Of a stretch of DNA of 64,000 nucleotides, positions 1 through 64,000 are shown piece after piece (positions within the stretch are counted from its first letter, which is position 1; every line of letters begins with the position of its first letter). The notes below the pieces were generated by a model, which was not told the origin of the DNA, searched no databases, and saw only the letters and a list, made by a program, of their open reading frames with translations. This DNA comes from Saprospiraceae bacterium (GTDB lineage: Bacteria > Bacteroidota > Bacteroidia > Chitinophagales > Saprospiraceae). A program made the position numbers and the translations under genes. The stretch lies in NCBI GenBank assembly GCA_020630435.1, contig JAHDBJ010000012.1:1-64000 (forward strand). The letters run 5' to 3'.

Positions 1-167
1 AACTGCTTTCACAATTCTTGCCTAGTTTTCATTCAGACTTTTTAAACAACTTCATATACAAATGATTGTCAATAAAAAATTATATGAACATTAATAATGA
101 GTATAATATAAATACAAAAGCTTTTATTATATGCTCATCTCATTCTTAAACAATTAATCAATTAAAT

Positions 168-752
168 ATGAAAAAGGTTATTTCTTTAATGGTATTTGGT
201 TTTTTTATGTTCCATTTATCATTTGCTCAAAACATTTCAATATCGGGTCAACTGGGTTACTCTAAAGCTACAGGAGACAGTTTCTTAGATATTAACGGAG
301 ATAAGATGGTGGGCTTTGGACTTGCTTATGATGCTGATGTAATGTTACATTTTGATAAGTTCGATAATAAACTTTCTACAGGACTTACCTATAACTCTTC
401 GCTCTTATTTGGAAGTTCTAGTGATCCAAACACCTTGGATATTGGTATATTTGGACTATCACTATACGGCGTAAAAGGAGAGTATAAATTTTTAGATAAA
501 AAATTTAGTCCTTATGCAAGTTTATCATTGGGATTGGCTCAATTACAAACACCTGATGTTACTTCAGGAGATGGTAGCATTTTAGTGGAAGGAGAAACAG
601 CTTCTAATTTTGGTATAAAACCAGAAGTTGGAATATACCTGGGAGGGTTTAGAATCACAGTTGCTTATTTTGCACCAATGAAATATGAAATTACAGACGA
701 AACCGCTGGAAATATACAGTTTAATTTAGGTTTCCGTCACCATTTTTTCTAG
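168..752 (+). CDS. Secreted outer-membrane beta-barrel protein
   Basis: A 194-aa exported protein. Residues 1-20 form a signal peptide ending at FAQ. The rest alternates short hydrophobic and polar strands with many Gly and aromatic residues, and the chain ends in an aromatic strand (GFRHHFF), as small Bacteroidota outer-membrane barrels (PorT or OmpW-like) do. The ATG lies in an AT-rich leader without a Shine-Dalgarno sequence. It is monocistronic and converges on the deoC operon, with a strong hairpin between. The ligand or function is not predictable; membership in a named barrel family is inference. Confidence 0.75.
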   Translation: MKKVISLMVFGFFMFHLSFAQNISISGQLGYSKATGDSFLDINGDKMVGFGLAYDADVMLHFDKFDNKLSTGLTYNSSLLFGSSSDPNTLDIGIFGLSLYGVKGEYKFLDKKFSPYASLSLGLAQLQTPDVTSGDGSILVEGETASNFGIKPEVGIYLGGFRITVAYFAPMKYEITDETAGNIQFNLGFRHHFF

Positions 753-782
753 GAAGTAATATTTATTAAGTGGAATTCTAAA

Positions 783-826
783 ATAAAATCCTCTGTATCT
801 TCAAATACAGAGGGTTTTATTTTTTC
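783..826. terminator. Bidirectional terminator hairpin between convergent genes
   Basis: The inverted repeat cctctgtat (790-798) / atacagagg (805-813) is extended by A/T pairs to about 16 bp, with a 6-nt loop and a T-rich flank. It sits between the stops of the barrel gene (+) and the ALDH-like gene (-) and can serve both. Confidence 0.8.
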
Positions 827-871
827 TGAATATAAAAATAATTAGAAGAAATCTAGTAATATAAAGAAACA

Positions 872-1828
872 CTAATATGCTCCACCACCACCTGTCATAT
901 CATGAGCAATTGGATGCCATGTTGTTTTAGTTTCTTGTAAATCCATAATCATATATGGGGATTGAGCGGCTTCACTATACCAATCCAAGTCGTAGACCCT
1001 TACCCGTTTTAGATTTTTTACAGCATTGTGTTCTATATCAATAATATCTTGTTTATCATCTCCAGTATAAACGATAGCGTTTACATCCATATGAGAAGAA
1101 AAATGGCCTTTCAGTTCTGATCGCAAACCCGTTAAAATATTGATAACACCACCAGGAACATCAGAAGTATGAATTACTTCAGCAAATGAAATAGCTGGAG
1201 TTGCTAATTTTTCATCTGCTAGGATGATAATGCTATTACCACCACAAATAGCTGGAGCAATAATTGAAACCAAGCCTAGTAATCCTAATTCTTCTGGAGC
1301 AAATGCAGAAACAACACCCATCGGTTCAAGAATGGAAAAATTGAAATGCGATGAAGCAACAGGATTGACACTACTAAAAATTTGCTGATATTTATCAGCC
1401 CAGCCAGCATAATATACCAGTCGATCTATTGATAATTGTACTTCTTTTTTAGCAGCAGTAGTCGTAGAACCTAGTTCAACAAGTTCTGTTATAAACTGCT
1501 CTTTACGCCCTTCCAACATCTCTGCAATACGGTAAAGAATTTGACTACGATTATAAGCGGTACGCCCTGCCCAACTACTTTGAGCTTTTCGAGCAGCAAC
1601 TACTGCCATCCTGAAATCTTTGCGACTTCCTCTACACATATTTGCAACAAATTTTCCTTTTGAGTTTTTTAATTTATAATACCTTCCAGATTCTGTACGG
1701 GGGAATTTTCCTCCGATATAAAGTTTATAGGTCTTTTGAACCGAGAGTGATATATCTTGATGCGACGTTCCATTTTGATTATGAGAACCATTTGAAGACG
1801 CTTTTATTTTTGTATTTTTCTTTGCCAT
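872..1828 (-). CDS. Non-catalytic aldehyde dehydrogenase-like protein (ALDH16 C-terminal-domain type)
   Basis: A 318-aa protein that aligns by eye with the N-terminal half of aldehyde dehydrogenases: YKLYIGGKF near residue 35, the AARKAQSSWAGR helix, the YYAGWADK segment, and the cofactor-binding region with PGGVINILTG near 225. The chain then ends in a short divergent tail finishing GGGGAY. The catalytic Cys loop and the ELGG glutamate motif are absent, and the Rossmann GSTxVG motif is replaced by YTGDD. It should therefore not oxidise aldehydes by itself. It is 27 bp downstream of a complete ALDH in the deoC operon. Established: ALDH16 proteins carry an active-type domain followed by a truncated inactive ALDH domain; here the two halves are separate genes. 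A structural partner role is inference. Confidence 0.8.
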   Translation of the reverse strand: MAKKNTKIKASSNGSHNQNGTSHQDISLSVQKTYKLYIGGKFPRTESGRYYKLKNSKGKFVANMCRGSRKDFRMAVVAARKAQSSWAGRTAYNRSQILYRIAEMLEGRKEQFITELVELGSTTTAAKKEVQLSIDRLVYYAGWADKYQQIFSSVNPVASSHFNFSILEPMGVVSAFAPEELGLLGLVSIIAPAICGGNSIIILADEKLATPAISFAEVIHTSDVPGGVINILTGLRSELKGHFSSHMDVNAIVYTGDDKQDIIDIEHNAVKNLKRVRVYDLDWYSEAAQSPYMIMDLQETKTTWHPIAHDMTGGGGAY

Positions 1829-1855
1829 GATTTTAATCTTAATTTTCGAACTAAA

Positions 1856-3313
1856 TTATATTTTCAAATAAGCAGCTAATCCATGTAATCCCCCCTCTCT
1901 ACCAAATCCACTTTCTTTGAATCCACCAAATGGAGCGGTAGGGTCAAATTTATTATAGGTATTTGCCCAGATGACTCCAGCTCTTAATTTATTGGTTAAT
2001 CGAAATATCTTAGACCCTTTATCAGTCCATACTCCTGCCGATAAACCATAAGGTGTATTATTGGCTTTTTGAATCACTTCTTCTACGGTTCGGAAACTTT
2101 GAACCGCAAGTACAGGCCCAAAGATTTCTTCTTTTACAATTTTATGTGATTGAGAAGTATTGGTGAATAGGGTAGGACGACACCAATATCCTTTTGTCTT
2201 TGGTAATTCACAAGAGCTTTGATACATCTCTGCGCCTTCATCAATCCCCGATTGAATATAGCGTTCAATAGTTCCTAGTTGACTTTTTGAATTAATAGCT
2301 CCTATATCGGTATTTTTATCTAAAGGATCACCTACAATCAATGTTTCCATTCTCGCTTTTAATTTACGGATGACTTCATCGTAGACGCCTTCTTGCACAA
2401 ATAAACGAGAGCCAGCACAACAAACATGCCCTTGATTAAAATAAATACCATTAATAATTCCTTCAACAGCCTGATCGATTGCAGCATCTTCAAGAATGAT
2501 ATTTGCAGCTTTTCCTCCTAGTTCAAGTGTTGCTTTTTTACGTGTTCCAGCAATCGCATTTTGAATGATTTTTCCTACACCTGTAGATCCTGTAAACGCA
2601 ATTTTATCTATATCAGGATGATTGACGATAGCAGCACCAGTTTGACCTGCTCCTGTAACAATATTGACAACACCAGGAGGTAAGTCTGCTTCTTGAATCA
2701 ATTCTGCTAATTTTAAAGCAGTCAACGGAGTGGTCTCCGCAGGTTTAATGACAATGGTATTTCCTGTCGCTAAAGCAGGAGCAATTTTCCACGCTGCCAT
2801 CAATAAGGGAAAGTTCCAAGGAATAACTTGTCCCGCTACACCCATTGATTTTGGTTGTCTATTGGGAAAAGCATATTCTAATTTGTCAGCCCATCCAGCA
2901 TAATAGAAAAAATGTGCTGCCGCTAATGGAATATCTATATCTCTAGATTCACGGATGGGCTTTCCACCATCCATACTTTCGATAACAGCAAATTCTCTTG
3001 CTCGTTCTTGTAATAGTCGGGCAATACGATAGATATATTTCCCTCTATCCTTACCAGACATCTTTGACCATACTTTATTATAAGCATTCCTAGCAGCCTT
3101 TACAGCGGCATCCACATCAGCTTCCCCAGCCTCAGCAATGGAGGCAATCTTTTTACCTGTAGATGGATTTAAGGTCTCGAAGTATTTCCCTTCTTTAGGT
3201 TTGATAAATTTATTATTGATAAATAACTCATATTGCTCTTTGAGTGCTATATGATCCGTACTTTCAGGAGCAGGAGCATATTGCCAAGTGGTATTGAAAT
3301 TTATTGATGACAT
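1856..3313 (-). CDS. Aldehyde dehydrogenase (NAD-dependent, deoC operon)
   Basis: A full-length ALDH of 485 aa from the ATG at 3313. A 14-codon upstream extension would need a TTG start and would overlap deoC, so I prefer the ATG. Hallmarks are present: VIPWNFPLLM, the cofactor motif FTGSTGVGK, the general-base LELGG, the catalytic cysteine in FNQGHVCCAGS, and EEIFGPVL near the C-terminus. In the operon it follows deoC by 34 bp, which suggests it oxidises the acetaldehyde released by deoxyribose-phosphate aldolase to acetate. Its partner is the dead ALDH paralogue downstream. Exact substrate is inferred from context. Confidence 0.9.
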   Translation of the reverse strand: MSSINFNTTWQYAPAPESTDHIALKEQYELFINNKFIKPKEGKYFETLNPSTGKKIASIAEAGEADVDAAVKAARNAYNKVWSKMSGKDRGKYIYRIARLLQERAREFAVIESMDGGKPIRESRDIDIPLAAAHFFYYAGWADKLEYAFPNRQPKSMGVAGQVIPWNFPLLMAAWKIAPALATGNTIVIKPAETTPLTALKLAELIQEADLPPGVVNIVTGAGQTGAAIVNHPDIDKIAFTGSTGVGKIIQNAIAGTRKKATLELGGKAANIILEDAAIDQAVEGIINGIYFNQGHVCCAGSRLFVQEGVYDEVIRKLKARMETLIVGDPLDKNTDIGAINSKSQLGTIERYIQSGIDEGAEMYQSSCELPKTKGYWCRPTLFTNTSQSHKIVKEEIFGPVLAVQSFRTVEEVIQKANNTPYGLSAGVWTDKGSKIFRLTNKLRAGVIWANTYNKFDPTAPFGGFKESGFGREGGLHGLAAYLKI

Positions 3314-3347
3314 TATTTGAAAAGTTGAATTGATTCTGAATAGTTTT

Positions 3348-4238
3348 TTAATCAATGGAAATATAATCCATAGAGTGATAATTTCCTGTCCTAATTTTTT
3401 CTAATTGTAAAATGATATTATTGGCTAGACTAGAAGCTCCAAATCTGAACCATTCATTGGACAACCATGCTTCTCCTAGTGTTTCTCTTACCATAACTAA
3501 ATTACGAATGGCATCCTTGGCAGTACGAATGCCTCCCGCAGGTTTCATTCCCACCATCTGCCCTGTTTTGTAGTAGTGATCTCTACAAGCCTCCAACATA
3601 CAAAGTGTAAATGCAGGGGTGGCAGCAGGCTTAATTTTTCCCGTCGATGTTTTAATAAAATCTGCTCCAGCTAAAATAGCAATATCACTAGCTTTGCGTA
3701 CATTATCCAAAGTTGATAATTCACCCGTTTCCAAAATGACCTTCAATCGTGCTTTTCCACAGGCTTCTTTTACAGCAGCGATTTCATCAAATACATAATT
3801 GTATTCTCCTTTAAGAAAACGCCCCCTAGAAATCACCATATCAACTTCGTCGGCGCCTTCACTTACCGCAAATCTAGTATCAGAGATCTTGACATCTAGA
3901 GTAGATTGTCCCGCAGGAAAAGCTGTTGCAACAGAAGCGACCTTAACCTTTGAGCCTTTTAGGGCTTGTTTAGCCGTTTTTACAAATGTGGGATAGACAC
4001 AAACGGCTGCTACCGTAGGTAAGTCAGGTAAATCATCATGCGGATGCATGGCTTTATAACACATTTGTCGAACTTTTCCATCTGTATCTTGACCTTCTAA
4101 TGTTGTTAGGTCAATCATGTTTAAGGCAAGTTTTAGGGCAGTCTCTTTGGAACTTTTTTTGATGCTTCTTTTCATCAATCTAGCTGCTCGTTCTTCTAGT
4201 CCTACCTGATCAATAATGGGTGAGCTATGAAAATTCAT
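3348..4238 (-). CDS. deoC: Deoxyribose-phosphate aldolase
   Basis: A 296-aa class I aldolase that splits 2-deoxyribose 5-phosphate into glyceraldehyde 3-phosphate and acetaldehyde in deoxynucleoside salvage. Signature segments are IDLTTLEGQDT near the N-terminus, EVDMVISRG, the lysine-bearing KVILETGEL, and the Schiff-base motif FIKTSTGK near residue 200, followed by MKPAGGIRT. It is longer than the roughly 220-250 aa bacterial form because of an N-terminal extension typical of this subtype. It is first in a three-gene operon with the two ALDH genes. A TACCTTTG box about 70 nt upstream is a likely promoter. Confidence 0.95.
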   Translation of the reverse strand: MNFHSSPIIDQVGLEERAARLMKRSIKKSSKETALKLALNMIDLTTLEGQDTDGKVRQMCYKAMHPHDDLPDLPTVAAVCVYPTFVKTAKQALKGSKVKVASVATAFPAGQSTLDVKISDTRFAVSEGADEVDMVISRGRFLKGEYNYVFDEIAAVKEACGKARLKVILETGELSTLDNVRKASDIAILAGADFIKTSTGKIKPAATPAFTLCMLEACRDHYYKTGQMVGMKPAGGIRTAKDAIRNLVMVRETLGEAWLSNEWFRFGASSLANNIILQLEKIRTGNYHSMDYISID

Positions 4239-4306
4239 TTTAGATTTTTTATTGTAAAGGAATTATACGAAAACTTGGGATGCTTAAAGTTAAGCAAAAT
4301 AAACAG

Positions 4307-4314
4307 CAAAGGTA
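4307..4314 (-). promoter_or_regulatory. Promoter -7 box for the deoC operon
   Basis: On the minus strand this reads TACCTTTG, a perfect match to the Bacteroidota -7 consensus TAnnTTTG, 69 nt before the deoC ATG. No convincing -33 element lies at 19-21 bp. Confidence 0.5.
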
Positions 4315-4513
4315 ACGATTTTTATATGATTGGAGCGGAAAAACCAATTATTTTAAATGAAGGAATTTTTGTATTCTAAAACTTAATATTTTATTTTCCA
4401 GCCTGAAATTTAGTGATTATAGGAACAAATCTCGAAAGTTAATCGATACTTAGTAAACCACAGGATAGATATAAGTCATTCTTCAGTTTCTTCGAGATTA
4501 AATATTAAAAGAT

Positions 4514-6268
4514 ATGTTCAAAGCCTTTCTAGAGTATAATGATGGTAAATTAATTGCCTTAAGCCCTAATAAAATGACTTATGAAGAAGAGCTATATGTT
4601 GATTTTAAAATAGAGGAACAAGATAATGGCCGTTTGATTAGTTTAACGATGCATCCCAAAGAAGACATTACGATTAAAAGGGTTTGGGTAGAGTTGGATT
4701 TTCAATATACAACGGATCATAAAATATTTTGTAATGGATTTCAGTCATGGACAGAAAGTCGAGAATTCGAACGGACAGAGCGTTTTACAGGTTTAAAACC
4801 TTTTGCAAACTTTATGATGAAGTATTATGGAGATTATCATTTTGAAAATATTAAATACGAGCAGGGAAGTTTTCATTCTTGGACGTATACCTATATTAGA
4901 ACAGGCTATAAAAAAATGTTGTTTTTAGGGGCATTAAATGAGCATACAGGTTATACGATTTTTCGGCATAAAATTGTTCAAAATAAATTATTAATAGAGA
5001 AAGATTGTAGTGATTTATCTTTAAGTCATTCCTATCCTGTTTTTGAATTATGGTATCAAGAGGGAGAGGATAAAACAGTATTTGATTTGTATTTTAAAAA
5101 GATGAATACTGTAAAACCTAAAGCCAAACCCGCAATCGGTTGGACAAGTTGGTATCATTATTATACAGACATATCAGAAAGGATTATCCAAAAAAATTTA
5201 GAGGCTTTTAAGAAGAGAGCTGTACCTGTTGATATTTTTCAAATAGACGATGGATACCAGACAAAAGTAGGGGATTGGTTAAGTATAAAACCTAGTTTTC
5301 CTAGAGGAATGAAGGCTATGGCTAATGAGATTCATCATAAAGGGTATAAAGCTGGATTATGGTTAGCCCCTTTTGTATGTGAATCTAAATCAGATATTTT
5401 TAAAAATAAGAAGCATTGGTTATTAAAAGATGAGAAGGGAGATTATGTAAAAGCAGGATATACGCCTTTGTGGAGTGGTTGGTTTTATGCGCTAGATTTT
5501 TATAATAAAGAAGTGCAAGATTATTTAAGTGGAGTTTTTCATACAGTATTAGAAAAATGGGGATTTGATATGGTTAAGTTAGATTTTCTATATGCGGTAG
5601 CCCTAATTAAAAGACCCAATAAAACTAGAGGTCAAATTATGCATGAATCGATGACCTTTCTAAGAAACTTAGTCGGAGAAAAACTAATACTAGGTTGTGG
5701 TGTACCACTAGGAGCTTGTTTTGGTTTAGTAGATTATTGTAGAATAGGGGCAGATATACATTTAAAATGGGAACATCGGTTATTAAAATTTTTAGGAAAT
5801 CGTGAGCGAGTATCTACCATAATAGCACTTCGTTCGGTTTTGGGTAGATGGCAACTCAATGAACGAGCGTTTCAAAGTGATCCTGATGTTTTTATTTTAA
5901 GAAAAGAAAAAAATAAACTTACTGAAGTCCAGCAAGATACTATTTTGTTGATTAATACACTTTTAGGAAATGTGATTTTTACATCAGACTATTTAGGGGA
6001 TTATGATGAAGAACAATGGTCAGAGTATCAATCTATTTATAAATGGATGAATAGTGAAATAGTATATGTTGTTCAAGTAAAAGATATATATCAAATTGAA
6101 TTTAAGAATAATGGCGTTTATTATGTTGCTATTTGTAATTTAGGAAAGCAAAAAGGAAATTCTGTTTTAAATAGCCGTCAAATAGTACTTGAGCCGTACG
6201 AATCGATGGTTTTAAAGGATAATTCAAAAAATTATATAGGTTTAGAAGGTAGAGATAGACCCATATAA
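4514..6268 (+). CDS. Alpha-galactosidase-like glycoside hydrolase (GH36/melibiase)
   Basis: A 584-aa enzyme without a signal peptide, so probably cytoplasmic. An N-terminal beta-sandwich (about 1-200) precedes a TIM barrel that starts with GWTSWYHYY. Then come VDIFQIDDGYQ and GDWLSIKPSFPRGM, the nucleophile motif FDMVKLDFLY (Asp), and a later RIGADI with the likely acid/base Asp. A short C-terminal all-beta domain follows. These are GH36/GH27 clan D features. Substrates are expected to be alpha-galactosides, but family members vary and specificity cannot be read here. It diverges from deoC across 275 bp with no other gene, and converges on a tiny minus-strand gene. Confidence 0.87.
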   Translation: MFKAFLEYNDGKLIALSPNKMTYEEELYVDFKIEEQDNGRLISLTMHPKEDITIKRVWVELDFQYTTDHKIFCNGFQSWTESREFERTERFTGLKPFANFMMKYYGDYHFENIKYEQGSFHSWTYTYIRTGYKKMLFLGALNEHTGYTIFRHKIVQNKLLIEKDCSDLSLSHSYPVFELWYQEGEDKTVFDLYFKKMNTVKPKAKPAIGWTSWYHYYTDISERIIQKNLEAFKKRAVPVDIFQIDDGYQTKVGDWLSIKPSFPRGMKAMANEIHHKGYKAGLWLAPFVCESKSDIFKNKKHWLLKDEKGDYVKAGYTPLWSGWFYALDFYNKEVQDYLSGVFHTVLEKWGFDMVKLDFLYAVALIKRPNKTRGQIMHESMTFLRNLVGEKLILGCGVPLGACFGLVDYCRIGADIHLKWEHRLLKFLGNRERVSTIIALRSVLGRWQLNERAFQSDPDVFILRKEKNKLTEVQQDTILLINTLLGNVIFTSDYLGDYDEEQWSEYQSIYKWMNSEIVYVVQVKDIYQIEFKNNGVYYVAICNLGKQKGNSVLNSRQIVLEPYESMVLKDNSKNYIGLEGRDRPI

Positions 6269-6300
6269 AAAAAACTGTGTTACTAAGAGCAACACAGTTT
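6267..6300 (-). terminator. Terminator of the 32-aa microprotein gene
   Basis: A 10-bp perfect stem, aaactgtgtt (6272-6281) / aacacagttt (6291-6300). The run of eight A residues at 6267-6274 becomes a T tract only when read on the minus strand. It therefore terminates a minus-strand transcript, which pointed to the small gene at 6321-6419. Confidence 0.75.
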
Positions 6301-6320
6301 CTTAAACCATTTATATTTAA

Positions 6321-6419
6321 TCATCTTAATCTTTCTTCCTTTTGGGGGAAAAGTGCATCCTTGAATGTAAAACCTGCAGTTACAAGCAATACTCCCAAGA
6401 ATAAAATCTTGAAAATCAT
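6321..6419 (-). CDS. 32-aa single-span membrane microprotein
   Basis: ATG at 6419 to TGA at 6321 encodes 32 residues, beginning MIFKILFLGVLLVTAGFT and ending in a charged tail (PQKEERLR). One hydrophobic helix covers residues 2-18. Support: a protein-like composition with a sharp hydrophobic/charged split, and a dedicated minus-strand terminator 21 bp past the stop. It converges on the GH36 gene. I recognise no family. It could act as a small membrane-complex subunit or regulator, but no function is proposed. Confidence 0.6.
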   Translation of the reverse strand: MIFKILFLGVLLVTAGFTFKDALFPQKEERLR

Positions 6420-6739
6420 GTTTTGGTATTTTAAGGATTCTATAATAATGTTAACACCCCTATAAACGAGAGAAATCTTAAAATAGTTACATGATTTAAT
6501 AAATTTTAATAAATATTTAAGAATAATGTAAGGTAGATGACATTCCTAAAAAAAGGATAATAAACAAAATATGTACGCAAAAAAATTATTTTTTATAATT
6601 TTTTTAATAATTTTTATCAAAAAAATTATATTTTAAATAAAAAATGTCATACATTTGATGTTATTCTCTTTTTGAGAAGGATATGGATTTGGGGTATAAT
6701 CTTATATAACAATAAAAATAACAGGATAAAACAATATTA
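6420..6739. other. AT-rich intergenic region upstream of the S24 regulator
   Basis: 320 bp without a convincing gene. The stretch from about 6560 to 6645 is almost pure A/T with long A and T runs, then comes a TACATTTG promoter box. The left end must hold the promoter of the minus-strand microprotein. Intrinsic curvature or a repressor-binding role is plausible but no clear operator palindrome was found. Confidence 0.5.
6650..6657 (+). promoter_or_regulatory. Promoter -7 box for the S24-regulator/acylation operon
   Basis: TACATTTG matches TAnnTTTG exactly, 82 nt before the ATG at 6740. The region upstream is A/T only and shows no clear TTTG -33 element. This is probably the start of the four-gene operon 6740-9793. 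Confidence 0.5.
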
Positions 6740-7561
6740 ATGAATAGTGTGATTACTCAGCGTTTTATTAAATGTCATAATACATTAAAAGAAGAAAATC
6801 GGGTGCGTTCAAGCAGACAATTTGCTTTGTCTTTAGAGTATCTACCTCAAAGTTTAAGTGAAATATTAAAGGGGAGGAGAGATGTGACAATAGAGTTGTT
6901 GCGGAAAAGTGTGGAAGTTTATCAGATTAATCCTGTCTACATTTTTACGGGAGATGGACCAATGTTTATGACAGAGGAAGACCATAAAAATTTTAGAGTT
7001 TTAACAATTGTTACAAATGCCCAAAGTGATGAACGTATAGTTCATGTGCCTGTACAAGCTCAAGCGGGTTACGCAAGCGAATTGACAGATCCGACTTTTG
7101 TGCAAGATTTACCAACCTACACCTTGCCAGATTACAAATATAAAAGTGGTACACATCGTTCATTTGATGTCGAGGGAGATAGTATGGAACCAACCTTATT
7201 TGAAGGGGATAAAGTAATCTGTAGTTATTTAGAGCCTACACTATGGGAAACAGCATTAAAAGACAATTTTGTATATGTTATAGTGACTAGGGGAGATGTA
7301 CTTGTTAAACGGATAGAGAATCGCTTGAAAACGGAAAAACAACTGATTTTAATATCAGATAACAATTATTACAAACCCTATGGTGTAAGTTTAGGAGATA
7401 TACGAGAGATTTGGTATGTTAGAGCCAAGATAAGCCCATTTTTACCGTCTCCACAAAATATACAAAAGTTATTACGAGAAGAACTATCTGAAATGAGAAA
7501 AACTATCAATAATCAATCGGAAGTGATTGGAAATCTAAAAGTATTAATTCAAAATCTATAG
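6740..7561 (+). CDS. LexA/CI-like transcriptional regulator with S24 peptidase domain
   Basis: A 273-aa protein with an N-terminal HTH-like region (about 1-70; RQFALSLEYLPQSLSEILKGRR is cut short of a textbook HTH but fits an XRE-type helix pair) and a C-terminal S24 domain. The catalytic serine lies in VEGDSMEPTL (Ser148) and the lysine in DVLVKRIE (Lys190). The candidate self-cleavage site is Ala109-Gly110 in QAQAGYAS. Family knowledge: such repressors self-cleave on RecA activation and release promoters. It overlaps the next gene by 1 nt, so it is translationally coupled to envelope-acylation genes. No phage genes are nearby. The target promoter is unknown; autoregulation is inference. Confidence 0.85.
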   Translation: MNSVITQRFIKCHNTLKEENRVRSSRQFALSLEYLPQSLSEILKGRRDVTIELLRKSVEVYQINPVYIFTGDGPMFMTEEDHKNFRVLTIVTNAQSDERIVHVPVQAQAGYASELTDPTFVQDLPTYTLPDYKYKSGTHRSFDVEGDSMEPTLFEGDKVICSYLEPTLWETALKDNFVYVIVTRGDVLVKRIENRLKTEKQLILISDNNYYKPYGVSLGDIREIWYVRAKISPFLPSPQNIQKLLREELSEMRKTINNQSEVIGNLKVLIQNL

Positions 7562-8520
7562 TGAAGCGTGAACATAAAGTTGTACCAAGCCCCAAGACTT
7601 GGGCAATAATCATAATGTTTTTTATTCTATGGCAGGTCTTAATCTACTTTTTTGGAAATTCCTTTGATCAATACATCACTTTAAGAGACAATACAGCACA
7701 ATTTAATACAAGTTTTGATGCTTTAAAAAAAGACTTTCAAAAGCAGGAAGAAAGTATCTTAAAAATAGTAGTTATTGGTTCTTCACTCGTTGCTCAGGGC
7801 ATTGCTTGCCCTAATGAAATACAAACGCTCGCTTTAGAAAAATACAATACAAAGGTGCAGTTAAATAAAATCTTTTTATTTGGCAACCACTTTGAATTTT
7901 TAGTAAAAGAGCAAGGTGTTTTTGACAATTTAATCGATTTGAAACCAGATATAGTTTTTATTCACAACGATTGGCTATTATTTGATATTTCGGACTATCA
8001 TTTCAAAATAGAAAAAGGTATTCTGCCTGAAAGTTGGATTGAATTTTATAAAATTTTAGTGGATAAAAATCGACGATTTTACAAAGGCGGACTCAAATAT
8101 TTCAGAGAAGGCAACCAAAAACCAAACGGTTTGCGAGCGTGTGACTATGCATTTTATTCCAATGAAATCTTGGATACCTTAAATTTTTCTATAAGAAAGA
8201 GAACGTTAAAATCATTTGCTGCTACAGCATATCTTCATGCCGACTTGAAGCGACTTCAAAAAGCAGGAATTAAAACCTATATTTTACATCTTCCCAGACC
8301 TTTTGAAGTAGATGAACGTATTTTTACGCCTAAGGTACAGAAAAACTACTATTTGTTATTAGAGCAATATTCCAATAAATTTGGAATTGAATATTGGGAA
8401 TATGAGGGAAGACGATTGTATTTTAAGGAATATAGAGATATAGGACATCTCAATGAAAAAGGAAAATCCATATATTCGGAGTGGTTAATGGATAAGATCT
8501 TTGAAAACTACAAAAAGTAG
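7561..8520 (+). CDS. Membrane-anchored SGNH-like acyltransferase/esterase partner of MBOAT
   Basis: 319 aa from a GTG start that shares one base with the preceding stop. One membrane helix (about 13-32) anchors an extracytoplasmic domain. SGNH hallmarks: the nucleophile block VIGSSLVAQG (Ser 74/75), FIHNDW as a possible later block, and the C-terminal catalytic Asp-His pair in RDIGHLNEKG (D293, H296). This resembles AlgJ/AlgX, DltD and PatB-type proteins that receive acyl groups exported by an MBOAT and transfer them to a surface glycan or polymer. The next gene is that MBOAT, starting directly after the stop. The polymer acylated is not deducible. Confidence 0.75.
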   Translation: MKREHKVVPSPKTWAIIIMFFILWQVLIYFFGNSFDQYITLRDNTAQFNTSFDALKKDFQKQEESILKIVVIGSSLVAQGIACPNEIQTLALEKYNTKVQLNKIFLFGNHFEFLVKEQGVFDNLIDLKPDIVFIHNDWLLFDISDYHFKIEKGILPESWIEFYKILVDKNRRFYKGGLKYFREGNQKPNGLRACDYAFYSNEILDTLNFSIRKRTLKSFAATAYLHADLKRLQKAGIKTYILHLPRPFEVDERIFTPKVQKNYYLLLEQYSNKFGIEYWEYEGRRLYFKEYRDIGHLNEKGKSIYSEWLMDKIFENYKK

Positions 8521-9651
8521 ATGGAGTTATTGACTATTATATTATTAATTTGTATTCCCCTGATAGTTGCTTCATGGTCACTTCCAGAAAAATGGCAGTT
8601 GATACCTATCGGACTAGCTACCGTATTATTTTTAATAGTTGTTTCTCCAATTTCTTTTTTGATACTGCTAGGAACAATGTTGTTTAGTTATTTTTTACTT
8701 CAAAAATTGAATAACCTTACAACAGCAACGATCATAATCGTTATTCAACTAGCAGCAATTTTTCTGTTTTTCAAACTAGAATATGCTTATTACTTTAATC
8801 TAAGTATGAAGGAGATCATCCCTTTAGGATTATCTTATTATGCTTTTCGACAAATCCATTATGCGATTGAAGCCTATAAAAAGCAACTTCCTAAACACAA
8901 TCTATTAGAATATTTCCAATATTTATTCTTTATTCCTACAATTTTAGTTGGCCCAATTAATAGATTTCAGCCTTTTATAAAAGATATGTATCGCCGTCGT
9001 TGGAACAGTAGCCTATTCTCGCTTGGGCTGGAACGAATATTATATGGATATTTTAAAATTATAGTACTTGGCAATTATCTTTTTAGCCATAAACTTGAAG
9101 GAATAGCGAATGCATTAGAGTCGCAATCATTATGGCTAGCAACCTATATTCGAATGCTTAGATTTACAGGGAATGCTTATATGCAGTTTGCAGGATTTTC
9201 TGATGTGGCGATTGGTCTATCTTTACTTTTGGGTTTTCGAATTATTGAAAATTTCAACTATCCATTTCTCGCACAAAATATCGTTGACTTTTGGCGTAGA
9301 TGGCATATCTCTTTATCAGAATGGTGTCGGGATTATGTTTATTATCCTTTTTTAGGAATGACGAGAAATGGTCATATCAGTATCATTGCCTCTATGTTAG
9401 TGTTAGGACTTTGGCATGAAATATCTTTTAGGTATTTGATTTGGGGAGCTATCCATGCCTTAGCGATTAATATTTGGCACCGTTATAATGGTAGCGTTTT
9501 ACAAAAGAAAATTGGAGCGTATTCATGGTTTCAAAAAGTACTAGGAATATTTATTACAATTCATTTCGTGATGTTGAGTTTTGTGATGATACAAGAACAA
9601 GATATGACCGCTTCATTAGAAGTATATAAAATATTATTTTTATTAAAATAA
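8521..9651 (+). CDS. MBOAT family membrane O-acyltransferase (AlgI/DltB type)
   Basis: A 376-aa polytopic membrane protein with about ten hydrophobic segments. It carries the family signature FWRRWHISLSEWCRDYVYYP near residues 258-277 and the catalytic histidine in LGLWHE (His299). Proteins of this type move acyl groups from a cytoplasmic donor across the membrane to an SGNH partner. It is shorter than the usual 450-500 aa, lacking the C-terminal helices and the aromatic C-terminal tail that many MBOATs have. A separate 45-aa membrane protein starts 4 bp after the stop and may supply this part. Confidence 0.92.
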   Translation: MELLTIILLICIPLIVASWSLPEKWQLIPIGLATVLFLIVVSPISFLILLGTMLFSYFLLQKLNNLTTATIIIVIQLAAIFLFFKLEYAYYFNLSMKEIIPLGLSYYAFRQIHYAIEAYKKQLPKHNLLEYFQYLFFIPTILVGPINRFQPFIKDMYRRRWNSSLFSLGLERILYGYFKIIVLGNYLFSHKLEGIANALESQSLWLATYIRMLRFTGNAYMQFAGFSDVAIGLSLLLGFRIIENFNYPFLAQNIVDFWRRWHISLSEWCRDYVYYPFLGMTRNGHISIIASMLVLGLWHEISFRYLIWGAIHALAINIWHRYNGSVLQKKIGAYSWFQKVLGIFITIHFVMLSFVMIQEQDMTASLEVYKILFLLK

Positions 9652-9655
9652 AAAG

Positions 9656-9793
9656 ATGTATAGCTTTTTAAAAGATAAGTTTGGAGAAAGAGCTGCTACT
9701 ATATTGATATTACTATGGTATTTTTTGTTGCTCAATCTCATTATCTTATTTTCGCATCACGAAGAAGGGATGTTTCGTTATTTGGATTGGTAA
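9656..9793 (+). CDS. 45-aa membrane microprotein of the MBOAT operon (DltX-like by architecture)
   Basis: ATG at 9656 through TAA at 9793, 4 bp after the MBOAT stop, encodes 45 residues. A charged N-terminus (KDKFGERA) precedes one hydrophobic helix (about 16-32: ILILLWYFLLLNLIILF). The tail HHEEGMFRYLDW puts an F-x-Y-x-x-W aromatic motif at the extreme C-terminus. In Gram-positive dlt operons the microprotein DltX has one helix and a C-terminal FxYxF motif whose Tyr is implicated in acyl transfer between MBOAT and SGNH proteins. Gene order, size and C-terminal Tyr here suggest the same role. Homology cannot be shown from so short a chain. Confidence 0.7.
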   Translation: MYSFLKDKFGERAATILILLWYFLLLNLIILFSHHEEGMFRYLDW

Positions 9794-9977
9794 TATTAAT
9801 GTTCAAGTTGGGAGCCTTACTTTCTTAAGTTATGTTTAGTATAACCAAGCAAAAACAGGTGTCAAATGCGTTTTTTTGTTTTCGACTAGAAAGACATATT
9901 ACATTTATTTTTTGCATTTTTTTAAAAAAAATATTACCTTCATCGGCTTATATTTTCAATAAAAATAAAATCTAAAA

Positions 9978-11447
9978 ATGAGTACTAAAACCATAGCCCT
10001 ACCTCCTGCTAAAAATTTTATAAATGGTCATTTGGAAAATGGTCTATCCAAGACCTTAGATGTTTTCAATCCTGCTTCAGGCGAAGTTATTGCCAAAGTG
10101 CCTTTATCAGGAAAAGGAGAATTAGATAAAGCTGTTGAAGCAGCTAAAGCTGCTTTCCCAGCATGGTCAAGCCAAACATTAAAAGAACGAGTTCAGGTGT
10201 TTTTTAGATTTAGAACATTACTAGAACAAAATTTACAGGAATTAACGGAATTGGTATCTATAGAAAATGGAAAGATTTACAGCGAAGCGAAAGCGGAAGT
10301 AATGAAAGGTATAGAGCTTTGTGAGTTTGCTTGCTCGCTCCCTCAAATCGTTAATGATGAGATACAAGAAGTTAGTAAAGGGGTAGAGTGTAGAACCTCA
10401 CATTGCCCGCTAGGAGTAGTGGCTTGTATTACGCCATTTAACTTCCCACATATGGTGCCTTTATGGACAATACCCAATGCGATTGCTCTAGGAAACTGTA
10501 TGATTTTAAAACCATCAGAGCAAACGCCCTTGAGTGCCGTTCGCATCGCAGAATTGTTGAAGGAAGCAGGTCTACCAGACGGTGTTTTAAATATTGTAAA
10601 TGGGGATAAAGAAATTGTAGAAGCAATTTGTGATCACCCTGAAATTGAAGCGGTTTCTTTTGTTGGTTCTACTAGAGTAGCTAAAATCGTTTACCAAAGA
10701 GCAACATCAAATTTGAAGCGTTGTGTAGCACTGGGAGGAGCAAAAAACCACTTAATTGTCTTACCTGATGCACATACAGAGATGGCTGCGACCAACATTG
10801 CTGCCTCTATGTCGGGCTGTGCTGGACAACGGTGTATGGCAGCATCGGCTATGGTCGGAGTTGGTAAAATTGACCATATTGTAGAAAGGTTATGTGAAGT
10901 AGCTCGTGCTATCGTACCAGGTGATTCTTTGGGGTCTGTCATTTCTAAAGAAGCGAAAGAACGTATAGAAAGATATATTACAGAAGCAGAAGAACAAGGA
11001 GCAAAAGTATTAGTAGACGGACGAAATACAACCGTAAAAGGTAAAGAAGAGGGGTATTATGTAGGGGCAACAGTAATTGATTATGTAAAACCAGAAATGA
11101 AAATTGCAAAAGAAGAGGTCTTTGGCCCTGTGTTGTCTATCCTTAGAACAAATGATATAGATGAAGCAATACGTATTGAAAATAGTTCTAACTATGGGAA
11201 TGCATCTTCCGTCTTTACCCAAAATGGGAAAATGGCAGACTACGTAATGGAAAGAGTAAGTGCTGGAATGGTAGGGGTCAATATTGGAGTACCTGTTCCT
11301 AGAGAACCATTTTCATTTGGAGGATGGAATGAATCAAAATTTGGTGTTAGCGACATTACAGGAAAAAGTTCTGTAGAGTTTTGGACAAAATTGAAAAAAC
11401 GAACGACTAAATGGAATCCTGAAGCGTGGACAAATTGGATGAGTTAA
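9978..11447 (+). CDS. mmsA: Methylmalonate-semialdehyde/malonate-semialdehyde dehydrogenase (CoA-acylating)
   Basis: A 489-aa member of the CoA-dependent ALDH branch. It converts methylmalonate (or malonate) semialdehyde to propionyl-CoA (or acetyl-CoA) with CO2 release. Diagnostic segments: ITPFNFPHMVPLW, VSFVGSTRVA, the catalytic cysteine in GCAGQRCMA (the general-base Glu of ordinary ALDHs is missing, as usual in this family), and the C-terminal FSFGGWNESKFG...FWT..KKRTTKW signature. The aminotransferase 69 bp downstream would supply its semialdehyde substrate. A weak -7-like box (ttaccttc, near 9935) precedes it. Confidence 0.93.
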   Translation: MSTKTIALPPAKNFINGHLENGLSKTLDVFNPASGEVIAKVPLSGKGELDKAVEAAKAAFPAWSSQTLKERVQVFFRFRTLLEQNLQELTELVSIENGKIYSEAKAEVMKGIELCEFACSLPQIVNDEIQEVSKGVECRTSHCPLGVVACITPFNFPHMVPLWTIPNAIALGNCMILKPSEQTPLSAVRIAELLKEAGLPDGVLNIVNGDKEIVEAICDHPEIEAVSFVGSTRVAKIVYQRATSNLKRCVALGGAKNHLIVLPDAHTEMAATNIAASMSGCAGQRCMAASAMVGVGKIDHIVERLCEVARAIVPGDSLGSVISKEAKERIERYITEAEEQGAKVLVDGRNTTVKGKEEGYYVGATVIDYVKPEMKIAKEEVFGPVLSILRTNDIDEAIRIENSSNYGNASSVFTQNGKMADYVMERVSAGMVGVNIGVPVPREPFSFGGWNESKFGVSDITGKSSVEFWTKLKKRTTKWNPEAWTNWMS

Positions 11448-11516
11448 TTTTCAGTTGAAGAGGATAGAATGAAGCGGGAATTTATTATTTTTTTAATATT
11501 AAAATTATTATAAAAA

Positions 11517-12875
11517 ATGTCAAGCAGTGTAGTATTACAAAATGAAGTAGAGTCAATTTTACAAAATAATCTCAATCATACTTTTTTCTCTTGGTCAAAA
11601 CAAGGAGGACTGAATCCCATCAATGTAAAATCTGCAAATGGGGTTTATTTGCACGATTATAGTGGTAAACGTTATATAGACTTTACTTCTCAATTGATGA
11701 ATGTAAATATAGGACATGGTAGACAAGAAGTAACGGAAGCAGTAGCACGGCAGATGCAGGAAGTCTGCTATGTTGCACCAAGTATGACCACAAAAGTAAG
11801 AGGGGAACTAGGGAAAAAATTAGCGGAAATTACACCTGGTAATTTAAAAAAGACCTTCTTCACACTAGGAGGAGCTGAAGCAATAGAGAATGCCATCAAG
11901 TTGGCTCGATTAGTTACAGGCAGACATAAAATCGTAACACAATACCGTTCATATCATGGGGCAACGATGGGGGCAATTTCAGCAGGGGGCGATCCTCGTA
12001 AATTGAATGTCGATTCTAACCAAGTGCCAAATATCGTTCATGTTGAAAATCCCTACTTTTACCGTTGTCCGTGGTACAGTAGTACGTGGGAAGAATGTAG
12101 TGAACGAGCCGCTGCCAATATGGAAGCGGTTATAAAATATGAAGGACCTAATAATATAGCGGCGATTATTTTAGAGGGCGAATCAGGTTCTTCGGGTTGT
12201 ATTAAATATCCTCCGAGTTATTGGCAGAAAGTAAAAGCAATAGCAGATAAATATGGTATTCTAATGATATGCGACGAAGTGATGTCTGGATTTGGTCGAA
12301 CAGGCAAATGGTTTGGTGTGGACAATCATGGTGTTGTACCTGATATTATGTGTATTGCTAAGGGTTTAACTTCGGGTTATCTTCCGCTAGGAGGAATTGT
12401 GGTATCTGATACGATCGCACAAAAGTTTGAAAATCAATATTTGCCATTAGGATTAACATACTCTGCTCATGCGGTTTCTTGTGCTAGTGCTTTAGCTGTT
12501 CTAGATATTTATGAAAAAGAAAATTTGATCAGTCAAGCTGTTGAAAGAGGAAGGTACATTGATAAAAAAGTAGCGGAATTGATGGACAAACATCCTTCGA
12601 TAGGAGACTGGCGCAATACAGGAATGCTAGGTTGCCTAGAATTGGTTAAAAATCGGAAGACGAAAGAGCCAATGGCACCTTGGAATGCAACGAAAGCAGA
12701 GATGCACATTATGAGTAAAGTGGCAGCTAAGATTCGAGCATTAGGAATGTTCACTTTCGTGAAGTGGAACTTTATTTTTATTGCACCACCATTGATCATT
12801 AGCGAAGCTCAAATTGATGAAGGAATAGATATTATATCTCAGGCAATATCTATTGCGGATGAACATTGTGTATAG
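11517..12875 (+). CDS. Class III aminotransferase (omega-amino acid:pyruvate type)
   Basis: A 452-aa PLP enzyme of the ornithine/omega-aminotransferase fold. Motifs: FFTLGGAEAIENAIKLAR, YRSYHGAT, ICDEVMSGFGRTGKWF with the cofactor-contacting Asp, and the Schiff-base lysine in MCIAKGLTSGYLPLGG. Together with mmsA it fits transamination of beta-alanine or 3-aminoisobutyrate to semialdehydes, the last steps of reductive pyrimidine or valine catabolism. Taurine:pyruvate aminotransferases look similar, so substrate is uncertain. A 32-bp perfect palindrome follows the gene. Confidence 0.85.
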   Translation: MSSSVVLQNEVESILQNNLNHTFFSWSKQGGLNPINVKSANGVYLHDYSGKRYIDFTSQLMNVNIGHGRQEVTEAVARQMQEVCYVAPSMTTKVRGELGKKLAEITPGNLKKTFFTLGGAEAIENAIKLARLVTGRHKIVTQYRSYHGATMGAISAGGDPRKLNVDSNQVPNIVHVENPYFYRCPWYSSTWEECSERAAANMEAVIKYEGPNNIAAIILEGESGSSGCIKYPPSYWQKVKAIADKYGILMICDEVMSGFGRTGKWFGVDNHGVVPDIMCIAKGLTSGYLPLGGIVVSDTIAQKFENQYLPLGLTYSAHAVSCASALAVLDIYEKENLISQAVERGRYIDKKVAELMDKHPSIGDWRNTGMLGCLELVKNRKTKEPMAPWNATKAEMHIMSKVAAKIRALGMFTFVKWNFIFIAPPLIISEAQIDEGIDIISQAISIADEHCV

Positions 12876-12896
12876 AATTAAAAATAAACAACTGTT

Positions 12897-12935
12897 GAAG
12901 TTATCAGAGAAATTTCTCTGATAACTTCCTATTTG
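12897..12935 (+). terminator. Perfect 32-bp palindrome, probable terminator
   Basis: Bases 12897-12928 are fully self-complementary (gaagttatcagagaaa followed by its exact reverse complement), followed by ctatttg. It lies 22 bp after the aminotransferase stop and 13 bp before the next ATG. The T tract is weak, so a protein-binding palindrome is an alternative. Confidence 0.6.
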
Positions 12936-12940
12936 ATAAA

Positions 12941-13378
12941 ATGATGAAAATAACCTCCATATTTTATCCTTTTATATTTATAACTTTGTATGCTTGTCAA
13001 AATACCAATTCAAAAAGGCAAGCTGGAAGTGTTGGGAAAAACTGCATGGAACAAGTTATTGTCGCAGATGATAAATTGGGGAAAATTCGAAATCATGCTT
13101 GTGAAAAACAATCTTTAAACAAAACCATTGAAGATTATACTTTAGGTCTAGAACAATTGGATTTTACAAATTGTCCCAACCATTTTACACTTGCTTTTAA
13201 GGAACATATAGCAGCTTGGAAAGCGATACAACCCATCACTACAAATTATACAACATTAAGAGGAGAAATGCATGATTTGTTTAAACAAATCGAAAGCGGA
13301 AAAGACAGTGTAATCTTTAAACAAAAAGTCAAAGCGGTATGGGATACATGGTATATTATTGAAGCAACAATGAAATAG
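12941..13378 (+). CDS. Small secreted lipoprotein of unknown function
   Basis: 145 aa. A signal peptide ends in the lipobox LYAC (Cys19 if translation begins at the first of two adjacent Met codons). The mature part is mostly helical and contains four more cysteines (GKNCME, NHACEK, TNCPNH), possibly disulfide-bonded, and a C-terminal amphipathic helix rich in Lys. I recognise no family. It converges tail-to-tail with the ClpB-like gene, with only 2 bp between stops. Confidence 0.7.
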   Translation: MMKITSIFYPFIFITLYACQNTNSKRQAGSVGKNCMEQVIVADDKLGKIRNHACEKQSLNKTIEDYTLGLEQLDFTNCPNHFTLAFKEHIAAWKAIQPITTNYTTLRGEMHDLFKQIESGKDSVIFKQKVKAVWDTWYIIEATMK

Positions 13379-13380
13379 GC

Positions 13381-16300
13381 TTACACTTTTTGTGGAATCA
13401 TACCTCCTGCATAAATTAATAATTTGAACTCACTTGGCGTAATTTTAAAATCAGTCGTAAATCCTGTTCGTATGTCGGTCATAGTGTTTTTATTATCATA
13501 AACACGGATAACTTTGGAGAAAGAATGTGTTTTTGATTGCTCACCTTCTAGTCTTAATGTAACTTTTATAGGTAAGGGGTTTTCATGAGGTAGGTAAAAC
13601 ATATGCATTCCAGCTTCTGATTTACAAATACCATATAAATTATAACCTGTAGCAGTTATTTGTTGAAGCGGTTCATTGATTTCACATTGTATGTTGAAAT
13701 GCTCAAAGAAGGTTTTGTATATTTTTAATAAGGCTAAAATTTCATCATCTCCTTTATTGGTAATACAAGATTGCATTTTTAAAGTGATGGTTTCGATGTG
13801 ATTATCTATAAAACCTTCCGCAAAATATGCTAGGAAACTAACGTTTAAATAATTGTCAATAAACTCTGTATGAATACTATCAAATTGGGTAGGAGCAAGG
13901 CGATAAAATTCTATAATTTCTTTTAGACCTTCTTTTTGAAAAAGTTGATCTTTAATCGCATCACGCTCATTAAATCGACTAGGAAAAAGCCGTTTCCATG
14001 TGCTGCCTTTTAAGCGAAAAGGGATGGCTGGGCCTCCCCTAAAATGTTGACTTCTAAATCCTGCAAGAAGGTTTTGAATGTTTTCTTTATGTATGGTAAG
14101 TTGGTCTTTAAACCACCAATACTCCCAATTGTCATCATCATCTCCAGAAAAATCAGAATATGCCATGATCATTTGGTCATCTTGTTCATCTTTTATCCTA
14201 TCCTCTATTGTTATCAGACGTTGGAGTAATTGATTGTAAAACTGTCCACCTTTTTTTTCATCAGGTAACTCTGGAAGCCATTCTTCTTCGATTTGTTCCA
14301 CAAAATCAAGTGTTGTAATCTTAGGTCTAAGCCTACCGTTTTCATACTCAATATCAAAAATAATAGGACTCTTAGAGTATGAGCCTATCAATTGATCTGC
14401 GGAAAGACTAGTCAAATCTTTTTCTATTTGCCTTTTCAAAGCTCGCCCACCCATTTTAGAGTCAAAACCTCTAGTGGCGACCCATTCTAAGGCTTCACCC
14501 GATATATTGAGAATAGTAGTGCGTCGAACAAAACCATCACGAGTTAATAAATCATTAATTTGGAGTTTCGCTATATTTTGAATATGCTCCAATTTTAAAG
14601 AATTAAAAATAATGATTTCATCAATCCGATTGACAAACTCAGGACGGAATCGATTTTCAACAGCTTTTTTGTAAATAGCCGCTTCATTTTCATCGGAATT
14701 TCCTAAACTAATGGAAGAGCCTACATCTCTTGCACCAACGTTGGACGTCATAATGATGATGATGTTAGAAAAATCAACTGTTCTACCTAAACTATCTGTT
14801 AGCCGACCATCGTCTAAAACTTGTAGTAATAAATCGTGGATATTAGGATGAGCTTTCTCAATTTCATCAAATAAGACAACTCCAAAAGGGCGATAACGAA
14901 CACGACCAGTCAAAATACCTTCAGGATTATAAAAATCGCCAATTAATCGTTGACTAGAGTAAGGATCAATATATTCATTCATATCAAAACGAAGCAACTG
15001 TTCATTATTACCCATCAGATACTCATTAATAACTTTAGCTGCTTGAGTTTTTCCTACGCCTGTCGGTCCAATGAAAAGGAATGAAGCAAGGGGTTTATCA
15101 GGATTGGTTAACTTTGCTTTGATGTTGTGTACCACTTTTGCTAGGGCATCTACAGCATCTGGCTGGCCAATTAACTGAGTAGAAATTTTATCCTTGACTT
15201 CTGATTTTTTAAAAATATAATCCTCATCAAAAATTTCTTGACTTAAGCCACTAAAGGCTTCAAATTCTTTTTTGACTTCTTGTACATCAATGTTTTGATA
15301 CTTGTACTTTGTTGCCAATTGACGTAGCAATTTCATTACACTACCTGGTAGTGCCTTCCTTTTTAAATAATTGCGTTGAATATTAAACAACTGGTATATG
15401 GCATGAGTAGAAATAATACAAGAATTTTCTAGTTCCAATAACTTGCGTTGTTGCAAGACCATTTGAGCGGCTGTTTTTCTATTGGCTTCATTAACTCTTA
15501 CAATCTGAAAGAGATCAGCAAATCGACGGTCTTTATCTTGTACGATTTTCCATTGTTCAGGTGTGGCTATAAGAATAATGCCTATTTTCCGTTTTTCAAG
15601 ATAAGGTTTAAGGACATCACTCAGGGTCATATCATTTTGTGCAGACTTTCCAATGCGTAAGAGCGCAACAGGATTGTCTATCATGATTTTATCTGTCTCA
15701 TCCAAGCGGACACCATGAATTTTATTCCGACGGGTTTTGACATATTTTAAAATCGACTCAAAGCGTTTTTGCCATTGCCCGACAATGCTCATTCCTGCAA
15801 TAATACGATTGGGGTCTATTCGCCAGATTTTTTGAAGGTGATAGGCTTCTCTATGAGCATTTTGACCAACGTATCTATAAATGACTTCTTCTAAGAGCGA
15901 ATGTTTTCCAACCCCGTCTTCTCCTATTATAACAATAGGTGTATTTTCTTCTTTATAAATAATTTTAGAAATTCTATTAACTAATGCTTCTTGGTAAAAA
16001 GCACTTTTTAGACCACTAGGATATAGCTCATTAAGATCTTTACCAACTTTTACAATTTCCGTTGCTCCATTAAATTCCATATTGGAAGCCATAGAAGAAA
16101 AGAACCAAGGCATTACTTGTCCTTCAAATTTGAATTGCCCTTTTTTAACATTAATATTATAGGAGAAATGGCTAATAAAGTCTCCTTTTACAGCCACAAA
16201 GGGGGTTAAATTAACGGTCTTGTTATTATTACGTTTTTTCTGTTCTCGTAAAAGTTTTTCGATGACAAGGCGACTACCATTTTTGACGTTATATTTGTGT

Positions 16301-16680
16301 TTTTCATTAGGCTTTAGAATTGCCATATAATTTTGAAAACCAGGTAGGGAAATAACCTTTTGGTTTTCAACATCAAATTCTATGACGGTGAATGTAGCGT
16401 CTACATATTGATTGCCCAAATTGAATGTGAAATGAAAATTATGCAATTGTGGTTCTGGATTAAAGGTAAACCACAACAAATTATTGATATTGGCTCTGCT
16501 AGGAATATAATGCTTGAAATATTCACGTATTTCTTTTTTTAGTTTGGCGATTGCTGGCTCGTATCGTTGTGCTCTTGCATTCGGATAGTCCTGAAAAAAT
16601 GGACGAACAAGGTAATGTTTCTTATCATCGATCTTAACAGTACTAACAAGCATGGGGAATTCGAGGCTAACCTGTGGCAT
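13381..16680 (-). CDS. Divergent two-domain AAA+ ATPase of the ClpA/ClpB class
   Basis: 1099 aa. Residues 1-225 are a beta-rich N-terminal region unlike the Clp N-domain. D1 has Walker A GEDGVGKH (253-260) and a degenerate Walker B (VRLDE, about 324-328). D2 is canonical: Walker A GPTGVGKT (538-545), Walker B VVLFDE (601-606), MTSN sensor (644-647), NRID arginine finger (683-686) and a GGRALKRQ sensor-2 region near 744. The ClpB middle domain is absent. D2 pore loop reads GDFYNPEG where ClpB has GAPPGYVG, and D1 has GMSIVG where ClpB has GAKYRG. About 330 C-terminal residues (770-1099) are unfamiliar. Probably a specialised remodelling ATPase, not the housekeeping disaggregase. Function unknown. 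Confidence 0.85.
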   Translation of the reverse strand: MPQVSLEFPMLVSTVKIDDKKHYLVRPFFQDYPNARAQRYEPAIAKLKKEIREYFKHYIPSRANINNLLWFTFNPEPQLHNFHFTFNLGNQYVDATFTVIEFDVENQKVISLPGFQNYMAILKPNEKHKYNVKNGSRLVIEKLLREQKKRNNNKTVNLTPFVAVKGDFISHFSYNINVKKGQFKFEGQVMPWFFSSMASNMEFNGATEIVKVGKDLNELYPSGLKSAFYQEALVNRISKIIYKEENTPIVIIGEDGVGKHSLLEEVIYRYVGQNAHREAYHLQKIWRIDPNRIIAGMSIVGQWQKRFESILKYVKTRRNKIHGVRLDETDKIMIDNPVALLRIGKSAQNDMTLSDVLKPYLEKRKIGIILIATPEQWKIVQDKDRRFADLFQIVRVNEANRKTAAQMVLQQRKLLELENSCIISTHAIYQLFNIQRNYLKRKALPGSVMKLLRQLATKYKYQNIDVQEVKKEFEAFSGLSQEIFDEDYIFKKSEVKDKISTQLIGQPDAVDALAKVVHNIKAKLTNPDKPLASFLFIGPTGVGKTQAAKVINEYLMGNNEQLLRFDMNEYIDPYSSQRLIGDFYNPEGILTGRVRYRPFGVVLFDEIEKAHPNIHDLLLQVLDDGRLTDSLGRTVDFSNIIIIMTSNVGARDVGSSISLGNSDENEAAIYKKAVENRFRPEFVNRIDEIIIFNSLKLEHIQNIAKLQINDLLTRDGFVRRTTILNISGEALEWVATRGFDSKMGGRALKRQIEKDLTSLSADQLIGSYSKSPIIFDIEYENGRLRPKITTLDFVEQIEEEWLPELPDEKKGGQFYNQLLQRLITIEDRIKDEQDDQMIMAYSDFSGDDDDNWEYWWFKDQLTIHKENIQNLLAGFRSQHFRGGPAIPFRLKGSTWKRLFPSRFNERDAIKDQLFQKEGLKEIIEFYRLAPTQFDSIHTEFIDNYLNVSFLAYFAEGFIDNHIETITLKMQSCITNKGDDEILALLKIYKTFFEHFNIQCEINEPLQQITATGYNLYGICKSEAGMHMFYLPHENPLPIKVTLRLEGEQSKTHSFSKVIRVYDNKNTMTDIRTGFTTDFKITPSEFKLLIYAGGMIPQKV

Positions 16681-16851
16681 GAAATTCGATTTATTCAGTC
16701 GTTTAGTAATTTGTGCAATCGAAGGTAAGAGATGCTTTGTTAAAAATCAAAAATCTTGCTTGGAAATTTATTGGTTTTAAGATTTAGTAAAATGTATAGA
16801 AAAAGACTAACTTGTTTTTGAAAATAATTATTCATCACTAAAATTATTAAT

Positions 16852-17952
16852 TTGTATCTGCAACGTCTTAAATTGATACAGTTTAAAAATTATACTGAAC
16901 AGGAAGTCGAATTTTCGGAGCGACTAAATTGTCTTGTAGGTAAGAATGGAATGGGGAAAACAAACTTGCTAGATGCAATCTATTATTTGTGTATGTGTAA
17001 AAGCTACTTTAGTGTGCAAGATAGAAATGCAGTGCAATATGGAGAAAGTTTTTTTAGAGTAGAAGGAGATTTTCTTAAAAAAGAAAAAAAGCATAGAATC
17101 GTTGCAAAAGTAATTCCTCAAAAACGTAAAATCGTAAGTCTAAATGAAAAACCCTATAAACGACTATCAGAGCATATTGGTCTATTGCCTATTGTATTAA
17201 TTGCGCCTGATGATACGATGCTCATTAGAGAGGGAAGCGAGGAACGACGGCGTTTTCTTGACCAGAGTTTGTCACAAATTAACCCTACTTATTTAGAACA
17301 ATTAATTATTTATAATCGGGTGTTGAAGCAACGAAATGCAGCTTTGAAACAGCTATTTGCAGTAGGATCTAGGGATAAAACTTTGGTAGAATCATACAAT
17401 CAGCAGTTATTAAAACCTTCTGCATATATTTTTGAAACCCGTAGGACTTTTCTAGAAATATTTAATCCAATTTTTAAAAAATATTATAAGGAAATATCTA
17501 AAGGCGCAGAGCAGGCAGAGTGTGTATATAAATCAATGTTATGGGAAAATGAAATGTCTGTTTTACTACAAGAAAACTTTGAGAAAGATTACTATTTGCA
17601 AAGAACAACAAAAGGGATTCATAGGGATGATTTAGTGTTTACCTTAAATAAAAAGCCACTTAAACGTTTTGCTTCACAAGGACAGATGAAAAGTTATATA
17701 TTAGCCCTAAAGTTAACACAGTTTGAATTATTAAAAAAAGAAAAAGGAGTCACACCAATTTTGCTTTTGGATGATATTTTTGATAAATTAGATAAATATA
17801 GAGTAGAGCATTTATTAAATTTGCTTTTAGAAAAAAAAGACGGGCAAATTTTTATTACAGATACACACGAAAACAGAGTAGAGCAAATTATTCAAGGATT
17901 TAATACAGATTATTGTAAATTTGTAGTTGTAGAGGGAAAAATCGAACTTTAA
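16852..17952 (+). CDS. recF: DNA replication and repair protein RecF
   Basis: 366 aa, starting at TTG (16852) because the N-terminal YLQRLKLIQFKNY matches the first residues of RecF proteins and no closer ATG exists. Walker A is GKNGMGKTNLLDAIYYL (about 31-47), LLDDIFDKLD is the Walker B with the D-loop, and the signature-like segment FASQGQMKSYILALKL precedes it. RecF loads RecA at gaps during recombinational repair. DUF721 follows 78 bp downstream, the usual Bacteroidota arrangement. Confidence 0.95.
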   Translation: MYLQRLKLIQFKNYTEQEVEFSERLNCLVGKNGMGKTNLLDAIYYLCMCKSYFSVQDRNAVQYGESFFRVEGDFLKKEKKHRIVAKVIPQKRKIVSLNEKPYKRLSEHIGLLPIVLIAPDDTMLIREGSEERRRFLDQSLSQINPTYLEQLIIYNRVLKQRNAALKQLFAVGSRDKTLVESYNQQLLKPSAYIFETRRTFLEIFNPIFKKYYKEISKGAEQAECVYKSMLWENEMSVLLQENFEKDYYLQRTTKGIHRDDLVFTLNKKPLKRFASQGQMKSYILALKLTQFELLKKEKGVTPILLLDDIFDKLDKYRVEHLLNLLLEKKDGQIFITDTHENRVEQIIQGFNTDYCKFVVVEGKIEL

Positions 17953-18030
17953 GACACTAAATAACATTATTAATATCAAACGTTGAACAACCACTAACGT
18001 TATTGTACTACTTACTATAAGAATCAATTT

Positions 18031-18321
18031 ATGAACAGCAAGAATAACGAATCAATGCGAGACCTCCTCCACGAAATGGTCGAGACATACAAATTAAAAC
18101 CCAAGCTCAATCAAACTAGAGTCCAGAATATTTGGCAAAAAATGATGGGAACTACGATTAATCGTTATACTAAATCCCTTCGTATCCACAAAGATCGCCT
18201 TATCATTACCTTAGAATCTTCCCCCTTGAAACAAGAGCTGATTTATGGAAAAGAAAAAATCCGTAAAACTATGAATGAGCAGTTAGGCGAAGAAGCTATC
18301 AAAGAAGTCGTTATCTGGTAG
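18031..18321 (+). CDS. DUF721 (DciA-like) protein
   Basis: 96 aa. The segment VQNIWQKMMGTTINRYTKSLRIHKDRLIITLESSPLKQEL is characteristic of DUF721: a helix with a Trp, then two strands ending in a conserved Ser-P-x-L(K)QEL. Only the core is present, as in other Bacteroidota. DUF721 members related to DciA load the replicative helicase. The neighbouring recF supports a replication role. A helicase-loader role in this organism is inference. Confidence 0.85.
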   Translation: MNSKNNESMRDLLHEMVETYKLKPKLNQTRVQNIWQKMMGTTINRYTKSLRIHKDRLIITLESSPLKQELIYGKEKIRKTMNEQLGEEAIKEVVIW

Positions 18322-18380
18322 AAAATCGCTTTTTTGTATAAAATTTCAGTTCTAAAAATCCTTTTTTCACTAAAAAAAAC

Positions 18381-18388
18381 TATCTTTG
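18381..18388 (+). promoter_or_regulatory. Promoter -7 box for rplY
   Basis: TATCTTTG, an exact TAnnTTTG match, 70 nt before the rplY ATG. A T-rich stretch, not a clear TTTG, occupies the -33 region. Confidence 0.6.
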
Positions 18389-18457
18389 CGAGCGTTTTTG
18401 AAAAAAGAAGGTTTTCTTATACCTCTTATTTTATAAGTTATTAGATTATAAAAGATA

Positions 18458-19072
18458 ATGAAAGTAGTCGCAATAAAAGGAGAAGCTAGAACAGAATTAG
18501 GTAAAAAAGCTTCAAAAGCTATAAAAGCTGAAGGTAAAGTACCATGTGTAATATATGGTTCAGGTGAAAATGTTCACTTCACAGGAGAACCTTTAGCCTT
18601 CAGAGATATTATTTATACAGGAGAGTTTAAATTAGTTGAAATTTCCATTGATGGTAAAACCTATAAATGCATTTTAAAAGATGCACAATTTCACCCTGTA
18701 ACAGATAGTATTTTACACTTAGACTTTTTGCAGTTGGTTGATGGTAAAAATGTTATTGCTCAAGTGCCTGTTCGCCTAGTAGGAACTTCTCCTGGTGCAA
18801 AATTAGGAGGCAAGGTATTAAGAAACCTTAAGAAGATAAAAATCAAGACTGTTCCAGAAAAATTAGTGGACGAATTGACATTAGATATATCAGAACTTCA
18901 ATTAGGAGGAGCGGTTAGAGTTCGAGATGTAGAAATACCAGAGGGTATTGAAGTGATGAACGATGGTGGTATTCCAGTTGCTACGATGGTTATTCCACGT
19001 GCATTACGTAGTGCAGAGGCTAAGAAAGAAGCAGAAGCTGCTGGTCAAGAAGCTGTAGAAGCTGCTGAATAA
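18458..19072 (+). CDS. rplY: 50S ribosomal protein L25 (Ctc form)
   Basis: 204 aa. The N-terminal L25 domain (about 1-90, GEARTELGKKASKAIKAEGKVPCVIYG...) binds 5S rRNA. The C-terminal beta domain typical of the longer CTC form spans about 95-185, and an Ala/Glu-rich tail ends the protein. It has its own promoter box upstream and a terminator hairpin downstream, so it appears monocistronic. Confidence 0.95.
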   Translation: MKVVAIKGEARTELGKKASKAIKAEGKVPCVIYGSGENVHFTGEPLAFRDIIYTGEFKLVEISIDGKTYKCILKDAQFHPVTDSILHLDFLQLVDGKNVIAQVPVRLVGTSPGAKLGGKVLRNLKKIKIKTVPEKLVDELTLDISELQLGGAVRVRDVEIPEGIEVMNDGGIPVATMVIPRALRSAEAKKEAEAAGQEAVEAAE

Positions 19073-19104
19073 TTGCTTACGTTCTAATATTAATGAATTA
19101 TTGT

Positions 19105-19142
19105 AAAGGGCATTACTGGTTTAAGTAATGCCCTTTATAATT
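19105..19142. terminator. Terminator hairpin between rplY and the DUF547 gene
   Basis: The 12-bp stem aaagggcattac (19105-19116) / gtaatgcccttt (19125-19136) has an 8-nt loop. It lies between convergent stops and could serve both strands. Confidence 0.75.
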
Positions 19143-19904
19143 CTAATCTTTTTGTTCATTTAAAGTCCATTGATAATCAAGATACTCAATGTTTACATCC
19201 TGATTTACTTTCAGTGGCGCATATTGATTGATATAGTCAATCAATGGTTTTTCTGCCTTAAAATCACCACCATACCAGCTAAAGATTTTTGATAGCTGAA
19301 TGCTTGCTGGATTTTCTATAATATTTTTTGTTTTATCGACTAGAAAGGCTCTGGCTTGTTGATTGAGTTGCTCCTCTAACTTAGCAGGAGTATAAGCTTC
19401 ATTCAATAGTTTAGGACAAGAATAAGACGCACAGTTGACCGCAAAATGCGCTCTTGCATCTTTAAATTTAGGTCGTATTATACCATGTTCTAAATTATTT
19501 AAATCATACGTTTGCCCTTCAATTTTGATGAATTTTATATCCCAAACTGTATTTACGAATGGAATCCCATTTTTAATATCTTTAATGCTTGCTACAGGGT
19601 AATGTTTCATAATTAGACTAACCGTAAAAGCATTATAAGCATTAATCCAATAGGCATAGCGTTCATTTCTAGTCCAATTTTTAGTATTGGGATGATTATT
19701 TTTTAACAATTCTAAATACCGATTCATCTTAGTACTATCTTTTATGAATCCTTTATAATTTACCCAACCTTCTTCATTGACATATTTTTGTAGCAATTCA
19801 TCCCAAACTTCGTGAGAAATGGGTTGAGAACTAGACGTTACATCTTTTACACTACAATTGGAGAGTCCTACTATTAATACGATTGCTAAAATGCTATTTT
19901 TCAT
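19143..19904 (-). CDS. DUF547 lipoprotein
   Basis: 253 aa. The lipobox LSNC gives a modified Cys near residue 17. DUF547 hallmarks follow: YWINAYNAFTVSLIMKHYP, a central LEHGIIRPKF...DARAHFAVNCAS with a Ser-Cys-Pro segment, and LEEQLNQQARAFL. The conserved His and Cys suggest an enzymatic, possibly transglutaminase-like fold, but no activity is assigned to this family here. Probably faces the periplasm or the cell surface. Monocistronic and convergent with rplY. Confidence 0.85.
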   Translation of the reverse strand: MKNSILAIVLIVGLSNCSVKDVTSSSQPISHEVWDELLQKYVNEEGWVNYKGFIKDSTKMNRYLELLKNNHPNTKNWTRNERYAYWINAYNAFTVSLIMKHYPVASIKDIKNGIPFVNTVWDIKFIKIEGQTYDLNNLEHGIIRPKFKDARAHFAVNCASYSCPKLLNEAYTPAKLEEQLNQQARAFLVDKTKNIIENPASIQLSKIFSWYGGDFKAEKPLIDYINQYAPLKVNQDVNIEYLDYQWTLNEQKD

Positions 19905-20229
19905 GGCGTAAATTGTTTTATCGTTTTATATGATTCATAAACTATTCTAAATTTAACGTGAGAATACCATTTTAGATTTATATTATAAAAATGAAAATAA
20001 ATAGAATGTCCTATTCAAGACTATATTAAAATAAATAAAATTTAAAACAGCATCTATTATAAAGGTATCTATTGAAATAGGGTGCAATTTATGAATTTGA
20101 CCTTAGCGGAATAAGTTTAATGCGATGAGACCGATTGTAAAACGACGATATTTTTTTGATTGTTTCTTAAAAATTCTTTTACCTTTGCATCCCGTAGCGA
20201 AGTTATCAATTAAAAAATCAAAACACTAA
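19905..20229. other. Intergenic region with the pyrG promoter
   Basis: 325 bp between divergent genes. The right end holds the pyrG promoter (20155-20187). The rest is AT-rich, and I see no further gene or structure in it. Confidence 0.5.
20155..20187 (+). promoter_or_regulatory. Promoter of pyrG (-33 TTTG, -7 TACCTTTG)
   Basis: TTTG at 20155-20158 and TACCTTTG at 20180-20187 are separated by 21 bp. Both elements match the Bacteroidota primary-sigma consensus. The -7 box is 42 nt before the pyrG ATG. Confidence 0.7.
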
Positions 20230-21828
<1,599 letters not shown>

Positions 21829-21950
21829 CTTGTATAATTAATTAAAAATATGAAACGTCCATGATGAAATAATTTTTAAATATACCAAGAAAGGATTATG
21901 TCCATCATGTTAAGTTCTATCTGACCATAACAGATAATAAAAATAAACAG

Positions 21951-22580
21951 ATGAAAAGAAATCGTCAATATTTTGTCTCTGGAATTAGTACCGAAATTGG
22001 TAAAACGATTATATCTGCGATACTTTGCGAAGCCTTGAAAGCAGATTATTGGAAGCCTGTCCAGTCTGGCGACTTAGACAATTCGGATTCTGATAAAATT
22101 CGGCAATACACGCTCAATAAAAAGACGAGGATTCATCCTGAAACTTACCGTTTGAATACGCCCGCTTCACCACATTATGCGGCAAAGGTGGATGGTGTGA
22201 AAATTAAATTAAACCAATTTAAACTACCCAAAACTAAAAAACCTCTAATTGTTGAAGGCGCAGGCGGCTTACTAGTCCCTTTAAATAAAAAAGATCTCAT
22301 CATTGATATACCAAAACGCTTAGACCTTCCTGTGATACTGGTCTCACACAATTACTTAGGCAGTATCAATCATACCTTATTGAGCATCGAAGCACTAGAG
22401 CGTAGAAATATTAAAATAACAGGAATCATTTTTAATGGCAAGCCGAATCCCGCTACGGAAAAAATTATTATACAAAAAAGTGGTTTACCCGTACTAGGAA
22501 AGATTCCAATGTTGAAAAAAATTACGCCTAAGCAAATTAGAAAAGCAAGCTGTTATTTATCCAAAGATTTTCTAAAATAA
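21951..22580 (+). CDS. bioD: Dethiobiotin synthetase
   Basis: 209 aa. The P-loop SGISTEIGKT replaces the usual GTGTxVGKT by one or two residues. KPVQSG binds substrate, and the VEGAGGLLVPL motif contains the catalytic-site Glu and Gly residues. The family closes the ureido ring of dethiobiotin from DAPA, CO2 and ATP. No other biotin genes are in the window. Confidence 0.9.
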   Translation: MKRNRQYFVSGISTEIGKTIISAILCEALKADYWKPVQSGDLDNSDSDKIRQYTLNKKTRIHPETYRLNTPASPHYAAKVDGVKIKLNQFKLPKTKKPLIVEGAGGLLVPLNKKDLIIDIPKRLDLPVILVSHNYLGSINHTLLSIEALERRNIKITGIIFNGKPNPATEKIIIQKSGLPVLGKIPMLKKITPKQIRKASCYLSKDFLK

Positions 22581-22652
22581 GCATTTTTTTGTGCCTCCAG
22601 TTATTTTTTTACATTTAATGTGTTAAGTATTATTTTTTATGACGTTGCAACA

Positions 22653-22784
22653 ATGTTTATCCAATTAATTCGTGTGTGTGTTGTTTTGTGGTTTTTGCCT
22701 GTGACTCTTGATTTACAACAATACATTTTACAATTATTATTTTTAGTATTATCTTTGTTTTGTATTATAGAGTTATATCATTAA
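22653..22784 (+). CDS. Possible 43-aa hydrophobic small protein
   Basis: ATG 22653 to TAA 22784 encodes 43 residues: a hydrophobic first segment (IRVCVVLWFLPV), a polar turn (TLDLQQY) and a second hydrophobic segment (LQLLFLVLSLFCIIEL), which would make a two-helix membrane hairpin. No homologue is recognised and there is no clear ribosome-binding sequence. A promoter-like TATCTTTG box for the next gene overlaps its 3-prime part, which argues somewhat against it. Chance openness in T-rich DNA is possible. Confidence 0.35.
   Translation: MFIQLIRVCVVLWFLPVTLDLQQYILQLLFLVLSLFCIIELYH
22750..22757 (+). promoter_or_regulatory. Candidate -7 box for the secreted 144-aa protein
   Basis: TATCTTTG, exact TAnnTTTG match, 47 nt before the ATG at 22804. 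No clear -33 element. Confidence 0.45.
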
Positions 22785-22803
22785 ACCACTCAATCAAAAT
22801 ACT

Positions 22804-23238
22804 ATGAAAGTATTAACGGCATTAATATGCGTTTTTATAACACTCCACAGCATCGCCCAGAACGATAGCATCCCCGAAATGAAGATTATCAAGACGGAAT
22901 CCTTTACGATAGGGGATGAGTTGGCGAAAATAGATGGACGTAAGAAAATAGGTAATTTATTGTATTCATACTATAACCTAGATTCAGGAAGTGGATGGAA
23001 TAGAAATGTTGTATATTTTAATAAAGGAAAAAAATATCAAGGTGAAAAGATTTTAATTAGTTCTCAAGATGGGAACTTACTAGCGATTGGTTTACCTGAT
23101 AGGATAGAAGTATGGGATAGTGAAGGTAATGTACTAAAACGACTTCATAAAAATGGACAACAAATCAAATCAATTAGTAATAAGGGCGTAATAAAGATTT
23201 ATGATTGGAAGGAGAAAAATATTCTATATATAAAATAA
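22804..23238 (+). CDS. Small secreted protein, WG-like beta-rich
   Basis: 144 aa with a signal peptide (residues 1-19, ending SIAQ). The mature part is beta-rich, with short repeats of hydrophobic strand-turn character (NLLAIGLPDRIEVWDSEGNVL, then IKSISNKGVIKIYDWKEKN is the same pattern). It is predicted periplasmic or surface-exposed. No family is recognised. It converges on mutS; a possible gene remnant lies between them. Confidence 0.7.
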   Translation: MKVLTALICVFITLHSIAQNDSIPEMKIIKTESFTIGDELAKIDGRKKIGNLLYSYYNLDSGSGWNRNVVYFNKGKKYQGEKILISSQDGNLLAIGLPDRIEVWDSEGNVLKRLHKNGQQIKSISNKGVIKIYDWKEKNILYIK

Positions 23239-23341
23239 AAAAATCAAATTATTACAGTTCGGTAGGGCATCGAATTTTTCTACAGACTTTAGAGAAAAAG
23301 GGAATACATTTCTCATGTATGAAGTAGATGTTAAAAAGTAA
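23234..23341 (+). pseudogene. Possible C-terminal gene remnant
   Basis: After the previous stop, a different frame stays open from 23234 to TAA at 23339-23341. It reads like a protein C-terminus (QFGRASNFSTDFREKG, then NTFLMYEVDVKK) but has no usable start. It may be the end of a deleted gene. The stretch is short, so chance cannot be excluded. Confidence 0.3.
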
Positions 23342-23371
23342 AATATAACTTTAAGATCAGTTTTTATACCC

Positions 23372-26029
23372 TCATTCCTCCAACATTTTTTTCAACTCAT
23401 TGAGTTTCATCATACACTCGATGGGAGTCATACTATTGATTTCAATATCTTGTAGTGCGGCTTTTAGCTTACCAGCAGTTTCATCTACGGTTTCGAAAAT
23501 ACTGAGTTGAAAAGCCTGATTAGAAAGGTTTCCTAGGGTGTTTTCTATATTTTGCTTTTCTTTTTGAGCATCTCCAAAAGGAGAATCAATAGACTTTTCT
23601 TCCAGCTGTGCTAGGATATGCGAGGCTCTCTCCACAACACTTCTAGGCATTCCTGCCATCTTAGCCACATAGATTCCAAAGCTGTGGTTGCTTCCTCCTT
23701 CCGTCAATTTTCGTAAAAAGATGACTTTCTGCCCAATCTGTTTTGTAGCAATATTATAGTTTTTGATGCGTGGAAACTTATTAGCCAATTCATTGAGTTC
23801 GTGATAATGTGTGGCAAATAAGGTTTTGGGGCGAGCCTGGCTGTTATTGTGCAAAAATTCTGCAATAGACCAAGCGATTGAAATACCATCATAAGTACTC
23901 GTTCCTCTTCCGATTTCATCCAAAAGAATGAGGCTACGCTCAGATATGTTATTCATAATACTTGCGGTCTCATTCATTTCTACCATAAATGTCGATTCAC
24001 CAGAGGATATATTATCAGATGCTCCTACTCTCGTGAAAATCTTGTCCAATAACCCCAATCGAGCAGACTCTGCAGGTACGAAACTTCCCATTTGAGCCAT
24101 GAGTGAAATTAAAGCGGTTTGTCGTAACACAGCAGATTTACCCGACATATTGGGCCCTGTTATCATCATTATTTGTTGCTCTTCATTGTCTAGATAGACA
24201 TTATTTGGAACATAAGATTCGCCTAAGGGCAATTGCTGCTCAATGACAGGATGCCTTCCTTTTTTTATATCAATAATAAAAGAGTCATCAATACTTGGTC
24301 GGCAATAATTTTCTTTGATAGCAACTTTTGAAAAGGATAGTAAACAATCCAGTCGTGCAATTAGGCTAGCATTATGTTGTACAGGACGGATATAATCCAT
24401 GAGATCAAGTACCAATCGCTCAAAAAGTTTAGCCTCTATTGCTAAAATTTTTTCTTCTGCACCAAGTATTTTGGCTTCTAATTTTTTGAGTTCATCCGTA
24501 ATGTACCGTTCAGCATTTGTGAGTGTTTGTTTACGAGTCCATGTGTCAGGCACCAAACCTTTATTTTTATATTTATTAGTAACTTCTAAATAGTATCCGA
24601 ATACATTATTGAATCCAATTTTTAGATTGTCAATTCCCGTTTTTTCTGCTTCTGTTTTTTGAATGTTTAAAAGGATTTCTTTACTATTTTTAACGACATC
24701 TCTCAATTCATCTAATTCTTCATCTACCCCAGTTGCCATTACACCACCTTTCACTAAGTTGACAGGTGGTTCTTCCACAACTTCCCTTGCGATTTGTTCC
24801 TGCAACCGAGGACAAGGATTGAGTCCATCAGCAATTTTTATAAGAAAATCATTAGTAGAATTGTGAAGGGTTTTTTTTATGGGCCCAATAGCCACAAGTG
24901 ATTTTTTGAGTTGTACAACCTCACGAGGATTTACTTTTCCTAGGGGGACTTTGGAAATCAACCGTTCTAAATCTCCAATTTGTTGAATGCTAACCTCAAT
25001 TTCGTCACGAATTAGTTTATTTTTTATAAAAAAATCAACAATATCTAAACGACTTTCGATGGCATCAATAGATTTTAAGGGTAAGACCACCCATTTTTTC
25101 AATAACCTTGCTCCCATAGGGCTAACAGTCCTGTCCAAAATATTGATGAGTGGAACGCCTGTAGGATGATTTGAGTAGATGAGTTCTAAGTTTCTTATGG
25201 TAAATTTATCCAACCAAACATATTTATCGGCTTGGATTCGAGCGATAGCATTAATATGTTTCGTATTGGTATTTTCAGTAGTGGATAAATAATGTAAAGC
25301 AGAACCAGCAGCGATTTGAGCCATTTCTAGTTCTTCGATACCAAAGCCTTTAAGAGAACTTACTTCAAAATGTTCTAAAAGTTTTTCTTTAGTATAATCT
25401 AATGTAAATATCCATTCATCTAAGGGAAAAATGTAATGGCTATCTCCAAAGCGTTGATCAAATTCTTTTCTTTTTCCTTTTGAAAATATAATTTCAGAAG
25501 GGGCAAAACCCTGAATCAACTTATCAATATAGGTCAAATGACCTTCGCTTACTAGAAATTCGCCTGTAGAAATATCCAGAAAAGCGACACCTGCCTTCTC
25601 TTTTTTTCCAAAAAATAGAGAAGCAAGAAAATTATTTTGTTTGTGATCTAGTAGTTTATCATTTGTTGCAACACCAGGTGTAACGACCTCAGTAACACCT
25701 CTTTTTACGATCTTCTTTTCCTTACTAGGCTTTTCAAGTTGTTCGCAGATTGCTACACGATAACCAGCTCTAACCAATCGAGGCAAGTACAAATCTAAAG
25801 AGTGGTGTGGAAAACCTGCGAGTTCAATATCTACACCACCATTGTTCCGTTTAGTTAAAACAATTCCTAGTACATTGGAAGCAGTAATGGCGTCTTCTCC
25901 AAATGTTTCATAAAAATCACCTACACGAAATAATAAAATAGCATCAGCGTACTTCGCTTTCATCTGGAAGTATTGCTGCATTAAAGGAGTAATTTTCTTG
26001 GATTTCTTAGTACTCGTTTTCTTGGCCAA
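23372..26029 (-). CDS. mutS: DNA mismatch repair protein MutS
   Basis: 885 aa. After a Lys-rich N-terminus the mismatch-recognition domain begins TPLMQQYFQMKAKYADAILLFRVGDFYETFGEDA, with the Phe-x-Glu motif (FYETFG). The connector, lever and clamp domains follow. The ATPase domain has TGPNMSGKSAVLRQ (Walker A), STFMVEMNETA, LLDEIGRGTSTYDG (Walker B and signature) and FATHYHEL. Length is standard for MutS1. A TATATTTG box lies 45 nt upstream. Monocistronic. Confidence 0.97.
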   Translation of the reverse strand: MAKKTSTKKSKKITPLMQQYFQMKAKYADAILLFRVGDFYETFGEDAITASNVLGIVLTKRNNGGVDIELAGFPHHSLDLYLPRLVRAGYRVAICEQLEKPSKEKKIVKRGVTEVVTPGVATNDKLLDHKQNNFLASLFFGKKEKAGVAFLDISTGEFLVSEGHLTYIDKLIQGFAPSEIIFSKGKRKEFDQRFGDSHYIFPLDEWIFTLDYTKEKLLEHFEVSSLKGFGIEELEMAQIAAGSALHYLSTTENTNTKHINAIARIQADKYVWLDKFTIRNLELIYSNHPTGVPLINILDRTVSPMGARLLKKWVVLPLKSIDAIESRLDIVDFFIKNKLIRDEIEVSIQQIGDLERLISKVPLGKVNPREVVQLKKSLVAIGPIKKTLHNSTNDFLIKIADGLNPCPRLQEQIAREVVEEPPVNLVKGGVMATGVDEELDELRDVVKNSKEILLNIQKTEAEKTGIDNLKIGFNNVFGYYLEVTNKYKNKGLVPDTWTRKQTLTNAERYITDELKKLEAKILGAEEKILAIEAKLFERLVLDLMDYIRPVQHNASLIARLDCLLSFSKVAIKENYCRPSIDDSFIIDIKKGRHPVIEQQLPLGESYVPNNVYLDNEEQQIMMITGPNMSGKSAVLRQTALISLMAQMGSFVPAESARLGLLDKIFTRVGASDNISSGESTFMVEMNETASIMNNISERSLILLDEIGRGTSTYDGISIAWSIAEFLHNNSQARPKTLFATHYHELNELANKFPRIKNYNIATKQIGQKVIFLRKLTEGGSNHSFGIYVAKMAGMPRSVVERASHILAQLEEKSIDSPFGDAQKEKQNIENTLGNLSNQAFQLSIFETVDETAGKLKAALQDIEINSMTPIECMMKLNELKKMLEE

Positions 26030-26073
26030 GTTGAGTGTTTTTGAAGTAGTGAATTACAAATTTTAGAGGCCTA

Positions 26074-26081
26074 CAAATATA
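26074..26081 (-). promoter_or_regulatory. Promoter -7 box for mutS
   Basis: Minus-strand reading TATATTTG, exact consensus, 45 nt upstream of the mutS ATG. Confidence 0.55.
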
Positions 26082-26591
26082 ATAGAATTTTTTGATTTCC
26101 TTTAGGATATAAAAAATTATGGAAAATGCTTTTATAGAAGAAAATAATGAAGTTGTTCAATAATTGGCTGCTGAGTTTATTAAAATTGAATTTTTGTTTT
26201 CATTGCGCTTTTTTAGAGCTGCATAGCCGAGCTACGGAGCGATGAAAAAGTAAAAATGGAAGCAAAAAGGTTTTTTCAGAAGCCAGTAAGCTATTTTGAA
26301 CAACTTCCATATGAAAATGGAATTTATGGTGTTCTTCAAATAATATAATATCAATATATAAGTGACACTTATTTATTAGAGTTGTACAGTTATTCATTAG
26401 CCATGCTTTCGACCAATTTCTGGCATAGATTTCGAATTCAATAGGACAAAATAAATTATTACTCCCTATTATATTACACTATTTTATTAATAAAAAAATA
26501 ATATATAAATCATTGTTTTTTAAAGATTAGTAGCTTTTGAGGTGTTGTTTATATAATTATTAGCATTTACATTAAAATTAAATATTTAAAA
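26082..26591. other. Long intergenic region between mutS and a T9SS cargo gene
   Basis: About 510 bp with no convincing gene. It contains the imperfect palindrome at 26149-26307, listed separately. The open frame that crosses the palindrome on the minus strand (26200-26397) looks accidental. The last 130 bp are very AT-rich and should contain the promoter of the gene at 26592. Confidence 0.5.
26149..26307. repeat. 159-bp imperfect palindrome with perfect 12-bp ends (MITE-like)
   Basis: Perfect terminal inverted repeats, gaagttgttcaa (26149-26160) and ttgaacaacttc (26296-26307), enclose further partly complementary arms (tttttgttttcattgcgct left, agcgatgaaaaag right) and a GC-richer apex with agct...agct. 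A transcript would fold into one long hairpin. No target-site duplication was identified. It could be a non-autonomous mobile element or an intergenic palindromic repeat. Confidence 0.5.
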
Positions 26592-27794
26592 ATGAAGAAT
26601 TTTATTTACGTATTACTTTTTTTCCTAGTTTTATTCTCAAGCAGCCTGTTGTATGCTCAAACCCCTCTGTATACTGAAGGGACTTGTAGTGATGATTTTG
26701 AGTTTTTTTTAGCAGACAATGAATTTTATGTTTATTATGGTCCATATAATGGTAATGAAACGTTTACCATAGAACAAGAAACAGGAGGAACTTATACGGC
26801 TACAGAAAGTTTACAAGATGTAGAAAGTTTTTACACTCCAGTTGCTCAAGGAATTTATAAAATTACACTTAATGACCCTGATGGAGACTGTACTCAAGTA
26901 CTTTGGGCTGAGCAAGGTTCTTCAAACTTTGATACTAGCGGTGGAGTGACCAATGCTACAGATTGCTTTAGTGCCGATGGTATATTTAACCTTAGTGGGG
27001 GAGATAATACAGGACAATATAAAGATACGACCTTTTGGACAGTATATAAATTTCCTGAAGGGGAAGTTATAGCTACAGGGTTTAATGAAGCTGATGCAAC
27101 TGGTGCGTATTATGATGTAGATTTGACTAATCTATTGCCAGGAACTTATTGTGTAGAAGTATCTCCTAAGGGAATTGAAGAACAAGGAGATGCACCTTAT
27201 ATAGACTGTCGTAATTTATATCCTTCGACAGGAGAAACTTGTCCAAGTTGGATACTTCCAATTGAATTAAAGTCTTTTAATGCTGTATACAATGATAGGA
27301 GCCAATCTGTGGATTTGCATTGGACAACAGCGACTCAATTTAATGTTGAGAAATTAGAAATTGAACGTTCTGTAGATAATAGAAATTTTGAAGTTATTCA
27401 TACACTAAATAATATTGAGAACTCAGCTAAAGACATTAATTATTATTACGAAGATACTAGAATGGGGAATGCAAAAACAGTATACTATCGTATAAAAAGT
27501 ATTGATTTGGACGGTTCTTATGAGTATTCAGAAGTTGAATCAATAGATATTTTGGGCAAAGGACTACAACTAACACTCTTCCCTAACCCTGTAAAAGATA
27601 GATTAAGTATAGATGTATCATCTGATGGAGTTTTAAATATATTAAATATAAATGGTAGAGTTGTAAAGACATATAACATAAACGAAGGCTTAAATCAAAT
27701 TGGAGTAGACGATTTACCGAATGGTATATATCTTTTGAAAATGATTGATGATTCGTTTCAAACGATTAGTAAACGCCTTATAATCAGTAAATAG
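26592..27794 (+). CDS. Secreted protein with T9SS C-terminal sorting domain
   Basis: 400 aa. The signal peptide spans 1-22 (ends LYAQ). The N-terminal half (23-220) is beta-sandwich-like with paired cysteines, and PIELKSFNA near residue 225 begins the common linker domain seen before sorting signals. The C-terminal type A sorting domain (about 325-400) has the LTLFPNPVKDRLSI strand, LNILNINGRVV and LPNGIYLLKM. It would be exported by Sec, then carried over the outer membrane by the type IX system and anchored on the surface. Function unknown. A good terminator follows. Confidence 0.88.
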   Translation: MKNFIYVLLFFLVLFSSSLLYAQTPLYTEGTCSDDFEFFLADNEFYVYYGPYNGNETFTIEQETGGTYTATESLQDVESFYTPVAQGIYKITLNDPDGDCTQVLWAEQGSSNFDTSGGVTNATDCFSADGIFNLSGGDNTGQYKDTTFWTVYKFPEGEVIATGFNEADATGAYYDVDLTNLLPGTYCVEVSPKGIEEQGDAPYIDCRNLYPSTGETCPSWILPIELKSFNAVYNDRSQSVDLHWTTATQFNVEKLEIERSVDNRNFEVIHTLNNIENSAKDINYYYEDTRMGNAKTVYYRIKSIDLDGSYEYSEVESIDILGKGLQLTLFPNPVKDRLSIDVSSDGVLNILNINGRVVKTYNINEGLNQIGVDDLPNGIYLLKMIDDSFQTISKRLIISK

Positions 27795-27828
27795 ACCATA
27801 ATATTATACTTTCATATTAAAAACTTTG

Positions 27829-27868
27829 GAATCACAATGTATTTTTAACATTGTGGTTCTAGTTTTTT
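27829..27868 (+). terminator. Terminator of the T9SS cargo gene
   Basis: A 12-bp stem, gaatcacaatgt (27829-27840) / acattgtggttc (27848-27859), with one G-T pair and a 7-nt loop, followed by agtttttt. Confidence 0.8.
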
Positions 27869-27875
27869 AGGTAAG

Positions 27876-27992
27876 ATGGAGAAGAATGAAAAATCTGTAA
27901 ACATTACACAATTTACAATGTCACAATACGTTAAAAATTGGAATACTTTTTGTTCTAAGTTTAATGACTTTTATGATATTATTAAAAAATAA
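27876..27992 (+). CDS. Possible 38-aa small protein
   Basis: ATG 27876 to TAA 27990-27992 encodes a soluble 38-aa peptide with a mixed polar and aromatic composition (for example SQYVKNWNTFCSKFNDFYD). It starts directly after a terminator and ends 10 bp before the next gene's preferred ATG, which suggests a leader or small-protein gene. No homologue is recognised, and a frame of this length can be open by chance in AT-rich DNA. Confidence 0.3.
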   Translation: MEKNEKSVNITQFTMSQYVKNWNTFCSKFNDFYDIIKK

Positions 27993-28002
27993 AATGTTTC
28001 AA

Positions 28003-28380
28003 ATGAATCGTTACTTAACCATTTTAACTGTATGTATCTTTACTTTTTTAGCAAATATCACGACGGCACAAACCTCATTTGCAGAAAATAACTTATCCTT
28101 ATCGCTCATTTCTGAAAATGATGCGACCAATAATAATTGGGCATTTTCGTCTATTGATCAAAAGTATGTATACTACATTGATTTTGAAAGTGTGAATATA
28201 CATCTAAGTGATATTGTTGTGAAAAATGACGAAGGGGAAGTAGTTTTTCGGGATGATGTATCTACTTTACCTGAAGATGCCATTTATGAAATCGATCTTA
28301 GCCCTTATGGTTCAGGTAAATATAATATTGAACTTCGGTCATTTACCAAAATATTAAAAAAAGAAATTCAAATAGACTAA
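28003..28380 (+). CDS. Small secreted protein, DUF3244-like C-terminal beta domain
   Basis: 125 aa from the ATG at 28003 (MNRYLTILTVC), chosen because it begins a normal signal peptide ending TTAQ; the longer frame adds 13 residues of unlikely sequence. The mature part has a single beta-sandwich: IVVKNDEGEVVF, then IDLSPYGSGKYNIEL and a Lys-rich final strand. This resembles the DUF3244 or sorting-domain fold without a full T9SS signal. Function unknown. Convergent with kynU, 7 bp between stops. Confidence 0.65.
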   Translation: MNRYLTILTVCIFTFLANITTAQTSFAENNLSLSLISENDATNNNWAFSSIDQKYVYYIDFESVNIHLSDIVVKNDEGEVVFRDDVSTLPEDAIYEIDLSPYGSGKYNIELRSFTKILKKEIQID

Positions 28381-28387
28381 TATCCTC

Positions 28388-29671
28388 TTAATCTTCGAGA
28401 AGACAATCCTTTAAGATTTGTACAAACTTCCAAACATCAGCAAAACTATTGTATAAAGGTGTAGGAGAAATTCGAATAACATCGGGTTCTCTCCAATCAC
28501 CTATCACGCCCCTAGAATGTATTTTGTGAAAGAGTGCTTTTCCACTTCCTTTTACTCTAATGGATAATTGACAGCCTCTTTCTTGGGGATTTGAGGGAGT
28601 AATGATTTCTATCCGTTCATTTTTAAGTTGTAAAATTAAATGCTCTAAATATCCTGTCAACTGATGTGATTTATTGAGGAGTTGTTTCATACTCAATTCT
28701 TCAAAAATTTGCATGGATGCTTTTATGGCAGCAAGAGATAACATTGGAGCATTACTATTTACCCATCCTTCTGCTCCTGGTGCTGGATCAAATGTATTGG
28801 GCATTAAAAAACGAGTCTCAGGGTTATGTCCCCACCAACCCGCAAATCGAGGGAGGCTTTTATCATGGGCAAATCGTTCATGTACAAAACAGCCTGATAG
28901 ACTTCCTGGACCAGAGTTGAGGTATTTATAAGAACACCAAGCCGCAAAATCGACTTGATCATCATGAAGGTTTAAATTAACATTACCAGCGGCATGAGCT
29001 AAATCAAAACCTACGACACATCCTTTCTCATGTCCTTTTTGAGTAATGGTTTTTATGTCAAATAATTGTCCTGTATAGTAATTAATTCCACCAATTAAGA
29101 CTAATGCTATTTCATTTCCTTGTTGTTCTAACACAGTTAAAATATCCTCAGTTCGAATAATTGTTTCTCCTGTTCTAGGTTTCAATTCAAGTAAAGCATC
29201 TTTGGGATCATAACCATGGAATTTGATTTGAGAAACTAAAGCATATCTATCTGAAGGAAAGGCATCCGATTCCATGAGTATCTTATAACGTTTTGCTGAT
29301 GGACGATAGAATGAAACCATTAACAAATGAAGGTTAGTCGTAAGAGTATTCATTACCGTAACTTCAATAGGCTTGGCACCTACAATTTTCGCCATCTGTT
29401 GTACGATATACTCGTGATAAAACATCCAAGGATTATCTCCTTTAAAGTGTCCTTCAACTGCTCGTTTTTCCCAAGCTGTTATTACTTCCTCCATTACGTT
29501 TCTTGTATGCTTAGGCTGTAAACCTAGAGAATTCCCACAAAAATAAATGTATGGATTGCCGTTCTCTTGTAAAGGGAAATAAAAACGCTCTCGATAAGCC
29601 TTTAAAGCATCCTCTTTATCTAATTGTAAAGCATAATCTAAGGTGTTATCTTTAATTTCTTGATGGAGCAT
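28388..29671 (-). CDS. kynU: Kynureninase
   Basis: 427 aa from the ATG at 29671 (MLHQEIKDNTL). The longer frame would need TTG and would run into the upstream gene's terminator, so I trimmed 11 codons. Signatures: YFCGNSLGLQPK near the N-terminus, FDLAHAAGN, the PLP lysine in CSYKYLNSGPGS, RFAGWWGH, and RISPTPLYNSF at the C-terminus. It cleaves kynurenine or 3-hydroxykynurenine to anthranilate derivatives and alanine. No other kynurenine-pathway gene is in the window. Confidence 0.95.
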   Translation of the reverse strand: MLHQEIKDNTLDYALQLDKEDALKAYRERFYFPLQENGNPYIYFCGNSLGLQPKHTRNVMEEVITAWEKRAVEGHFKGDNPWMFYHEYIVQQMAKIVGAKPIEVTVMNTLTTNLHLLMVSFYRPSAKRYKILMESDAFPSDRYALVSQIKFHGYDPKDALLELKPRTGETIIRTEDILTVLEQQGNEIALVLIGGINYYTGQLFDIKTITQKGHEKGCVVGFDLAHAAGNVNLNLHDDQVDFAAWCSYKYLNSGPGSLSGCFVHERFAHDKSLPRFAGWWGHNPETRFLMPNTFDPAPGAEGWVNSNAPMLSLAAIKASMQIFEELSMKQLLNKSHQLTGYLEHLILQLKNERIEIITPSNPQERGCQLSIRVKGSGKALFHKIHSRGVIGDWREPDVIRISPTPLYNSFADVWKFVQILKDCLLED

Positions 29672-29683
29672 ATGCTTAGAGTT

Positions 29684-29724
29684 TATGAAAAATCCAAGAA
29701 ACAACGAATTATTTCTTGGATTTT
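29684..29724 (-). terminator. Terminator of the FKBP gene
   Basis: A 13-bp stem (29689-29701 with 29712-29724, core tccaagaaa/tttcttgga) followed on the minus strand by a T run. It sits between the FKBP stop and the kynU start, which separates the two transcripts. Confidence 0.75.
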
Positions 29725-29749
29725 ATTTAATAAAATACAGGAGATTTTT

Positions 29750-31045
29750 TTATTTAATCTCTAGGAGTTCAACCGTGAAAACTAAAACAGAATTAGCAGG
29801 AATACTGGGCAATTTTCTTGCACCATATGCCAATTCAGATGGGATAATAAAAAGACCTTTTCCTCCTGGTTTGAGTAAAGGAACACTTTCTTGCCATCCT
29901 TTTATCACATTTTTCAAAGGAAATTCAATAGGTTCGCCTCGTTTATAAGAAGAGTCAAAAACAGTATCATCTAATAAAGTACCTTCATAATGTACCTTTA
30001 CCGTAGAGTTAATATTTGGCGATGTCCCTTTTCCTTGTTTCTCGATGACATAATGAATTCCCGAAGCTGTCTTTTTAACATTAAGATTTTTTTTATGAAT
30101 ATAATCATGGATGAGATCATGATCAATCGCTGCTTGGTTTTTACCTGAAGGTGCTTTTGCAGGTTCTAACAATTCTATAGTAAATACCAAGACAGAATTG
30201 GCGGGGATACTTGGAGTATCTCGTTGTCCATAAGCTAAGTGAGAAGGAATAAGAAACTTACCTTTACCGCCAGGTTTGAGTAAAGGAACACTCTCTTGCC
30301 ATCCTTTTATGACGTTTCTTAGAGGGAATTCAATTGGTTCACCTCTTTGGTAAGAAGAATCGAAGACTTTGCCATCTAATAATGTACCTTCATAATGGAC
30401 ACGGACGTTTGAACTAACATCTGGAGATGTTCCTTTTCCTTGTTTTTCAATTACATAATGAATTCCTGAAGCGGTTTTCTTAGTAGAGAGTTGATTTTCC
30501 TTAATATATTTTTGAATTAATTCTTGATCTTTTTTCTTTTGCCTTTCTGGGTCAAAAATATCAAGTAACTCTATATCAAAGGCAAGAATCGAATTTGGCG
30601 GAATACTTCCTTTTTTGACACCTCCGTATGCTAAATGAGAAGGAATAATAAATGTTCCTTTTCCTCCTATACCTAACATAGGAACGCTTTTAGTCCAACC
30701 TTTAATCACTTGATTTAGTCCAAATGTAGCAGGCTTGTCTCGTTTGTATGAAGAATCAAATTCTTCACCATTTAAAAAATATCCTTTGTAATGTACGGTA
30801 ACTTTTGAATTAGACATTGGTTTTTCACTCGAACCTGGTTTTTCTATTACATAATATATCCCATCCTCAGTCTTTTTATAATCAAGCTCTTTTTCGATAA
30901 GATAGTTTAAAATTTTATTATTCTCCTTAAGGGTTTGTTCTGTTGGTTGTTCTACAAGCTGTTTTTTATATTCTTTTACAAACTTTGGTGTACAGGATTG
31001 TAATAAAAAAGTAATGAAAAAAAGAAGTAAAATATTTATTCGCAT
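29750..31045 (-). CDS. Lipoprotein with three tandem FKBP-type prolyl isomerase domains
   Basis: 431 aa. The signal peptide ends in the lipobox LQSC (Cys18). Three FKBP units follow, each with a helical linker (near 45-50, 180-190 and 310-320): about 62-160, 195-297 and 325-431. Each has VHYxGxxLxGxxFDSSY, VIKGWxxSVPxLxxGGKGxFxIPSxLAYG and IPxNSxLxFxxELL. Domains 2 and 3 are almost identical, evidence of a recent internal duplication; domain 1 is diverged. It probably folds proteins in the periplasm. A TACCTTTG box lies 74 nt upstream. Confidence 0.93.
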   Translation of the reverse strand: MRINILLLFFITFLLQSCTPKFVKEYKKQLVEQPTEQTLKENNKILNYLIEKELDYKKTEDGIYYVIEKPGSSEKPMSNSKVTVHYKGYFLNGEEFDSSYKRDKPATFGLNQVIKGWTKSVPMLGIGGKGTFIIPSHLAYGGVKKGSIPPNSILAFDIELLDIFDPERQKKKDQELIQKYIKENQLSTKKTASGIHYVIEKQGKGTSPDVSSNVRVHYEGTLLDGKVFDSSYQRGEPIEFPLRNVIKGWQESVPLLKPGGKGKFLIPSHLAYGQRDTPSIPANSVLVFTIELLEPAKAPSGKNQAAIDHDLIHDYIHKKNLNVKKTASGIHYVIEKQGKGTSPNINSTVKVHYEGTLLDDTVFDSSYKRGEPIEFPLKNVIKGWQESVPLLKPGGKGLFIIPSELAYGARKLPSIPANSVLVFTVELLEIK

Positions 31046-31118
31046 AATATAATAAAATATTAAATTTAAAATTAATCAAAATGAATATAATAAAGTCCTT
31101 TAAAAAGGATTTCGGCAT

Positions 31119-31126
31119 CAAAGGTA
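31119..31126 (-). promoter_or_regulatory. Promoter -7 box for the FKBP gene
   Basis: Minus-strand TACCTTTG, exact consensus, 74 nt before the FKBP ATG and just past the stop of the upstream minus-strand gene. Confidence 0.5.
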
Positions 31127-31150
31127 AAACTTTCAAATTATAAAGGATGA

Positions 31151-31759
31151 TTATTTTAAAGGGTTTTGTTTTAACATTTCACAGATTTTCATTCCTTTTT
31201 CATAAAAATCTTTAATTTGTTCTCCCCTCAAAAGTTGATTTCTTTTATATAATATAAGAAAATAATTAACGGCTTCTAGATGCCATTCTTTTTCTATTGT
31301 AAAAAGTTTTAAGACCTCATCACTCATAACAGCGCGTATGTAGTATTCATCTTCTCCTTTTAGATAATATTGTTTTGAGAACTTTGGATACGCTTCAAAA
31401 TTAATATCCTCCCAGCCTAAAAAAGCAGCAGCCTTATGCAAAAAATGCTCTGGCTTCATATAAAAATCAGGTAGTCCGAGTTCTTTGGAGTTGATAAAAA
31501 AAACGGTTTGCCAATACGTTTTTACACTTTTATTAACAGTGATTTTGTACCGATAATCAAAAATATTGATATCGGAAATCATCCATTCGTCTTTTTTATG
31601 CATCAAATTTACAATGGCTTTACTGTGTCCAACTTTAAATAATCGGAAATGATTTAGGAATGGTAATAATCCCTTCTCATCTTTTTCAAAGAAGCGCATC
31701 CCCAAATTATGTGCAGCATATTTAAGACTCCGGTTCATTTTATCACTATGTAAAGGCAT
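31151..31759 (-). CDS. Hypothetical cytoplasmic protein
   Basis: 202 aa from the ATG at 31759 (MPLHSDKM); a 6-codon extension would use TTG. No signal peptide or membrane segment. It is rich in aromatic and Lys residues, with mixed alpha/beta character: an N-terminal helix pair, a beta region (IVNLMHKKDEWMISDINIFDY, KITVNKSVKTYWQTVFFI) and a C-terminal helical part. I recognise no family. It is upstream of the FKBP gene in the same direction, which has its own promoter box. Confidence 0.6.
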   Translation of the reverse strand: MPLHSDKMNRSLKYAAHNLGMRFFEKDEKGLLPFLNHFRLFKVGHSKAIVNLMHKKDEWMISDINIFDYRYKITVNKSVKTYWQTVFFINSKELGLPDFYMKPEHFLHKAAAFLGWEDINFEAYPKFSKQYYLKGEDEYYIRAVMSDEVLKLFTIEKEWHLEAVNYFLILYKRNQLLRGEQIKDFYEKGMKICEMLKQNPLK

Positions 31760-31990
31760 GATATTCTGTTTTATCAAATTAAAAATAAAATGTCATATAT
31801 GTGACAAAAAATTTAAAAACATAATAAAAATGTTATATGAAATAATATTTCATTTTCGTATGATTTTACATTTTTTATGTAAAAAAATGTCGCTTTTATA
31901 GCATTGTACATATATTGAAAGCCTTTAAATTCATTTTGATTGCATTTTTTATTAAATTAGTGACATGATAAAATTACAAACTATTATGAT

Positions 31991-32611
31991 ATGTACAAAT
32001 CAACTTTTATTTTATTCCTAATTGTGTATGCTTCTTGCGGATCAACCAATTCAACGGTTTCTAACCATAAGGGAGCATCTACTGAGTATAAGGTTGTAGA
32101 CTATCCGTCACACAGCCTTACATTGACCAAAGATAACAGTTTCGTTTACCGTTACAAAGAAAAAAACGATACTTACAGCATTTTCGGAAAATGGCAACGA
32201 AATGGTTCTTATTTTATACTTAATAGCGATATTCAAAAGGACGACATACAACTTACAATAGAAGAATCGGAAAGAGGTACAAAAGACAAAATTACATTTA
32301 TTTCAACGACAGAACGTGGCGATATTTTATTTAACTGTAAGTATATTATTAATTCGGATTCAAAACTTACGTGCAAATCAGGACTTAGCGAAATGTGTTC
32401 TATAGATTTTAAAGGCGCTCTTCAGAAGATTCAATTTTTTTATAAAGGGACTAAATCCAAAATTTATAATATAGAAAATAAGGATAGCAAGCATTTAAAA
32501 GTAAGCGCAACCGTTCCAAGTAATCCTGATAAATATTTATTTTTCAAAGATGAAAAATTTAAAATTGAAGGCAATGAGATCCGACCTTCAAAAAATCTTA
32601 TAGTTATGTAA
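31991..32611 (+). CDS. Hypothetical lipoprotein
   Basis: 206 aa. The signal peptide ends in YASC, a lipobox. The mature protein is beta-rich and begins with a short strand repeat (FVYRYKEKNDTYSIFGKWQRNGSYFIL) that resembles small beta-sandwich or lipocalin-like lipoproteins. Two cysteines (FNCKY, LTCKS, EMCS region) may form a disulfide. Function unknown. Its 3-prime end overlaps the convergent HAD phosphatase gene by 8 bp. The 213 bp upstream are AT-rich without a clear promoter box. Confidence 0.65.
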   Translation: MYKSTFILFLIVYASCGSTNSTVSNHKGASTEYKVVDYPSHSLTLTKDNSFVYRYKEKNDTYSIFGKWQRNGSYFILNSDIQKDDIQLTIEESERGTKDKITFISTTERGDILFNCKYIINSDSKLTCKSGLSEMCSIDFKGALQKIQFFYKGTKSKIYNIENKDSKHLKVSATVPSNPDKYLFFKDEKFKIEGNEIRPSKNLIVM

Positions 32612-33152
32612 TAGATGTTGCCATTTTATAAAGACTATTGAATCGATAATCCACTTCAAGGTGACTGGAATCTTCTTCCTCTTTACCTTCGATAAGGATT
32701 GTCTTCATACCCAATTTTTTACCAAATTGTATATCTGAGATTGAATCTCCAACCATAATTGATTTATTAAAATCTATCGTAGGAAATTCTTTCTTAGCTT
32801 GAACGCCCATCCCTGTATTGGGCTTGCGACAAGGAGGATTATCAATCGCTAAACCGGTGGAAGCATAGACTTTGTCAATTCTTCCACCTTTTTTTTCAAT
32901 CATTGTACACATTTTTTGATGTATCTCGTCTAGATCGGCTTGAGTCATTATTCCTTTACCTACTCCTTGTTGATTCGTTACAATAAAGATATGAGAAAAT
33001 GTAGCGCTGAATATTGACATCGCTTCTAACACACCTTCCAAAAAGATGAATTCTTCCCAGTTTTTAGTGTATTTACCAACTATCCTGTGATTGATTACAC
33101 CATCTCTATCAAGAAATAAAGACCAGTCCTGATACTGCCTTGATGTTTTCAT
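32604..33152 (-). CDS. HAD-IIIA phosphatase (GmhB/HisB-N like)
   Basis: 182 aa with all HAD motifs: LFLDRDGVIN (nucleophile and acid Asp), FIVTNQQGVGKG (motif II Thr), the CRKPNTGMG lysine (motif III) and MVGDSISDIQFGKKLG (motif IV). The family hydrolyses D-glycero-D-manno-heptose 1,7-bisphosphate or histidinol phosphate; the Cys-rich zinc loop of classical GmhB is incomplete (only one Cys near CRKP is obvious), so substrate is uncertain. It follows the DUF3467 gene by 5 bp. Confidence 0.85.
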   Translation of the reverse strand: MKTSRQYQDWSLFLDRDGVINHRIVGKYTKNWEEFIFLEGVLEAMSIFSATFSHIFIVTNQQGVGKGIMTQADLDEIHQKMCTMIEKKGGRIDKVYASTGLAIDNPPCRKPNTGMGVQAKKEFPTIDFNKSIMVGDSISDIQFGKKLGMKTILIEGKEEEDSSHLEVDYRFNSLYKMATSIT

Positions 33153-33157
33153 GTATC

Positions 33158-33469
33158 TTATGCTTGAGCAGGAGGTGTATTGAAATTCATCGGAGGCATA
33201 TGAGGGTTATTACCTTCATCAATTGTTCCATGTTGAGCTTCATATTTCCGAATATTATCACCCAAGGCCTTCATAAGTCTTTTAGCATGGTGAGGAGTCA
33301 AAATTATTCTGGATTTTACTTTTGCTTTAGGTACATTCGGCATCAGCCGTACAAAGTCGAGTACAAATTCAGAATGCGAATGCGAAATGATTGCTAAATT
33401 ACTATAAATACCATCAGCGACTTCTTCTGGTAATTCTACATTTAATTGATTCTTATTTTTATCTTCCAT
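33158..33469 (-). CDS. DUF3467 protein
   Basis: 103 aa. Core features of DUF3467: ELPEEVADGIYSNLAIISHS, EFVLDFVRLMPNVPKAKVKSRIILTPHHAKRLMKAL, then a Pro-rich tail (PHMPPMNFNTPPAQ). Function is not established. A good promoter lies upstream, and the HAD gene is probably cotranscribed. Confidence 0.88.
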   Translation of the reverse strand: MEDKNKNQLNVELPEEVADGIYSNLAIISHSHSEFVLDFVRLMPNVPKAKVKSRIILTPHHAKRLMKALGDNIRKYEAQHGTIDEGNNPHMPPMNFNTPPAQA

Positions 33470-33503
33470 TATAAATTAGTTGTTTTATATAAAACGATTT
33501 TGG

Positions 33504-33533
33504 CAAATATAAAGTTTATAAATAATTAGTCAA
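33504..33533 (-). promoter_or_regulatory. Promoter for the DUF3467-HAD operon
   Basis: On the minus strand, TTG (33531-33533), a 19-bp spacer and TATATTTG (33504-33511), ending 34 nt before the ATG. Both elements fit the Bacteroidota consensus. Confidence 0.65.
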
Positions 33534-33564
33534 GCAATCATAAATAATAAAACCAATTTATTCT

Positions 33565-34362
33565 ATGCAAAAATATTTTGATGCAAATCAACATTTTTGG
33601 AATCAGACGATTCCATACCATCTCAAAAGCGAATTATATGATATGGATAACTTCCTAGCAGGTAAGTCCTCACTAATGGATATTGAAAGCCAAGCTCTAG
33701 GAGATGTTTCAGGGAAAAGTATCCTTCACTTACAATGCCATTTTGGGCAAGACAGCTTGAGTTGGGCTAGAAAAGGAGCAAAAGTTACAGGAGTAGACTT
33801 TTCTGAGGAAGCTATAAAAACAGCTAAATCTTTAAATCAACAATTGAAGCTGAATGCTGAGTTTATTTGTTGTAATATCTATGACTTGGAAAAGCATTTA
33901 GACAAACAATTTGATATTGTTTTTACTTCCTACGGTGTCCTGATGTGGTTGCCCGATCTTCCGAAATGGGCAAGCCTTGTGGAACGTTATTTAAAAGCTG
34001 ACGGCATCTTTTATATTGTAGAGTTTCACCCCTTTATCTTAACGCTAGAATTTGAAACTACTGAGATTAAATATCCTTACTTCCATACAAAAGAACCTTA
34101 TCATGAAGAAGGATCTGGTTCGTATGCGGATAGAGATGCTGATATAAAATACGATGAGTATGGGTGGGGACATTCACTAGCGGAGATTACCCAATCTTTG
34201 CTCGATCAAGATTTATTATTAAAAACATTTAAAGAATATCCGTATAGTCCGTATAATTGTTTTCCCAATATGAGAACATTGGACAAACAAAAATATGTGT
34301 TGAATGGCTTCCAAGAAGAAATACCCCATTTGTTTTCTTTGAAAATGCTAAAACCTTCTTGA
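33565..34362 (+). CDS. Class I SAM-dependent methyltransferase
   Basis: 265 aa. SAM-binding motif I is ILHLQCHFGQDSLSWARKG, followed by VTGVDFSEEAIKTAKSL and FDIVFTSYGVLMWLPDL. The substrate is unknown. No signal peptide. It leads a same-direction run with the pseudouridine synthase (26 bp later) and three further genes. Confidence 0.85.
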   Translation: MQKYFDANQHFWNQTIPYHLKSELYDMDNFLAGKSSLMDIESQALGDVSGKSILHLQCHFGQDSLSWARKGAKVTGVDFSEEAIKTAKSLNQQLKLNAEFICCNIYDLEKHLDKQFDIVFTSYGVLMWLPDLPKWASLVERYLKADGIFYIVEFHPFILTLEFETTEIKYPYFHTKEPYHEEGSGSYADRDADIKYDEYGWGHSLAEITQSLLDQDLLLKTFKEYPYSPYNCFPNMRTLDKQKYVLNGFQEEIPHLFSLKMLKPS

Positions 34363-34388
34363 ACAAAAGAAAAAAGATTACTTAAGCA

Positions 34389-35117
34389 ATGAAGAAAGAA
34401 AAGATAAAAATTATTTATGAGGATGACGATTTGGTATTGGTCAATAAACCACCTAGAATTTTAACATTACCCGATAGATATGCTCCTGAAAAGTTTAATT
34501 TATATAGTTTTTTATTAAAAAAATATAAGGCTATTCGGATTGTTCACCGATTGGATAAGGAGACAAGCGGTATAATTTGTTTTGCTAGAAATGAACAAAG
34601 CCATAAAGCCCTAAATCAACAATTTGAATCTAGGATTGTTAGAAAGACATACCTTACATTACTAGATGGTAATGTACATAAAAAAGAAGGAATAATCGAA
34701 GGCGCAATAGCACCCCATCCTAGCAAAGCAGGGAGAATGATTATTTCAAAAAAGGGAAAAGCCTCTTTGACTCACTACAAGGTATTGGAGTATTTTAAAC
34801 ATTTTACATTGGTGGAAGCAGAGATAAAAACGGGGAGAATGCATCAAATACGAGTACATTTTGAATCTATAGGCTACCCTTTGGCAATTGATGCGGTGTA
34901 TGGTAGAAGAAATGCTTTTTTGTTATCCGAAATTAAAGGCAAACGATACAGATTAAGCGAAAACCAAGTAGAAAAACCATTAATGACACGAAGTATATTG
35001 CACGCTTATTCTTTACAATTTGAACATCCTATGAAATTGGAAACCATGACTTTTCAAGCTGATTTGCATAATGATTTCAATGCGGTTTTGAAACAATTGC
35101 GTAAATGGGGGAAATAA
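34389..35117 (+). CDS. RluA-family pseudouridine synthase
   Basis: 242 aa without an S4 domain. The catalytic Asp is in RIVHRLDKETSGI; NKPPRILTLP near the N-terminus, KTYLTLLDG and GRMHQIRVHFESIGYPLAIDAVYG follow. It isomerises uridines in rRNA or tRNA, but the exact target cannot be read. It is 26 bp after the methyltransferase and 35 bp before the AAA gene. Confidence 0.9.
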   Translation: MKKEKIKIIYEDDDLVLVNKPPRILTLPDRYAPEKFNLYSFLLKKYKAIRIVHRLDKETSGIICFARNEQSHKALNQQFESRIVRKTYLTLLDGNVHKKEGIIEGAIAPHPSKAGRMIISKKGKASLTHYKVLEYFKHFTLVEAEIKTGRMHQIRVHFESIGYPLAIDAVYGRRNAFLLSEIKGKRYRLSENQVEKPLMTRSILHAYSLQFEHPMKLETMTFQADLHNDFNAVLKQLRKWGK

Positions 35118-35152
35118 TTTATCGCCCTATAAACGAGATAAACTAAAATTTA

Positions 35153-36619
35153 ATGACACATTCTATTAAGACACTAGGACAACTAAAAAAAGCGGGTTAC
35201 AAGTCTAAAACAGTTAAAGAAGAACTTAGAAACAATTTAATTTTTAAATTAAAAAATAAGGAAAAAGTATTTGAAGGAATCGTTGGTTTTGAAGATACAG
35301 TTATTCCTGATATTGAACGTGCTATCCTTTCTCAACATAATATCCTTTTATTAGGACTAAGAGGTCAAGCAAAAACCAAGATTGCTAGACTACTTACTCA
35401 GTTATTAGATGAATATATCCCGATTGTAGCAGGTAGCGAATTAAACGACGACCCCTTGAATCCGATTTCAAGATACGCTATTGACCTAATTGCAGCAAAG
35501 GGAGACAAAACGCCCATTGAATGGATGCATAGAGATGAGCGTTATATAGAAAAACTAGCAACGCCAGATGTGAGCATTGCGGACTTGGTTGGAGATGTAG
35601 ATCCAATAAAAGCGGCTACACTTAAGTTGCCATATTCTGATGAGCGAGTTATTCATTTTGGCTTAATTCCTCGGGCGCATCGTTGTATTTTTGTTATTAA
35701 TGAGTTGCCAGACTTACAGGCTAGAATACAGGTTTCTTTGTTTAATATGCTGCAAGAAGGCGATATGCAAATTAGAGGTTTTAAACTGCGTCTGCCACTA
35801 GAAATCCAATTCCTATTTACAGCAAATCCTGAAGATTATACAAATAGGGGCAGTATTATTACGCCCTTAAAAGACCGTATAGAAAGTCAAATTCTAACAC
35901 ATTACCCGATTAGTTTAGATATTGCTAAAACAATTACAAAACAAGAAGCGCATATTAATGAAACCCAGTTGAATACTGTTCAAAATCATGATCTTATTGA
36001 AACCATTCTAGAAAGAATTGCTTTTGTAGCTAGGGATAGCGAATATATTGATGAAAAGAGTGGAGTGTCTGCGAGATTAAGCATTTCTGGGATGGAAAAC
36101 TTGGTTAGCACAGCCGAGCGTAGAATGCTAATCAATGGTGAGTCTAAAACTCATATGAGGATAACAGATTTTGTAGGGGTAATTCCTGCTATTACTGGAA
36201 AAGTTGAATTGGTGTATGAAGGGGAACAAGAGGGCGCTTTACGGGTCGCACATCACTTACTTGAAAAAGCAATAAAAGATGAATTTTTAGAATTTTTTCC
36301 CAATCCTGAAAAACGCCTAAAAGATCAAGAACGAGATCCTTACGAAATCATAAAGATGTGGTTTTCTGCAGGCAATTCTATTGATTTATTGACGGATGCC
36401 AGTCAACAAGATTACAAGAAAGCCTTAAATACAGTTGCAGGACTTAAAAATTTAGTCACTCAGTTTATTCCTAAGGTTAAAAAAGAAGAACTTGCATTAT
36501 ATATGGAATTTGCCCTTTATGGTCTAGCTGCAATGGAAGTCATCAATAAAGATATATTAGAATCTAGATTTTCTTTTAGAGATTTCTTTGACAATATTTT
36601 TGATGATTTAGAAGACTAG
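35153..36619 (+). CDS. Magnesium-chelatase-like AAA+ ATPase
   Basis: 488 aa. The AAA core starts near residue 40 with a Walker A variant GLRGQAKT, and the Walker B region reads CIFVINELPDL, Asn where Asp is usual. Then come VSLFNMLQEGDMQIRGFKLRLPL, typical of ChlI/BchI, and LFTANPEDYTNRGSIITPLKDRIESQI. The C-terminal part (about 280-488) is helical and family-specific. Usually such proteins pair with a VWA protein; none is adjacent, though a VWA gene lies 7 kb away. The Walker variants are recurrent in this family as far as I know, so it is probably not dead. Role unknown. Confidence 0.87.
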   Translation: MTHSIKTLGQLKKAGYKSKTVKEELRNNLIFKLKNKEKVFEGIVGFEDTVIPDIERAILSQHNILLLGLRGQAKTKIARLLTQLLDEYIPIVAGSELNDDPLNPISRYAIDLIAAKGDKTPIEWMHRDERYIEKLATPDVSIADLVGDVDPIKAATLKLPYSDERVIHFGLIPRAHRCIFVINELPDLQARIQVSLFNMLQEGDMQIRGFKLRLPLEIQFLFTANPEDYTNRGSIITPLKDRIESQILTHYPISLDIAKTITKQEAHINETQLNTVQNHDLIETILERIAFVARDSEYIDEKSGVSARLSISGMENLVSTAERRMLINGESKTHMRITDFVGVIPAITGKVELVYEGEQEGALRVAHHLLEKAIKDEFLEFFPNPEKRLKDQERDPYEIIKMWFSAGNSIDLLTDASQQDYKKALNTVAGLKNLVTQFIPKVKKEELALYMEFALYGLAAMEVINKDILESRFSFRDFFDNIFDDLED

Positions 36620-36623
36620 ATAG

Positions 36624-37784
36624 ATGAGTATATTAAAGATTTTTTTAAAAATAGTACTTTTCATCTTTTTAGGTCTGGGCATATTTATTTTATTCAATTT
36701 TACTAGAATAAAAAGGATTATTACATATCCTAGTGATTCTGAAATTACGTCCACGGAATGGTACACTCCAAAATCTATTATTAAAGGAAAGCCTATATTA
36801 TCTTATGAGTTAATGAATAGTAATTTATTTTCCCAATCAGTATTGGATAGTATGGCGGATTATGCTAAAAATCAAAATTCATCTGCCTTGTTGATTTTAC
36901 ACCAAAATCAACTAATCCTAGAAAAATATTGGAATGGAGCAGACCATCAGACAACGACCAATTCTATGTCAATGGTCAAAACAATTATAGGAATATTAAT
37001 AGGAAAAGCTGTTGAAGATGGATTGATAAAAAATGAAAATGATAAAATTGCAGATTACTTGTTGGAATGGAAGAATGATGAGAGAGCTAATATTCGTATC
37101 AAAGATCTTCTTCTGATGCAATCGGGGCTGAGAGTTGATGGACGTACAGATAACCTATACTCTGACTTGATAAACCTTTATTTGGGAACAGATGTTGTCG
37201 ATGCTGCCTTAGATATTCCTGCGGTTAAACCACCTGCTACAATTTTTGAATACAATAATGCCAATACCCAAATATTGGGGATTCTCTTAGAACGTATAAC
37301 CAATAAATCGATTGAAAACTATGCTTCTGAGAAACTATGGCAACCACTTGGTAATAACGATGCTTACTGGTGGTTAGACGATTCAGGTGGGATGCCTCGT
37401 GCCTTTTGTTGTTTTTTTGCAAGGGCTCAGGATTGGTTGAGGTTAGGACAACTTTTCTTACAAAAAGGCGAGTGGAAAGGACAGCAAATTATTGATCCTA
37501 TATGGTTTGAAAAAATGCTTACTCAAAGTCAGCTAGAGAAAGATTATGGTTTCCATATATGGTTAATGGCAGAGGATGGGGGGCATAAAGCTGCTGAAAG
37601 GATGAAACCATTTAAACCATTGACTTATATCATTGATGGAAAAGAAAAGCAACATATTTTTATTGTCCCAGAAATAGATTTGGTAGTTTTGCGTATAGGA
37701 GAGCGTCCAACCAATTGGGATGAATCTTTTATTATTAATACCCTTTATCAACACCTCAAATTAAGTCATGTTATTCGAAATTAA
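36624..37784 (+). CDS. Serine hydrolase (class C beta-lactamase family)
   Basis: 386 aa. An N-terminal uncleaved helix or signal anchor (about 5-25). SxxK motif SMVK (catalytic Ser and Lys) near residue 118, YNN motif (FEYNNANTQI), and a third HxG-like element near the C-terminus (DGKEKQHIFIVPEIDLVVL). Probably a periplasmic esterase, peptidase or amidase rather than a resistance enzyme. It starts 4 bp after the AAA gene and overlaps the next gene by 17 bp, so it is cotranscribed. Confidence 0.85.
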   Translation: MSILKIFLKIVLFIFLGLGIFILFNFTRIKRIITYPSDSEITSTEWYTPKSIIKGKPILSYELMNSNLFSQSVLDSMADYAKNQNSSALLILHQNQLILEKYWNGADHQTTTNSMSMVKTIIGILIGKAVEDGLIKNENDKIADYLLEWKNDERANIRIKDLLLMQSGLRVDGRTDNLYSDLINLYLGTDVVDAALDIPAVKPPATIFEYNNANTQILGILLERITNKSIENYASEKLWQPLGNNDAYWWLDDSGGMPRAFCCFFARAQDWLRLGQLFLQKGEWKGQQIIDPIWFEKMLTQSQLEKDYGFHIWLMAEDGGHKAAERMKPFKPLTYIIDGKEKQHIFIVPEIDLVVLRIGERPTNWDESFIINTLYQHLKLSHVIRN

Positions 37785-38376
37785 TCCTAGAAATCCTGAT
37801 AAAAGAAAAATAAAGCAAACTGCTCAAATTTTAAATGATGGCGGACTAATCATTTACCCAACAGATACGATTTATGGATTAGGTTGTGATATTTTTAATC
37901 AAAAAGCCTACGAAAAAATCTGTCGTATAAAGGGACTCAAACCAGAAAAAGCAAACTTTTCATTTATTTGTAAAGATATTAGTGATATTGCAAATTATAC
38001 TCAGCCATTTACAAATGAAGTGTATAAACTAATGAAACGTACCCTTCCTGGGCCGTTTACTTATATTCTAAAAGCCAATAAAAATATTCCTAAAATGTTC
38101 AAAAATAAAAAAAGAACAGTAGGAATACGTATACCTGATAATGCGATAGCACAGGCCATCATTCAAGAGCTTGGTCGCCCGATTCTCTCAACCTCACTTA
38201 ATTTAGATGATGATATTTTAGAATATCATACCGATCCGTATGAAATACATGAAGCATTTGAAAAATTAGTTGATTTAGTTGTCGATGGTGGATATGGTAA
38301 AGATGAGCCATCTACAGTAGTCGATTGTACAGGAAATGAACCTGAAATCATAAGACAAGGAGCAGGAGAGGTTTAA
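37768..38376 (+). CDS. Sua5/YciO/YrdC-family protein (threonylcarbamoyl-AMP synthase type)
   Basis: 202 aa, single YrdC domain with no Sua5 C-terminal domain. Motifs: GGLIIYPTDTIYGLGCD, ICRIKGLKPEKANFSFIC, LPGPFTYILKA, VGIRIPDN, GRPILSTSLNL and STVVDCTG. The family makes threonylcarbamoyl-adenylate for tRNA t6A37; the lineage with KxAxFSF looks like YciO, whose role is less certain. It starts inside the preceding gene. The tandem 258-bp array begins 31 bp after its stop. Confidence 0.9.
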   Translation: MLFEINPRNPDKRKIKQTAQILNDGGLIIYPTDTIYGLGCDIFNQKAYEKICRIKGLKPEKANFSFICKDISDIANYTQPFTNEVYKLMKRTLPGPFTYILKANKNIPKMFKNKKRTVGIRIPDNAIAQAIIQELGRPILSTSLNLDDDILEYHTDPYEIHEAFEKLVDLVVDGGYGKDEPSTVVDCTGNEPEIIRQGAGEV

Positions 38377-38407
38377 GATTATTCACTGCTATTTTTTTGA
38401 GGATAAG

Positions 38408-38665
38408 GTTAAAAAGAAACAGGCAAACCTCTTGAGAAGAGGTTCACCCATTTTCACTATCATTAAACCTAAATTCTTTATTAAAATGTGCTTTTTATTT
38501 TGTCATATATTTTGTGTTTTAATGTTTAATTAATTCATACACTTATTAATATGTCTAAACACTCAAATCGTAACCACTATTTTTAATTTTTTTTAAAAAA
38601 AAGTAAATTTTTATATTTAAATGCGTTGATAGATTGAAAATCTATTGAAACTATATTAGAAAGCT
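38408..38665 (+). repeat. Array unit 1
   Basis: First copy. Hairpin at 38426-38444: aacctctt, loop gag, aagaggtt. This hairpin is 50 bp after the upstream operon's stop and could act as its terminator, although its T tract is weak (acccattttc). A second hairpin, atagatt/aatctat with loop gaa, lies at 38629-38645. Confidence 0.8.
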
Positions 38666-38923
38666 GTTAAAAAGAAACAGGCAAACCTCTTGAGAAGAGG
38701 TTCACCCATTTTCACTATCATTAAACCTAAATTCTTTATTAAAATGTGCTTTTTATTTTGTCATATATTTTGTGTTTTAATGTTTAATTAATTCATACAC
38801 TTATTAATATGTCTAAACACTCAAATCGTAACCACTATTTTTAATTTTTTTTAAAAAAAAGTAAATTTTTATATTTAAATGTGTCGATAGATTGAAAATC
38901 TATTGAAACTATATTAGAAAGTT
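38666..38923 (+). repeat. Array unit 2
   Basis: Second copy, differing from unit 1 at about 3 positions (near 38879, 38882 and the second-last base). The hairpins are at 38684-38702 and 38887-38903. Confidence 0.8.
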
Positions 38924-39154
38924 GTTAAAAAGAAATAGGCAAACCTCTTCGGAAGAGGCTTACCTATTTTCACTATCATTAAACCTAACTCTTATTTCAA
39001 AATTTACTTTTTATCTTATTGTATGTTTTAATATTTAATTAGCTCATACATCTATTAATATACTTAACAGAGAAAAGGTAACCATTATTTTTAATTTTTT
39101 TTGAAAATAATTATGAATCCATTTTATTTTGCGACTATTTGAAGACATATTAAT
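38924..39154 (+). repeat. Array unit 3 (diverged)
   Basis: Third copy, truncated by the modA ATG. The hairpin at 38944-38958 keeps stem cctctt/aagagg, but the loop changes from gag to cgg, and flanks taggca.../...ccta can pair to extend the structure. Blocks such as ttttcactatcattaaacctaa and accattatttttaattttttt are kept; the second hairpin is lost. Being adjacent to modA, it may include its 5-prime UTR. Confidence 0.7.
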
Positions 39155-39922
39155 ATGTACTATTCTTTACGTATATTTCTTTTTATACTTCTTATTTTTA
39201 AGTTGAATACTTGTAGCAATATTCAAAATACTAATATAATTAACATTGCGGTAGCATCTAATATGCAATTTGCAATAAAAGCAATTGCAGAACGCTTTTC
39301 TGAAAAAACAGGGGCTAAATGTCATCTCATTATAAGTTCTTCGGGTAAATTGACAGCGCAAATCAAGAGTGGGGCGCCTTATGATATTTTTATAGCTGCT
39401 AATATGAAATACCCCAATGAAATTGCGACTCATGAATTGAGTATCTTCCCTCCCAAAGGATATGCTTACGGTCAACTGGTACTTTGGACGACTAAAGAAA
39501 ATCTTATCCCTTCAATCCATGTTTTAAATACCAATAGCGTCCAACATATTGCTATGGCAAATCCAAAAACAGCTCCTTATGGTGCAGCTACAATAGATTT
39601 TTTGAAGCAGTTCCAGTTATTAGATACCTTAAACCACAAATTTGTTTATGGAGAAAGCATCTCGCAAGTCAATCAGTTTATTCTTTCACAAGCCGCTGAA
39701 ATAGGCTTTACGGCTAAATCTGTAGTATTAGCATCACATTTAAAACAAAAAGGGAATTGGCTAGAAGTAGAACAAAAATATTATCCTAAAATTGAACAAG
39801 GAGTAGTGCTTATTCGTCAAAAACGTGTCAAAAAAGAAGCAGAAAAGTTCTATCATTTTCTTTTCTCTAAAGAAGCACAACAAATCCTAAAAGATTTCGG
39901 ATATTCGCTAGTAGAATCCTAA
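39155..39922 (+). CDS. modA: Molybdate-type ABC transporter substrate-binding lipoprotein
   Basis: 255 aa. The N-terminus has a hydrophobic segment ending LNTC, consistent with a lipoprotein. ModA features: NIAVASNMQFAIKAIAERF, LIISSSGKLTAQIKSGAPYDIFIAANMKYP with Ser ligands for the oxyanion, and a later AAEIGFTAKS. It binds molybdate (or tungstate) in the periplasm. First gene of modABC, and its leader is the third unit of the tandem array. Confidence 0.88.
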   Translation: MYYSLRIFLFILLIFKLNTCSNIQNTNIINIAVASNMQFAIKAIAERFSEKTGAKCHLIISSSGKLTAQIKSGAPYDIFIAANMKYPNEIATHELSIFPPKGYAYGQLVLWTTKENLIPSIHVLNTNSVQHIAMANPKTAPYGAATIDFLKQFQLLDTLNHKFVYGESISQVNQFILSQAAEIGFTAKSVVLASHLKQKGNWLEVEQKYYPKIEQGVVLIRQKRVKKEAEKFYHFLFSKEAQQILKDFGYSLVES

Positions 39923-39929
39923 AACTACT

Positions 39930-40601
39930 ATGAATTGGACTCCAATTATATTGACTTTTCAATTGGCAATAGTTACAACAATCATTCTTTTGATTATAGC
40001 CATTCCTTTGGCATATTGGTTGGCAAATTCTAGATCACGATGGAAACCTATAATTGAAACGCTGGTCAGTATGCCCCTAGTACTGCCTCCTACAGTATTG
40101 GGATTTTATTTCCTACTTGTATTTAGTCCAAATAGTGGTTTGGGGTATTGGCTCAACGAGTATTTTAATATTAAACTTGTCTTTTCTTTTGCAGGGCTTG
40201 TTTTGGCTTCGGTTATATACAGTTTGCCTTTTATGGTTCAACCTATACAATCAGGACTTTCAAACCTCTCACCATCATTAACCGAAGCGGCTTACCTTAT
40301 GGGAAAATCCAAATGGACGACACTTGCTAAGGTTCAATTGCCCAATATTCGAACTTCAATACTTACAGGTATTGTACTGGCTTTTGCACATACTATTGGA
40401 GAATTTGGTGTAGTGTTAATGATAGGAGGAAGCATCCCTGGAGAGACTAGAGTAGCTTCTATTGCTATCTATGATGAGGTAGAAGCCCTAAATTATACAT
40501 CGGCTCATTTTTATTCTTTTGTACTCTTCCTTATTACATTTTGTATTTTACTATTAGTGTATCTTGTAAATGGTGGTTTTATAAATCGTTTTTGGAGATG
40601 A
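39930..40601 (+). CDS. modB: Molybdate ABC transporter permease
   Basis: 223 aa, five or six membrane helices. The permease EAA loop is EAAYLMGKSKWTTLAKVQLPNIRTSILTG, followed by FAHTIGEFGVVLMIGGSIPG, a ModB signature. It starts 7 bp after modA and its stop overlaps the modC start in ATGA. Confidence 0.93.
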   Translation: MNWTPIILTFQLAIVTTIILLIIAIPLAYWLANSRSRWKPIIETLVSMPLVLPPTVLGFYFLLVFSPNSGLGYWLNEYFNIKLVFSFAGLVLASVIYSLPFMVQPIQSGLSNLSPSLTEAAYLMGKSKWTTLAKVQLPNIRTSILTGIVLAFAHTIGEFGVVLMIGGSIPGETRVASIAIYDEVEALNYTSAHFYSFVLFLITFCILLLVYLVNGGFINRFWR

Positions 40602-41476
40602 TTGAAATGAATTTTAATAAAAGGTTACAAGCTGCTTCAGGGCGTATGGATTTGAAAATGACTATCAAGGTTCAAGAACATACATTTACAACGCTATATG
40701 GTAGGTCAGGAGCTGGTAAAACCTCAACGCTTCGAATTCTTGCAGGTTTAATGACACCAGAAAAAGGTCTTATTATCGTTAATGATAAGATTTGGCTAGA
40801 TACCAAACGAAAAATCAACCTTCCTCCACAACAAAGAAATATCGGATTTGTATTTCAAGACTATGCACTATTCCCTAATATGACAGTCCTAGAAAATCTC
40901 CAGTTTGCAGCTTCTCCTTCTCAAGGAAAAAAACAGCTTGATGATTTAATAGAAATGATGGAATTGGGTACATTACAAGACCAAAAACCACAACAATTGT
41001 CAGGCGGACAGCAACAGCGTGTTGCTTTGGCTAGGGCTATTGTCCAAAAGCCTAGAATATTACTTCTTGACGAACCACTAGCAGCACTAGATCATGGAGT
41101 TCGGCATAAATTACAACAATACCTACTAGAAATACATCAAGAGTATAAATTAACTACACTGTTAATTAGCCATGATATCGGGGAGATTTTCAAACTCTCT
41201 CATAATGTAATTGTTTTAAATAATGGCGAAATTATTAAGTATGGCACACCAAAAGAAGTATTTGTTGAAGAAGAAGAAGAAATGTTTTATTTGAGTGGTG
41301 AAGTTATAAATATTGATTATCATTCAGATGTGATTCAACTTTCAGTTCTGATCCAGCAAAAACATTTTAAAAAAATAACCTTTCCAAAAGACCATCCACT
41401 AAAGTTGAAAATAGGAGATAAAATTATGATAAGCTCCAAGATTTCCAATCCCATTATTCATAAAATTGACTATTAG
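40598..41476 (+). CDS. modC: Molybdate ABC transporter ATP-binding protein
   Basis: 292 aa from the ATG at 40598, which overlaps the modB stop by 4 nt; the longer frame starting upstream runs inside modB and is unlikely. Walker A is GRSGAGKTST, signature LSGGQQQRVALARA, Walker B RILLLDEPLAALD, and the switch His is in LLISHDIGE. A short C-terminal beta domain (TOBE/Mop-like, about 225-292) resembles the oxyanion-binding regulatory domain of ModC. Confidence 0.93.
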   Translation: MIEMNFNKRLQAASGRMDLKMTIKVQEHTFTTLYGRSGAGKTSTLRILAGLMTPEKGLIIVNDKIWLDTKRKINLPPQQRNIGFVFQDYALFPNMTVLENLQFAASPSQGKKQLDDLIEMMELGTLQDQKPQQLSGGQQQRVALARAIVQKPRILLLDEPLAALDHGVRHKLQQYLLEIHQEYKLTTLLISHDIGEIFKLSHNVIVLNNGEIIKYGTPKEVFVEEEEEMFYLSGEVINIDYHSDVIQLSVLIQQKHFKKITFPKDHPLKLKIGDKIMISSKISNPIIHKIDY

Positions 41477-41597
41477 TAATCAATTGATTGTTAAAGATTC
41501 TTAATACCTTCATAGGTTAGTTAATAATTAGTTAAAAAAACTAGTACTAACTGAAATAGTAAAGTATTATTGTTTTACAAAACAAAAACAAATCATT

Positions 41598-42110
41598 ATG
41601 CCTACAAGATTTTTACTTTTATTTTTTTCTACATTACTATTAATGCAATGTAAAAATTCTCCATCCCAAAAATCTGCTGCTTCACAGGATGAAGTAGCAT
41701 TGCCTAAAAGTTTGCAAAGTATTTATTTAAATAATGGAGCTATTTTTAGAGGAATTGAATTTGGTCAACGTAAAGCGGCTGTAAAATCGGCAGAAAAGGC
41801 AGCACTCCGTAAAAGTAGTTCAAGTGCTTTAGAATATACAGTTGATATTGATGATGAGAGTTTTGCGGATATAACTTATAACTTTACATCAGGTAAAGTT
41901 TCAAAAATCCAATTAGATTTTTACTCTAAAAATCGAAGTACTACTAGAAATACCTATAACGACATTGTAAAATATTGTGATCAAAAATATAAAAAGCGGA
42001 AGAGCTTATGGGATGGTCACTATAATGATACTGATTTTACAATCTTTACCAAACAACTTTCCAAAAGCGGAGGACAGTATGGATTCTATGTCGTTTGGGA
42101 AGAATTATAA
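41598..42110 (+). CDS. Hypothetical lipoprotein
   Basis: 170 aa with signal peptide and lipobox LMQC (Cys18). The mature part has a Gln/Ser-rich linker and a beta-rich region with GIEFGQRKAAVKSAEK near residue 52. It looks like a single small globular domain. Function unknown. It may be cotranscribed with the following coiled-coil gene (34 bp gap). Confidence 0.65.
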   Translation: MPTRFLLLFFSTLLLMQCKNSPSQKSAASQDEVALPKSLQSIYLNNGAIFRGIEFGQRKAAVKSAEKAALRKSSSSALEYTVDIDDESFADITYNFTSGKVSKIQLDFYSKNRSTTRNTYNDIVKYCDQKYKKRKSLWDGHYNDTDFTIFTKQLSKSGGQYGFYVVWEEL

Positions 42111-42144
42111 TGATATTAAAAATCCACTTTAAAATTTTATAAAA

Positions 42145-42789
42145 ATGAAAAAACTACAACTAATAAGTTGCCTTTGTTTGCTATTTTTTCTTTTTATAGC
42201 TCCTGAAACAATAGCACAGCCAGAGCATGTTATTCAAGCAAAAAAAGAAAGAGAAGCTGAAAAAAAAGAAAGAGAACGGGAACGAGAAGCTGAAAAAAAA
42301 GAGCGAGAGCGTGAACGGGAAGACTTGAAAAAAGAAAGAGAAGAAGAAAGAGAGGAATTGAAAAAAGAAAGAGAACGAGAGCGTGAAGAAGCTCGTAAAG
42401 AACGGGAAGCTGAAAAAAAAGAAGCTGAAGAAGAAAGAGAAAGAGCAAAAGCAGAGGCAGAAGCCGAGCGTGAAGCGGAAAAAGCCGAAGCTGAAGCAGA
42501 AAGAGAACGTGAAAAAGCCGAAGCCGAAGCTGAACGAGAAGCCGAAAAAGCCGAAGCAGAGGCAGAACGAGCTGAAGAGGAAGCAGAACGAGAGCGAGAA
42601 AAGGCAGAGGAAGAGGCTGAACGGGAAGCGGAAAAAGCGGAAGAAGAAGCCGAACGTGCTTTAGAGGAAGCAGAAAGAGAACGTGAAAAAGCAGAAGAAG
42701 AACGTGAACGGGAAGCCGAAAAAAGAGAACGGGAAAGAGAGCGTGAAAAAGAAAAGCGAGAGCGTGAAAAAGAGAAAGATGACGATTAG
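42145..42789 (+). CDS. Exported protein made of one long charged alpha-helix (E/R/K/A repeats)
   Basis: 214 aa. A signal peptide (1-25, ending TIAQ) precedes about 180 residues composed almost only of Glu, Arg, Lys and Ala, with units such as EREAEKAEAEAER repeating many times, and a short DDD end. There is no globular domain and no hydrophobic heptad core, so this is more like a stable single alpha-helix (ER/K motif) than a classical coiled coil. Such helices act as rigid spacers or tethers. It is predicted to be extracytoplasmic. Frame choice is fixed by the signal peptide; the alternative frames are shadows. A strong terminator follows. Confidence 0.8.
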   Translation: MKKLQLISCLCLLFFLFIAPETIAQPEHVIQAKKEREAEKKEREREREAEKKEREREREDLKKEREEEREELKKEREREREEARKEREAEKKEAEEERERAKAEAEAEREAEKAEAEAEREREKAEAEAEREAEKAEAEAERAEEEAEREREKAEEEAEREAEKAEEEAERALEEAEREREKAEEEREREAEKREREREREKEKREREKEKDDD

Positions 42790-42812
42790 TCCTTTTTTGA
42801 AAAAATAAGATT

Positions 42813-42848
42813 AAAGGTGTAGTTTTTTTAAAAAATTACACCTTTTTG
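42813..42848 (+). terminator. Terminator of the helical-repeat gene
   Basis: The 9-bp stem aaaggtgta (42813-42821) / tacaccttt (42837-42845) is extended inward by A/T pairs and followed by tttg. It lies 24 bp past the stop. Confidence 0.8.
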
Positions 42849-42877
42849 TTTTTAACAAAATATTAATACCTAAAATA

Positions 42878-42909
42878 TTGACAATCTTTTATTTAAGGTT
42901 GTATATTTG
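42878..42909 (+). promoter_or_regulatory. Promoter for the secreted 268-aa protein
   Basis: TTG (42878-42880), a 21-bp spacer and TATATTTG (42902-42909), 61 nt before the ATG at 42971. Confidence 0.6.
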
Positions 42910-42970
42910 AATTGTATAAATTGCGTTACTAAACCCTTTTTAATTAAAATCACTTCGATAAATTACGAAT

Positions 42971-43777
42971 ATGAAAAAGTTATTTTTTGTTGTTTTGGCA
43001 TTCTTTTTTTCTGTTTTTACTTTTGCTAATAATGAAGCTCCTTTTAGAACCCAAACCCAAGGAGGATGGGGGCAGAATCCTAGTGGAGAAAATACGGGAT
43101 TTTATCTACATCAAAATTTTGAAGAAGCGTTTCCTAGAGGTGTTGTTATTGGTTCGGGACTTACACTTACCTTTACAAGTGCTAGTGCGATTACTAAATA
43201 TTTGCCAGGAGGAGGACGTCCTAAAGCATTGACAGCCTCAGCGACTGATCCAATGAAAGCTCATAGTGTTTTGGCTTCACAATTATTAGCAGCTACCTTA
43301 TCTGTTGAGTTTGATAAATATGATTCAGATTTTAGTTCTTCGAGTGCTTTACTTGAAAATCAGTTTATTGCGAAAGGAATATTTAAAGGGATGACAGTAA
43401 AAGAATTCCTATCTATTGCTAATCTAGCTTTAGGCTCTGAAAAATATGAGGCTAAATATAAATTGAGTGAAATTGCTGATGCTCTAGCAAAATTAAATCA
43501 AAGTTTTGTTGATGGTAAAAGAAATACAGGATTTATTTCGGTTAAACATAAAGAAAATCCTAGCGATGATGAGACAGAAGATGATGGAGAATACGAAGAA
43601 CAGCAAGATAAAAACAAGGGGATGAAGAAGAGCCAAAATAATAAAAAGAAGCGTGGAAATAATCAGAAAGCGAAAACAAGAACAAGCATTGTAACTCCAA
43701 AAGAATTGAAATCTAGAGCTAAAAAAAATAAAAAAACATTAGAAACCAATCGTGTAGATTTACCTAGTTTAAGATGA
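42971..43777 (+). CDS. Secreted protein with conserved N-terminal domain and basic tail
   Basis: 268 aa. Signal peptide 1-19. Residues 25-120 (RTQTQGGWGQNPSGENTGFY, FPRGVVIGSGLTLTFTSASAITKYLPGGG, VLASQLLAATLSVEFD) are a module that recurs, as I recall, in large secreted Bacteroidota proteins. The last 90 residues are acidic (DDETEDDGEYEE), then strongly basic (KKSQNNKKKRGNNQKAK). There is no clear T9SS signal, so final location is uncertain. Own promoter and terminator. Confidence 0.7.
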   Translation: MKKLFFVVLAFFFSVFTFANNEAPFRTQTQGGWGQNPSGENTGFYLHQNFEEAFPRGVVIGSGLTLTFTSASAITKYLPGGGRPKALTASATDPMKAHSVLASQLLAATLSVEFDKYDSDFSSSSALLENQFIAKGIFKGMTVKEFLSIANLALGSEKYEAKYKLSEIADALAKLNQSFVDGKRNTGFISVKHKENPSDDETEDDGEYEEQQDKNKGMKKSQNNKKKRGNNQKAKTRTSIVTPKELKSRAKKNKKTLETNRVDLPSLR

Positions 43778-43800
43778 CATTAGGCTAGAAATAAAAAATA

Positions 43801-43830
43801 GAGGCTGTATCAAAAGGAACAGCCTCTTTT
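43801..43830 (+). terminator. Terminator of the secreted 268-aa protein gene
   Basis: The 8-bp GC-rich stem gaggctgt (43801-43808) / acagcctc (43819-43826) is followed by tttt; 24 bp past the stop, before a convergent gene. Confidence 0.8.
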
Positions 43831-43898
43831 CGCTTTATAGCCTGACTTTGAGGGAATGGGTCATGTTTTTTGTTCAGCCTATGTCCCGTAATTATAGT

Positions 43899-45101
43899 CT
43901 AATTTTTAAACTTATACCCTTTTTGTTTTGCTTGCTTTTTGACAGTAGAAATAATAGATTCATCAAGGTTATCTGCTGCCGTTTCCTTTAATTTTTCTTT
44001 TTCAGTTTTGATATAGCCTTTCCGTTGTTTACTTAGTGTATGGATTTTATCTTTAATAGCTTTTCGTTCTTGTAATTTTTGTTCTACCAATGCTTCTATT
44101 TCTGCTTCGGATTTGCCTTTATAGGTTTCGGGTAATTTCGATTTTTTCTGGATTACTTTTTTATCTTTTTTATAAGCATCTACAAAATCCCACTTACTGT
44201 TTTTATAGTTTTTTGAACTTTTAAATACAGCTCTATCTACTTTATTGGCTTTGCTATATTTATCGGCATTACTATCTTGTAAAATCTGATTAGAACGGTA
44301 TTTTGCGCCATCATTTCCATAAGGAATATACGTATTATTAAGTTGATCGTTAAGTGTTGAAATTTCGTCATCATAAGGGGTATCTATATACCGTGTTGCT
44401 CGATTATGATCGATACTCGTATAATTCCCCCCAGCTAGATCAGCACCGTCTTTCCAAAAAGTATTGATGCCTGCCGATCTGGAACCACAATATATTGTAT
44501 TAACAATAACATCGCTGTTTTTGGCTTGTTTACAAGCTAAGGTATATGAAGTACTCCCTTGATTAAAGTTTTCGTTTCCTGCAATATATATCAATTTCAA
44601 ATCTTCTGTTTTAGCACTCCATTCAAGCTCGTGTAATGAAGTAACAATTACTTGACCACAATATTCATCTCCTCCATTTGTACTCAAATTAAATAACCTG
44701 TCGGAAACCAAATCCATATCATTAGTAAACGGCGTAACCTGACGAATAAAACCACTGCGTTTACTTAGGCCATCATTGCCGTATTCATACAAGGCAATTT
44801 CTAAATTTGGTGTTTCATTTTTGTGCTCGGCTTCATTTAGTTCATTTACAATTTTCCATAATTGGGATTTTGCTTGCTCTATCAAACCGTCCATAGAGTT
44901 ACTAGTATCTAGGAGCAAAGCGATTTGAATAGCATTGCCCTCTTCTGGTGTTGGAGTAGGAGAGGGACTAGACGTAAAAAATCCAAACCCACTAAACAAC
45001 CAGTGTCTAAAGCTATTAGCTGCACTTAACTGGTAACTGTAGCTGAAGAGAAGTGCTAAAATAAAGGTGATGGTTACAAATAATGCTCTTGTATTTTTCA
45101 T
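43899..45101 (-). CDS. Secreted or membrane-anchored VWA-domain protein
   Basis: 400 aa. An N-terminal membrane segment or signal (about 8-27), a Pro/Thr linker (SPSPTPTPEE) and a VWA domain (about 55-250) with the metal-site motif DTSNSM. The rest of the domain includes LEIALYEYGND, NGGDEYCGQVI and NTIYCGS. The C-terminal third (270-400) is Lys-rich and helical (QKLQERKAIKDKIHTLSKQRKGY). It resembles VWA proteins that bind partner surface proteins. Partner unknown. Confidence 0.8.
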   Translation of the reverse strand: MKNTRALFVTITFILALLFSYSYQLSAANSFRHWLFSGFGFFTSSPSPTPTPEEGNAIQIALLLDTSNSMDGLIEQAKSQLWKIVNELNEAEHKNETPNLEIALYEYGNDGLSKRSGFIRQVTPFTNDMDLVSDRLFNLSTNGGDEYCGQVIVTSLHELEWSAKTEDLKLIYIAGNENFNQGSTSYTLACKQAKNSDVIVNTIYCGSRSAGINTFWKDGADLAGGNYTSIDHNRATRYIDTPYDDEISTLNDQLNNTYIPYGNDGAKYRSNQILQDSNADKYSKANKVDRAVFKSSKNYKNSKWDFVDAYKKDKKVIQKKSKLPETYKGKSEAEIEALVEQKLQERKAIKDKIHTLSKQRKGYIKTEKEKLKETAADNLDESIISTVKKQAKQKGYKFKN

Positions 45102-45268
45102 GAATAGGGAATTTTTGTGTGAATAATTGCTTCAAATTTCCGAGTAAAAAAGTTTTAAATAAAGTCGAAATACAGGAGTGATAGGCTTGAGTTTATAAGT
45201 TGGCATATTGACTTTGTAAACTAGGAGAAATTGAAGTTTAAGCTAAAAAAGAAGTCAAAAAAGTATCT

Positions 45269-45276
45269 TATATTTG
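45269..45276 (+). promoter_or_regulatory. Promoter -7 box for the LytS/LytTR pair
   Basis: TATATTTG ends only 7 nt before the ATG at 45284. If used, transcription would start at or near the start codon, so the mRNA would be nearly leaderless. Confidence 0.45.
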
Positions 45277-45283
45277 TTTTATC

Positions 45284-47179
45284 ATGGCGTCGAAAAAGTA
45301 TATATTATGGATATTGTTTTGGTTCTTTAACATAGGATATGTTGAAGCACAGAAGAAAAAGTCTTTTAACAAAACGGTTCCCATTTCTAACCTAGAGCAA
45401 GCAAGGAAAATCAAGTCTAAGGATCCGAATAAAGCAATACGTTTAATTGAATCTTTACTAAAAACGAGAAAGAGAAGAGGGAGCTTGGCAGAAGAAGCAG
45501 AGGCGTATATGTTATTGGGTAGTATTTATGAAGAAATAGATCAGCGCAAGTTGGCTTTTCAACGATATGAACAAGCAGGTAAAATATTGGATAAAATTAA
45601 GCACCCAGAACTAAAAGCGCAAAATCATTTAGCGATGGGTTTACTGAGTTTAGATGAAGGGAATACCAAATTAGCAAGTACTAATTTTAATGCTTGTTTG
45701 AACGTTTCTAGTTCAAAAACTACACGATTAAAGTGTGAAATAGGACGGGCAGATGTAGAATTTTTAAATGAAAATTATGATGTGAGTATTCTCTTATATA
45801 ATAAAATTCAACAAGGATATGTGAAGGCTTTAGATAGTCTTACACTTTCTAATATTGAAGCAAAGAAAGCGCAAATTTTTGTAAAAAAGAATAAAATAGA
45901 CGAAGCTAGACACTCCTATTTTAATTCTATTAAAAATTATCCAACAACACTTTCGACAGATGAAGAAGAATATGAAACCATTGAAAATGCAAAGGTGGAA
46001 ATTTTAACAAATCTAGAGGATGTAGATGAAAAAATAGAACTCCGAAAAGAAAATATAGAGTATAAAGAAAATCGTAATTTTTCCAAGCAATCTATCATAC
46101 AAGAACAATTGGAATTAGCAGATTTATATTTAGAAAAAGGAGCAGTTGAAGAAGCAGAACGATATATTGATGCTTCAAAAAATCTAGCAGAACAAGATGC
46201 TACCCTTGAGCAAAAGGTAAAGGTGTTTAAAAAGGCAACAGAAATTAGCCAACAAAAGGGCGCCCTTGATGAAGCCGCTAAAAATTATAGAAATTTTAGC
46301 GATGCAATGGATAAAGCAAATAATGCAAAACAAGAAGACTTAGATCGTAAACTCGCCATTCTTAAAGATCAAGTCAATATTGATATTATAGATAAGAATT
46401 TAGAAATTGAAGAAAAACAAGAAGCACTCTTAGAACAACAACTTAAAAATCAACGAAATATAATTGGTTTATTGAGTCTGTTGTTATTAGCTTCATTGGT
46501 CTCTTTTTATTTCATTATGCGAAATGTGAAAGCTAAACGTAAAGCCAATGCACTCTTGTTATTGAAATCATTAAGAACTCAAATGAATCCTCATTTTATT
46601 TTTAATGCCTTAAATAGTGTCAATAATTATATTTCTAAAAATGATGAAAAAGCTGCTAATAAATTTTTAGCCAATTTTTCTAGATTGATGCGAATGGTGT
46701 TGGATTACTCCCAAAAAGATTTTATTTCTTTCGAAGAAGAAATGCAATTGATCGAATTGTATCTGAAACTTGAACACGCTCGATTTAGAGATAAATTTGA
46801 TTATAAACTAGAAAATAATACAACCATAGATTATAGTGATATAGAGATTCCTCCTATGCTTATACAGCCCTTTATTGAAAATGCGGTATGGCATGGGTTA
46901 CGTTATAAAACAGAGAAAGGGCATCTTCAAGTAACGATAAAGACTAATGATAAATATTTGAATATTACAATTCAGGATAACGGAATCGGTAGAGAAAAAT
47001 CAAAGACATTGAAAACGAGAAATCAAAAAAAATATAAAAGTACAGGCCTTAAAAATGTTGATAAACGAATAGCCCTAATTAATGAGATTTATACAAAGAA
47101 TTACGAAATTCAAGTGAAGGATGCTTTTTCTGATGCTTCCGATGTTGGAACTTTTGTTAGTATTAAGATACCCCTCTAA
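45284..47179 (+). CDS. LytS-type sensor histidine kinase with TPR periplasmic region
   Basis: 631 aa. Signal peptide 1-22, then a TPR-type helical repeat region (about 30-370) facing the periplasm, one membrane helix (about 391-411), and the histidine kinase (PF06580) domain with the phospho-acceptor His437 in MNPHFIFNALNSV. The HATPase region has PPMLIQPFIENAVWHG and DNGIGR. The response regulator follows 32 bp downstream. The signal sensed is unknown; TPR sensors in this group usually bind protein or peptide partners. Confidence 0.93.
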   Translation: MASKKYILWILFWFFNIGYVEAQKKKSFNKTVPISNLEQARKIKSKDPNKAIRLIESLLKTRKRRGSLAEEAEAYMLLGSIYEEIDQRKLAFQRYEQAGKILDKIKHPELKAQNHLAMGLLSLDEGNTKLASTNFNACLNVSSSKTTRLKCEIGRADVEFLNENYDVSILLYNKIQQGYVKALDSLTLSNIEAKKAQIFVKKNKIDEARHSYFNSIKNYPTTLSTDEEEYETIENAKVEILTNLEDVDEKIELRKENIEYKENRNFSKQSIIQEQLELADLYLEKGAVEEAERYIDASKNLAEQDATLEQKVKVFKKATEISQQKGALDEAAKNYRNFSDAMDKANNAKQEDLDRKLAILKDQVNIDIIDKNLEIEEKQEALLEQQLKNQRNIIGLLSLLLLASLVSFYFIMRNVKAKRKANALLLLKSLRTQMNPHFIFNALNSVNNYISKNDEKAANKFLANFSRLMRMVLDYSQKDFISFEEEMQLIELYLKLEHARFRDKFDYKLENNTTIDYSDIEIPPMLIQPFIENAVWHGLRYKTEKGHLQVTIKTNDKYLNITIQDNGIGREKSKTLKTRNQKKYKSTGLKNVDKRIALINEIYTKNYEIQVKDAFSDASDVGTFVSIKIPL

Positions 47180-47211
47180 GCCAAACGTATTTAAACATAA
47201 ATCAAAATGAC

Positions 47212-47964
47212 ATGAATAAAAAACTTCAATCTATAATCGTAGACGATGAGCAGGATAGTCGTGAAATACTAGGAAATTACATCAAAAAATATACGCCAAG
47301 TGTTGTTGTATTAGAAGAATGCAGTAATATCCAAGAAGCCAAAGAAGCAATTAATAAACACGATCCAGATTTAGTTTTTTTAGACATTGAGATGCCTTTT
47401 GGAAATGCTTTTGATTTATTGGAGCAACTAGAGGTGATTAATTTTGAAGTGATTTTCATTACGGCGTTTAGCCAATATGCGATCCAAGCATTTAATCAAT
47501 CGGCTGTACATTATATTCTAAAACCTTTGGATATTGATGAATTAATACTAGCTGTAGATAAAGCTAGAGAGCGGATTCAAAATAAAACACAGATTAACCA
47601 TACTCAGATTTTATTAGAAAATCTAACGGCTAAAAAATCTCAAAAGCAAAAAATTGCCTTACCACTTATAGATGGTTTTGAAGTTGTTAAATTAGATGAG
47701 ATTATCTATTGTGAAGCCAGTGATAATTTTACGATTTTTCACTTTGTAGGCGGACAAAAAGCTATGATTTGCCGCAAACTGAAGTTTTATGAAGATAATT
47801 TAAAAGAGTATGGCTTTTGCCGTATTCACCGTTCTCATGTAATCAATTTAGATTATGTCAAACGTTATATTAAGGGCAAAGGAGGCATGGTGATTTTAGA
47901 AAATAATGTGCAGCTTCAAGTATCGGGTAGCCGTAAACAAACATTTTTGGATTTATTTAAATAA
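47212..47964 (+). CDS. LytTR-family response regulator
   Basis: 250 aa. The receiver domain (about 1-120) contains IVDDEQDSRE and phospho-acceptor Asp58 in VFLDIEMPF, with KPLDIDEL at the end. The LytTR DNA-binding domain (about 145-250) has the features YCEASDNFTIFHF, FCRIHRSHVINLDYV and LQVSGSRKQTF. It is cognate to the upstream kinase by adjacency. Target genes are not known. Confidence 0.94.
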   Translation: MNKKLQSIIVDDEQDSREILGNYIKKYTPSVVVLEECSNIQEAKEAINKHDPDLVFLDIEMPFGNAFDLLEQLEVINFEVIFITAFSQYAIQAFNQSAVHYILKPLDIDELILAVDKARERIQNKTQINHTQILLENLTAKKSQKQKIALPLIDGFEVVKLDEIIYCEASDNFTIFHFVGGQKAMICRKLKFYEDNLKEYGFCRIHRSHVINLDYVKRYIKGKGGMVILENNVQLQVSGSRKQTFLDLFK

Positions 47965-47968
47965 AAAG

Positions 47969-48004
47969 ATGGTTTCGTGTCAGATGAGCCGACAACGAAA
48001 CCAT
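47969..48004 (-). terminator. Terminator of the 91-aa protein gene (minus strand)
   Basis: The 10-bp stem atggtttcgt (47969-47978) / acgaaaccat (47995-48004) has an extra gtc/gac pair inside the loop. The T tract (ctttttattt) appears only on the minus strand. It lies just after the LytTR stop, so it may also weakly stop plus-strand transcription. Confidence 0.7.
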
Positions 48005-48041
48005 AAAACTACCTAATTAAACATCTTTAAATATCTTATTC

Positions 48042-48317
48042 TTATCTTAGAAGCCAATCAAATAAAAACACAAGCCCAGATAACAAGATTAATCCGAAAA
48101 AGAAGAATATAAAATCCTTTATTCTGTCTTTATTCATTTGCTTTCGAATTCGTGCTTTTGAAGCCTCAATTTCTTCGGGGGACATGTCCTTAAACTCAAA
48201 GCCTTTTGAAGAAACGTTGATCTTAGGATCATAACTATTGAAAAGACTAGACTTCCTTCGCATAGCGAGATTATCTTTATTAATCTTTATCGCATGATTT
48301 ATTGTTCCACTACTCAT
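48042..48317 (-). CDS. Small membrane protein with C-terminal helix
   Basis: 91 aa: a soluble, charged N-terminal region (MSPEEIEASKARIRKQMNKDRIK) and a single C-terminal hydrophobic helix (FIFFFFGLILLSGLVFLFDWLL, about 68-89). It follows the PF14905-type receptor gene by 49 bp on the same strand, so may be cotranscribed. No family is recognised. Confidence 0.6.
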   Translation of the reverse strand: MSSGTINHAIKINKDNLAMRRKSSLFNSYDPKINVSSKGFEFKDMSPEEIEASKARIRKQMNKDRIKDFIFFFFGLILLSGLVFLFDWLLR

Positions 48318-48366
48318 ATTTTTTGGTTTTAGTACGAAATTTATTTTTGAACAGCTTCATGGATAT

Positions 48367-50856
48367 CTATTGTCCTCCCATGCCGCCGCCACCGCCGCCG
48401 CCATTACCATCTCCTTGTTTAGCATCATTGTTTTTGATGGCACTTCTTCTTTCTTTAAATTTAAGTTTTCCAAATCTATAGCTGAAGTTTATACCAAAAG
48501 ACTGAAAAGGAAGCGCAAAGTTGCTTGTGGTATAAAAATCTTCGCCACTTAGTTCAGATTCGAAGTTTTTTATACGGCTAAAAGGCTCTACAGCATTGAC
48601 ACCAATGCTACCCTTACCACCAAAAAGTTCTTTGTTAACTCCTAGTCTTAACATCGAAAAAGAGGGGGTTTGCCCTTGTAGTGTAAATCTAGGAGAATTC
48701 CAAAAACCGAAGACTTCAGCTTTCCATCCTTTTTTAAATTTGAAACTCGAACTGACAAATGCCCGATAAGCAATACCATTATTGCTCTGATCGACGCCTT
48801 CAATGTTACTCTGAATATCAAAATAATTTACATTAAGGTTACCACGCAATGTCCAAAAACTTTTGATTGTTCCAGAACTAAAAACATTGAACCCATACGT
48901 GTTTTTAGTGCCTAAATTTTGAAAACGAGTTGTTGAAATCTGCTCATTTATTTCTACAAATCGCTCTATCATATCAGAAGTGTATTTATAATAAAGAGAA
49001 GCATTGACTACAACACCTTTGACAAAAAGATTATATCCTAAATCAATTTGATCCGTGATCTCAGGTCCTAATTGAGGATTCCCTGTTTGTATATTGAAGG
49101 GGTCAGTATTCGCAGCATAAGGGTTGATATAAAATAAACTAGGTCGTTGAATTCTACGGTTATAGCTAATTTTTACAGTTTGGAAATTCTTAAACTGTTT
49201 TGAAATAACTACACTAGGCAGAATATTATCATAGCTATTGGTAAAAGGAGAGCTACCATCATCATAACTACCTTCAATTTGAGTATTTTCATATCGTAGT
49301 CCTGTAACAAAATTTAAGCCTCCAATTTTGTAATTCATTGAAACATATCCTGCATATACGTCTTGATTATAATTAAAAATATTCGTTCTAAAATCATTGA
49401 TGACATATTCATTTAGGTCAGGCATAAAATCCTCAAAAATAAAATCACTATCAATCTTACGGAGTACACCCTTTGCCCCAACTTCTAATTTGACATCTTC
49501 TTTTATAGGATGTGTATAATCGGTTTGTAAGGTATATTCCAAATTTAACCCATTATTATCACTACGTTCTTTTTCATTTATAGAAGTCGTATTGGTGTAA
49601 GTTAGATCTTTTTCATAATCTCTATTATTTGTATTATTACTTAATTGAAAAGCAAATGTTAGTTCTCTACCTTCTTGCTCTTTAAATTTTTTAACATAAT
49701 CTGTAGACCAGTCAAAACCACTATATAATCCATCGTTGATTAGATGTGTAGTATAATTAGAGGTCAGACTGGGCATTACTAAAGAGGATGTTGTTAAACC
49801 ATCAGAGTTATTGTTGAAACCTCGACCACTAAAAGATGTATTAATACTATTATAAGCATTAAAATCATAAAATGCTCCTGCTTTGCCATAAAATCCCAAT
49901 CGAGCAAATTCAGTAATTCCATTTTGGTTAAACTCTGAAATTTGAGCGTTTTCCAAATTATTTCTTCTATAAATTGTAAGCTCGCTATCAGTAGGTACAG
50001 AATAATAAGTCGAAGCACTCGTATTAAAACCAAAACGACCTTTAGCAACATTTAAACTAACAACACCACTATTTTGTCGAGTACCTCCTGAAAGGTTAAC
50101 AGAACCACTTATGCCTTCGGCATTTTTCTTTTTAGTAATAATGTTGATGATTCCTGCACTTCCTTCACCATCGTATTTTGCACCAGGTGAAGTAATAACC
50201 TCAACTTTTTTAATTTCATCAGCAGGAATGGTTTTTAGAGCATCTCCAACGTTGTCTGAAAACATCCCTGATGGTTTACCATTAATTAAGATTCGCACTC
50301 CTTGAGAACCACGTAATGAGACTTGACCATCCATATCTACAGAGACCATTGGCACTTTGGAGAGTACATCGGTAGCATTACCACCTGCATTGGTAACATC
50401 TTCTTCTGCATTGTATATAATCCGATCTACTTTGTTTTCAATTACGGCTCTTTTACCTTCAACCGTAACTTCTGTAAGTGCTACACTTTCTGGGCGGAGT
50501 ATTACAGATTTTAAATCGACATCAGGTTTGTCAGGAGATAATTTAAAAGGACCAACCTCTTTAGTGGTATAACCAATGAAAGAAATATTTAAGCTGAAAT
50601 TCCCCAGTTTTACATTAGAAAATTTGAATTTCCCTTTTTCATCGGTAATTACGCCATCAACTTGCTTTTTACTTTTGGGCTTTATCAAAACCACAGAAGC
50701 AAAACCAATTGGTTCTTGTGTTAAACTATCAATTAAAACACCTTCAACTTTTCCAGTAATAGATGACTTACCACCACCACCAGGAAATTGAGCAAAAGAA
50801 AATGAAAAGAATATGAATGTAAAAATACTGAATAGTAAGATCTTCTTTAAGTGCAT
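48367..50856 (-). CDS. TonB-dependent receptor-like outer-membrane protein (PF14905 type)
   Basis: 829 aa. Signal peptide 1-22, then a carboxypeptidase-regulatory-like domain (about 35-115: GVLIDSLTQEPIGFASVVLI) and a plug domain (NAGGNATDVLSKVPMVSVDMDGQVSLRGSQGVRILINGK, VEVITSPGAKYDGEGSAGIINIITKK). A large beta-barrel with Asn/Tyr-rich strands follows. A C-terminal extension is Gly-rich (GGGGGGGMGG). It is of the group called outer-membrane beta-barrel family 3, which import or bind unknown ligands; TonB dependence is not certain. Confidence 0.88.
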   Translation of the reverse strand: MHLKKILLFSIFTFIFFSFSFAQFPGGGGKSSITGKVEGVLIDSLTQEPIGFASVVLIKPKSKKQVDGVITDEKGKFKFSNVKLGNFSLNISFIGYTTKEVGPFKLSPDKPDVDLKSVILRPESVALTEVTVEGKRAVIENKVDRIIYNAEEDVTNAGGNATDVLSKVPMVSVDMDGQVSLRGSQGVRILINGKPSGMFSDNVGDALKTIPADEIKKVEVITSPGAKYDGEGSAGIINIITKKKNAEGISGSVNLSGGTRQNSGVVSLNVAKGRFGFNTSASTYYSVPTDSELTIYRRNNLENAQISEFNQNGITEFARLGFYGKAGAFYDFNAYNSINTSFSGRGFNNNSDGLTTSSLVMPSLTSNYTTHLINDGLYSGFDWSTDYVKKFKEQEGRELTFAFQLSNNTNNRDYEKDLTYTNTTSINEKERSDNNGLNLEYTLQTDYTHPIKEDVKLEVGAKGVLRKIDSDFIFEDFMPDLNEYVINDFRTNIFNYNQDVYAGYVSMNYKIGGLNFVTGLRYENTQIEGSYDDGSSPFTNSYDNILPSVVISKQFKNFQTVKISYNRRIQRPSLFYINPYAANTDPFNIQTGNPQLGPEITDQIDLGYNLFVKGVVVNASLYYKYTSDMIERFVEINEQISTTRFQNLGTKNTYGFNVFSSGTIKSFWTLRGNLNVNYFDIQSNIEGVDQSNNGIAYRAFVSSSFKFKKGWKAEVFGFWNSPRFTLQGQTPSFSMLRLGVNKELFGGKGSIGVNAVEPFSRIKNFESELSGEDFYTTSNFALPFQSFGINFSYRFGKLKFKERRSAIKNNDAKQGDGNGGGGGGGMGGQ

Positions 50857-51281
50857 GTGATTTAGATTTAAAACAGACTAAAATGAATTGTCTTAATAAT
50901 ATAATGACGTTTTTAATTGATAGGGTTAATTTTTTGACTCAAGGCAAATCTATAAGAATATTGATGGCCGAACTATTTTTTTAGATGAATGGCGAAAAAA
51001 ATACGTTTACTATCCTTTTTTAACATTTAAAAAATAATAGAACAGGGAGATGAAAATATATTTTAGTGTATATATTAAATTTATTCGGACAAAGAATATG
51101 GAGAAAAAGCTCACTAAATATTGCTTCTTTGGGTTTCTTTACTATGTATATAATTGCCTATTTGAATGATTTTAACTCAATTTACAGTTATTGTCAACGT
51201 CACAGTTAATTGAAAAAATCATTGAATATGTCAAAATAGAATACTAACTTAAAATAGAAATTAACCAAAAAATATGTCTTT
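50857..51281. other. Intergenic region upstream of the PF14905 receptor and the orphan gene
   Basis: 425 bp between divergent genes. A 39-codon open frame (51050-51169) begins after acagggag, a purine-rich possible ribosome-binding sequence, and encodes a Lys- and aromatic-rich peptide (MKIYFSVYIKFIR). I regard it as possible but unproven. No consensus promoter or repeat found. Confidence 0.4.
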
Positions 51282-51686
51282 ATGGAAAATATATCAGGAC
51301 AATTATTACTCCAACAAATAGCAATTAAAATCCATAGTCGAGAATTAAGAATGAGCATTAACGCTAAAACTATTCTCCCTTTAGAAAGTGTCTCCTTACT
51401 TCCTCCAGATTTTGGTTTAGGAGTGATACCAAAACTAGCAGTCATAACTGATGTCAATGAAAAAGCAATGAAGGCAATTAATGATTGTAGCCATTCTATA
51501 TATAAATTAAACTTGATTGGAGATTTTATAGGTTTTATTCCTAATTCTGCAATCAAGGATTTGTTGAAAGATGATTTATTCGATAAACTTTCTCTTCATT
51601 ATCTCGAAGATATGCTAGTTGCTTTATCTATCGGAGATCCTACATTTAATTATCACCAATTTGTGCCAGAGAAAATCCAAGTATGA
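51282..51686 (+). CDS. Orphan protein of unknown function
   Basis: 134 aa, soluble, no signal peptide. It contains ordered alternation of hydrophobic and polar residues (KTILPLESVSLLPPDFGLGVIP, LNLIGDFIGFIPNSAIKDLL) and ends with a Lys/Gln segment. A long open frame on the other strand (51206-51556) overlaps it; the plus frame has a more protein-like composition. No family recognised, and it stands alone between 400-bp gaps. Confidence 0.55.
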   Translation: MENISGQLLLQQIAIKIHSRELRMSINAKTILPLESVSLLPPDFGLGVIPKLAVITDVNEKAMKAINDCSHSIYKLNLIGDFIGFIPNSAIKDLLKDDLFDKLSLHYLEDMLVALSIGDPTFNYHQFVPEKIQV

Positions 51687-52147
51687 TTTTTTATAAATTA
51701 ATTTTCAAGACAATAGTATGGAAAATGTTTACAAATAATTGGTTATTAGTATTTTGTTTTCTATATTTGGGTATAAAACATAAACTTTTTATATCATAAA
51801 CTTACATCTTATTTTTTAGCACTTATACCCCGTTGGTTATTATTTAGAAACGAATTTTATTTTTAACTAAAGTAACACACATTAGAAATATAGTTTATAT
51901 AGTTCTCATATCTTTTCAAAGGTTTGGTTGACTATGTGATTCGGTCATATTTCTACTATTTTGTGTTCATAAGACATATCTTTTGTAGTTTATTCTACTT
52001 TTTCCTTTAAAAATTCTAGATAATTTAACAGTCATTTTCAAATTAGCATATCTATACATATGATATGCTATATTATGTTATTTGTGTTTTATTAGAATCT
52101 ATCATTAGGATAGACAGAAAAGTATGTCAACCAAAATTTACATTATT
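51687..52147. other. Intergenic region before the T9SS SprB-repeat gene
   Basis: About 460 bp of AT-rich sequence. A 24-codon hydrophobic open frame starts at 51725; I give it no weight. No promoter consensus or structure found. Confidence 0.4.
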
Positions 52148-53734
52148 ATGAGAAAACTATTTACAATCAATTTCTTTTTATGGGGATTTGCTGTTTTTCT
52201 AGTATTGAACAAAGTAGATGCCCAAACAACAATTAATTGCCCTATTCCTGTTTCTGATTGTATAGAACATTCAACAGCTATCGAATTGACACAAGGAAAC
52301 ATTTGTGATTTAGTAGTTGCAGGTGAATTAGATTCAAAACAATCAGATTGTCAAAGTGATGATGGAAATAATTGTTATGAATTTATTTTTACCATTTCGG
52401 AGGACTCAAATATTAATGGCTTTTCATTTGAGGTAGGTACTGGCTCTAATTGTAATGGAGATGTGGATGAAGGCTATATGTCCATAAATAATTCTGAATG
52501 TTCCGATTTATTAAATTCATCATCCCAAACAGTTGGATTTGTACCATTTAATGATAAAGATGATGTTATTACATTAACATATTGTAAAAAAGGATCTTCA
52601 AAAATTACACTTTGTAGTTTTTGTACTTGTTCAATGACGATAGATTGTTCTTCTGTTGATGCTACTTGTGGGGCAAATGGCGCTGTATCAGTTGCTGTAG
52701 CTAATGATAATGGAGGGCTATCATATAGTTGGAAAAATGAAGCTGGCGACATAGTTGGAGTAACAGAAACTATTACTGGTCTTGAGCCAGATATATATAC
52801 AGTTACGGTTATAGATGCCTTAGGCTGTGAGGCTGTCTGTTCTGTAGAAGTTGCATTGGATTGTACAAATAAGGTGCAAGCAGAATTGTTTTGTACAGGT
52901 TATATGATCGAAGGAGTAGATGACCCAGAATTATTTCCTTCTAACATAGAAGAAAATGAAATTTTTACGGTTTCTGCTGATTTGCTGGTAACCAATAGAT
53001 TGTCTGCTATGGGTATAGCAATTGTTAGCGATTGTGATGACATGGCTAATATGACTTTAAGTTATACTAATGAGCTAAGTGATGATGAAAAAACATTAAT
53101 CAGAACTTGGACATTAAGTGATGAATGTTCGGTTATCGATGTATGTGTACAAGAAATTGAATCTGTAAGTCCACTACCTGTTGAATTTATGTACTTCAAA
53201 GGATCTTGTAATCCAAAATCTGTAATTTTAGAATGGGCGACTGCTTCAGAATTAAACAATAAATTGTTTGCTGTAGAAAGGAGCTTTGGAAGAGAATTTG
53301 AACGAATTGGTACAGTAGCTGGAAATGGTACAACATCTGAGGTTCAACGCTATAGTTTTGAAGATAAATCGCCTAACCGTTTTGAGGCTTATTATCGACT
53401 TCGACAGGAAGATTTTGATGGAACATTTGAATATTCTGAAATCATTAGCCTTCCAGAATGTAAACCTGCAAAGGTTCAAATATTCCCTAATCCTGTTAGA
53501 AATCAACTGAATTTAGTATTAACAGATTTTGGAGGTATAGAAATAGAAGATATAACAATTTATGATACGTTTGGCCGTTTAATAAATCAAGCAATAATCC
53601 ATAAAAATGGCTCTACAGGCACGCACTTTAGAGTAGATGTTACAAACTTGACAAATGGATTATATACTCTTGTAATATCAAAATCAGGAAGTCAAAAACT
53701 TATACAAAAATTTGTCAGAGAATCAATGAAATAA
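52148..53734 (+). CDS. Secreted protein with SprB-like repeat and T9SS sorting domain
   Basis: 528 aa from the ATG at 52148 (MRKLFTINFF), chosen because it begins a normal signal peptide ending VDAQ; an 8-codon extension seems less likely. A Cys-rich N-terminal region, one SprB-like repeat (about 170-240: CGANGAVSVAVANDNGG, YSWKNEAGDIVG, PDIYTVTVIDALGC) and a linker PLPVEFMYFKGSC precede the C-terminal sorting domain (about 445-528) with VQIFPNPVRNQLNL and LTNGLYTLVI. Surface-exposed or secreted. Resembles adhesins of gliding bacteria; actual function unknown. Confidence 0.86.
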   Translation: MRKLFTINFFLWGFAVFLVLNKVDAQTTINCPIPVSDCIEHSTAIELTQGNICDLVVAGELDSKQSDCQSDDGNNCYEFIFTISEDSNINGFSFEVGTGSNCNGDVDEGYMSINNSECSDLLNSSSQTVGFVPFNDKDDVITLTYCKKGSSKITLCSFCTCSMTIDCSSVDATCGANGAVSVAVANDNGGLSYSWKNEAGDIVGVTETITGLEPDIYTVTVIDALGCEAVCSVEVALDCTNKVQAELFCTGYMIEGVDDPELFPSNIEENEIFTVSADLLVTNRLSAMGIAIVSDCDDMANMTLSYTNELSDDEKTLIRTWTLSDECSVIDVCVQEIESVSPLPVEFMYFKGSCNPKSVILEWATASELNNKLFAVERSFGREFERIGTVAGNGTTSEVQRYSFEDKSPNRFEAYYRLRQEDFDGTFEYSEIISLPECKPAKVQIFPNPVRNQLNLVLTDFGGIEIEDITIYDTFGRLINQAIIHKNGSTGTHFRVDVTNLTNGLYTLVISKSGSQKLIQKFVRESMK

Positions 53735-54081
53735 AGACTCATCGTTTTTAGAATATCCTACTTAGGTATTTTAAGAATACTTTGTACTTACATAACCGTG
53801 ATTTGTTTTGTTCTATGTTTTTAACAAGAGCAAGGCAACCAATTTTTAATTGGAACTTATAACTTCTGTGTGCCGAACAGTCGGTGCATGGAAGTTTTTT
53901 TATTATTAAATGTTTAAGTGCTTATGCTTTACCTTGATGTATTATCAAAATATTTGTTGTACTTTTGAACGATTTTTTACTATTTTAGTAGAAAAATCAA
54001 ACCAATTTATCGACTACTTATATCTAAACCCCAACAAAAAGTAATAGCTAAACATTTATTTTGTATAAAATTTAACATAGA
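53735..54081. other. Intergenic region before the PspA-like cluster
   Basis: 347 bp. It contains the terminator at 53861-53903 and then AT-rich DNA that should hold the promoter for 54082. No consensus box or further gene seen. Confidence 0.5.
53861..53903 (+). terminator. Terminator of the SprB-repeat T9SS gene
   Basis: A 16-bp stem (53861-53876 with 53881-53896) rich in G-T pairs, with a 4-nt loop acag and a following ttttttta. Confidence 0.7.
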
Positions 54082-54756
54082 ATGCTAAAGAATTTGCGAT
54101 CACTTTTTATTATTGATGAAACACCAGATAAGAAAAAAGAAGATAGTAGCATCAAAAAACAAACAACAACTCCTGTGGTAAAAAAGGGTACAGTCAAATC
54201 TTCTCAGACCAAATCTGTGCCGATAGTTCCATCAAAAGGAAAAGTTAATCCTAAATTTATGGACATTTTGTTTAAAGCGATGGAAAAGAATAATCTCGAT
54301 GGATTTGATTATCTAGAATTCAAGCAATCTCTAAAATCTTTAAGTAAAATGCCAATGGATGAAGCAACACGATTTAAATCTGCTTTTGCAATGGCACAAA
54401 CTATGGGAGCTACTCCTGCTAAATTGAAGGAAACAGCGGAATATTATCTTACCGTTTTGGGACGAGAAAAAAAACAGTTTGAAGAGGCTGTTACTCAACA
54501 AAAATCTAAACAAATTGGGAATAAAGAAGCAGAGATTAAGCAACTCCAAAAAGTAATTGTTGAAAAGAAAAAGCAAATAGCGCAAATTCAGAAAGAAATA
54601 GAAGAACATGAAAAAAAGATGAAAGCTAATAAAGCTCACATTGAAAAGGCGACAGTAAAGGTTACTTCTACTAAGAATGATTTTATGGCATCTTATGATG
54701 CTTTGACAGGGCAACTTAAACACGATATTGAAAAAATGACAAATTATCTAAAATAA
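54082..54756 (+). CDS. Cytoplasmic coiled-coil protein of the PspA-like/SBP-OmpA cluster
   Basis: 224 aa, no signal peptide. Residues 1-55 are a basic, Ser/Thr-rich linker (KKQTTTPVVKKGTVKSSQ). Residues 55-130 form a small helical domain (FMDILFKAMEKNNLDGFDYLEFKQ, FKSAFAMAQTMGA), and 130-224 are a long coiled coil (KEAEIKQLQKVIVEKKKQIAQIQ) that would self-associate or bind the next protein. First gene of a same-direction cluster, 74 bp before the membrane PspA-like gene. No named family recognised. Confidence 0.7.
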   Translation: MLKNLRSLFIIDETPDKKKEDSSIKKQTTTPVVKKGTVKSSQTKSVPIVPSKGKVNPKFMDILFKAMEKNNLDGFDYLEFKQSLKSLSKMPMDEATRFKSAFAMAQTMGATPAKLKETAEYYLTVLGREKKQFEEAVTQQKSKQIGNKEAEIKQLQKVIVEKKKQIAQIQKEIEEHEKKMKANKAHIEKATVKVTSTKNDFMASYDALTGQLKHDIEKMTNYLK

Positions 54757-54830
54757 ATTATAATTTGAAAATCGAAATTTTGTAACCTTTAGAGGGAACA
54801 AGGTTTCAAATATCAAAATATATTCGTTAT

Positions 54831-55859
54831 ATGGAAATGAAAGATTTTAAGCCAAAATCTTTTTGGCAAAGACCAGAAGGAACAACAGGTGCTATAATAG
54901 GACTTGGACTAATTGCTGGTGCGGGATATTTACTATACAGTTCAGGAGCGTTAATTGCCACGATTTTAGCAAGTACACTTTATACAGGAATTATGCTAAT
55001 GGCATTAGCTGCGCTGGTATATATGGTGCTTGATCCTAAAATGCGAAATCTAGTTTGGTATATGTACAAAAGTGTCATGCGTTGGATAACTGGATTGTTT
55101 GTACAAATAGACCCTATTGGCATACTGAAATCTTATGTGGATGATTTGAAAGGTAATCTCCGGAAGATGAATAAGCAGATAGGTATTCTAAGAGGACAAA
55201 TGCACAAACTCAACGAAATTATTAAAAATAATAAACGAGAGATTGAGAGTAATTTATCTTTAGCAAGTAAAGCCAAAGACAAAAATAAAAAAGCCATTAT
55301 GGTGCTAAAGTCCAGAAAAGCTGGACGCTTAAAGGAATCCAATATGCGCTTGGAGGATTTATATAAAAAAATGGAAGTACTATATAGAGTATTGACAAAG
55401 ATGTATGAAAACTCTGAAGTATTGTTGGAAGACATTAAGGATCAGGTCATGGTCAAAGAACAAGAACGTAAGGCGATAATGGCAAGTCATTCGGCTATGA
55501 AATCGGCGATGACTGTCATATCAGGTGATAAAGATAAAAGAGCGATGTTTGATATGGCACTAGAAGCGATTGCAGAGGATGTCAGTCAAAAAGTAGGAGA
55601 AATGGAACGGTTTATGGAAATGTCTTCAAGTTTCATGGATTCTGTAGACTTACAAAATGGTGTATTCGAAGAAGAAGGATTGAAAATGCTAGAAAAATGG
55701 GAAAAAGAGGGAGTTTCTTTAATCTTAGGAGAGGAAAAAAATACCCTTTTATTAGATGCTGAAGACGATACCAATGTACTGGATTTGAATCAACCTGTTA
55801 AAGAGAAAGTCAGAGCAGATAATCATAAAAATCAATACGACAATCTATTTGACTTTTAA
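54831..55859 (+). CDS. Membrane-anchored PspA-like coiled-coil protein
   Basis: 342 aa. Two membrane helices near the N-terminus (about 20-38 and 43-66) are followed by a helical core (about 90-270) in which DPIGILKSYVDDLKGNLRKM, the alternating helix-turn pattern and a C-terminal MERFMEMSSSFM resemble PspA/IM30 (ESCRT-III fold) proteins. The tail is acidic and ends in an aromatic DNLFDF. Ordinary PspA has no membrane helices. It may form or tether membrane-bound polymers on the cytoplasmic side. Relationship to PspA is judged by eye. Confidence 0.65.
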   Translation: MEMKDFKPKSFWQRPEGTTGAIIGLGLIAGAGYLLYSSGALIATILASTLYTGIMLMALAALVYMVLDPKMRNLVWYMYKSVMRWITGLFVQIDPIGILKSYVDDLKGNLRKMNKQIGILRGQMHKLNEIIKNNKREIESNLSLASKAKDKNKKAIMVLKSRKAGRLKESNMRLEDLYKKMEVLYRVLTKMYENSEVLLEDIKDQVMVKEQERKAIMASHSAMKSAMTVISGDKDKRAMFDMALEAIAEDVSQKVGEMERFMEMSSSFMDSVDLQNGVFEEEGLKMLEKWEKEGVSLILGEEKNTLLLDAEDDTNVLDLNQPVKEKVRADNHKNQYDNLFDF

Positions 55860-55883
55860 GAATAAAAAAGAAAATTTTCAATT

Positions 55884-55918
55884 AAAGGTACTTGTCTCGA
55901 TTCAAGTATCTTTTCTTT
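55884..55918 (+). terminator. Hairpin between the PspA-like and SBP-OmpA genes
   Basis: An 11-bp stem, aaaggtacttg (55884-55894) / caagtatcttt (55903-55913), with a following ttctttat. It could separate or attenuate transcripts inside the cluster. It is 24 bp past the PspA-like stop. Confidence 0.65.
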
Positions 55919-55946
55919 ATATTAAATACCTTTCAATTTTTTTAAA

Positions 55947-57545
55947 ATGGCAAGAAGACTAACAACTTTTTCAAAGTTATTGATTACTGTATTAATCGTT
56001 GGAGCATTATTTTGGGGATTTATGCAACTCAAAAAACAAGGTACCTTTGACGGTTTAAATAATAATTCAGATACTACGGATGTAGTCGATAATAGTAACT
56101 CAAATAATAATAGCAACAACTCAAACACCACTACCAATTCTAATACCTCTTCAAGTGGAGATGCGGATATTAAGGTTCAAATATTTACATGGGGAGGATA
56201 CGCTCCAGGTTTATATTTTAATGAAGGAGCAGAAGCATCTACAAAATCAAGGTTTTACAAGGATTATGGACTTAAAGTAGAATTTATACTAATTGATGAT
56301 TTTGATGGTTCTAGAAATGCTTGGATTGCGGATGAAGTAGATTTACTAGGGCAAGAAGTGACCGCCATGAATACAGAAATGGAAAAACTAGGAAAGTACA
56401 ATCCTAAAATTCCAATGCAAGTCGATTGGTCTAGAGGAGGAGATGCAGTAATTGTACGTCGAGAAATCAAAACTGTAAATGATCTTCGTGGACAAAAAGT
56501 GGCTTATGCCCCTTTTACACCTTCTGAGACGTTTTTAATATTTATGTTAGAATCAGCAGGGATGACGATCAAAGATATCACACCAGTTGAAGTACAAAAT
56601 CCTATTGATGCAGCTACTGCATTTAAGGGAGGAAAGGTTGCTGCAGCCGTTGTTTGGAGTCCTGATGATATAATTGCAACCAGAGATGTACCAGGTTCTA
56701 GAGTATTGCAAACAACTAGAGAAGCCTCTAACATTATTGCTGACGTTTTCATGGTAAAAGATAAATTTATCAGAAATAATAGAGAAAAAATGCACCAATT
56801 CTACGAAGGGTGGATGAAAGCAGCAGCAGAGATTAATACGAATAAATCGAATAAGGAAAAAGCAGCAAGAATACTAGGTCAAACAACAGGTTTACCAACT
56901 GCTGATGCAATGGGGATGATTGATAATGTCTATTTTACAACACATGGTGATAATTTAAATTTCTTTGGTCAAAACCCTAACTTTAAAGGTATGAAAGCAG
57001 AAGCACTTTATACCAAAATGGGAAGAGAATTTGAAAAACTTAATAGGGCACCTACCAATCGTCCTACATGGCGCCAGATGGCATATACAGGAGCAATTTC
57101 TTCGGCTGAATTATCAGGAGGAACGCACAATGCTGAAGGTCAAAAAGACTTTAAACCAGTTACAGAAAAAGTAAAATCACTTCCAGCAATTGCTACCAAA
57201 CCTGTAACCATCAATTTCCCTACAGGAAAATTCCAGTTAAGTGAAAATGCTAAAACAATCATTGATTTACAGTTTGCTGAAATTGCTCGTTCTTATGCAA
57301 ATACAAGAATTAGAATTGAAGGCAATACAGATAATGTGGGGTCAAGAGCTAACAACAAGTCCTTATCTCTTAAAAGAGCCAATGCTGTTGCTAAATATCT
57401 GAAAGAACAATATCAAATGAGCCCTAATAGATTGATTGTCGTAGGAAATGGCCCAGATAAGCCTGTCGCTGGCTGTGAAGATAATGCTAGTTCTGATTGT
57501 AAAGCTAAAAATAGAAGAACGGACTTCCAACTGGTAGCGGAATAA
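55947..57545 (+). CDS. Inner-membrane-anchored solute-binding domain fused to OmpA domain
   Basis: 532 aa. An uncleaved N-terminal helix (about 9-28) and a Ser/Asn linker precede a periplasmic binding domain of the NitT/TauT type (about 72-380) with IFTWGGYAPGLYFNEGAEA, VNDLRGQKVAYAPFTPSETFLIFMLESAG, VAAAVVWSPDD. The C-terminal OmpA-like domain (about 415-532) carries the peptidoglycan-contacting TDNVGSRANNKSLSLKRANAVAKYL. It bridges the inner membrane and the cell wall. Proteins with this fusion exist in databases as phosphate ABC SBP/OmpA, though the ligand is not established. Its own terminator follows. Confidence 0.82.
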   Translation: MARRLTTFSKLLITVLIVGALFWGFMQLKKQGTFDGLNNNSDTTDVVDNSNSNNNSNNSNTTTNSNTSSSGDADIKVQIFTWGGYAPGLYFNEGAEASTKSRFYKDYGLKVEFILIDDFDGSRNAWIADEVDLLGQEVTAMNTEMEKLGKYNPKIPMQVDWSRGGDAVIVRREIKTVNDLRGQKVAYAPFTPSETFLIFMLESAGMTIKDITPVEVQNPIDAATAFKGGKVAAAVVWSPDDIIATRDVPGSRVLQTTREASNIIADVFMVKDKFIRNNREKMHQFYEGWMKAAAEINTNKSNKEKAARILGQTTGLPTADAMGMIDNVYFTTHGDNLNFFGQNPNFKGMKAEALYTKMGREFEKLNRAPTNRPTWRQMAYTGAISSAELSGGTHNAEGQKDFKPVTEKVKSLPAIATKPVTINFPTGKFQLSENAKTIIDLQFAEIARSYANTRIRIEGNTDNVGSRANNKSLSLKRANAVAKYLKEQYQMSPNRLIVVGNGPDKPVAGCEDNASSDCKAKNRRTDFQLVAE

Positions 57546-57571
57546 CTTCACGCATCAAAAGAAATTTTAGG

Positions 57572-57612
57572 AAAATCGATTGTTATATTTTATATAGCAG
57601 TCGATTTTTTGG
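57572..57612 (+). terminator. Terminator after the SBP-OmpA gene
   Basis: The 8-bp stem aaaatcga (57572-57579) / tcgatttt (57601-57608) with inner A/T pairs (tgttata with tatagca) forms a long hairpin followed by tt. It separates this gene from the two following ones. Confidence 0.7.
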
Positions 57613-57695
57613 GGCAAGTGGTTACATATTGTCCTCAAAGTATATTTACTATATAGAGAATATTTTTTATTAACTATCATTAACCTAAATCAAGC

Positions 57696-58886
57696 ATGAA
57701 AAAAATTAGCTTATTAGTAGTATTGACCTCTATTTTATTAAATGTATCAGCTCAAATAGATTTTGAAAAAGGATACTACATCAATAATAATGATGAAAGA
57801 GTGGAATGTTGGATCAAAAACGTGGATTGGAAAAATAATCCTAAGAATTTCAAATACAAACTTTCTTCAAATGGAGAAACCCTAGAAAATAATATCAGAC
57901 AAGTAAAAGAATTTGGAGTTGATAGCACACTTAAATATATAAGGTTTGAAGGTAATGTAGATACATCGGGAGTTAAAACAAATCATTTAAGTTACCAACG
58001 AAAGCCAGAATATAAAAAAGATATACTTTTTTTGAAAGTCCTAGTAGAAGGCGAGGCACAGCTTTATAAATATGAAAAGGATCTAATCACTAAGTTTTTC
58101 TTTAAACAAGGAAATAATAAAATTGAAGAACTTATTTACAAAAAGTATATTAGAGAAACAAATGGAATACGAAAAAATAATGCTTTCAGACAACAACTCA
58201 AAAATGGATTAGTATGTGAAGGTATTGTGAAAGATTTTTTGGATAACTTAACATATAATCATAAAGAGCTTATCACGGTATTTAGAACATATAATCTATG
58301 TAAAAATCCAAATACTTTAAATATTTTAGTACCCTATCCAAGTGAAAAACTACTCAATATTTCTATTCGACCTGGTATCAGTTATTCGGACTTATCTTTA
58401 TTGATAGGAGGCATTCAAGTAGTAGACTTTGGACCACAGATTGGTGTACGCTTAGGAGCTGAATTTGAATTTATTTTCAATTTTAATCGAAATAAATGGG
58501 CTGCTATAGTTGAACCCGCCGTACATTATTATAAAAATGAATCCGTATTTGGTAGCCAAGAAGATCCTATTGATGTAAACCATATCTCTCTAGAAATCCC
58601 GATTGGGCTACGACATTATTTTTTTTTAAATGAAAAAAATAAAATTTATATCAATGCATTATATGTATTTGATTTACCTGTCAGTTCCAAAGTTGATGTC
58701 GCAGATATAAACCTAGAAGGAGGACTTAGTACTAGCCAATCATTCGGAATAGGTTATTCTTTTAAAGATAAATTTGAACTCGAAGCCAGATATGGTACAG
58801 TAAGAGATTTTCATAAAAAAATATATACTCTATGGAGAGCAGATTATTCTATTGTGGAGTTAATATTTGGATATAGGCTTTATTAA
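57696..58886 (+). CDS. Hypothetical outer-membrane barrel protein (PorT-like)
   Basis: 396 aa with signal peptide (1-20, ending VSAQ). The N-terminal part (21-215) is a globular domain with INNNDERVECWIKNVDWKNNP; the C-terminal half (220-396) has amphipathic strands of a beta-barrel and ends on an aromatic strand (ELIFGYRLY). No enzymatic motif. Located between two parts of the SBP-OmpA/permease cluster but with its own flanking terminator, so involvement is unclear. Confidence 0.72.
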   Translation: MKKISLLVVLTSILLNVSAQIDFEKGYYINNNDERVECWIKNVDWKNNPKNFKYKLSSNGETLENNIRQVKEFGVDSTLKYIRFEGNVDTSGVKTNHLSYQRKPEYKKDILFLKVLVEGEAQLYKYEKDLITKFFFKQGNNKIEELIYKKYIRETNGIRKNNAFRQQLKNGLVCEGIVKDFLDNLTYNHKELITVFRTYNLCKNPNTLNILVPYPSEKLLNISIRPGISYSDLSLLIGGIQVVDFGPQIGVRLGAEFEFIFNFNRNKWAAIVEPAVHYYKNESVFGSQEDPIDVNHISLEIPIGLRHYFFLNEKNKIYINALYVFDLPVSSKVDVADINLEGGLSTSQSFGIGYSFKDKFELEARYGTVRDFHKKIYTLWRADYSIVELIFGYRLY

Positions 58887-58962
58887 ACTGTAACCAAACT
58901 ACCATGTCCCGTTAGGTTAATTGAAGAATTATAGATTTATAACAATTAATCAAACAACAAAA

Positions 58963-59322
58963 ATGGAAAAATTTTTAGTATTCTTACTACTATTTATTCT
59001 AGGATGTGAAAGTGAACCTAAATACCTTGATTCAGATTTAGTCGGCATTTGGAAAAGCATTGAATGGAGAGATATTACGAATGATAAAGAGATAAATATT
59101 AAAGTAAAATTTGAATTTGAACCAGAAAATAGATACTTAGGAGCGTACAATAAATCATTTGAAAAAGGAGAATACTGGGTGTCAGGAGTATATTTATATA
59201 CCATAGAAGATGGAAAAGCAGAAAAAAAAGTGAAAATAGAAAAGTTAAGCAAGGACACGTTAATACTAGGTATGAATCGAGCTGGGGTATTAGAACAAAT
59301 AAAATTGATCAGAAGGAAATAA
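58963..59322 (+). CDS. Small lipoprotein, lipocalin-like
   Basis: 119 aa from the ATG at 58963, chosen because it directly precedes a signal peptide with lipobox LGC (Cys14). A 14-codon extension would put polar residues before the signal peptide. Mature part is one beta-barrel-like domain (LVGIWKSIEWRD, KVKFEFEPENRYLGAYNKSFEKGEYWVSGVYLYTIEDG), like Bacteroidota lipocalin-like lipoproteins. Possibly cotranscribed with the gene before (76 bp). Confidence 0.65.
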   Translation: MEKFLVFLLLFILGCESEPKYLDSDLVGIWKSIEWRDITNDKEINIKVKFEFEPENRYLGAYNKSFEKGEYWVSGVYLYTIEDGKAEKKVKIEKLSKDTLILGMNRAGVLEQIKLIRRK

Positions 59323-59448
59323 AACCTAGATAATCTCATACAGTAAGTGCTTAAGAGTAGACGTATTCTTTTAAAAATAAATTGTCTAGTCATTCAAATA
59401 GTTGTATTTTACAATCCTATTTTGAAATATCTGTAAAAACCACAACTA

Positions 59449-60507
59449 ATGTCCTTATTTGAATTGAGAGGAACACTCAAACCATTAACTAGCACAATTT
59501 TAGGTGTTAGTGGCTTTTTATTATTAGTATTAATATGGTTTTTAGTAACAGCAGGAGCGAATCCTGTAGTTTCTTCAGGAATATTACCTTCTCCAGGACA
59601 AGTATTAAGGGCTTTTGTAGATTTATACAATGATAATGAAGTTATTAGAAATACCTGTTTGTCACTAGGACTAAACATTGCAGGTTATGTGGAAGCAATT
59701 GTGATTTCTATCCCCTTAGGTTTTGCGATAGGTCTTTTCCCCTTTTTTAGAGGTCTTTTTCAACGACCTGTCGATGCTATCCGATATGTTCCCTTAACAG
59801 CGGTTACAGGCTTATTTATTATCTGGTTTGGTTTGGGGACTGGTATGAAAGTACATTTCTTGGCTTTTGGTATCTTGATTTATCTTCTACCCATTGTTGT
59901 ACAAAGAATAGACGAAGTTCAGGACGTATACTTAAAAACGGTCTATACGCTAGGGGCGAATCCATGGCAGACCATTCGTTCTGTTTATATTCCTTCTGTT
60001 ATATCAAGGCTATCAGATGATATCCGTGTCCTTACGGCTATCTCTTGGACCTATATTATTGTGGCAGAGGGCTTTGGTAGTCAGGGTGGGCTAGGTGCAT
60101 TAATTTGGAGGGCTGGACAACGACAGGGTAGGGTGGATAAAGTTTTTGCCTTATTGATAATCATAATTCTTATCGGACTTCTACAGGATAAGATATTCCA
60201 AAAACTGGATAAAGAGTTTTTCCCTCATAAATATCAAAGTAAAGTAAAGTACGGGAAAATTGAGAAGGATAGTACTTTTGAAATGCTCCTTAATTTTGCT
60301 TTAGATATTTTGATCTGGCTCGCCTTAGCGATATACGTTGTCTTCTTAATTAATGAATTCGTACCATTTATAACGGATCAAGGCTTGCTCACCCACTTGT
60401 TCGGAGATACGGCTCCTCTTATCCATATTATAGTTCTAGGCGTTATTATTTATAAAATAAAGAACCTTATTGTTAAAAGACAAACAGCAACTCCTGTAGT
60501 GACTTAA
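59449..60507 (+). CDS. ABC transporter permease with C-terminal membrane extension
   Basis: 352 aa. The first 265 residues are a NitT/TauT-type permease: FLLLVLIWFLVTAGANPVVSSGILPSPGQVLRAF, then the EAA-type loop VYTLGANPWQTIRSVYIPSVISRLSDDIRVLTAISW. After residue 280 come two or three extra hydrophobic segments (LNFALDILIWLALAIYVVFLI and LIHIIVLGVIIYKIKNLIV) absent from standard permeases of about 260 aa. No ATPase gene is adjacent. Together with the upstream SBP-OmpA gene it makes a permease-SBP pair. The transported substrate is unknown. Confidence 0.85.
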   Translation: MSLFELRGTLKPLTSTILGVSGFLLLVLIWFLVTAGANPVVSSGILPSPGQVLRAFVDLYNDNEVIRNTCLSLGLNIAGYVEAIVISIPLGFAIGLFPFFRGLFQRPVDAIRYVPLTAVTGLFIIWFGLGTGMKVHFLAFGILIYLLPIVVQRIDEVQDVYLKTVYTLGANPWQTIRSVYIPSVISRLSDDIRVLTAISWTYIIVAEGFGSQGGLGALIWRAGQRQGRVDKVFALLIIIILIGLLQDKIFQKLDKEFFPHKYQSKVKYGKIEKDSTFEMLLNFALDILIWLALAIYVVFLINEFVPFITDQGLLTHLFGDTAPLIHIIVLGVIIYKIKNLIVKRQTATPVVT

Positions 60508-60531
60508 ATAATATGCGACTGAACCCTATCC

Positions 60532-61716
60532 CTAAAACGGATCAGACCATTTTTCATCAGTGTAAATATTTTGTCCTGAAAGTGTTCTTAAAAAAGCAAC
60601 TAAATCTGCTTTTTCTTGGTTTGTTAATGCTAGATTTTGAAGACTACCCTGAGGAGCTAGCCTAGGATCAAGGTTAGGGTTGAATTGAGGAATTTGATTA
60701 TAATGATTTATGACAGATATCAAAGCATCAGAATTCCCAGCGTGCATAAATGGACCGTTGCTCGTAACGCTATTACGTACTAAATCTCTAAGACTAGGCG
60801 CCTTAGTAACGGAAAAATCCAATCCATTTTGATCAATTGTTCTTACAAAACCATTATTTCCAGAGCGAGGATCAATGTCAAATTCTGGAGCAGTATGACA
60901 ACCATTGCACCCGACACCTCCTGCAATACGTACACCATCACTATTAAACTGAGCAGGAACAATAAACAAGTGCTTTCCATTATTTTCTGCTGTCGAAAAA
61001 TTCGGGAAAGGAACGATATCTGTTTCTGTTTGTATCCTCCCCGCATCATATTTTGAATCAAACGACTGGATACTTCGTATAAATTGAGCGAGAGCATTTT
61101 GAATACGAGCTTCCGTAATGTTTGTATCTCCATATACAAAAGCAAATAATTCTTGATAATATTCTATATTTTCCAATTTGCTGATTAATGCTCCAAAATC
61201 AGGATTACCATCTTGACCACTAAATCCCATCTCAATATGATCTTGTATCGGTTGTGTCGTTTGATTTTCAAGAGAAGTGGCTCGTTCGTCCCAAAAAAAT
61301 CTACGTTCTCTAGCAAAACGACTATTGACTAAACGCATCGAATGTCGTCCTGTCGTCCCATTAACACCTTCAGAAGCAAGGGCATCATCTCCAAAAGCTA
61401 GATGTTGTTTATGACAACTTGCACAAGCAATACTATTATCGATAGATAAATTGTTATCATAAAAAAGAACCCTTCCTAAGGTTGCTCCAGCATCAGTAAT
61501 TGGATTATTAGTGGTATTATCTTTGGTAATATAATTAGGTACAGATTGACTGGCATAATTTGCTAAATTAGTCAAATCAATGTTGTTACCAAAAGTTGCT
61601 TGAATAGCATCTTGATCAACAGATACTGTAGGGGTACTATTTTGATCTTCATCACAAGCAGATATCAATATTAAAAAACAACAGGAAAAGATGAAAGAAA
61701 ATTTAAATGTATTCAT
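60532..61716 (-). CDS. Diheme cytochrome c peroxidase (lipoprotein)
   Basis: 394 aa from the ATG at 61716 (MNTFKFSFIFSC); the longer frame adds 43 residues that lack a signal-peptide pattern. Lipobox LISAC, two heme-binding CxxCH motifs (CASCHKQ and CNGCHT), and MHAGNSDALISVINHYNQIPQF with the methionine ligand region. It reduces hydrogen peroxide with electrons from a cytochrome c or copper protein, in the periplasm. MauG-like family members share this layout, so another oxidation role is possible. Convergent with the permease gene, no terminator seen. Confidence 0.9.
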   Translation of the reverse strand: MNTFKFSFIFSCCFLILISACDEDQNSTPTVSVDQDAIQATFGNNIDLTNLANYASQSVPNYITKDNTTNNPITDAGATLGRVLFYDNNLSIDNSIACASCHKQHLAFGDDALASEGVNGTTGRHSMRLVNSRFARERRFFWDERATSLENQTTQPIQDHIEMGFSGQDGNPDFGALISKLENIEYYQELFAFVYGDTNITEARIQNALAQFIRSIQSFDSKYDAGRIQTETDIVPFPNFSTAENNGKHLFIVPAQFNSDGVRIAGGVGCNGCHTAPEFDIDPRSGNNGFVRTIDQNGLDFSVTKAPSLRDLVRNSVTSNGPFMHAGNSDALISVINHYNQIPQFNPNLDPRLAPQGSLQNLALTNQEKADLVAFLRTLSGQNIYTDEKWSDPF

Positions 61717-61893
61717 AATAGCTGTTAAAAGATAAAATAATAGTTTCTTAAAAAACTTTGCTTTTTGTAATTTATTATTGTATATAATGTTTTTATTAAA
61801 GATAAGATAAAATTTAATTCTGGATAAAACCATAAAAAGGAACATAAGTATATTTTATCTTCTCTTATATTTCGAGATTAGGATGTCAAATTA

Positions 61894-62547
61894 ATGATAA
61901 ATCAATATAAAACAATAGACTTTCCTGCTGAAGGATTATATAAAGAAAAAGGTAGTAAATTTATAGCTTATGCATTCCCTTTAAAACAGGAAGAAGATAT
62001 AAAATTAGCCCTAGATAAATTGAAAAAAATGCATCCTAAAGCAAGACATTTTTGCTATGCGTATCGATTAGGCTTAGATGAAAGCACTTATAGAGCCAAT
62101 GACGATGGTGAGCCCTCTGGGTCAGCAGGAAGACCTATATTAGGACAAATTGATAGTTTTGGTTTAACCAATAGCTTAATAGTTGTCGTGCGTTATTTTG
62201 GTGGCACAAAACTAGGTGTGCCAGGTCTGATAAGATCATATAAAACAAGTGCTAAAGAGGCCTTACTAAATACCAAAATTATTGAAAAAACAGTTCAAAA
62301 TTTTTATAAAATCTCTTTTGACTATAAGAGGATGAGTGATGTAATGGGGGCAATAAAATCTGCCCAGATTAATATAGTAGAACAAGTATTTGAAGAAAGT
62401 GCTTTTGTTAATGTATCAATGCCTAGAGAATTGGCAGCCCGAAAAATGCTGAAATTTAAAGCACGTTTAGAAAAAATAAGTGAAGAACAAGTAGCAGCAT
62501 TAAAAGAATTTGATGGTGTTGAAATTAAATATATAAATACAATATAG
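61894..62547 (+). CDS. YigZ/IMPACT family protein
   Basis: 217 aa. The N-terminal UPF0029 domain has KEKGSKFIAYAFPLKQEED, RHFCYAYRLG, YRANDDGEPSGSAGRPILGQI and VVVRYFGGTKLGVPGL, the family signature. A C-terminal ferredoxin-like domain (about 140-217) follows. Role in bacteria is not firmly known; some are proposed as RNA or translation regulators. Monocistronic. Confidence 0.92.
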   Translation: MINQYKTIDFPAEGLYKEKGSKFIAYAFPLKQEEDIKLALDKLKKMHPKARHFCYAYRLGLDESTYRANDDGEPSGSAGRPILGQIDSFGLTNSLIVVVRYFGGTKLGVPGLIRSYKTSAKEALLNTKIIEKTVQNFYKISFDYKRMSDVMGAIKSAQINIVEQVFEESAFVNVSMPRELAARKMLKFKARLEKISEEQVAALKEFDGVEIKYINTI

Positions 62548-62664
62548 TTTTATATGTTGTTGATTATTATAAAATTATAATTGATTTGTTTTTGTTTTTT
62601 GAAATCAAAATTTTTATCAAAATTGTGAAAAGGATAAATCATTTTTTGTTTTAATAATTTTTTT

Positions 62665-62672
62665 TACATTTG
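62665..62672 (+). promoter_or_regulatory. Candidate promoter -7 box for the DUF2795 gene
   Basis: TACATTTG, exact consensus, with a TTTG at 62645-62648, 16 bp upstream (shorter than the usual 19-21). The 5-prime UTR to the ATG at 62832 would be about 155 nt, so a leader function is possible. Confidence 0.5.
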
Positions 62673-62831
62673 CGGAAAATACGAGCAGGTAAAATATTCT
62701 AAACCTTTAAAACAATTTTATGTTGATTTTTTTAGAATAATTTTACTAAAAATGAAACTTTTTATTTTTTTTGTCGTTTTCATTCAAAAATTAATAACCA
62801 TTTCCTTTTTACCAGACAAATAAATTTTAGT

Positions 62832-63053
62832 ATGTATTGGACTTTAGAACTTGCTCACCATTTAGAAGAAGCACCTTGGCCCGCAACCAGAGATGAATTA
62901 ATAGATTACGCTATTCGTTCTGGAGCGCCGCTTGAAGTTATTGAAAACTTACAAGCAATCGAGGACGATGGTGATTTATACGATAGTATGGAAGATATAT
63001 GGCCAGACTATCCAAGCAAAGACGACTTTTTATTTAATGAAGATGAATATTAG
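62832..63053 (+). CDS. DUF2795 protein
   Basis: 73 aa. The core LEEAPWPATRDELIDYAIRSGAPLEVIENLQAIEDDGDLYDSMEDIWPDYP matches DUF2795: two short helices with a conserved Trp-Pro and an acidic end. Very acidic. Typically found as a single small gene in Bacteroidota; function unknown. It begins after a long leader with a good promoter box. Confidence 0.85.
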   Translation: MYWTLELAHHLEEAPWPATRDELIDYAIRSGAPLEVIENLQAIEDDGDLYDSMEDIWPDYPSKDDFLFNEDEY

Positions 63054-63110
63054 ATTCAAAATCTTCAAATTGTAGAACTTTTTAATAAAATCTTGACGGG
63101 TATGAGGGAA

Positions 63111-63875
63111 CTACTGGTCAAGATTTTTTTTATGTATTATAGCCTTTCCATACTTTAAATATTCAGAGTATGCAGAGATGATACTTATCATTAATCCTAT
63201 AAACCCATCTCTAAATCCCATTTTGAAAAAATAGCCTTTAACAAACCGAAAAAAAGGATTAAAGAGTAACTTAAAAAAGAGATAAACTATACTTTTCTGT
63301 TGTAATTCATGGGCTTTTATACTAGAAAATTTATTGACTTGGTTGACGTGTTGTTCTATGTTCTTTATGGTATAATGAAGTAAATCTCCTTCTAAGTGTG
63401 TAATCTCTACTGAAGGTTCTAGTATCAGATGCTCGTGAAGTGCATTGCCACCCCACTTGCCTTCAGCCTTATGCCATAGGCGTATTTTTTTATCGGGATA
63501 CCACCCATTATATTTTATCCATTTTCCACAATAATTATTGAGCCGATTCATAGAAAAGGCCTCACCTTTTTGCCATATTTTTTTCTTTTGAACTAGAGTT
63601 CTTCGTAATTCTGAACTTAGTACCTCATCAGCATCCATTGATAGGATAAAATCAAAAGCAGCTTGTTCATTGGCATAATTTTTTTGATCGGCATATCCTT
63701 GAAAGGGACGTTGTATAACCCTACATCCTAAAGCCTTACAAATCGATACTGTTTCGTCCGTAGAGTAGGAGTCAATGACAATAACTTCATCTGCGATACC
63801 CTCTAGGGATTCTACACAAGATTGTATATTTTGTGCTTCATTAAAAGTGATAATGGTGGCAGATATTTTTATCAT
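63111..63875 (-). CDS. Family 2 glycosyltransferase (WaaE/KdtX type)
   Basis: 254 aa from the ATG at 63875 (MIKISATIITFNEAQNI). A longer frame starting at 63923 would lie upstream of the promoter box at 63900-63907, so I reject that start. GT2 features: ATIITFNEAQNIQSCVESL, DEVIVIDSYSTDETVSI, and the metal-binding MDADE. The C-terminal part has one hydrophobic helix region (YLFFKLLFNPFFRFVKG). It adds a sugar to lipopolysaccharide core or another surface glycan. Acceptor unknown. Confidence 0.88.
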   Translation of the reverse strand: MIKISATIITFNEAQNIQSCVESLEGIADEVIVIDSYSTDETVSICKALGCRVIQRPFQGYADQKNYANEQAAFDFILSMDADEVLSSELRRTLVQKKKIWQKGEAFSMNRLNNYCGKWIKYNGWYPDKKIRLWHKAEGKWGGNALHEHLILEPSVEITHLEGDLLHYTIKNIEQHVNQVNKFSSIKAHELQQKSIVYLFFKLLFNPFFRFVKGYFFKMGFRDGFIGLMISIISAYSEYLKYGKAIIHKKNLDQ

Positions 63876-63899
63876 AAAAAAATAGGGAACTTCAAAGTA

Positions 63900-63907
63900 C
63901 AAAGATA
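63900..63907 (-). promoter_or_regulatory. Promoter -7 box for the glycosyltransferase
   Basis: Minus-strand TATCTTTG, exact consensus. Its position fixes the ATG at 63875 as the first one downstream. Confidence 0.55.
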
Positions 63908-64000
63908 AGAATTCAATAAACAAAAATTAATTCAAGCCGATGTCCATAGAGTTAATGTTGAGAAAAGAACATTCAAAAGAACAAACAAATTTAATTGCTC

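Follow-up and report, generated by a model that had tools for sequence, protein, structure and literature searches.

A gene cluster conserved within one bacterial family sets a membrane-anchored PspA-like protein beside a putatively wall-tethered ABC binding protein

Proteins of the PspA and ESCRT-III type give membranes shape and protection; what links them to particular cargo in bacteria is little understood. Our literature search yielded a single relevant paper (Ravi et al., 2024; PMC11237479). In that paper, PspA, TM-Snf7 and AAA+ genes form operons with an ABC ATPase, a permease and a PBPB-OmpA protein, a neighbourhood closely similar to the one studied here with an AAA+ ATPase added; a third coiled-coil gene is named in a Bacteroidetes case. 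A similar PspA/ABC/PBPB-OmpA neighbourhood is therefore already published. What our searches did not find described is a pair of genes, here called CC and PSPTM, with alternative partners that share an anchor.

The locus lies in the window, the whole stretch of 64,000 nucleotides that was analysed. An earlier note on this DNA described four genes, starting at 54082, 54831, 55947 and 59449. All four open reading frames (ORFs) are on the plus strand; the genes exist and for the most part fit that description. Two genes absent from that note were found between SBP-OmpA and the permease (57546-59448). The features are as follows.

54082..54756, plus strand: CC, the coiled-coil partner (ORF, 224 aa; family alignments)
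54831..55859, plus strand: PSPTM, the membrane-anchored PspA-like protein (ORF, 342 aa; relatives; weak PF04012; hhalign)
54882..55031, plus strand: PSPTM residues 18-67, two hydrophobic segments (hydropathy; structure model)
55104..55673, plus strand: PSPTM residues 92-281, PspA/Vipp1-like helical hairpin and following helices (model; fold search)
55947..57545, plus strand: SBP-OmpA fusion (ORF, 532 aa; domain matches)
55947..56048, plus strand: SBP-OmpA N-terminal signal anchor with the motif RLTTFSKLLIT (hydropathy; shared motif)
56169..56951, plus strand: NitT/TauT-type (NMT1/THI5-like) solute-binding domain, about residues 75-335 (domain matches)
57216..57488, plus strand: OmpA domain, residues 424-514, T-D-x-x-G-x4-N-x-x-L-S-x-x-R-A (domain match; alignment with solved domains)
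57696..58886, plus strand: beta-barrel-like protein (ORF, 396 aa; match below the Pfam cut-off)
58921..59322, plus strand: lipocalin-like small protein (ORF, 133 aa; match below the Pfam cut-off)
59449..60507, plus strand: ABC permease (BPD_transp_1), full length (ORF, 352 aa; domain match)
60223..60504, plus strand: permease C-terminal extension, residues 259-352, family-specific, two hydrophobic segments (alignment; hydropathy)

The two intervening genes probably do not belong to the functional unit. Among the 2519 ORFs from the loci studied, the beta-barrel-like gene has no relative; it is probably an insertion. The lipocalin-like gene has one relative in the same set, in L055, where it is distant from the PSPTM gene. 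A plasmid search gave no match.

The cluster is conserved within one bacterial family. The order CC, PSPTM, SBP-OmpA, often followed by the permease and an ATPase, is kept across loci, which agrees with the earlier proposal of one functional unit. Among the 51 loci whose downstream sequence spans 6 kb or more, 43 have SBP-OmpA no more than 600 bases downstream of PSPTM. PSPTM was found in 58 of 100 genomes, and 33 of the 34 relatives bearing SBP-OmpA also match it (the match in G012 covers 39 residues at a contig end); in the 34th, G060, SBP-OmpA is cut by the contig start. A binding domain in G021 (29% identical, E 3.6e-34) is fused to a TIR-like domain and was left out of the SBP-OmpA count. 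The ORF caller drops overlapping frames, so genes can be missed in the locus tables, as PSPTM was in L056. SBP-OmpA is lacking in 24 of the 57 PSPTM-positive relatives; therefore PSPTM has a role wider than the transporter and is not simply its subunit. The window's genome holds a second PspA-like pair (C69), which we considered as serving the C7 SBP-OmpA/ABC set; this was rejected, the C7-type binding protein being present in 4 of 100 genomes versus 58 of 100 for PSPTM.

Judged from its sequence, PSPTM is a distantly PspA/Vipp1-like coil preceded by two hydrophobic segments. The best 19-residue hydropathy reaches 1.6 in the first segment of 68 of 74 family rows and in the second segment of all 74. 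These segments correspond to the two membrane helices proposed earlier, but in the window protein the second segment alone passes 1.6, and its model draws residues 18-67 as a single helix with the helical hairpin behind. The proposed PspA-like core is supported by several comparisons. PF04012 matches 10 of 16 aligned family members at E<=0.1, the window protein not among them, and the best member scores 4.2e-8 and 33.5 bits, against a curated cut-off of 33.9. The PspA_IM30 profile has no match in the window protein or anywhere in its genome at E<=0.001. Because no family match exceeds the curated cut-off, we call the protein PspA-like and not PspA_IM30. An hhalign comparison with a PspA gave 91% (E 1.1e-6), and a PspA_IM30 protein used as query found two PSPTM proteins (6.8e-7 and 4.1e-6), scores that coiled coils may inflate. 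In the model, residues 71-227 align in colinear register to residues 2-157 of Vipp1 (7o3w), and residues 92-212 superpose on residues 19-142 of PspA (4whe) with an rmsd of 2.1 Å over 121 residues. A DP motif stands at residues 94-95, where the hairpin starts. The fold search gave Z scores of 9.1-9.6 for Vipp1/PspA and up to 11.2 for BAR domains, in a range (below about 13 for helical bundles) that the tool warns may reflect merely a common arrangement. Foldseek returned no match at E<=0.001. Three matches from a sequence search of solved structures (E 0.11 to 0.4) were judged to be chance.

CC consists of a short N-terminal helix (MLKNLRSLFI), a variable linker, a conserved helical domain and a long coil. 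The AF2 model (mean pLDDT 82.4) places helices at residues 57-69, 77-87, 94-107 and 112-223. At the hydropathy cut-off applied, CC shows no hydrophobic segment, consistent with its earlier description as a soluble coiled coil. A Foldseek search with the model found no match at E<=0.001, which does not imply a new fold. The sequence matches of CC fall within the coil and resemble generic coiled coils.

Hydropathy and Pfam matches confirm that SBP-OmpA combines an N-terminal anchor, an NMT1/THI5-like domain and an OmpA domain. The protein is full length and keeps the family-invariant residues. Its OmpA motif (TDxxG...RA) is intact, with D462 and R477 15 residues apart, and all 85 distinct SBP-OmpA proteins keep it; we take these conserved residues to be the ones that bind peptidoglycan. 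The OmpA domains align with the solved domains 3td3 and 5u1h. The anchor and the intact motif are what the earlier idea of a binding protein fixed to the cell wall calls for. For the solute-binding domain, the best curated models are putative urea and aliphatic sulfonate types, below cut-off, and the solved relatives listed are SsuA and nitrate- and taurine-binding proteins.

The window's permease is also full length with its family-invariant residues kept, and matches BPD_transp_1 at 57.8 bits (cut-off 26.4). A TLGAxxWQT region, presumably the EAA loop that contacts the ATPase, varies little or not at all across 16 aligned sequences. The extra membrane helices noticed earlier at its end are present as two hydrophobic segments, and the extension carries at least one in 16 of 16 family members examined. 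The best curated models are SaoP and then the taurine permease TauC, both below cut-off.

The earlier description of a permease without an ATPase fits the window's genome but not the system. In that genome a search for the cognate ATPase gave 35 matches, the best-scoring 39% identical and none above 41%, whereas the orthologous ATPases of relatives are 63-73% identical. The orthologous permease and ABC ATPase occur in an identical set of 35 of 99 relatives, so that all 35 permease-bearing relatives have the ATPase. Of the 51 loci with 6 kb downstream, the permease is present in 23 and exactly these 23 also have the ATPase, and tblastn places the ATPase next to the permease in L165, L184, L190 and L198. 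In several genomes both genes are located away from the SBP locus. Walker A and LSGGQ motifs, as we assign them, are readable in the relatives' ATPases, whose nearest curated model, below cut-off, is a taurine importer subunit. The earlier note had held that an ATPase beside the permease elsewhere, with no PspA-like gene, would count against it; such an ATPase is found, together with the PspA-like gene. The window's genome is thus the exception, its ATPase either lost or in an assembly gap.

The CC/PSPTM pair is also found next to other partners. In some genomes it adjoins an SBP-OmpA/ABC set of a second, distant kind, and in others an unrelated Ppx/GppA-like protein. In three genomes of another family of the same class (f29), a different SBP-OmpA adjoins PSPTM; CC is present in two of them, two have a permease-like gene next in line, and two have an ATPase-like gene. 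The alternative partners have in common the N-terminal anchor RLTxxSKLLI, which is weak in the f29 genomes. The Ppx-like partner occurs in 12 of the 24 PSPTM-positive relatives without SBP-OmpA and in 1 of the 33 with it, a count, like the Fisher values for this exclusion, that takes no account of kinship. Resolution in the PSPTM tree is poor, 8 of its 48 inner branches being starred, and it requires about 11-12 changes for SBP and about 8-9 for Ppx. A paired test cannot reach significance because just 2 independent pairs lie on supported branches. One genome (G087) has an anchor-bearing Ppx-like protein and no PSPTM match. Our literature search found no report of CC/PSPTM beside the second SBP-OmpA/ABC kind or a Ppx/GppA-like protein with a common anchor.

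We propose, at roughly even chances, that the window encodes an ABC importer tethered to the wall and organised by a PspA-like platform able to accept alternative partners. SBP-OmpA would be held at both ends, by its anchor in the inner membrane and by its OmpA domain on peptidoglycan, and its NitT/TauT-like domain would pass a small ligand on to the permease. In relatives, the dedicated ABC ATPase would power that permease. The PSPTM coil would be held to the membrane by its two helices with CC as partner. This pair may act as a platform at the cytoplasmic side of the membrane, collecting or stabilising the transporter together with its contact to the wall. Docking probably occurs through the anchor, because the platform's other partners elsewhere carry the same one. 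In a broader version, advanced tentatively and at somewhat less than even probability, CC and PSPTM form a partner-swapping Bacteroidota platform on which proteins dock through RLTxxSKLLI, the domain behind the anchor sets the function, and SBP-OmpA/ABC and Ppx-like partners interchange between genera. With similar reserve, the candidates for that domain are the two kinds of wall-tethered ABC binding protein and a Ppx/GppA-like domain.

The earlier note favoured a role other than nutrient import, a preference that finds no support in the relatives, which have a complete importer-type ABC set and an ATPase whose nearest curated model, below cut-off, is a taurine importer subunit. One such role is a module for envelope stress, in which SBP-OmpA and the permease would sense the gap between membrane and wall or a ligand released by damage, and the PspA-like coil would polymerise and stabilise the membrane. 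The PspA-like core, the double tether suggested by the sequence, the retention of PSPTM without SBP-OmpA and the Ppx-like partner elsewhere are consistent with it; with relatives keeping the importer set, we consider it unlikely. Quite improbable is the note's other idea, here taken to mean that the system transports a lipid or a component of the envelope while its PspA-like coil opens or bends the membrane. PspA relatives do remodel membranes, and the permease's C-terminal helices are unusual. However, the best curated models are small-molecule types (urea/aliphatic sulfonate, SaoP/TauC, taurine; all below cut-off), the solved relatives of the binding domain bind sulfonates, nitrate or taurine, and no MCE, Lpt, Lol or Mla part appears among the 25 of 38 binding-protein matches listed.

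Two further explanations concern the locus itself. In the window's genome alone, the transporter half may be decaying, its ATPase gone and two genes inserted between SBP-OmpA and the permease. We regard this as possible but doubtful: the 70-contig assembly, scored 100% complete, holds no ATPase orthologue, yet both remaining transporter proteins are intact, an assembly gap may be responsible, L183 and L192 have intervening genes and retain the ATPase, and in G099 the ATPase is on a separate contig. That the CC/PSPTM pair and the transporter are unrelated modules adjoining by chance is hardly credible. The relatives with PSPTM and no SBP-OmpA would fit this reading, but it is contradicted by the conserved gene order, and in f29, another family of the class, PSPTM has a different kind of SBP-OmpA as its neighbour.

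The organisation we prefer, a platform with alternative partners, would matter in several respects. Cultured bacteria, among them Flavilitoribacter nigricans and Lewinella cohaerens, carry the set with no such AAA+ ATPase. Its PspA-like protein would be permanently anchored in the membrane, and a short motif marks the proteins likely to join it. Should that anchor serve as a docking signal, sequence searches could reveal partners and the contact would be open to direct tests.

Compared with the operons of Ravi et al. (2024; PMC11237479), no relative of the two-domain AAA+ ATPase was found beside PSPTM in the loci here, the PspA-like protein itself bears membrane helices, and the alternative partners have one anchor in common. 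The AAA+ protein of L267 was searched against the 2519 ORFs, from which the ORF caller had dropped overlapping frames (single-sequence search, E<=1e-5); none beside PSPTM matched outside its own locus, and the one match besides itself was an ORF in L160, a permease-ATPase locus. No relation was found between PSPTM and the 294-aa membrane protein adjoining the AAA+ gene in L267. Like PspA and Vipp1 (IM30) of the ESCRT-III superfamily, PSPTM has a hairpin that aligns in colinear register in its model, a DP motif and weak repeated PF04012 matches in its family; unlike them, the window protein has N-terminal membrane helices and no PF04012 match, and BAR domains fit its model equally well or better by Z. 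The Ppx-like partner resembles Ppx/GppA phosphatases, with weak PF02541 matches in 5 of 6 members (best 1.1e-4) and a match to the exopolyphosphatase 1t6d at E 0.0013. It differs in being below the Pfam cut-off in the member shown, in its N-terminal RLT-type anchor and in two cysteines invariant in six aligned sequences. The binding domain, the permease and the relatives' ATPase match those of NitT/TauT-type importers (TauABC, SsuABC), below single-model curated cut-offs. Unlike in those importers, the binding protein is membrane-anchored and ends in an OmpA domain, the permease has extra C-terminal helices, and PspA-like genes are linked to the transporter.

The window lies on contig C47 of a 5.12 Mb genome in 70 contigs with a completeness score of 100%. 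Among the matches listed, the named contigs nearest by PspA-like match carry, for the most part, the names of Saprospiraceae, Lewinella and related groups. The genes of the cluster are ordered as follows, and a MauG-type peroxidase gene comes next after the permease in the opposite direction.

54082-54756, + strand, coiled-coil partner (CC)
54831-55859, + strand, membrane-anchored PspA-like protein (PSPTM)
55947-57545, + strand, binding protein-OmpA fusion (SBP-OmpA)
57696-58886, + strand, beta-barrel-like gene
58921-59322, + strand, lipocalin-like gene
59449-60507, + strand, permease

The beta-barrel-like and lipocalin-like genes (57696-59322) separate SBP-OmpA from the permease; different genes hold this place in loci L183, L186 and L192.

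The earlier note read the cluster as a permease without an ATPase. This is true of the window's genome, where the permease is present and no ATPase match exceeds 41% identity, but it does not extend to the relatives. Among 99 relatives, strong matches to SBP-OmpA (E<=6.9e-53), permease (E<=1.8e-72), ATPase (E<=2.1e-112) and PSPTM (E<=0.001) were found in 34, 35, 35 and 57, and the permease and ATPase occur in an identical set of 35/99. Of the 36 genomes whose permease match is strong, the window's is the sole permease-without-ATPase case. Only one relative (G010) has SBP-OmpA without the permease and ATPase, and its contig stops within the permease; SBP-OmpA is missing from two (G028 and G048) that encode the permease and ATPase.

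Loci of named genomes were taken from the best 80 of 530 confirmed PSPTM matches and are thus the set nearest the window's PSPTM. In 51 of these 80 loci the sequence continues for 6 kb or more beyond PSPTM. Of the 51, 44 have CC no more than 600 bases upstream of PSPTM and 43 have SBP-OmpA no more than 600 bases downstream; 23 have the permease within 6 kb downstream, and the same 23 have the ATPase within that distance. These loci overlap with the 99-relative set (Flavilitoribacter nigricans NZ_PDUD01000001.1 agrees with G056:C1 in length and position). The permease-ATPase pair is located away from PSPTM and SBP-OmpA in some genomes, for example on the same contig in G056 and on another in G031; in G099 the two genes are on separate contigs. 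The permeases of L066:5893-7587 and L243 are 563-564 aa long. In L066, ~200 added residues after the first membrane helix look by eye like repeated beta (cadherin-like) domains.

We call the window's PSPTM protein PspA-like. The PF04012 profile has no match in the window's PSPTM itself; 10/16 aligned family members match it with E<=0.1, and the strongest of these (4.2e-8, 33.5 bits) falls slightly below the cut-off of 33.9. Profile comparison with a PspA of the same phylum gave 91% and E 1.1e-6, with the DP motifs in register, and that PspA, used as query, found two PSPTM proteins directly (6.8e-7 and 4.1e-6). In an AF2 model built from 59 sequences (mean pLDDT 75.8), helices span 18-67 (hydrophobic), 69-90, 95-150 and 154-223, with more beyond. 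Its fold matches include Vipp1 and PspA in colinear register; BAR domains score higher, so the fold by itself is not decisive. Hydropathy across the family suggests that residues 18-67 form two membrane helices.

SBP-OmpA consists of an N-terminal anchor, an NMT1/THI5-like domain and an OmpA domain. In all 85 distinct full proteins from the loci, [RKQ]LTxx[SAG][KR] is found within the first 70 residues, in the strict RLT form in 78/85. The OmpA motif TDxxG(x4)NxxL[ST]xxRA, aligned with solved OmpA domains, is likewise present in 85/85 distinct proteins. SBP-OmpA-related genes form a tandem pair at L070:5265-8085 (G099), the second with an internal stop in the six-frame match. At L143:1670-3202 (G021), the anchor and OmpA are absent, and an N-terminal TIR-like domain (TIR_2 2.9e-5, under cut-off) is instead joined to a binding domain (NMT1 2.5e-7) that shares 29% identity with the window's.

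The CC-PSPTM pair also occurs with other partners or none. A second pair in the window's genome (C69, locus L051) has no transporter; in a FastTree phylogeny (132 distinct PSPTM sequences), SBP-OmpA is nearby in none of the 18 in its clade and in 86/108 of the window's clade (supports 0.54 and 0.65). Transporter-free pairs lie downstream of SbcD- and SbcC-looking genes (L055:3341-8279), judged by eye in L055 only; gene pairs of similar size occur in L032, L053, L059, L063 and L067, and the large gene alone in L061. In three genomes outside the family (f29), PSPTM adjoins a 592-aa SBP-OmpA. Two of these also have CC; a permease-like gene is present at L265 and L266, and an ATPase-like one at L264 and L266. 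The 592-aa protein of L264 shares 35% identity with the C7 protein of the window's genome, and neither is more than distantly related to the window's binding protein. The C7 protein, which bears the same anchor, is part of another set of SBP-OmpA, permease and ATPase (L144:8104-11633, G000:C7) that is unlike the window's and is found in 4/100 genomes. In two f30 genomes, the gene after CC-PSPTM encodes a protein of 355-361 aa that weakly matches Ppx/GppA. Two cysteines invariant across the aligned Ppx-like proteins (A9 alignment: L296, L295, L305, L309, L262, L263) would be in keeping with a disulfide-bonded periplasmic domain, which is odd for a Ppx/GppA fold.

Ppx-like proteins were found in 15/99 relatives: 12/24 with PSPTM and without SBP-OmpA, 1/33 with both and 2/42 without PSPTM. 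Fisher's test for exclusion among PSPTM-positive genomes gave p 3.7e-5, and within the same family at completeness >=90% the counts were 12/21 vs 0/27 (p 4.2e-6), kinship being ignored in both. Neither partner is present in 12 PSPTM-positive relatives, including G028 and G048 with their permease and ATPase. The Ppx-like gene adjoins PSPTM in f30 and not in the family loci examined.

An anchor profile of 27 positions, built from the SBP-OmpA start with other partners excluded, was searched against the N-terminal 60 residues of each of 2519 ORFs. With 95 SBP-OmpA rows set aside and two partial SBP-OmpA proteins listed, the next were two f30 Ppx-like proteins (5.4e-8 and 7.2e-8), then three C7-type proteins (1.8e-7, 7.5e-7 and 3.3e-4). 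The f29 proteins (7.9e-4, 1.9e-3 and 0.025) are borderline, since an unrelated ORF, the top one, already appears at 0.044. A fourth C7-type protein (L142, G095) starts without the anchor, and G095 also has no PSPTM match. A wider profile, which took in the other partners, was applied to 16 whole genomes and yielded 12 matches up to 2.2e-8, every one SBP-OmpA, C7-type or Ppx-like, with Ppx-like proteins newly found in G160, G254 and G052; weaker matches (3.1e-4 upward) include the f29 proteins (0.006, 0.07 and 0.34) and the G019 Ppx-like protein (0.009). The anchor profile was matched by 11/11 further Ppx-like proteins from PSPTM-positive genomes (weakest 2.3e-4).

Domains, gene order, co-occurrence and the shared anchor are established at the level of sequence. 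SBP-OmpA would be tethered at both ends, and CC-PSPTM may act as a platform on which partners dock through the anchor. Of the Ppx-like proteins in two PSPTM-negative genomes, that of G076 has no anchor and that of G087 has one, which counts against this reading. Most likely, the cluster is an importer-type ABC system that a PspA-like platform, with other clients elsewhere, keeps at sites of wall contact. The closest models for substrate type belong to the putative urea, sulfonate, taurine and nitrate classes. In some relatives a CADD/BesC-like gene with an oxygenase fold lies between the permease and ATPase and hints at small-molecule chemistry. The 227-aa haem-oxygenase-fold proteins at L167:13043-13726 and L239:8616-9299 have CADD and BesC as best NCBIfam matches, under cut-off; genes of 227-228 aa occupy the same site in L145, L146, L148, L174 and L241, the profile check covering L167 and L239.

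Our literature searches turned up no description of an AAA+-free version with a membrane-anchored PspA-like core, of the shared anchor or of the Ppx-like alternative partner, although some of these may be listed in the supplementary tables of Ravi et al. 2024. In that study (PMC11237479), PspA and TM-Snf7 homologs occur with an AAA+ ATPase, longer operons add an ABC ATPase, permease and PBPB-OmpA, and a peptidoglycan link is proposed. The linkage of PspA, ABC and PBPB-OmpA is therefore not new. At L267:9009-15050, in a genome of the same phylum, PspA and a small coil are followed by a membrane protein of 294 aa, two other genes and then an AAA+-domain protein, much like the published type. In contrast to that type, the window's cluster has no AAA+ gene and its PspA-like core is itself membrane-anchored.
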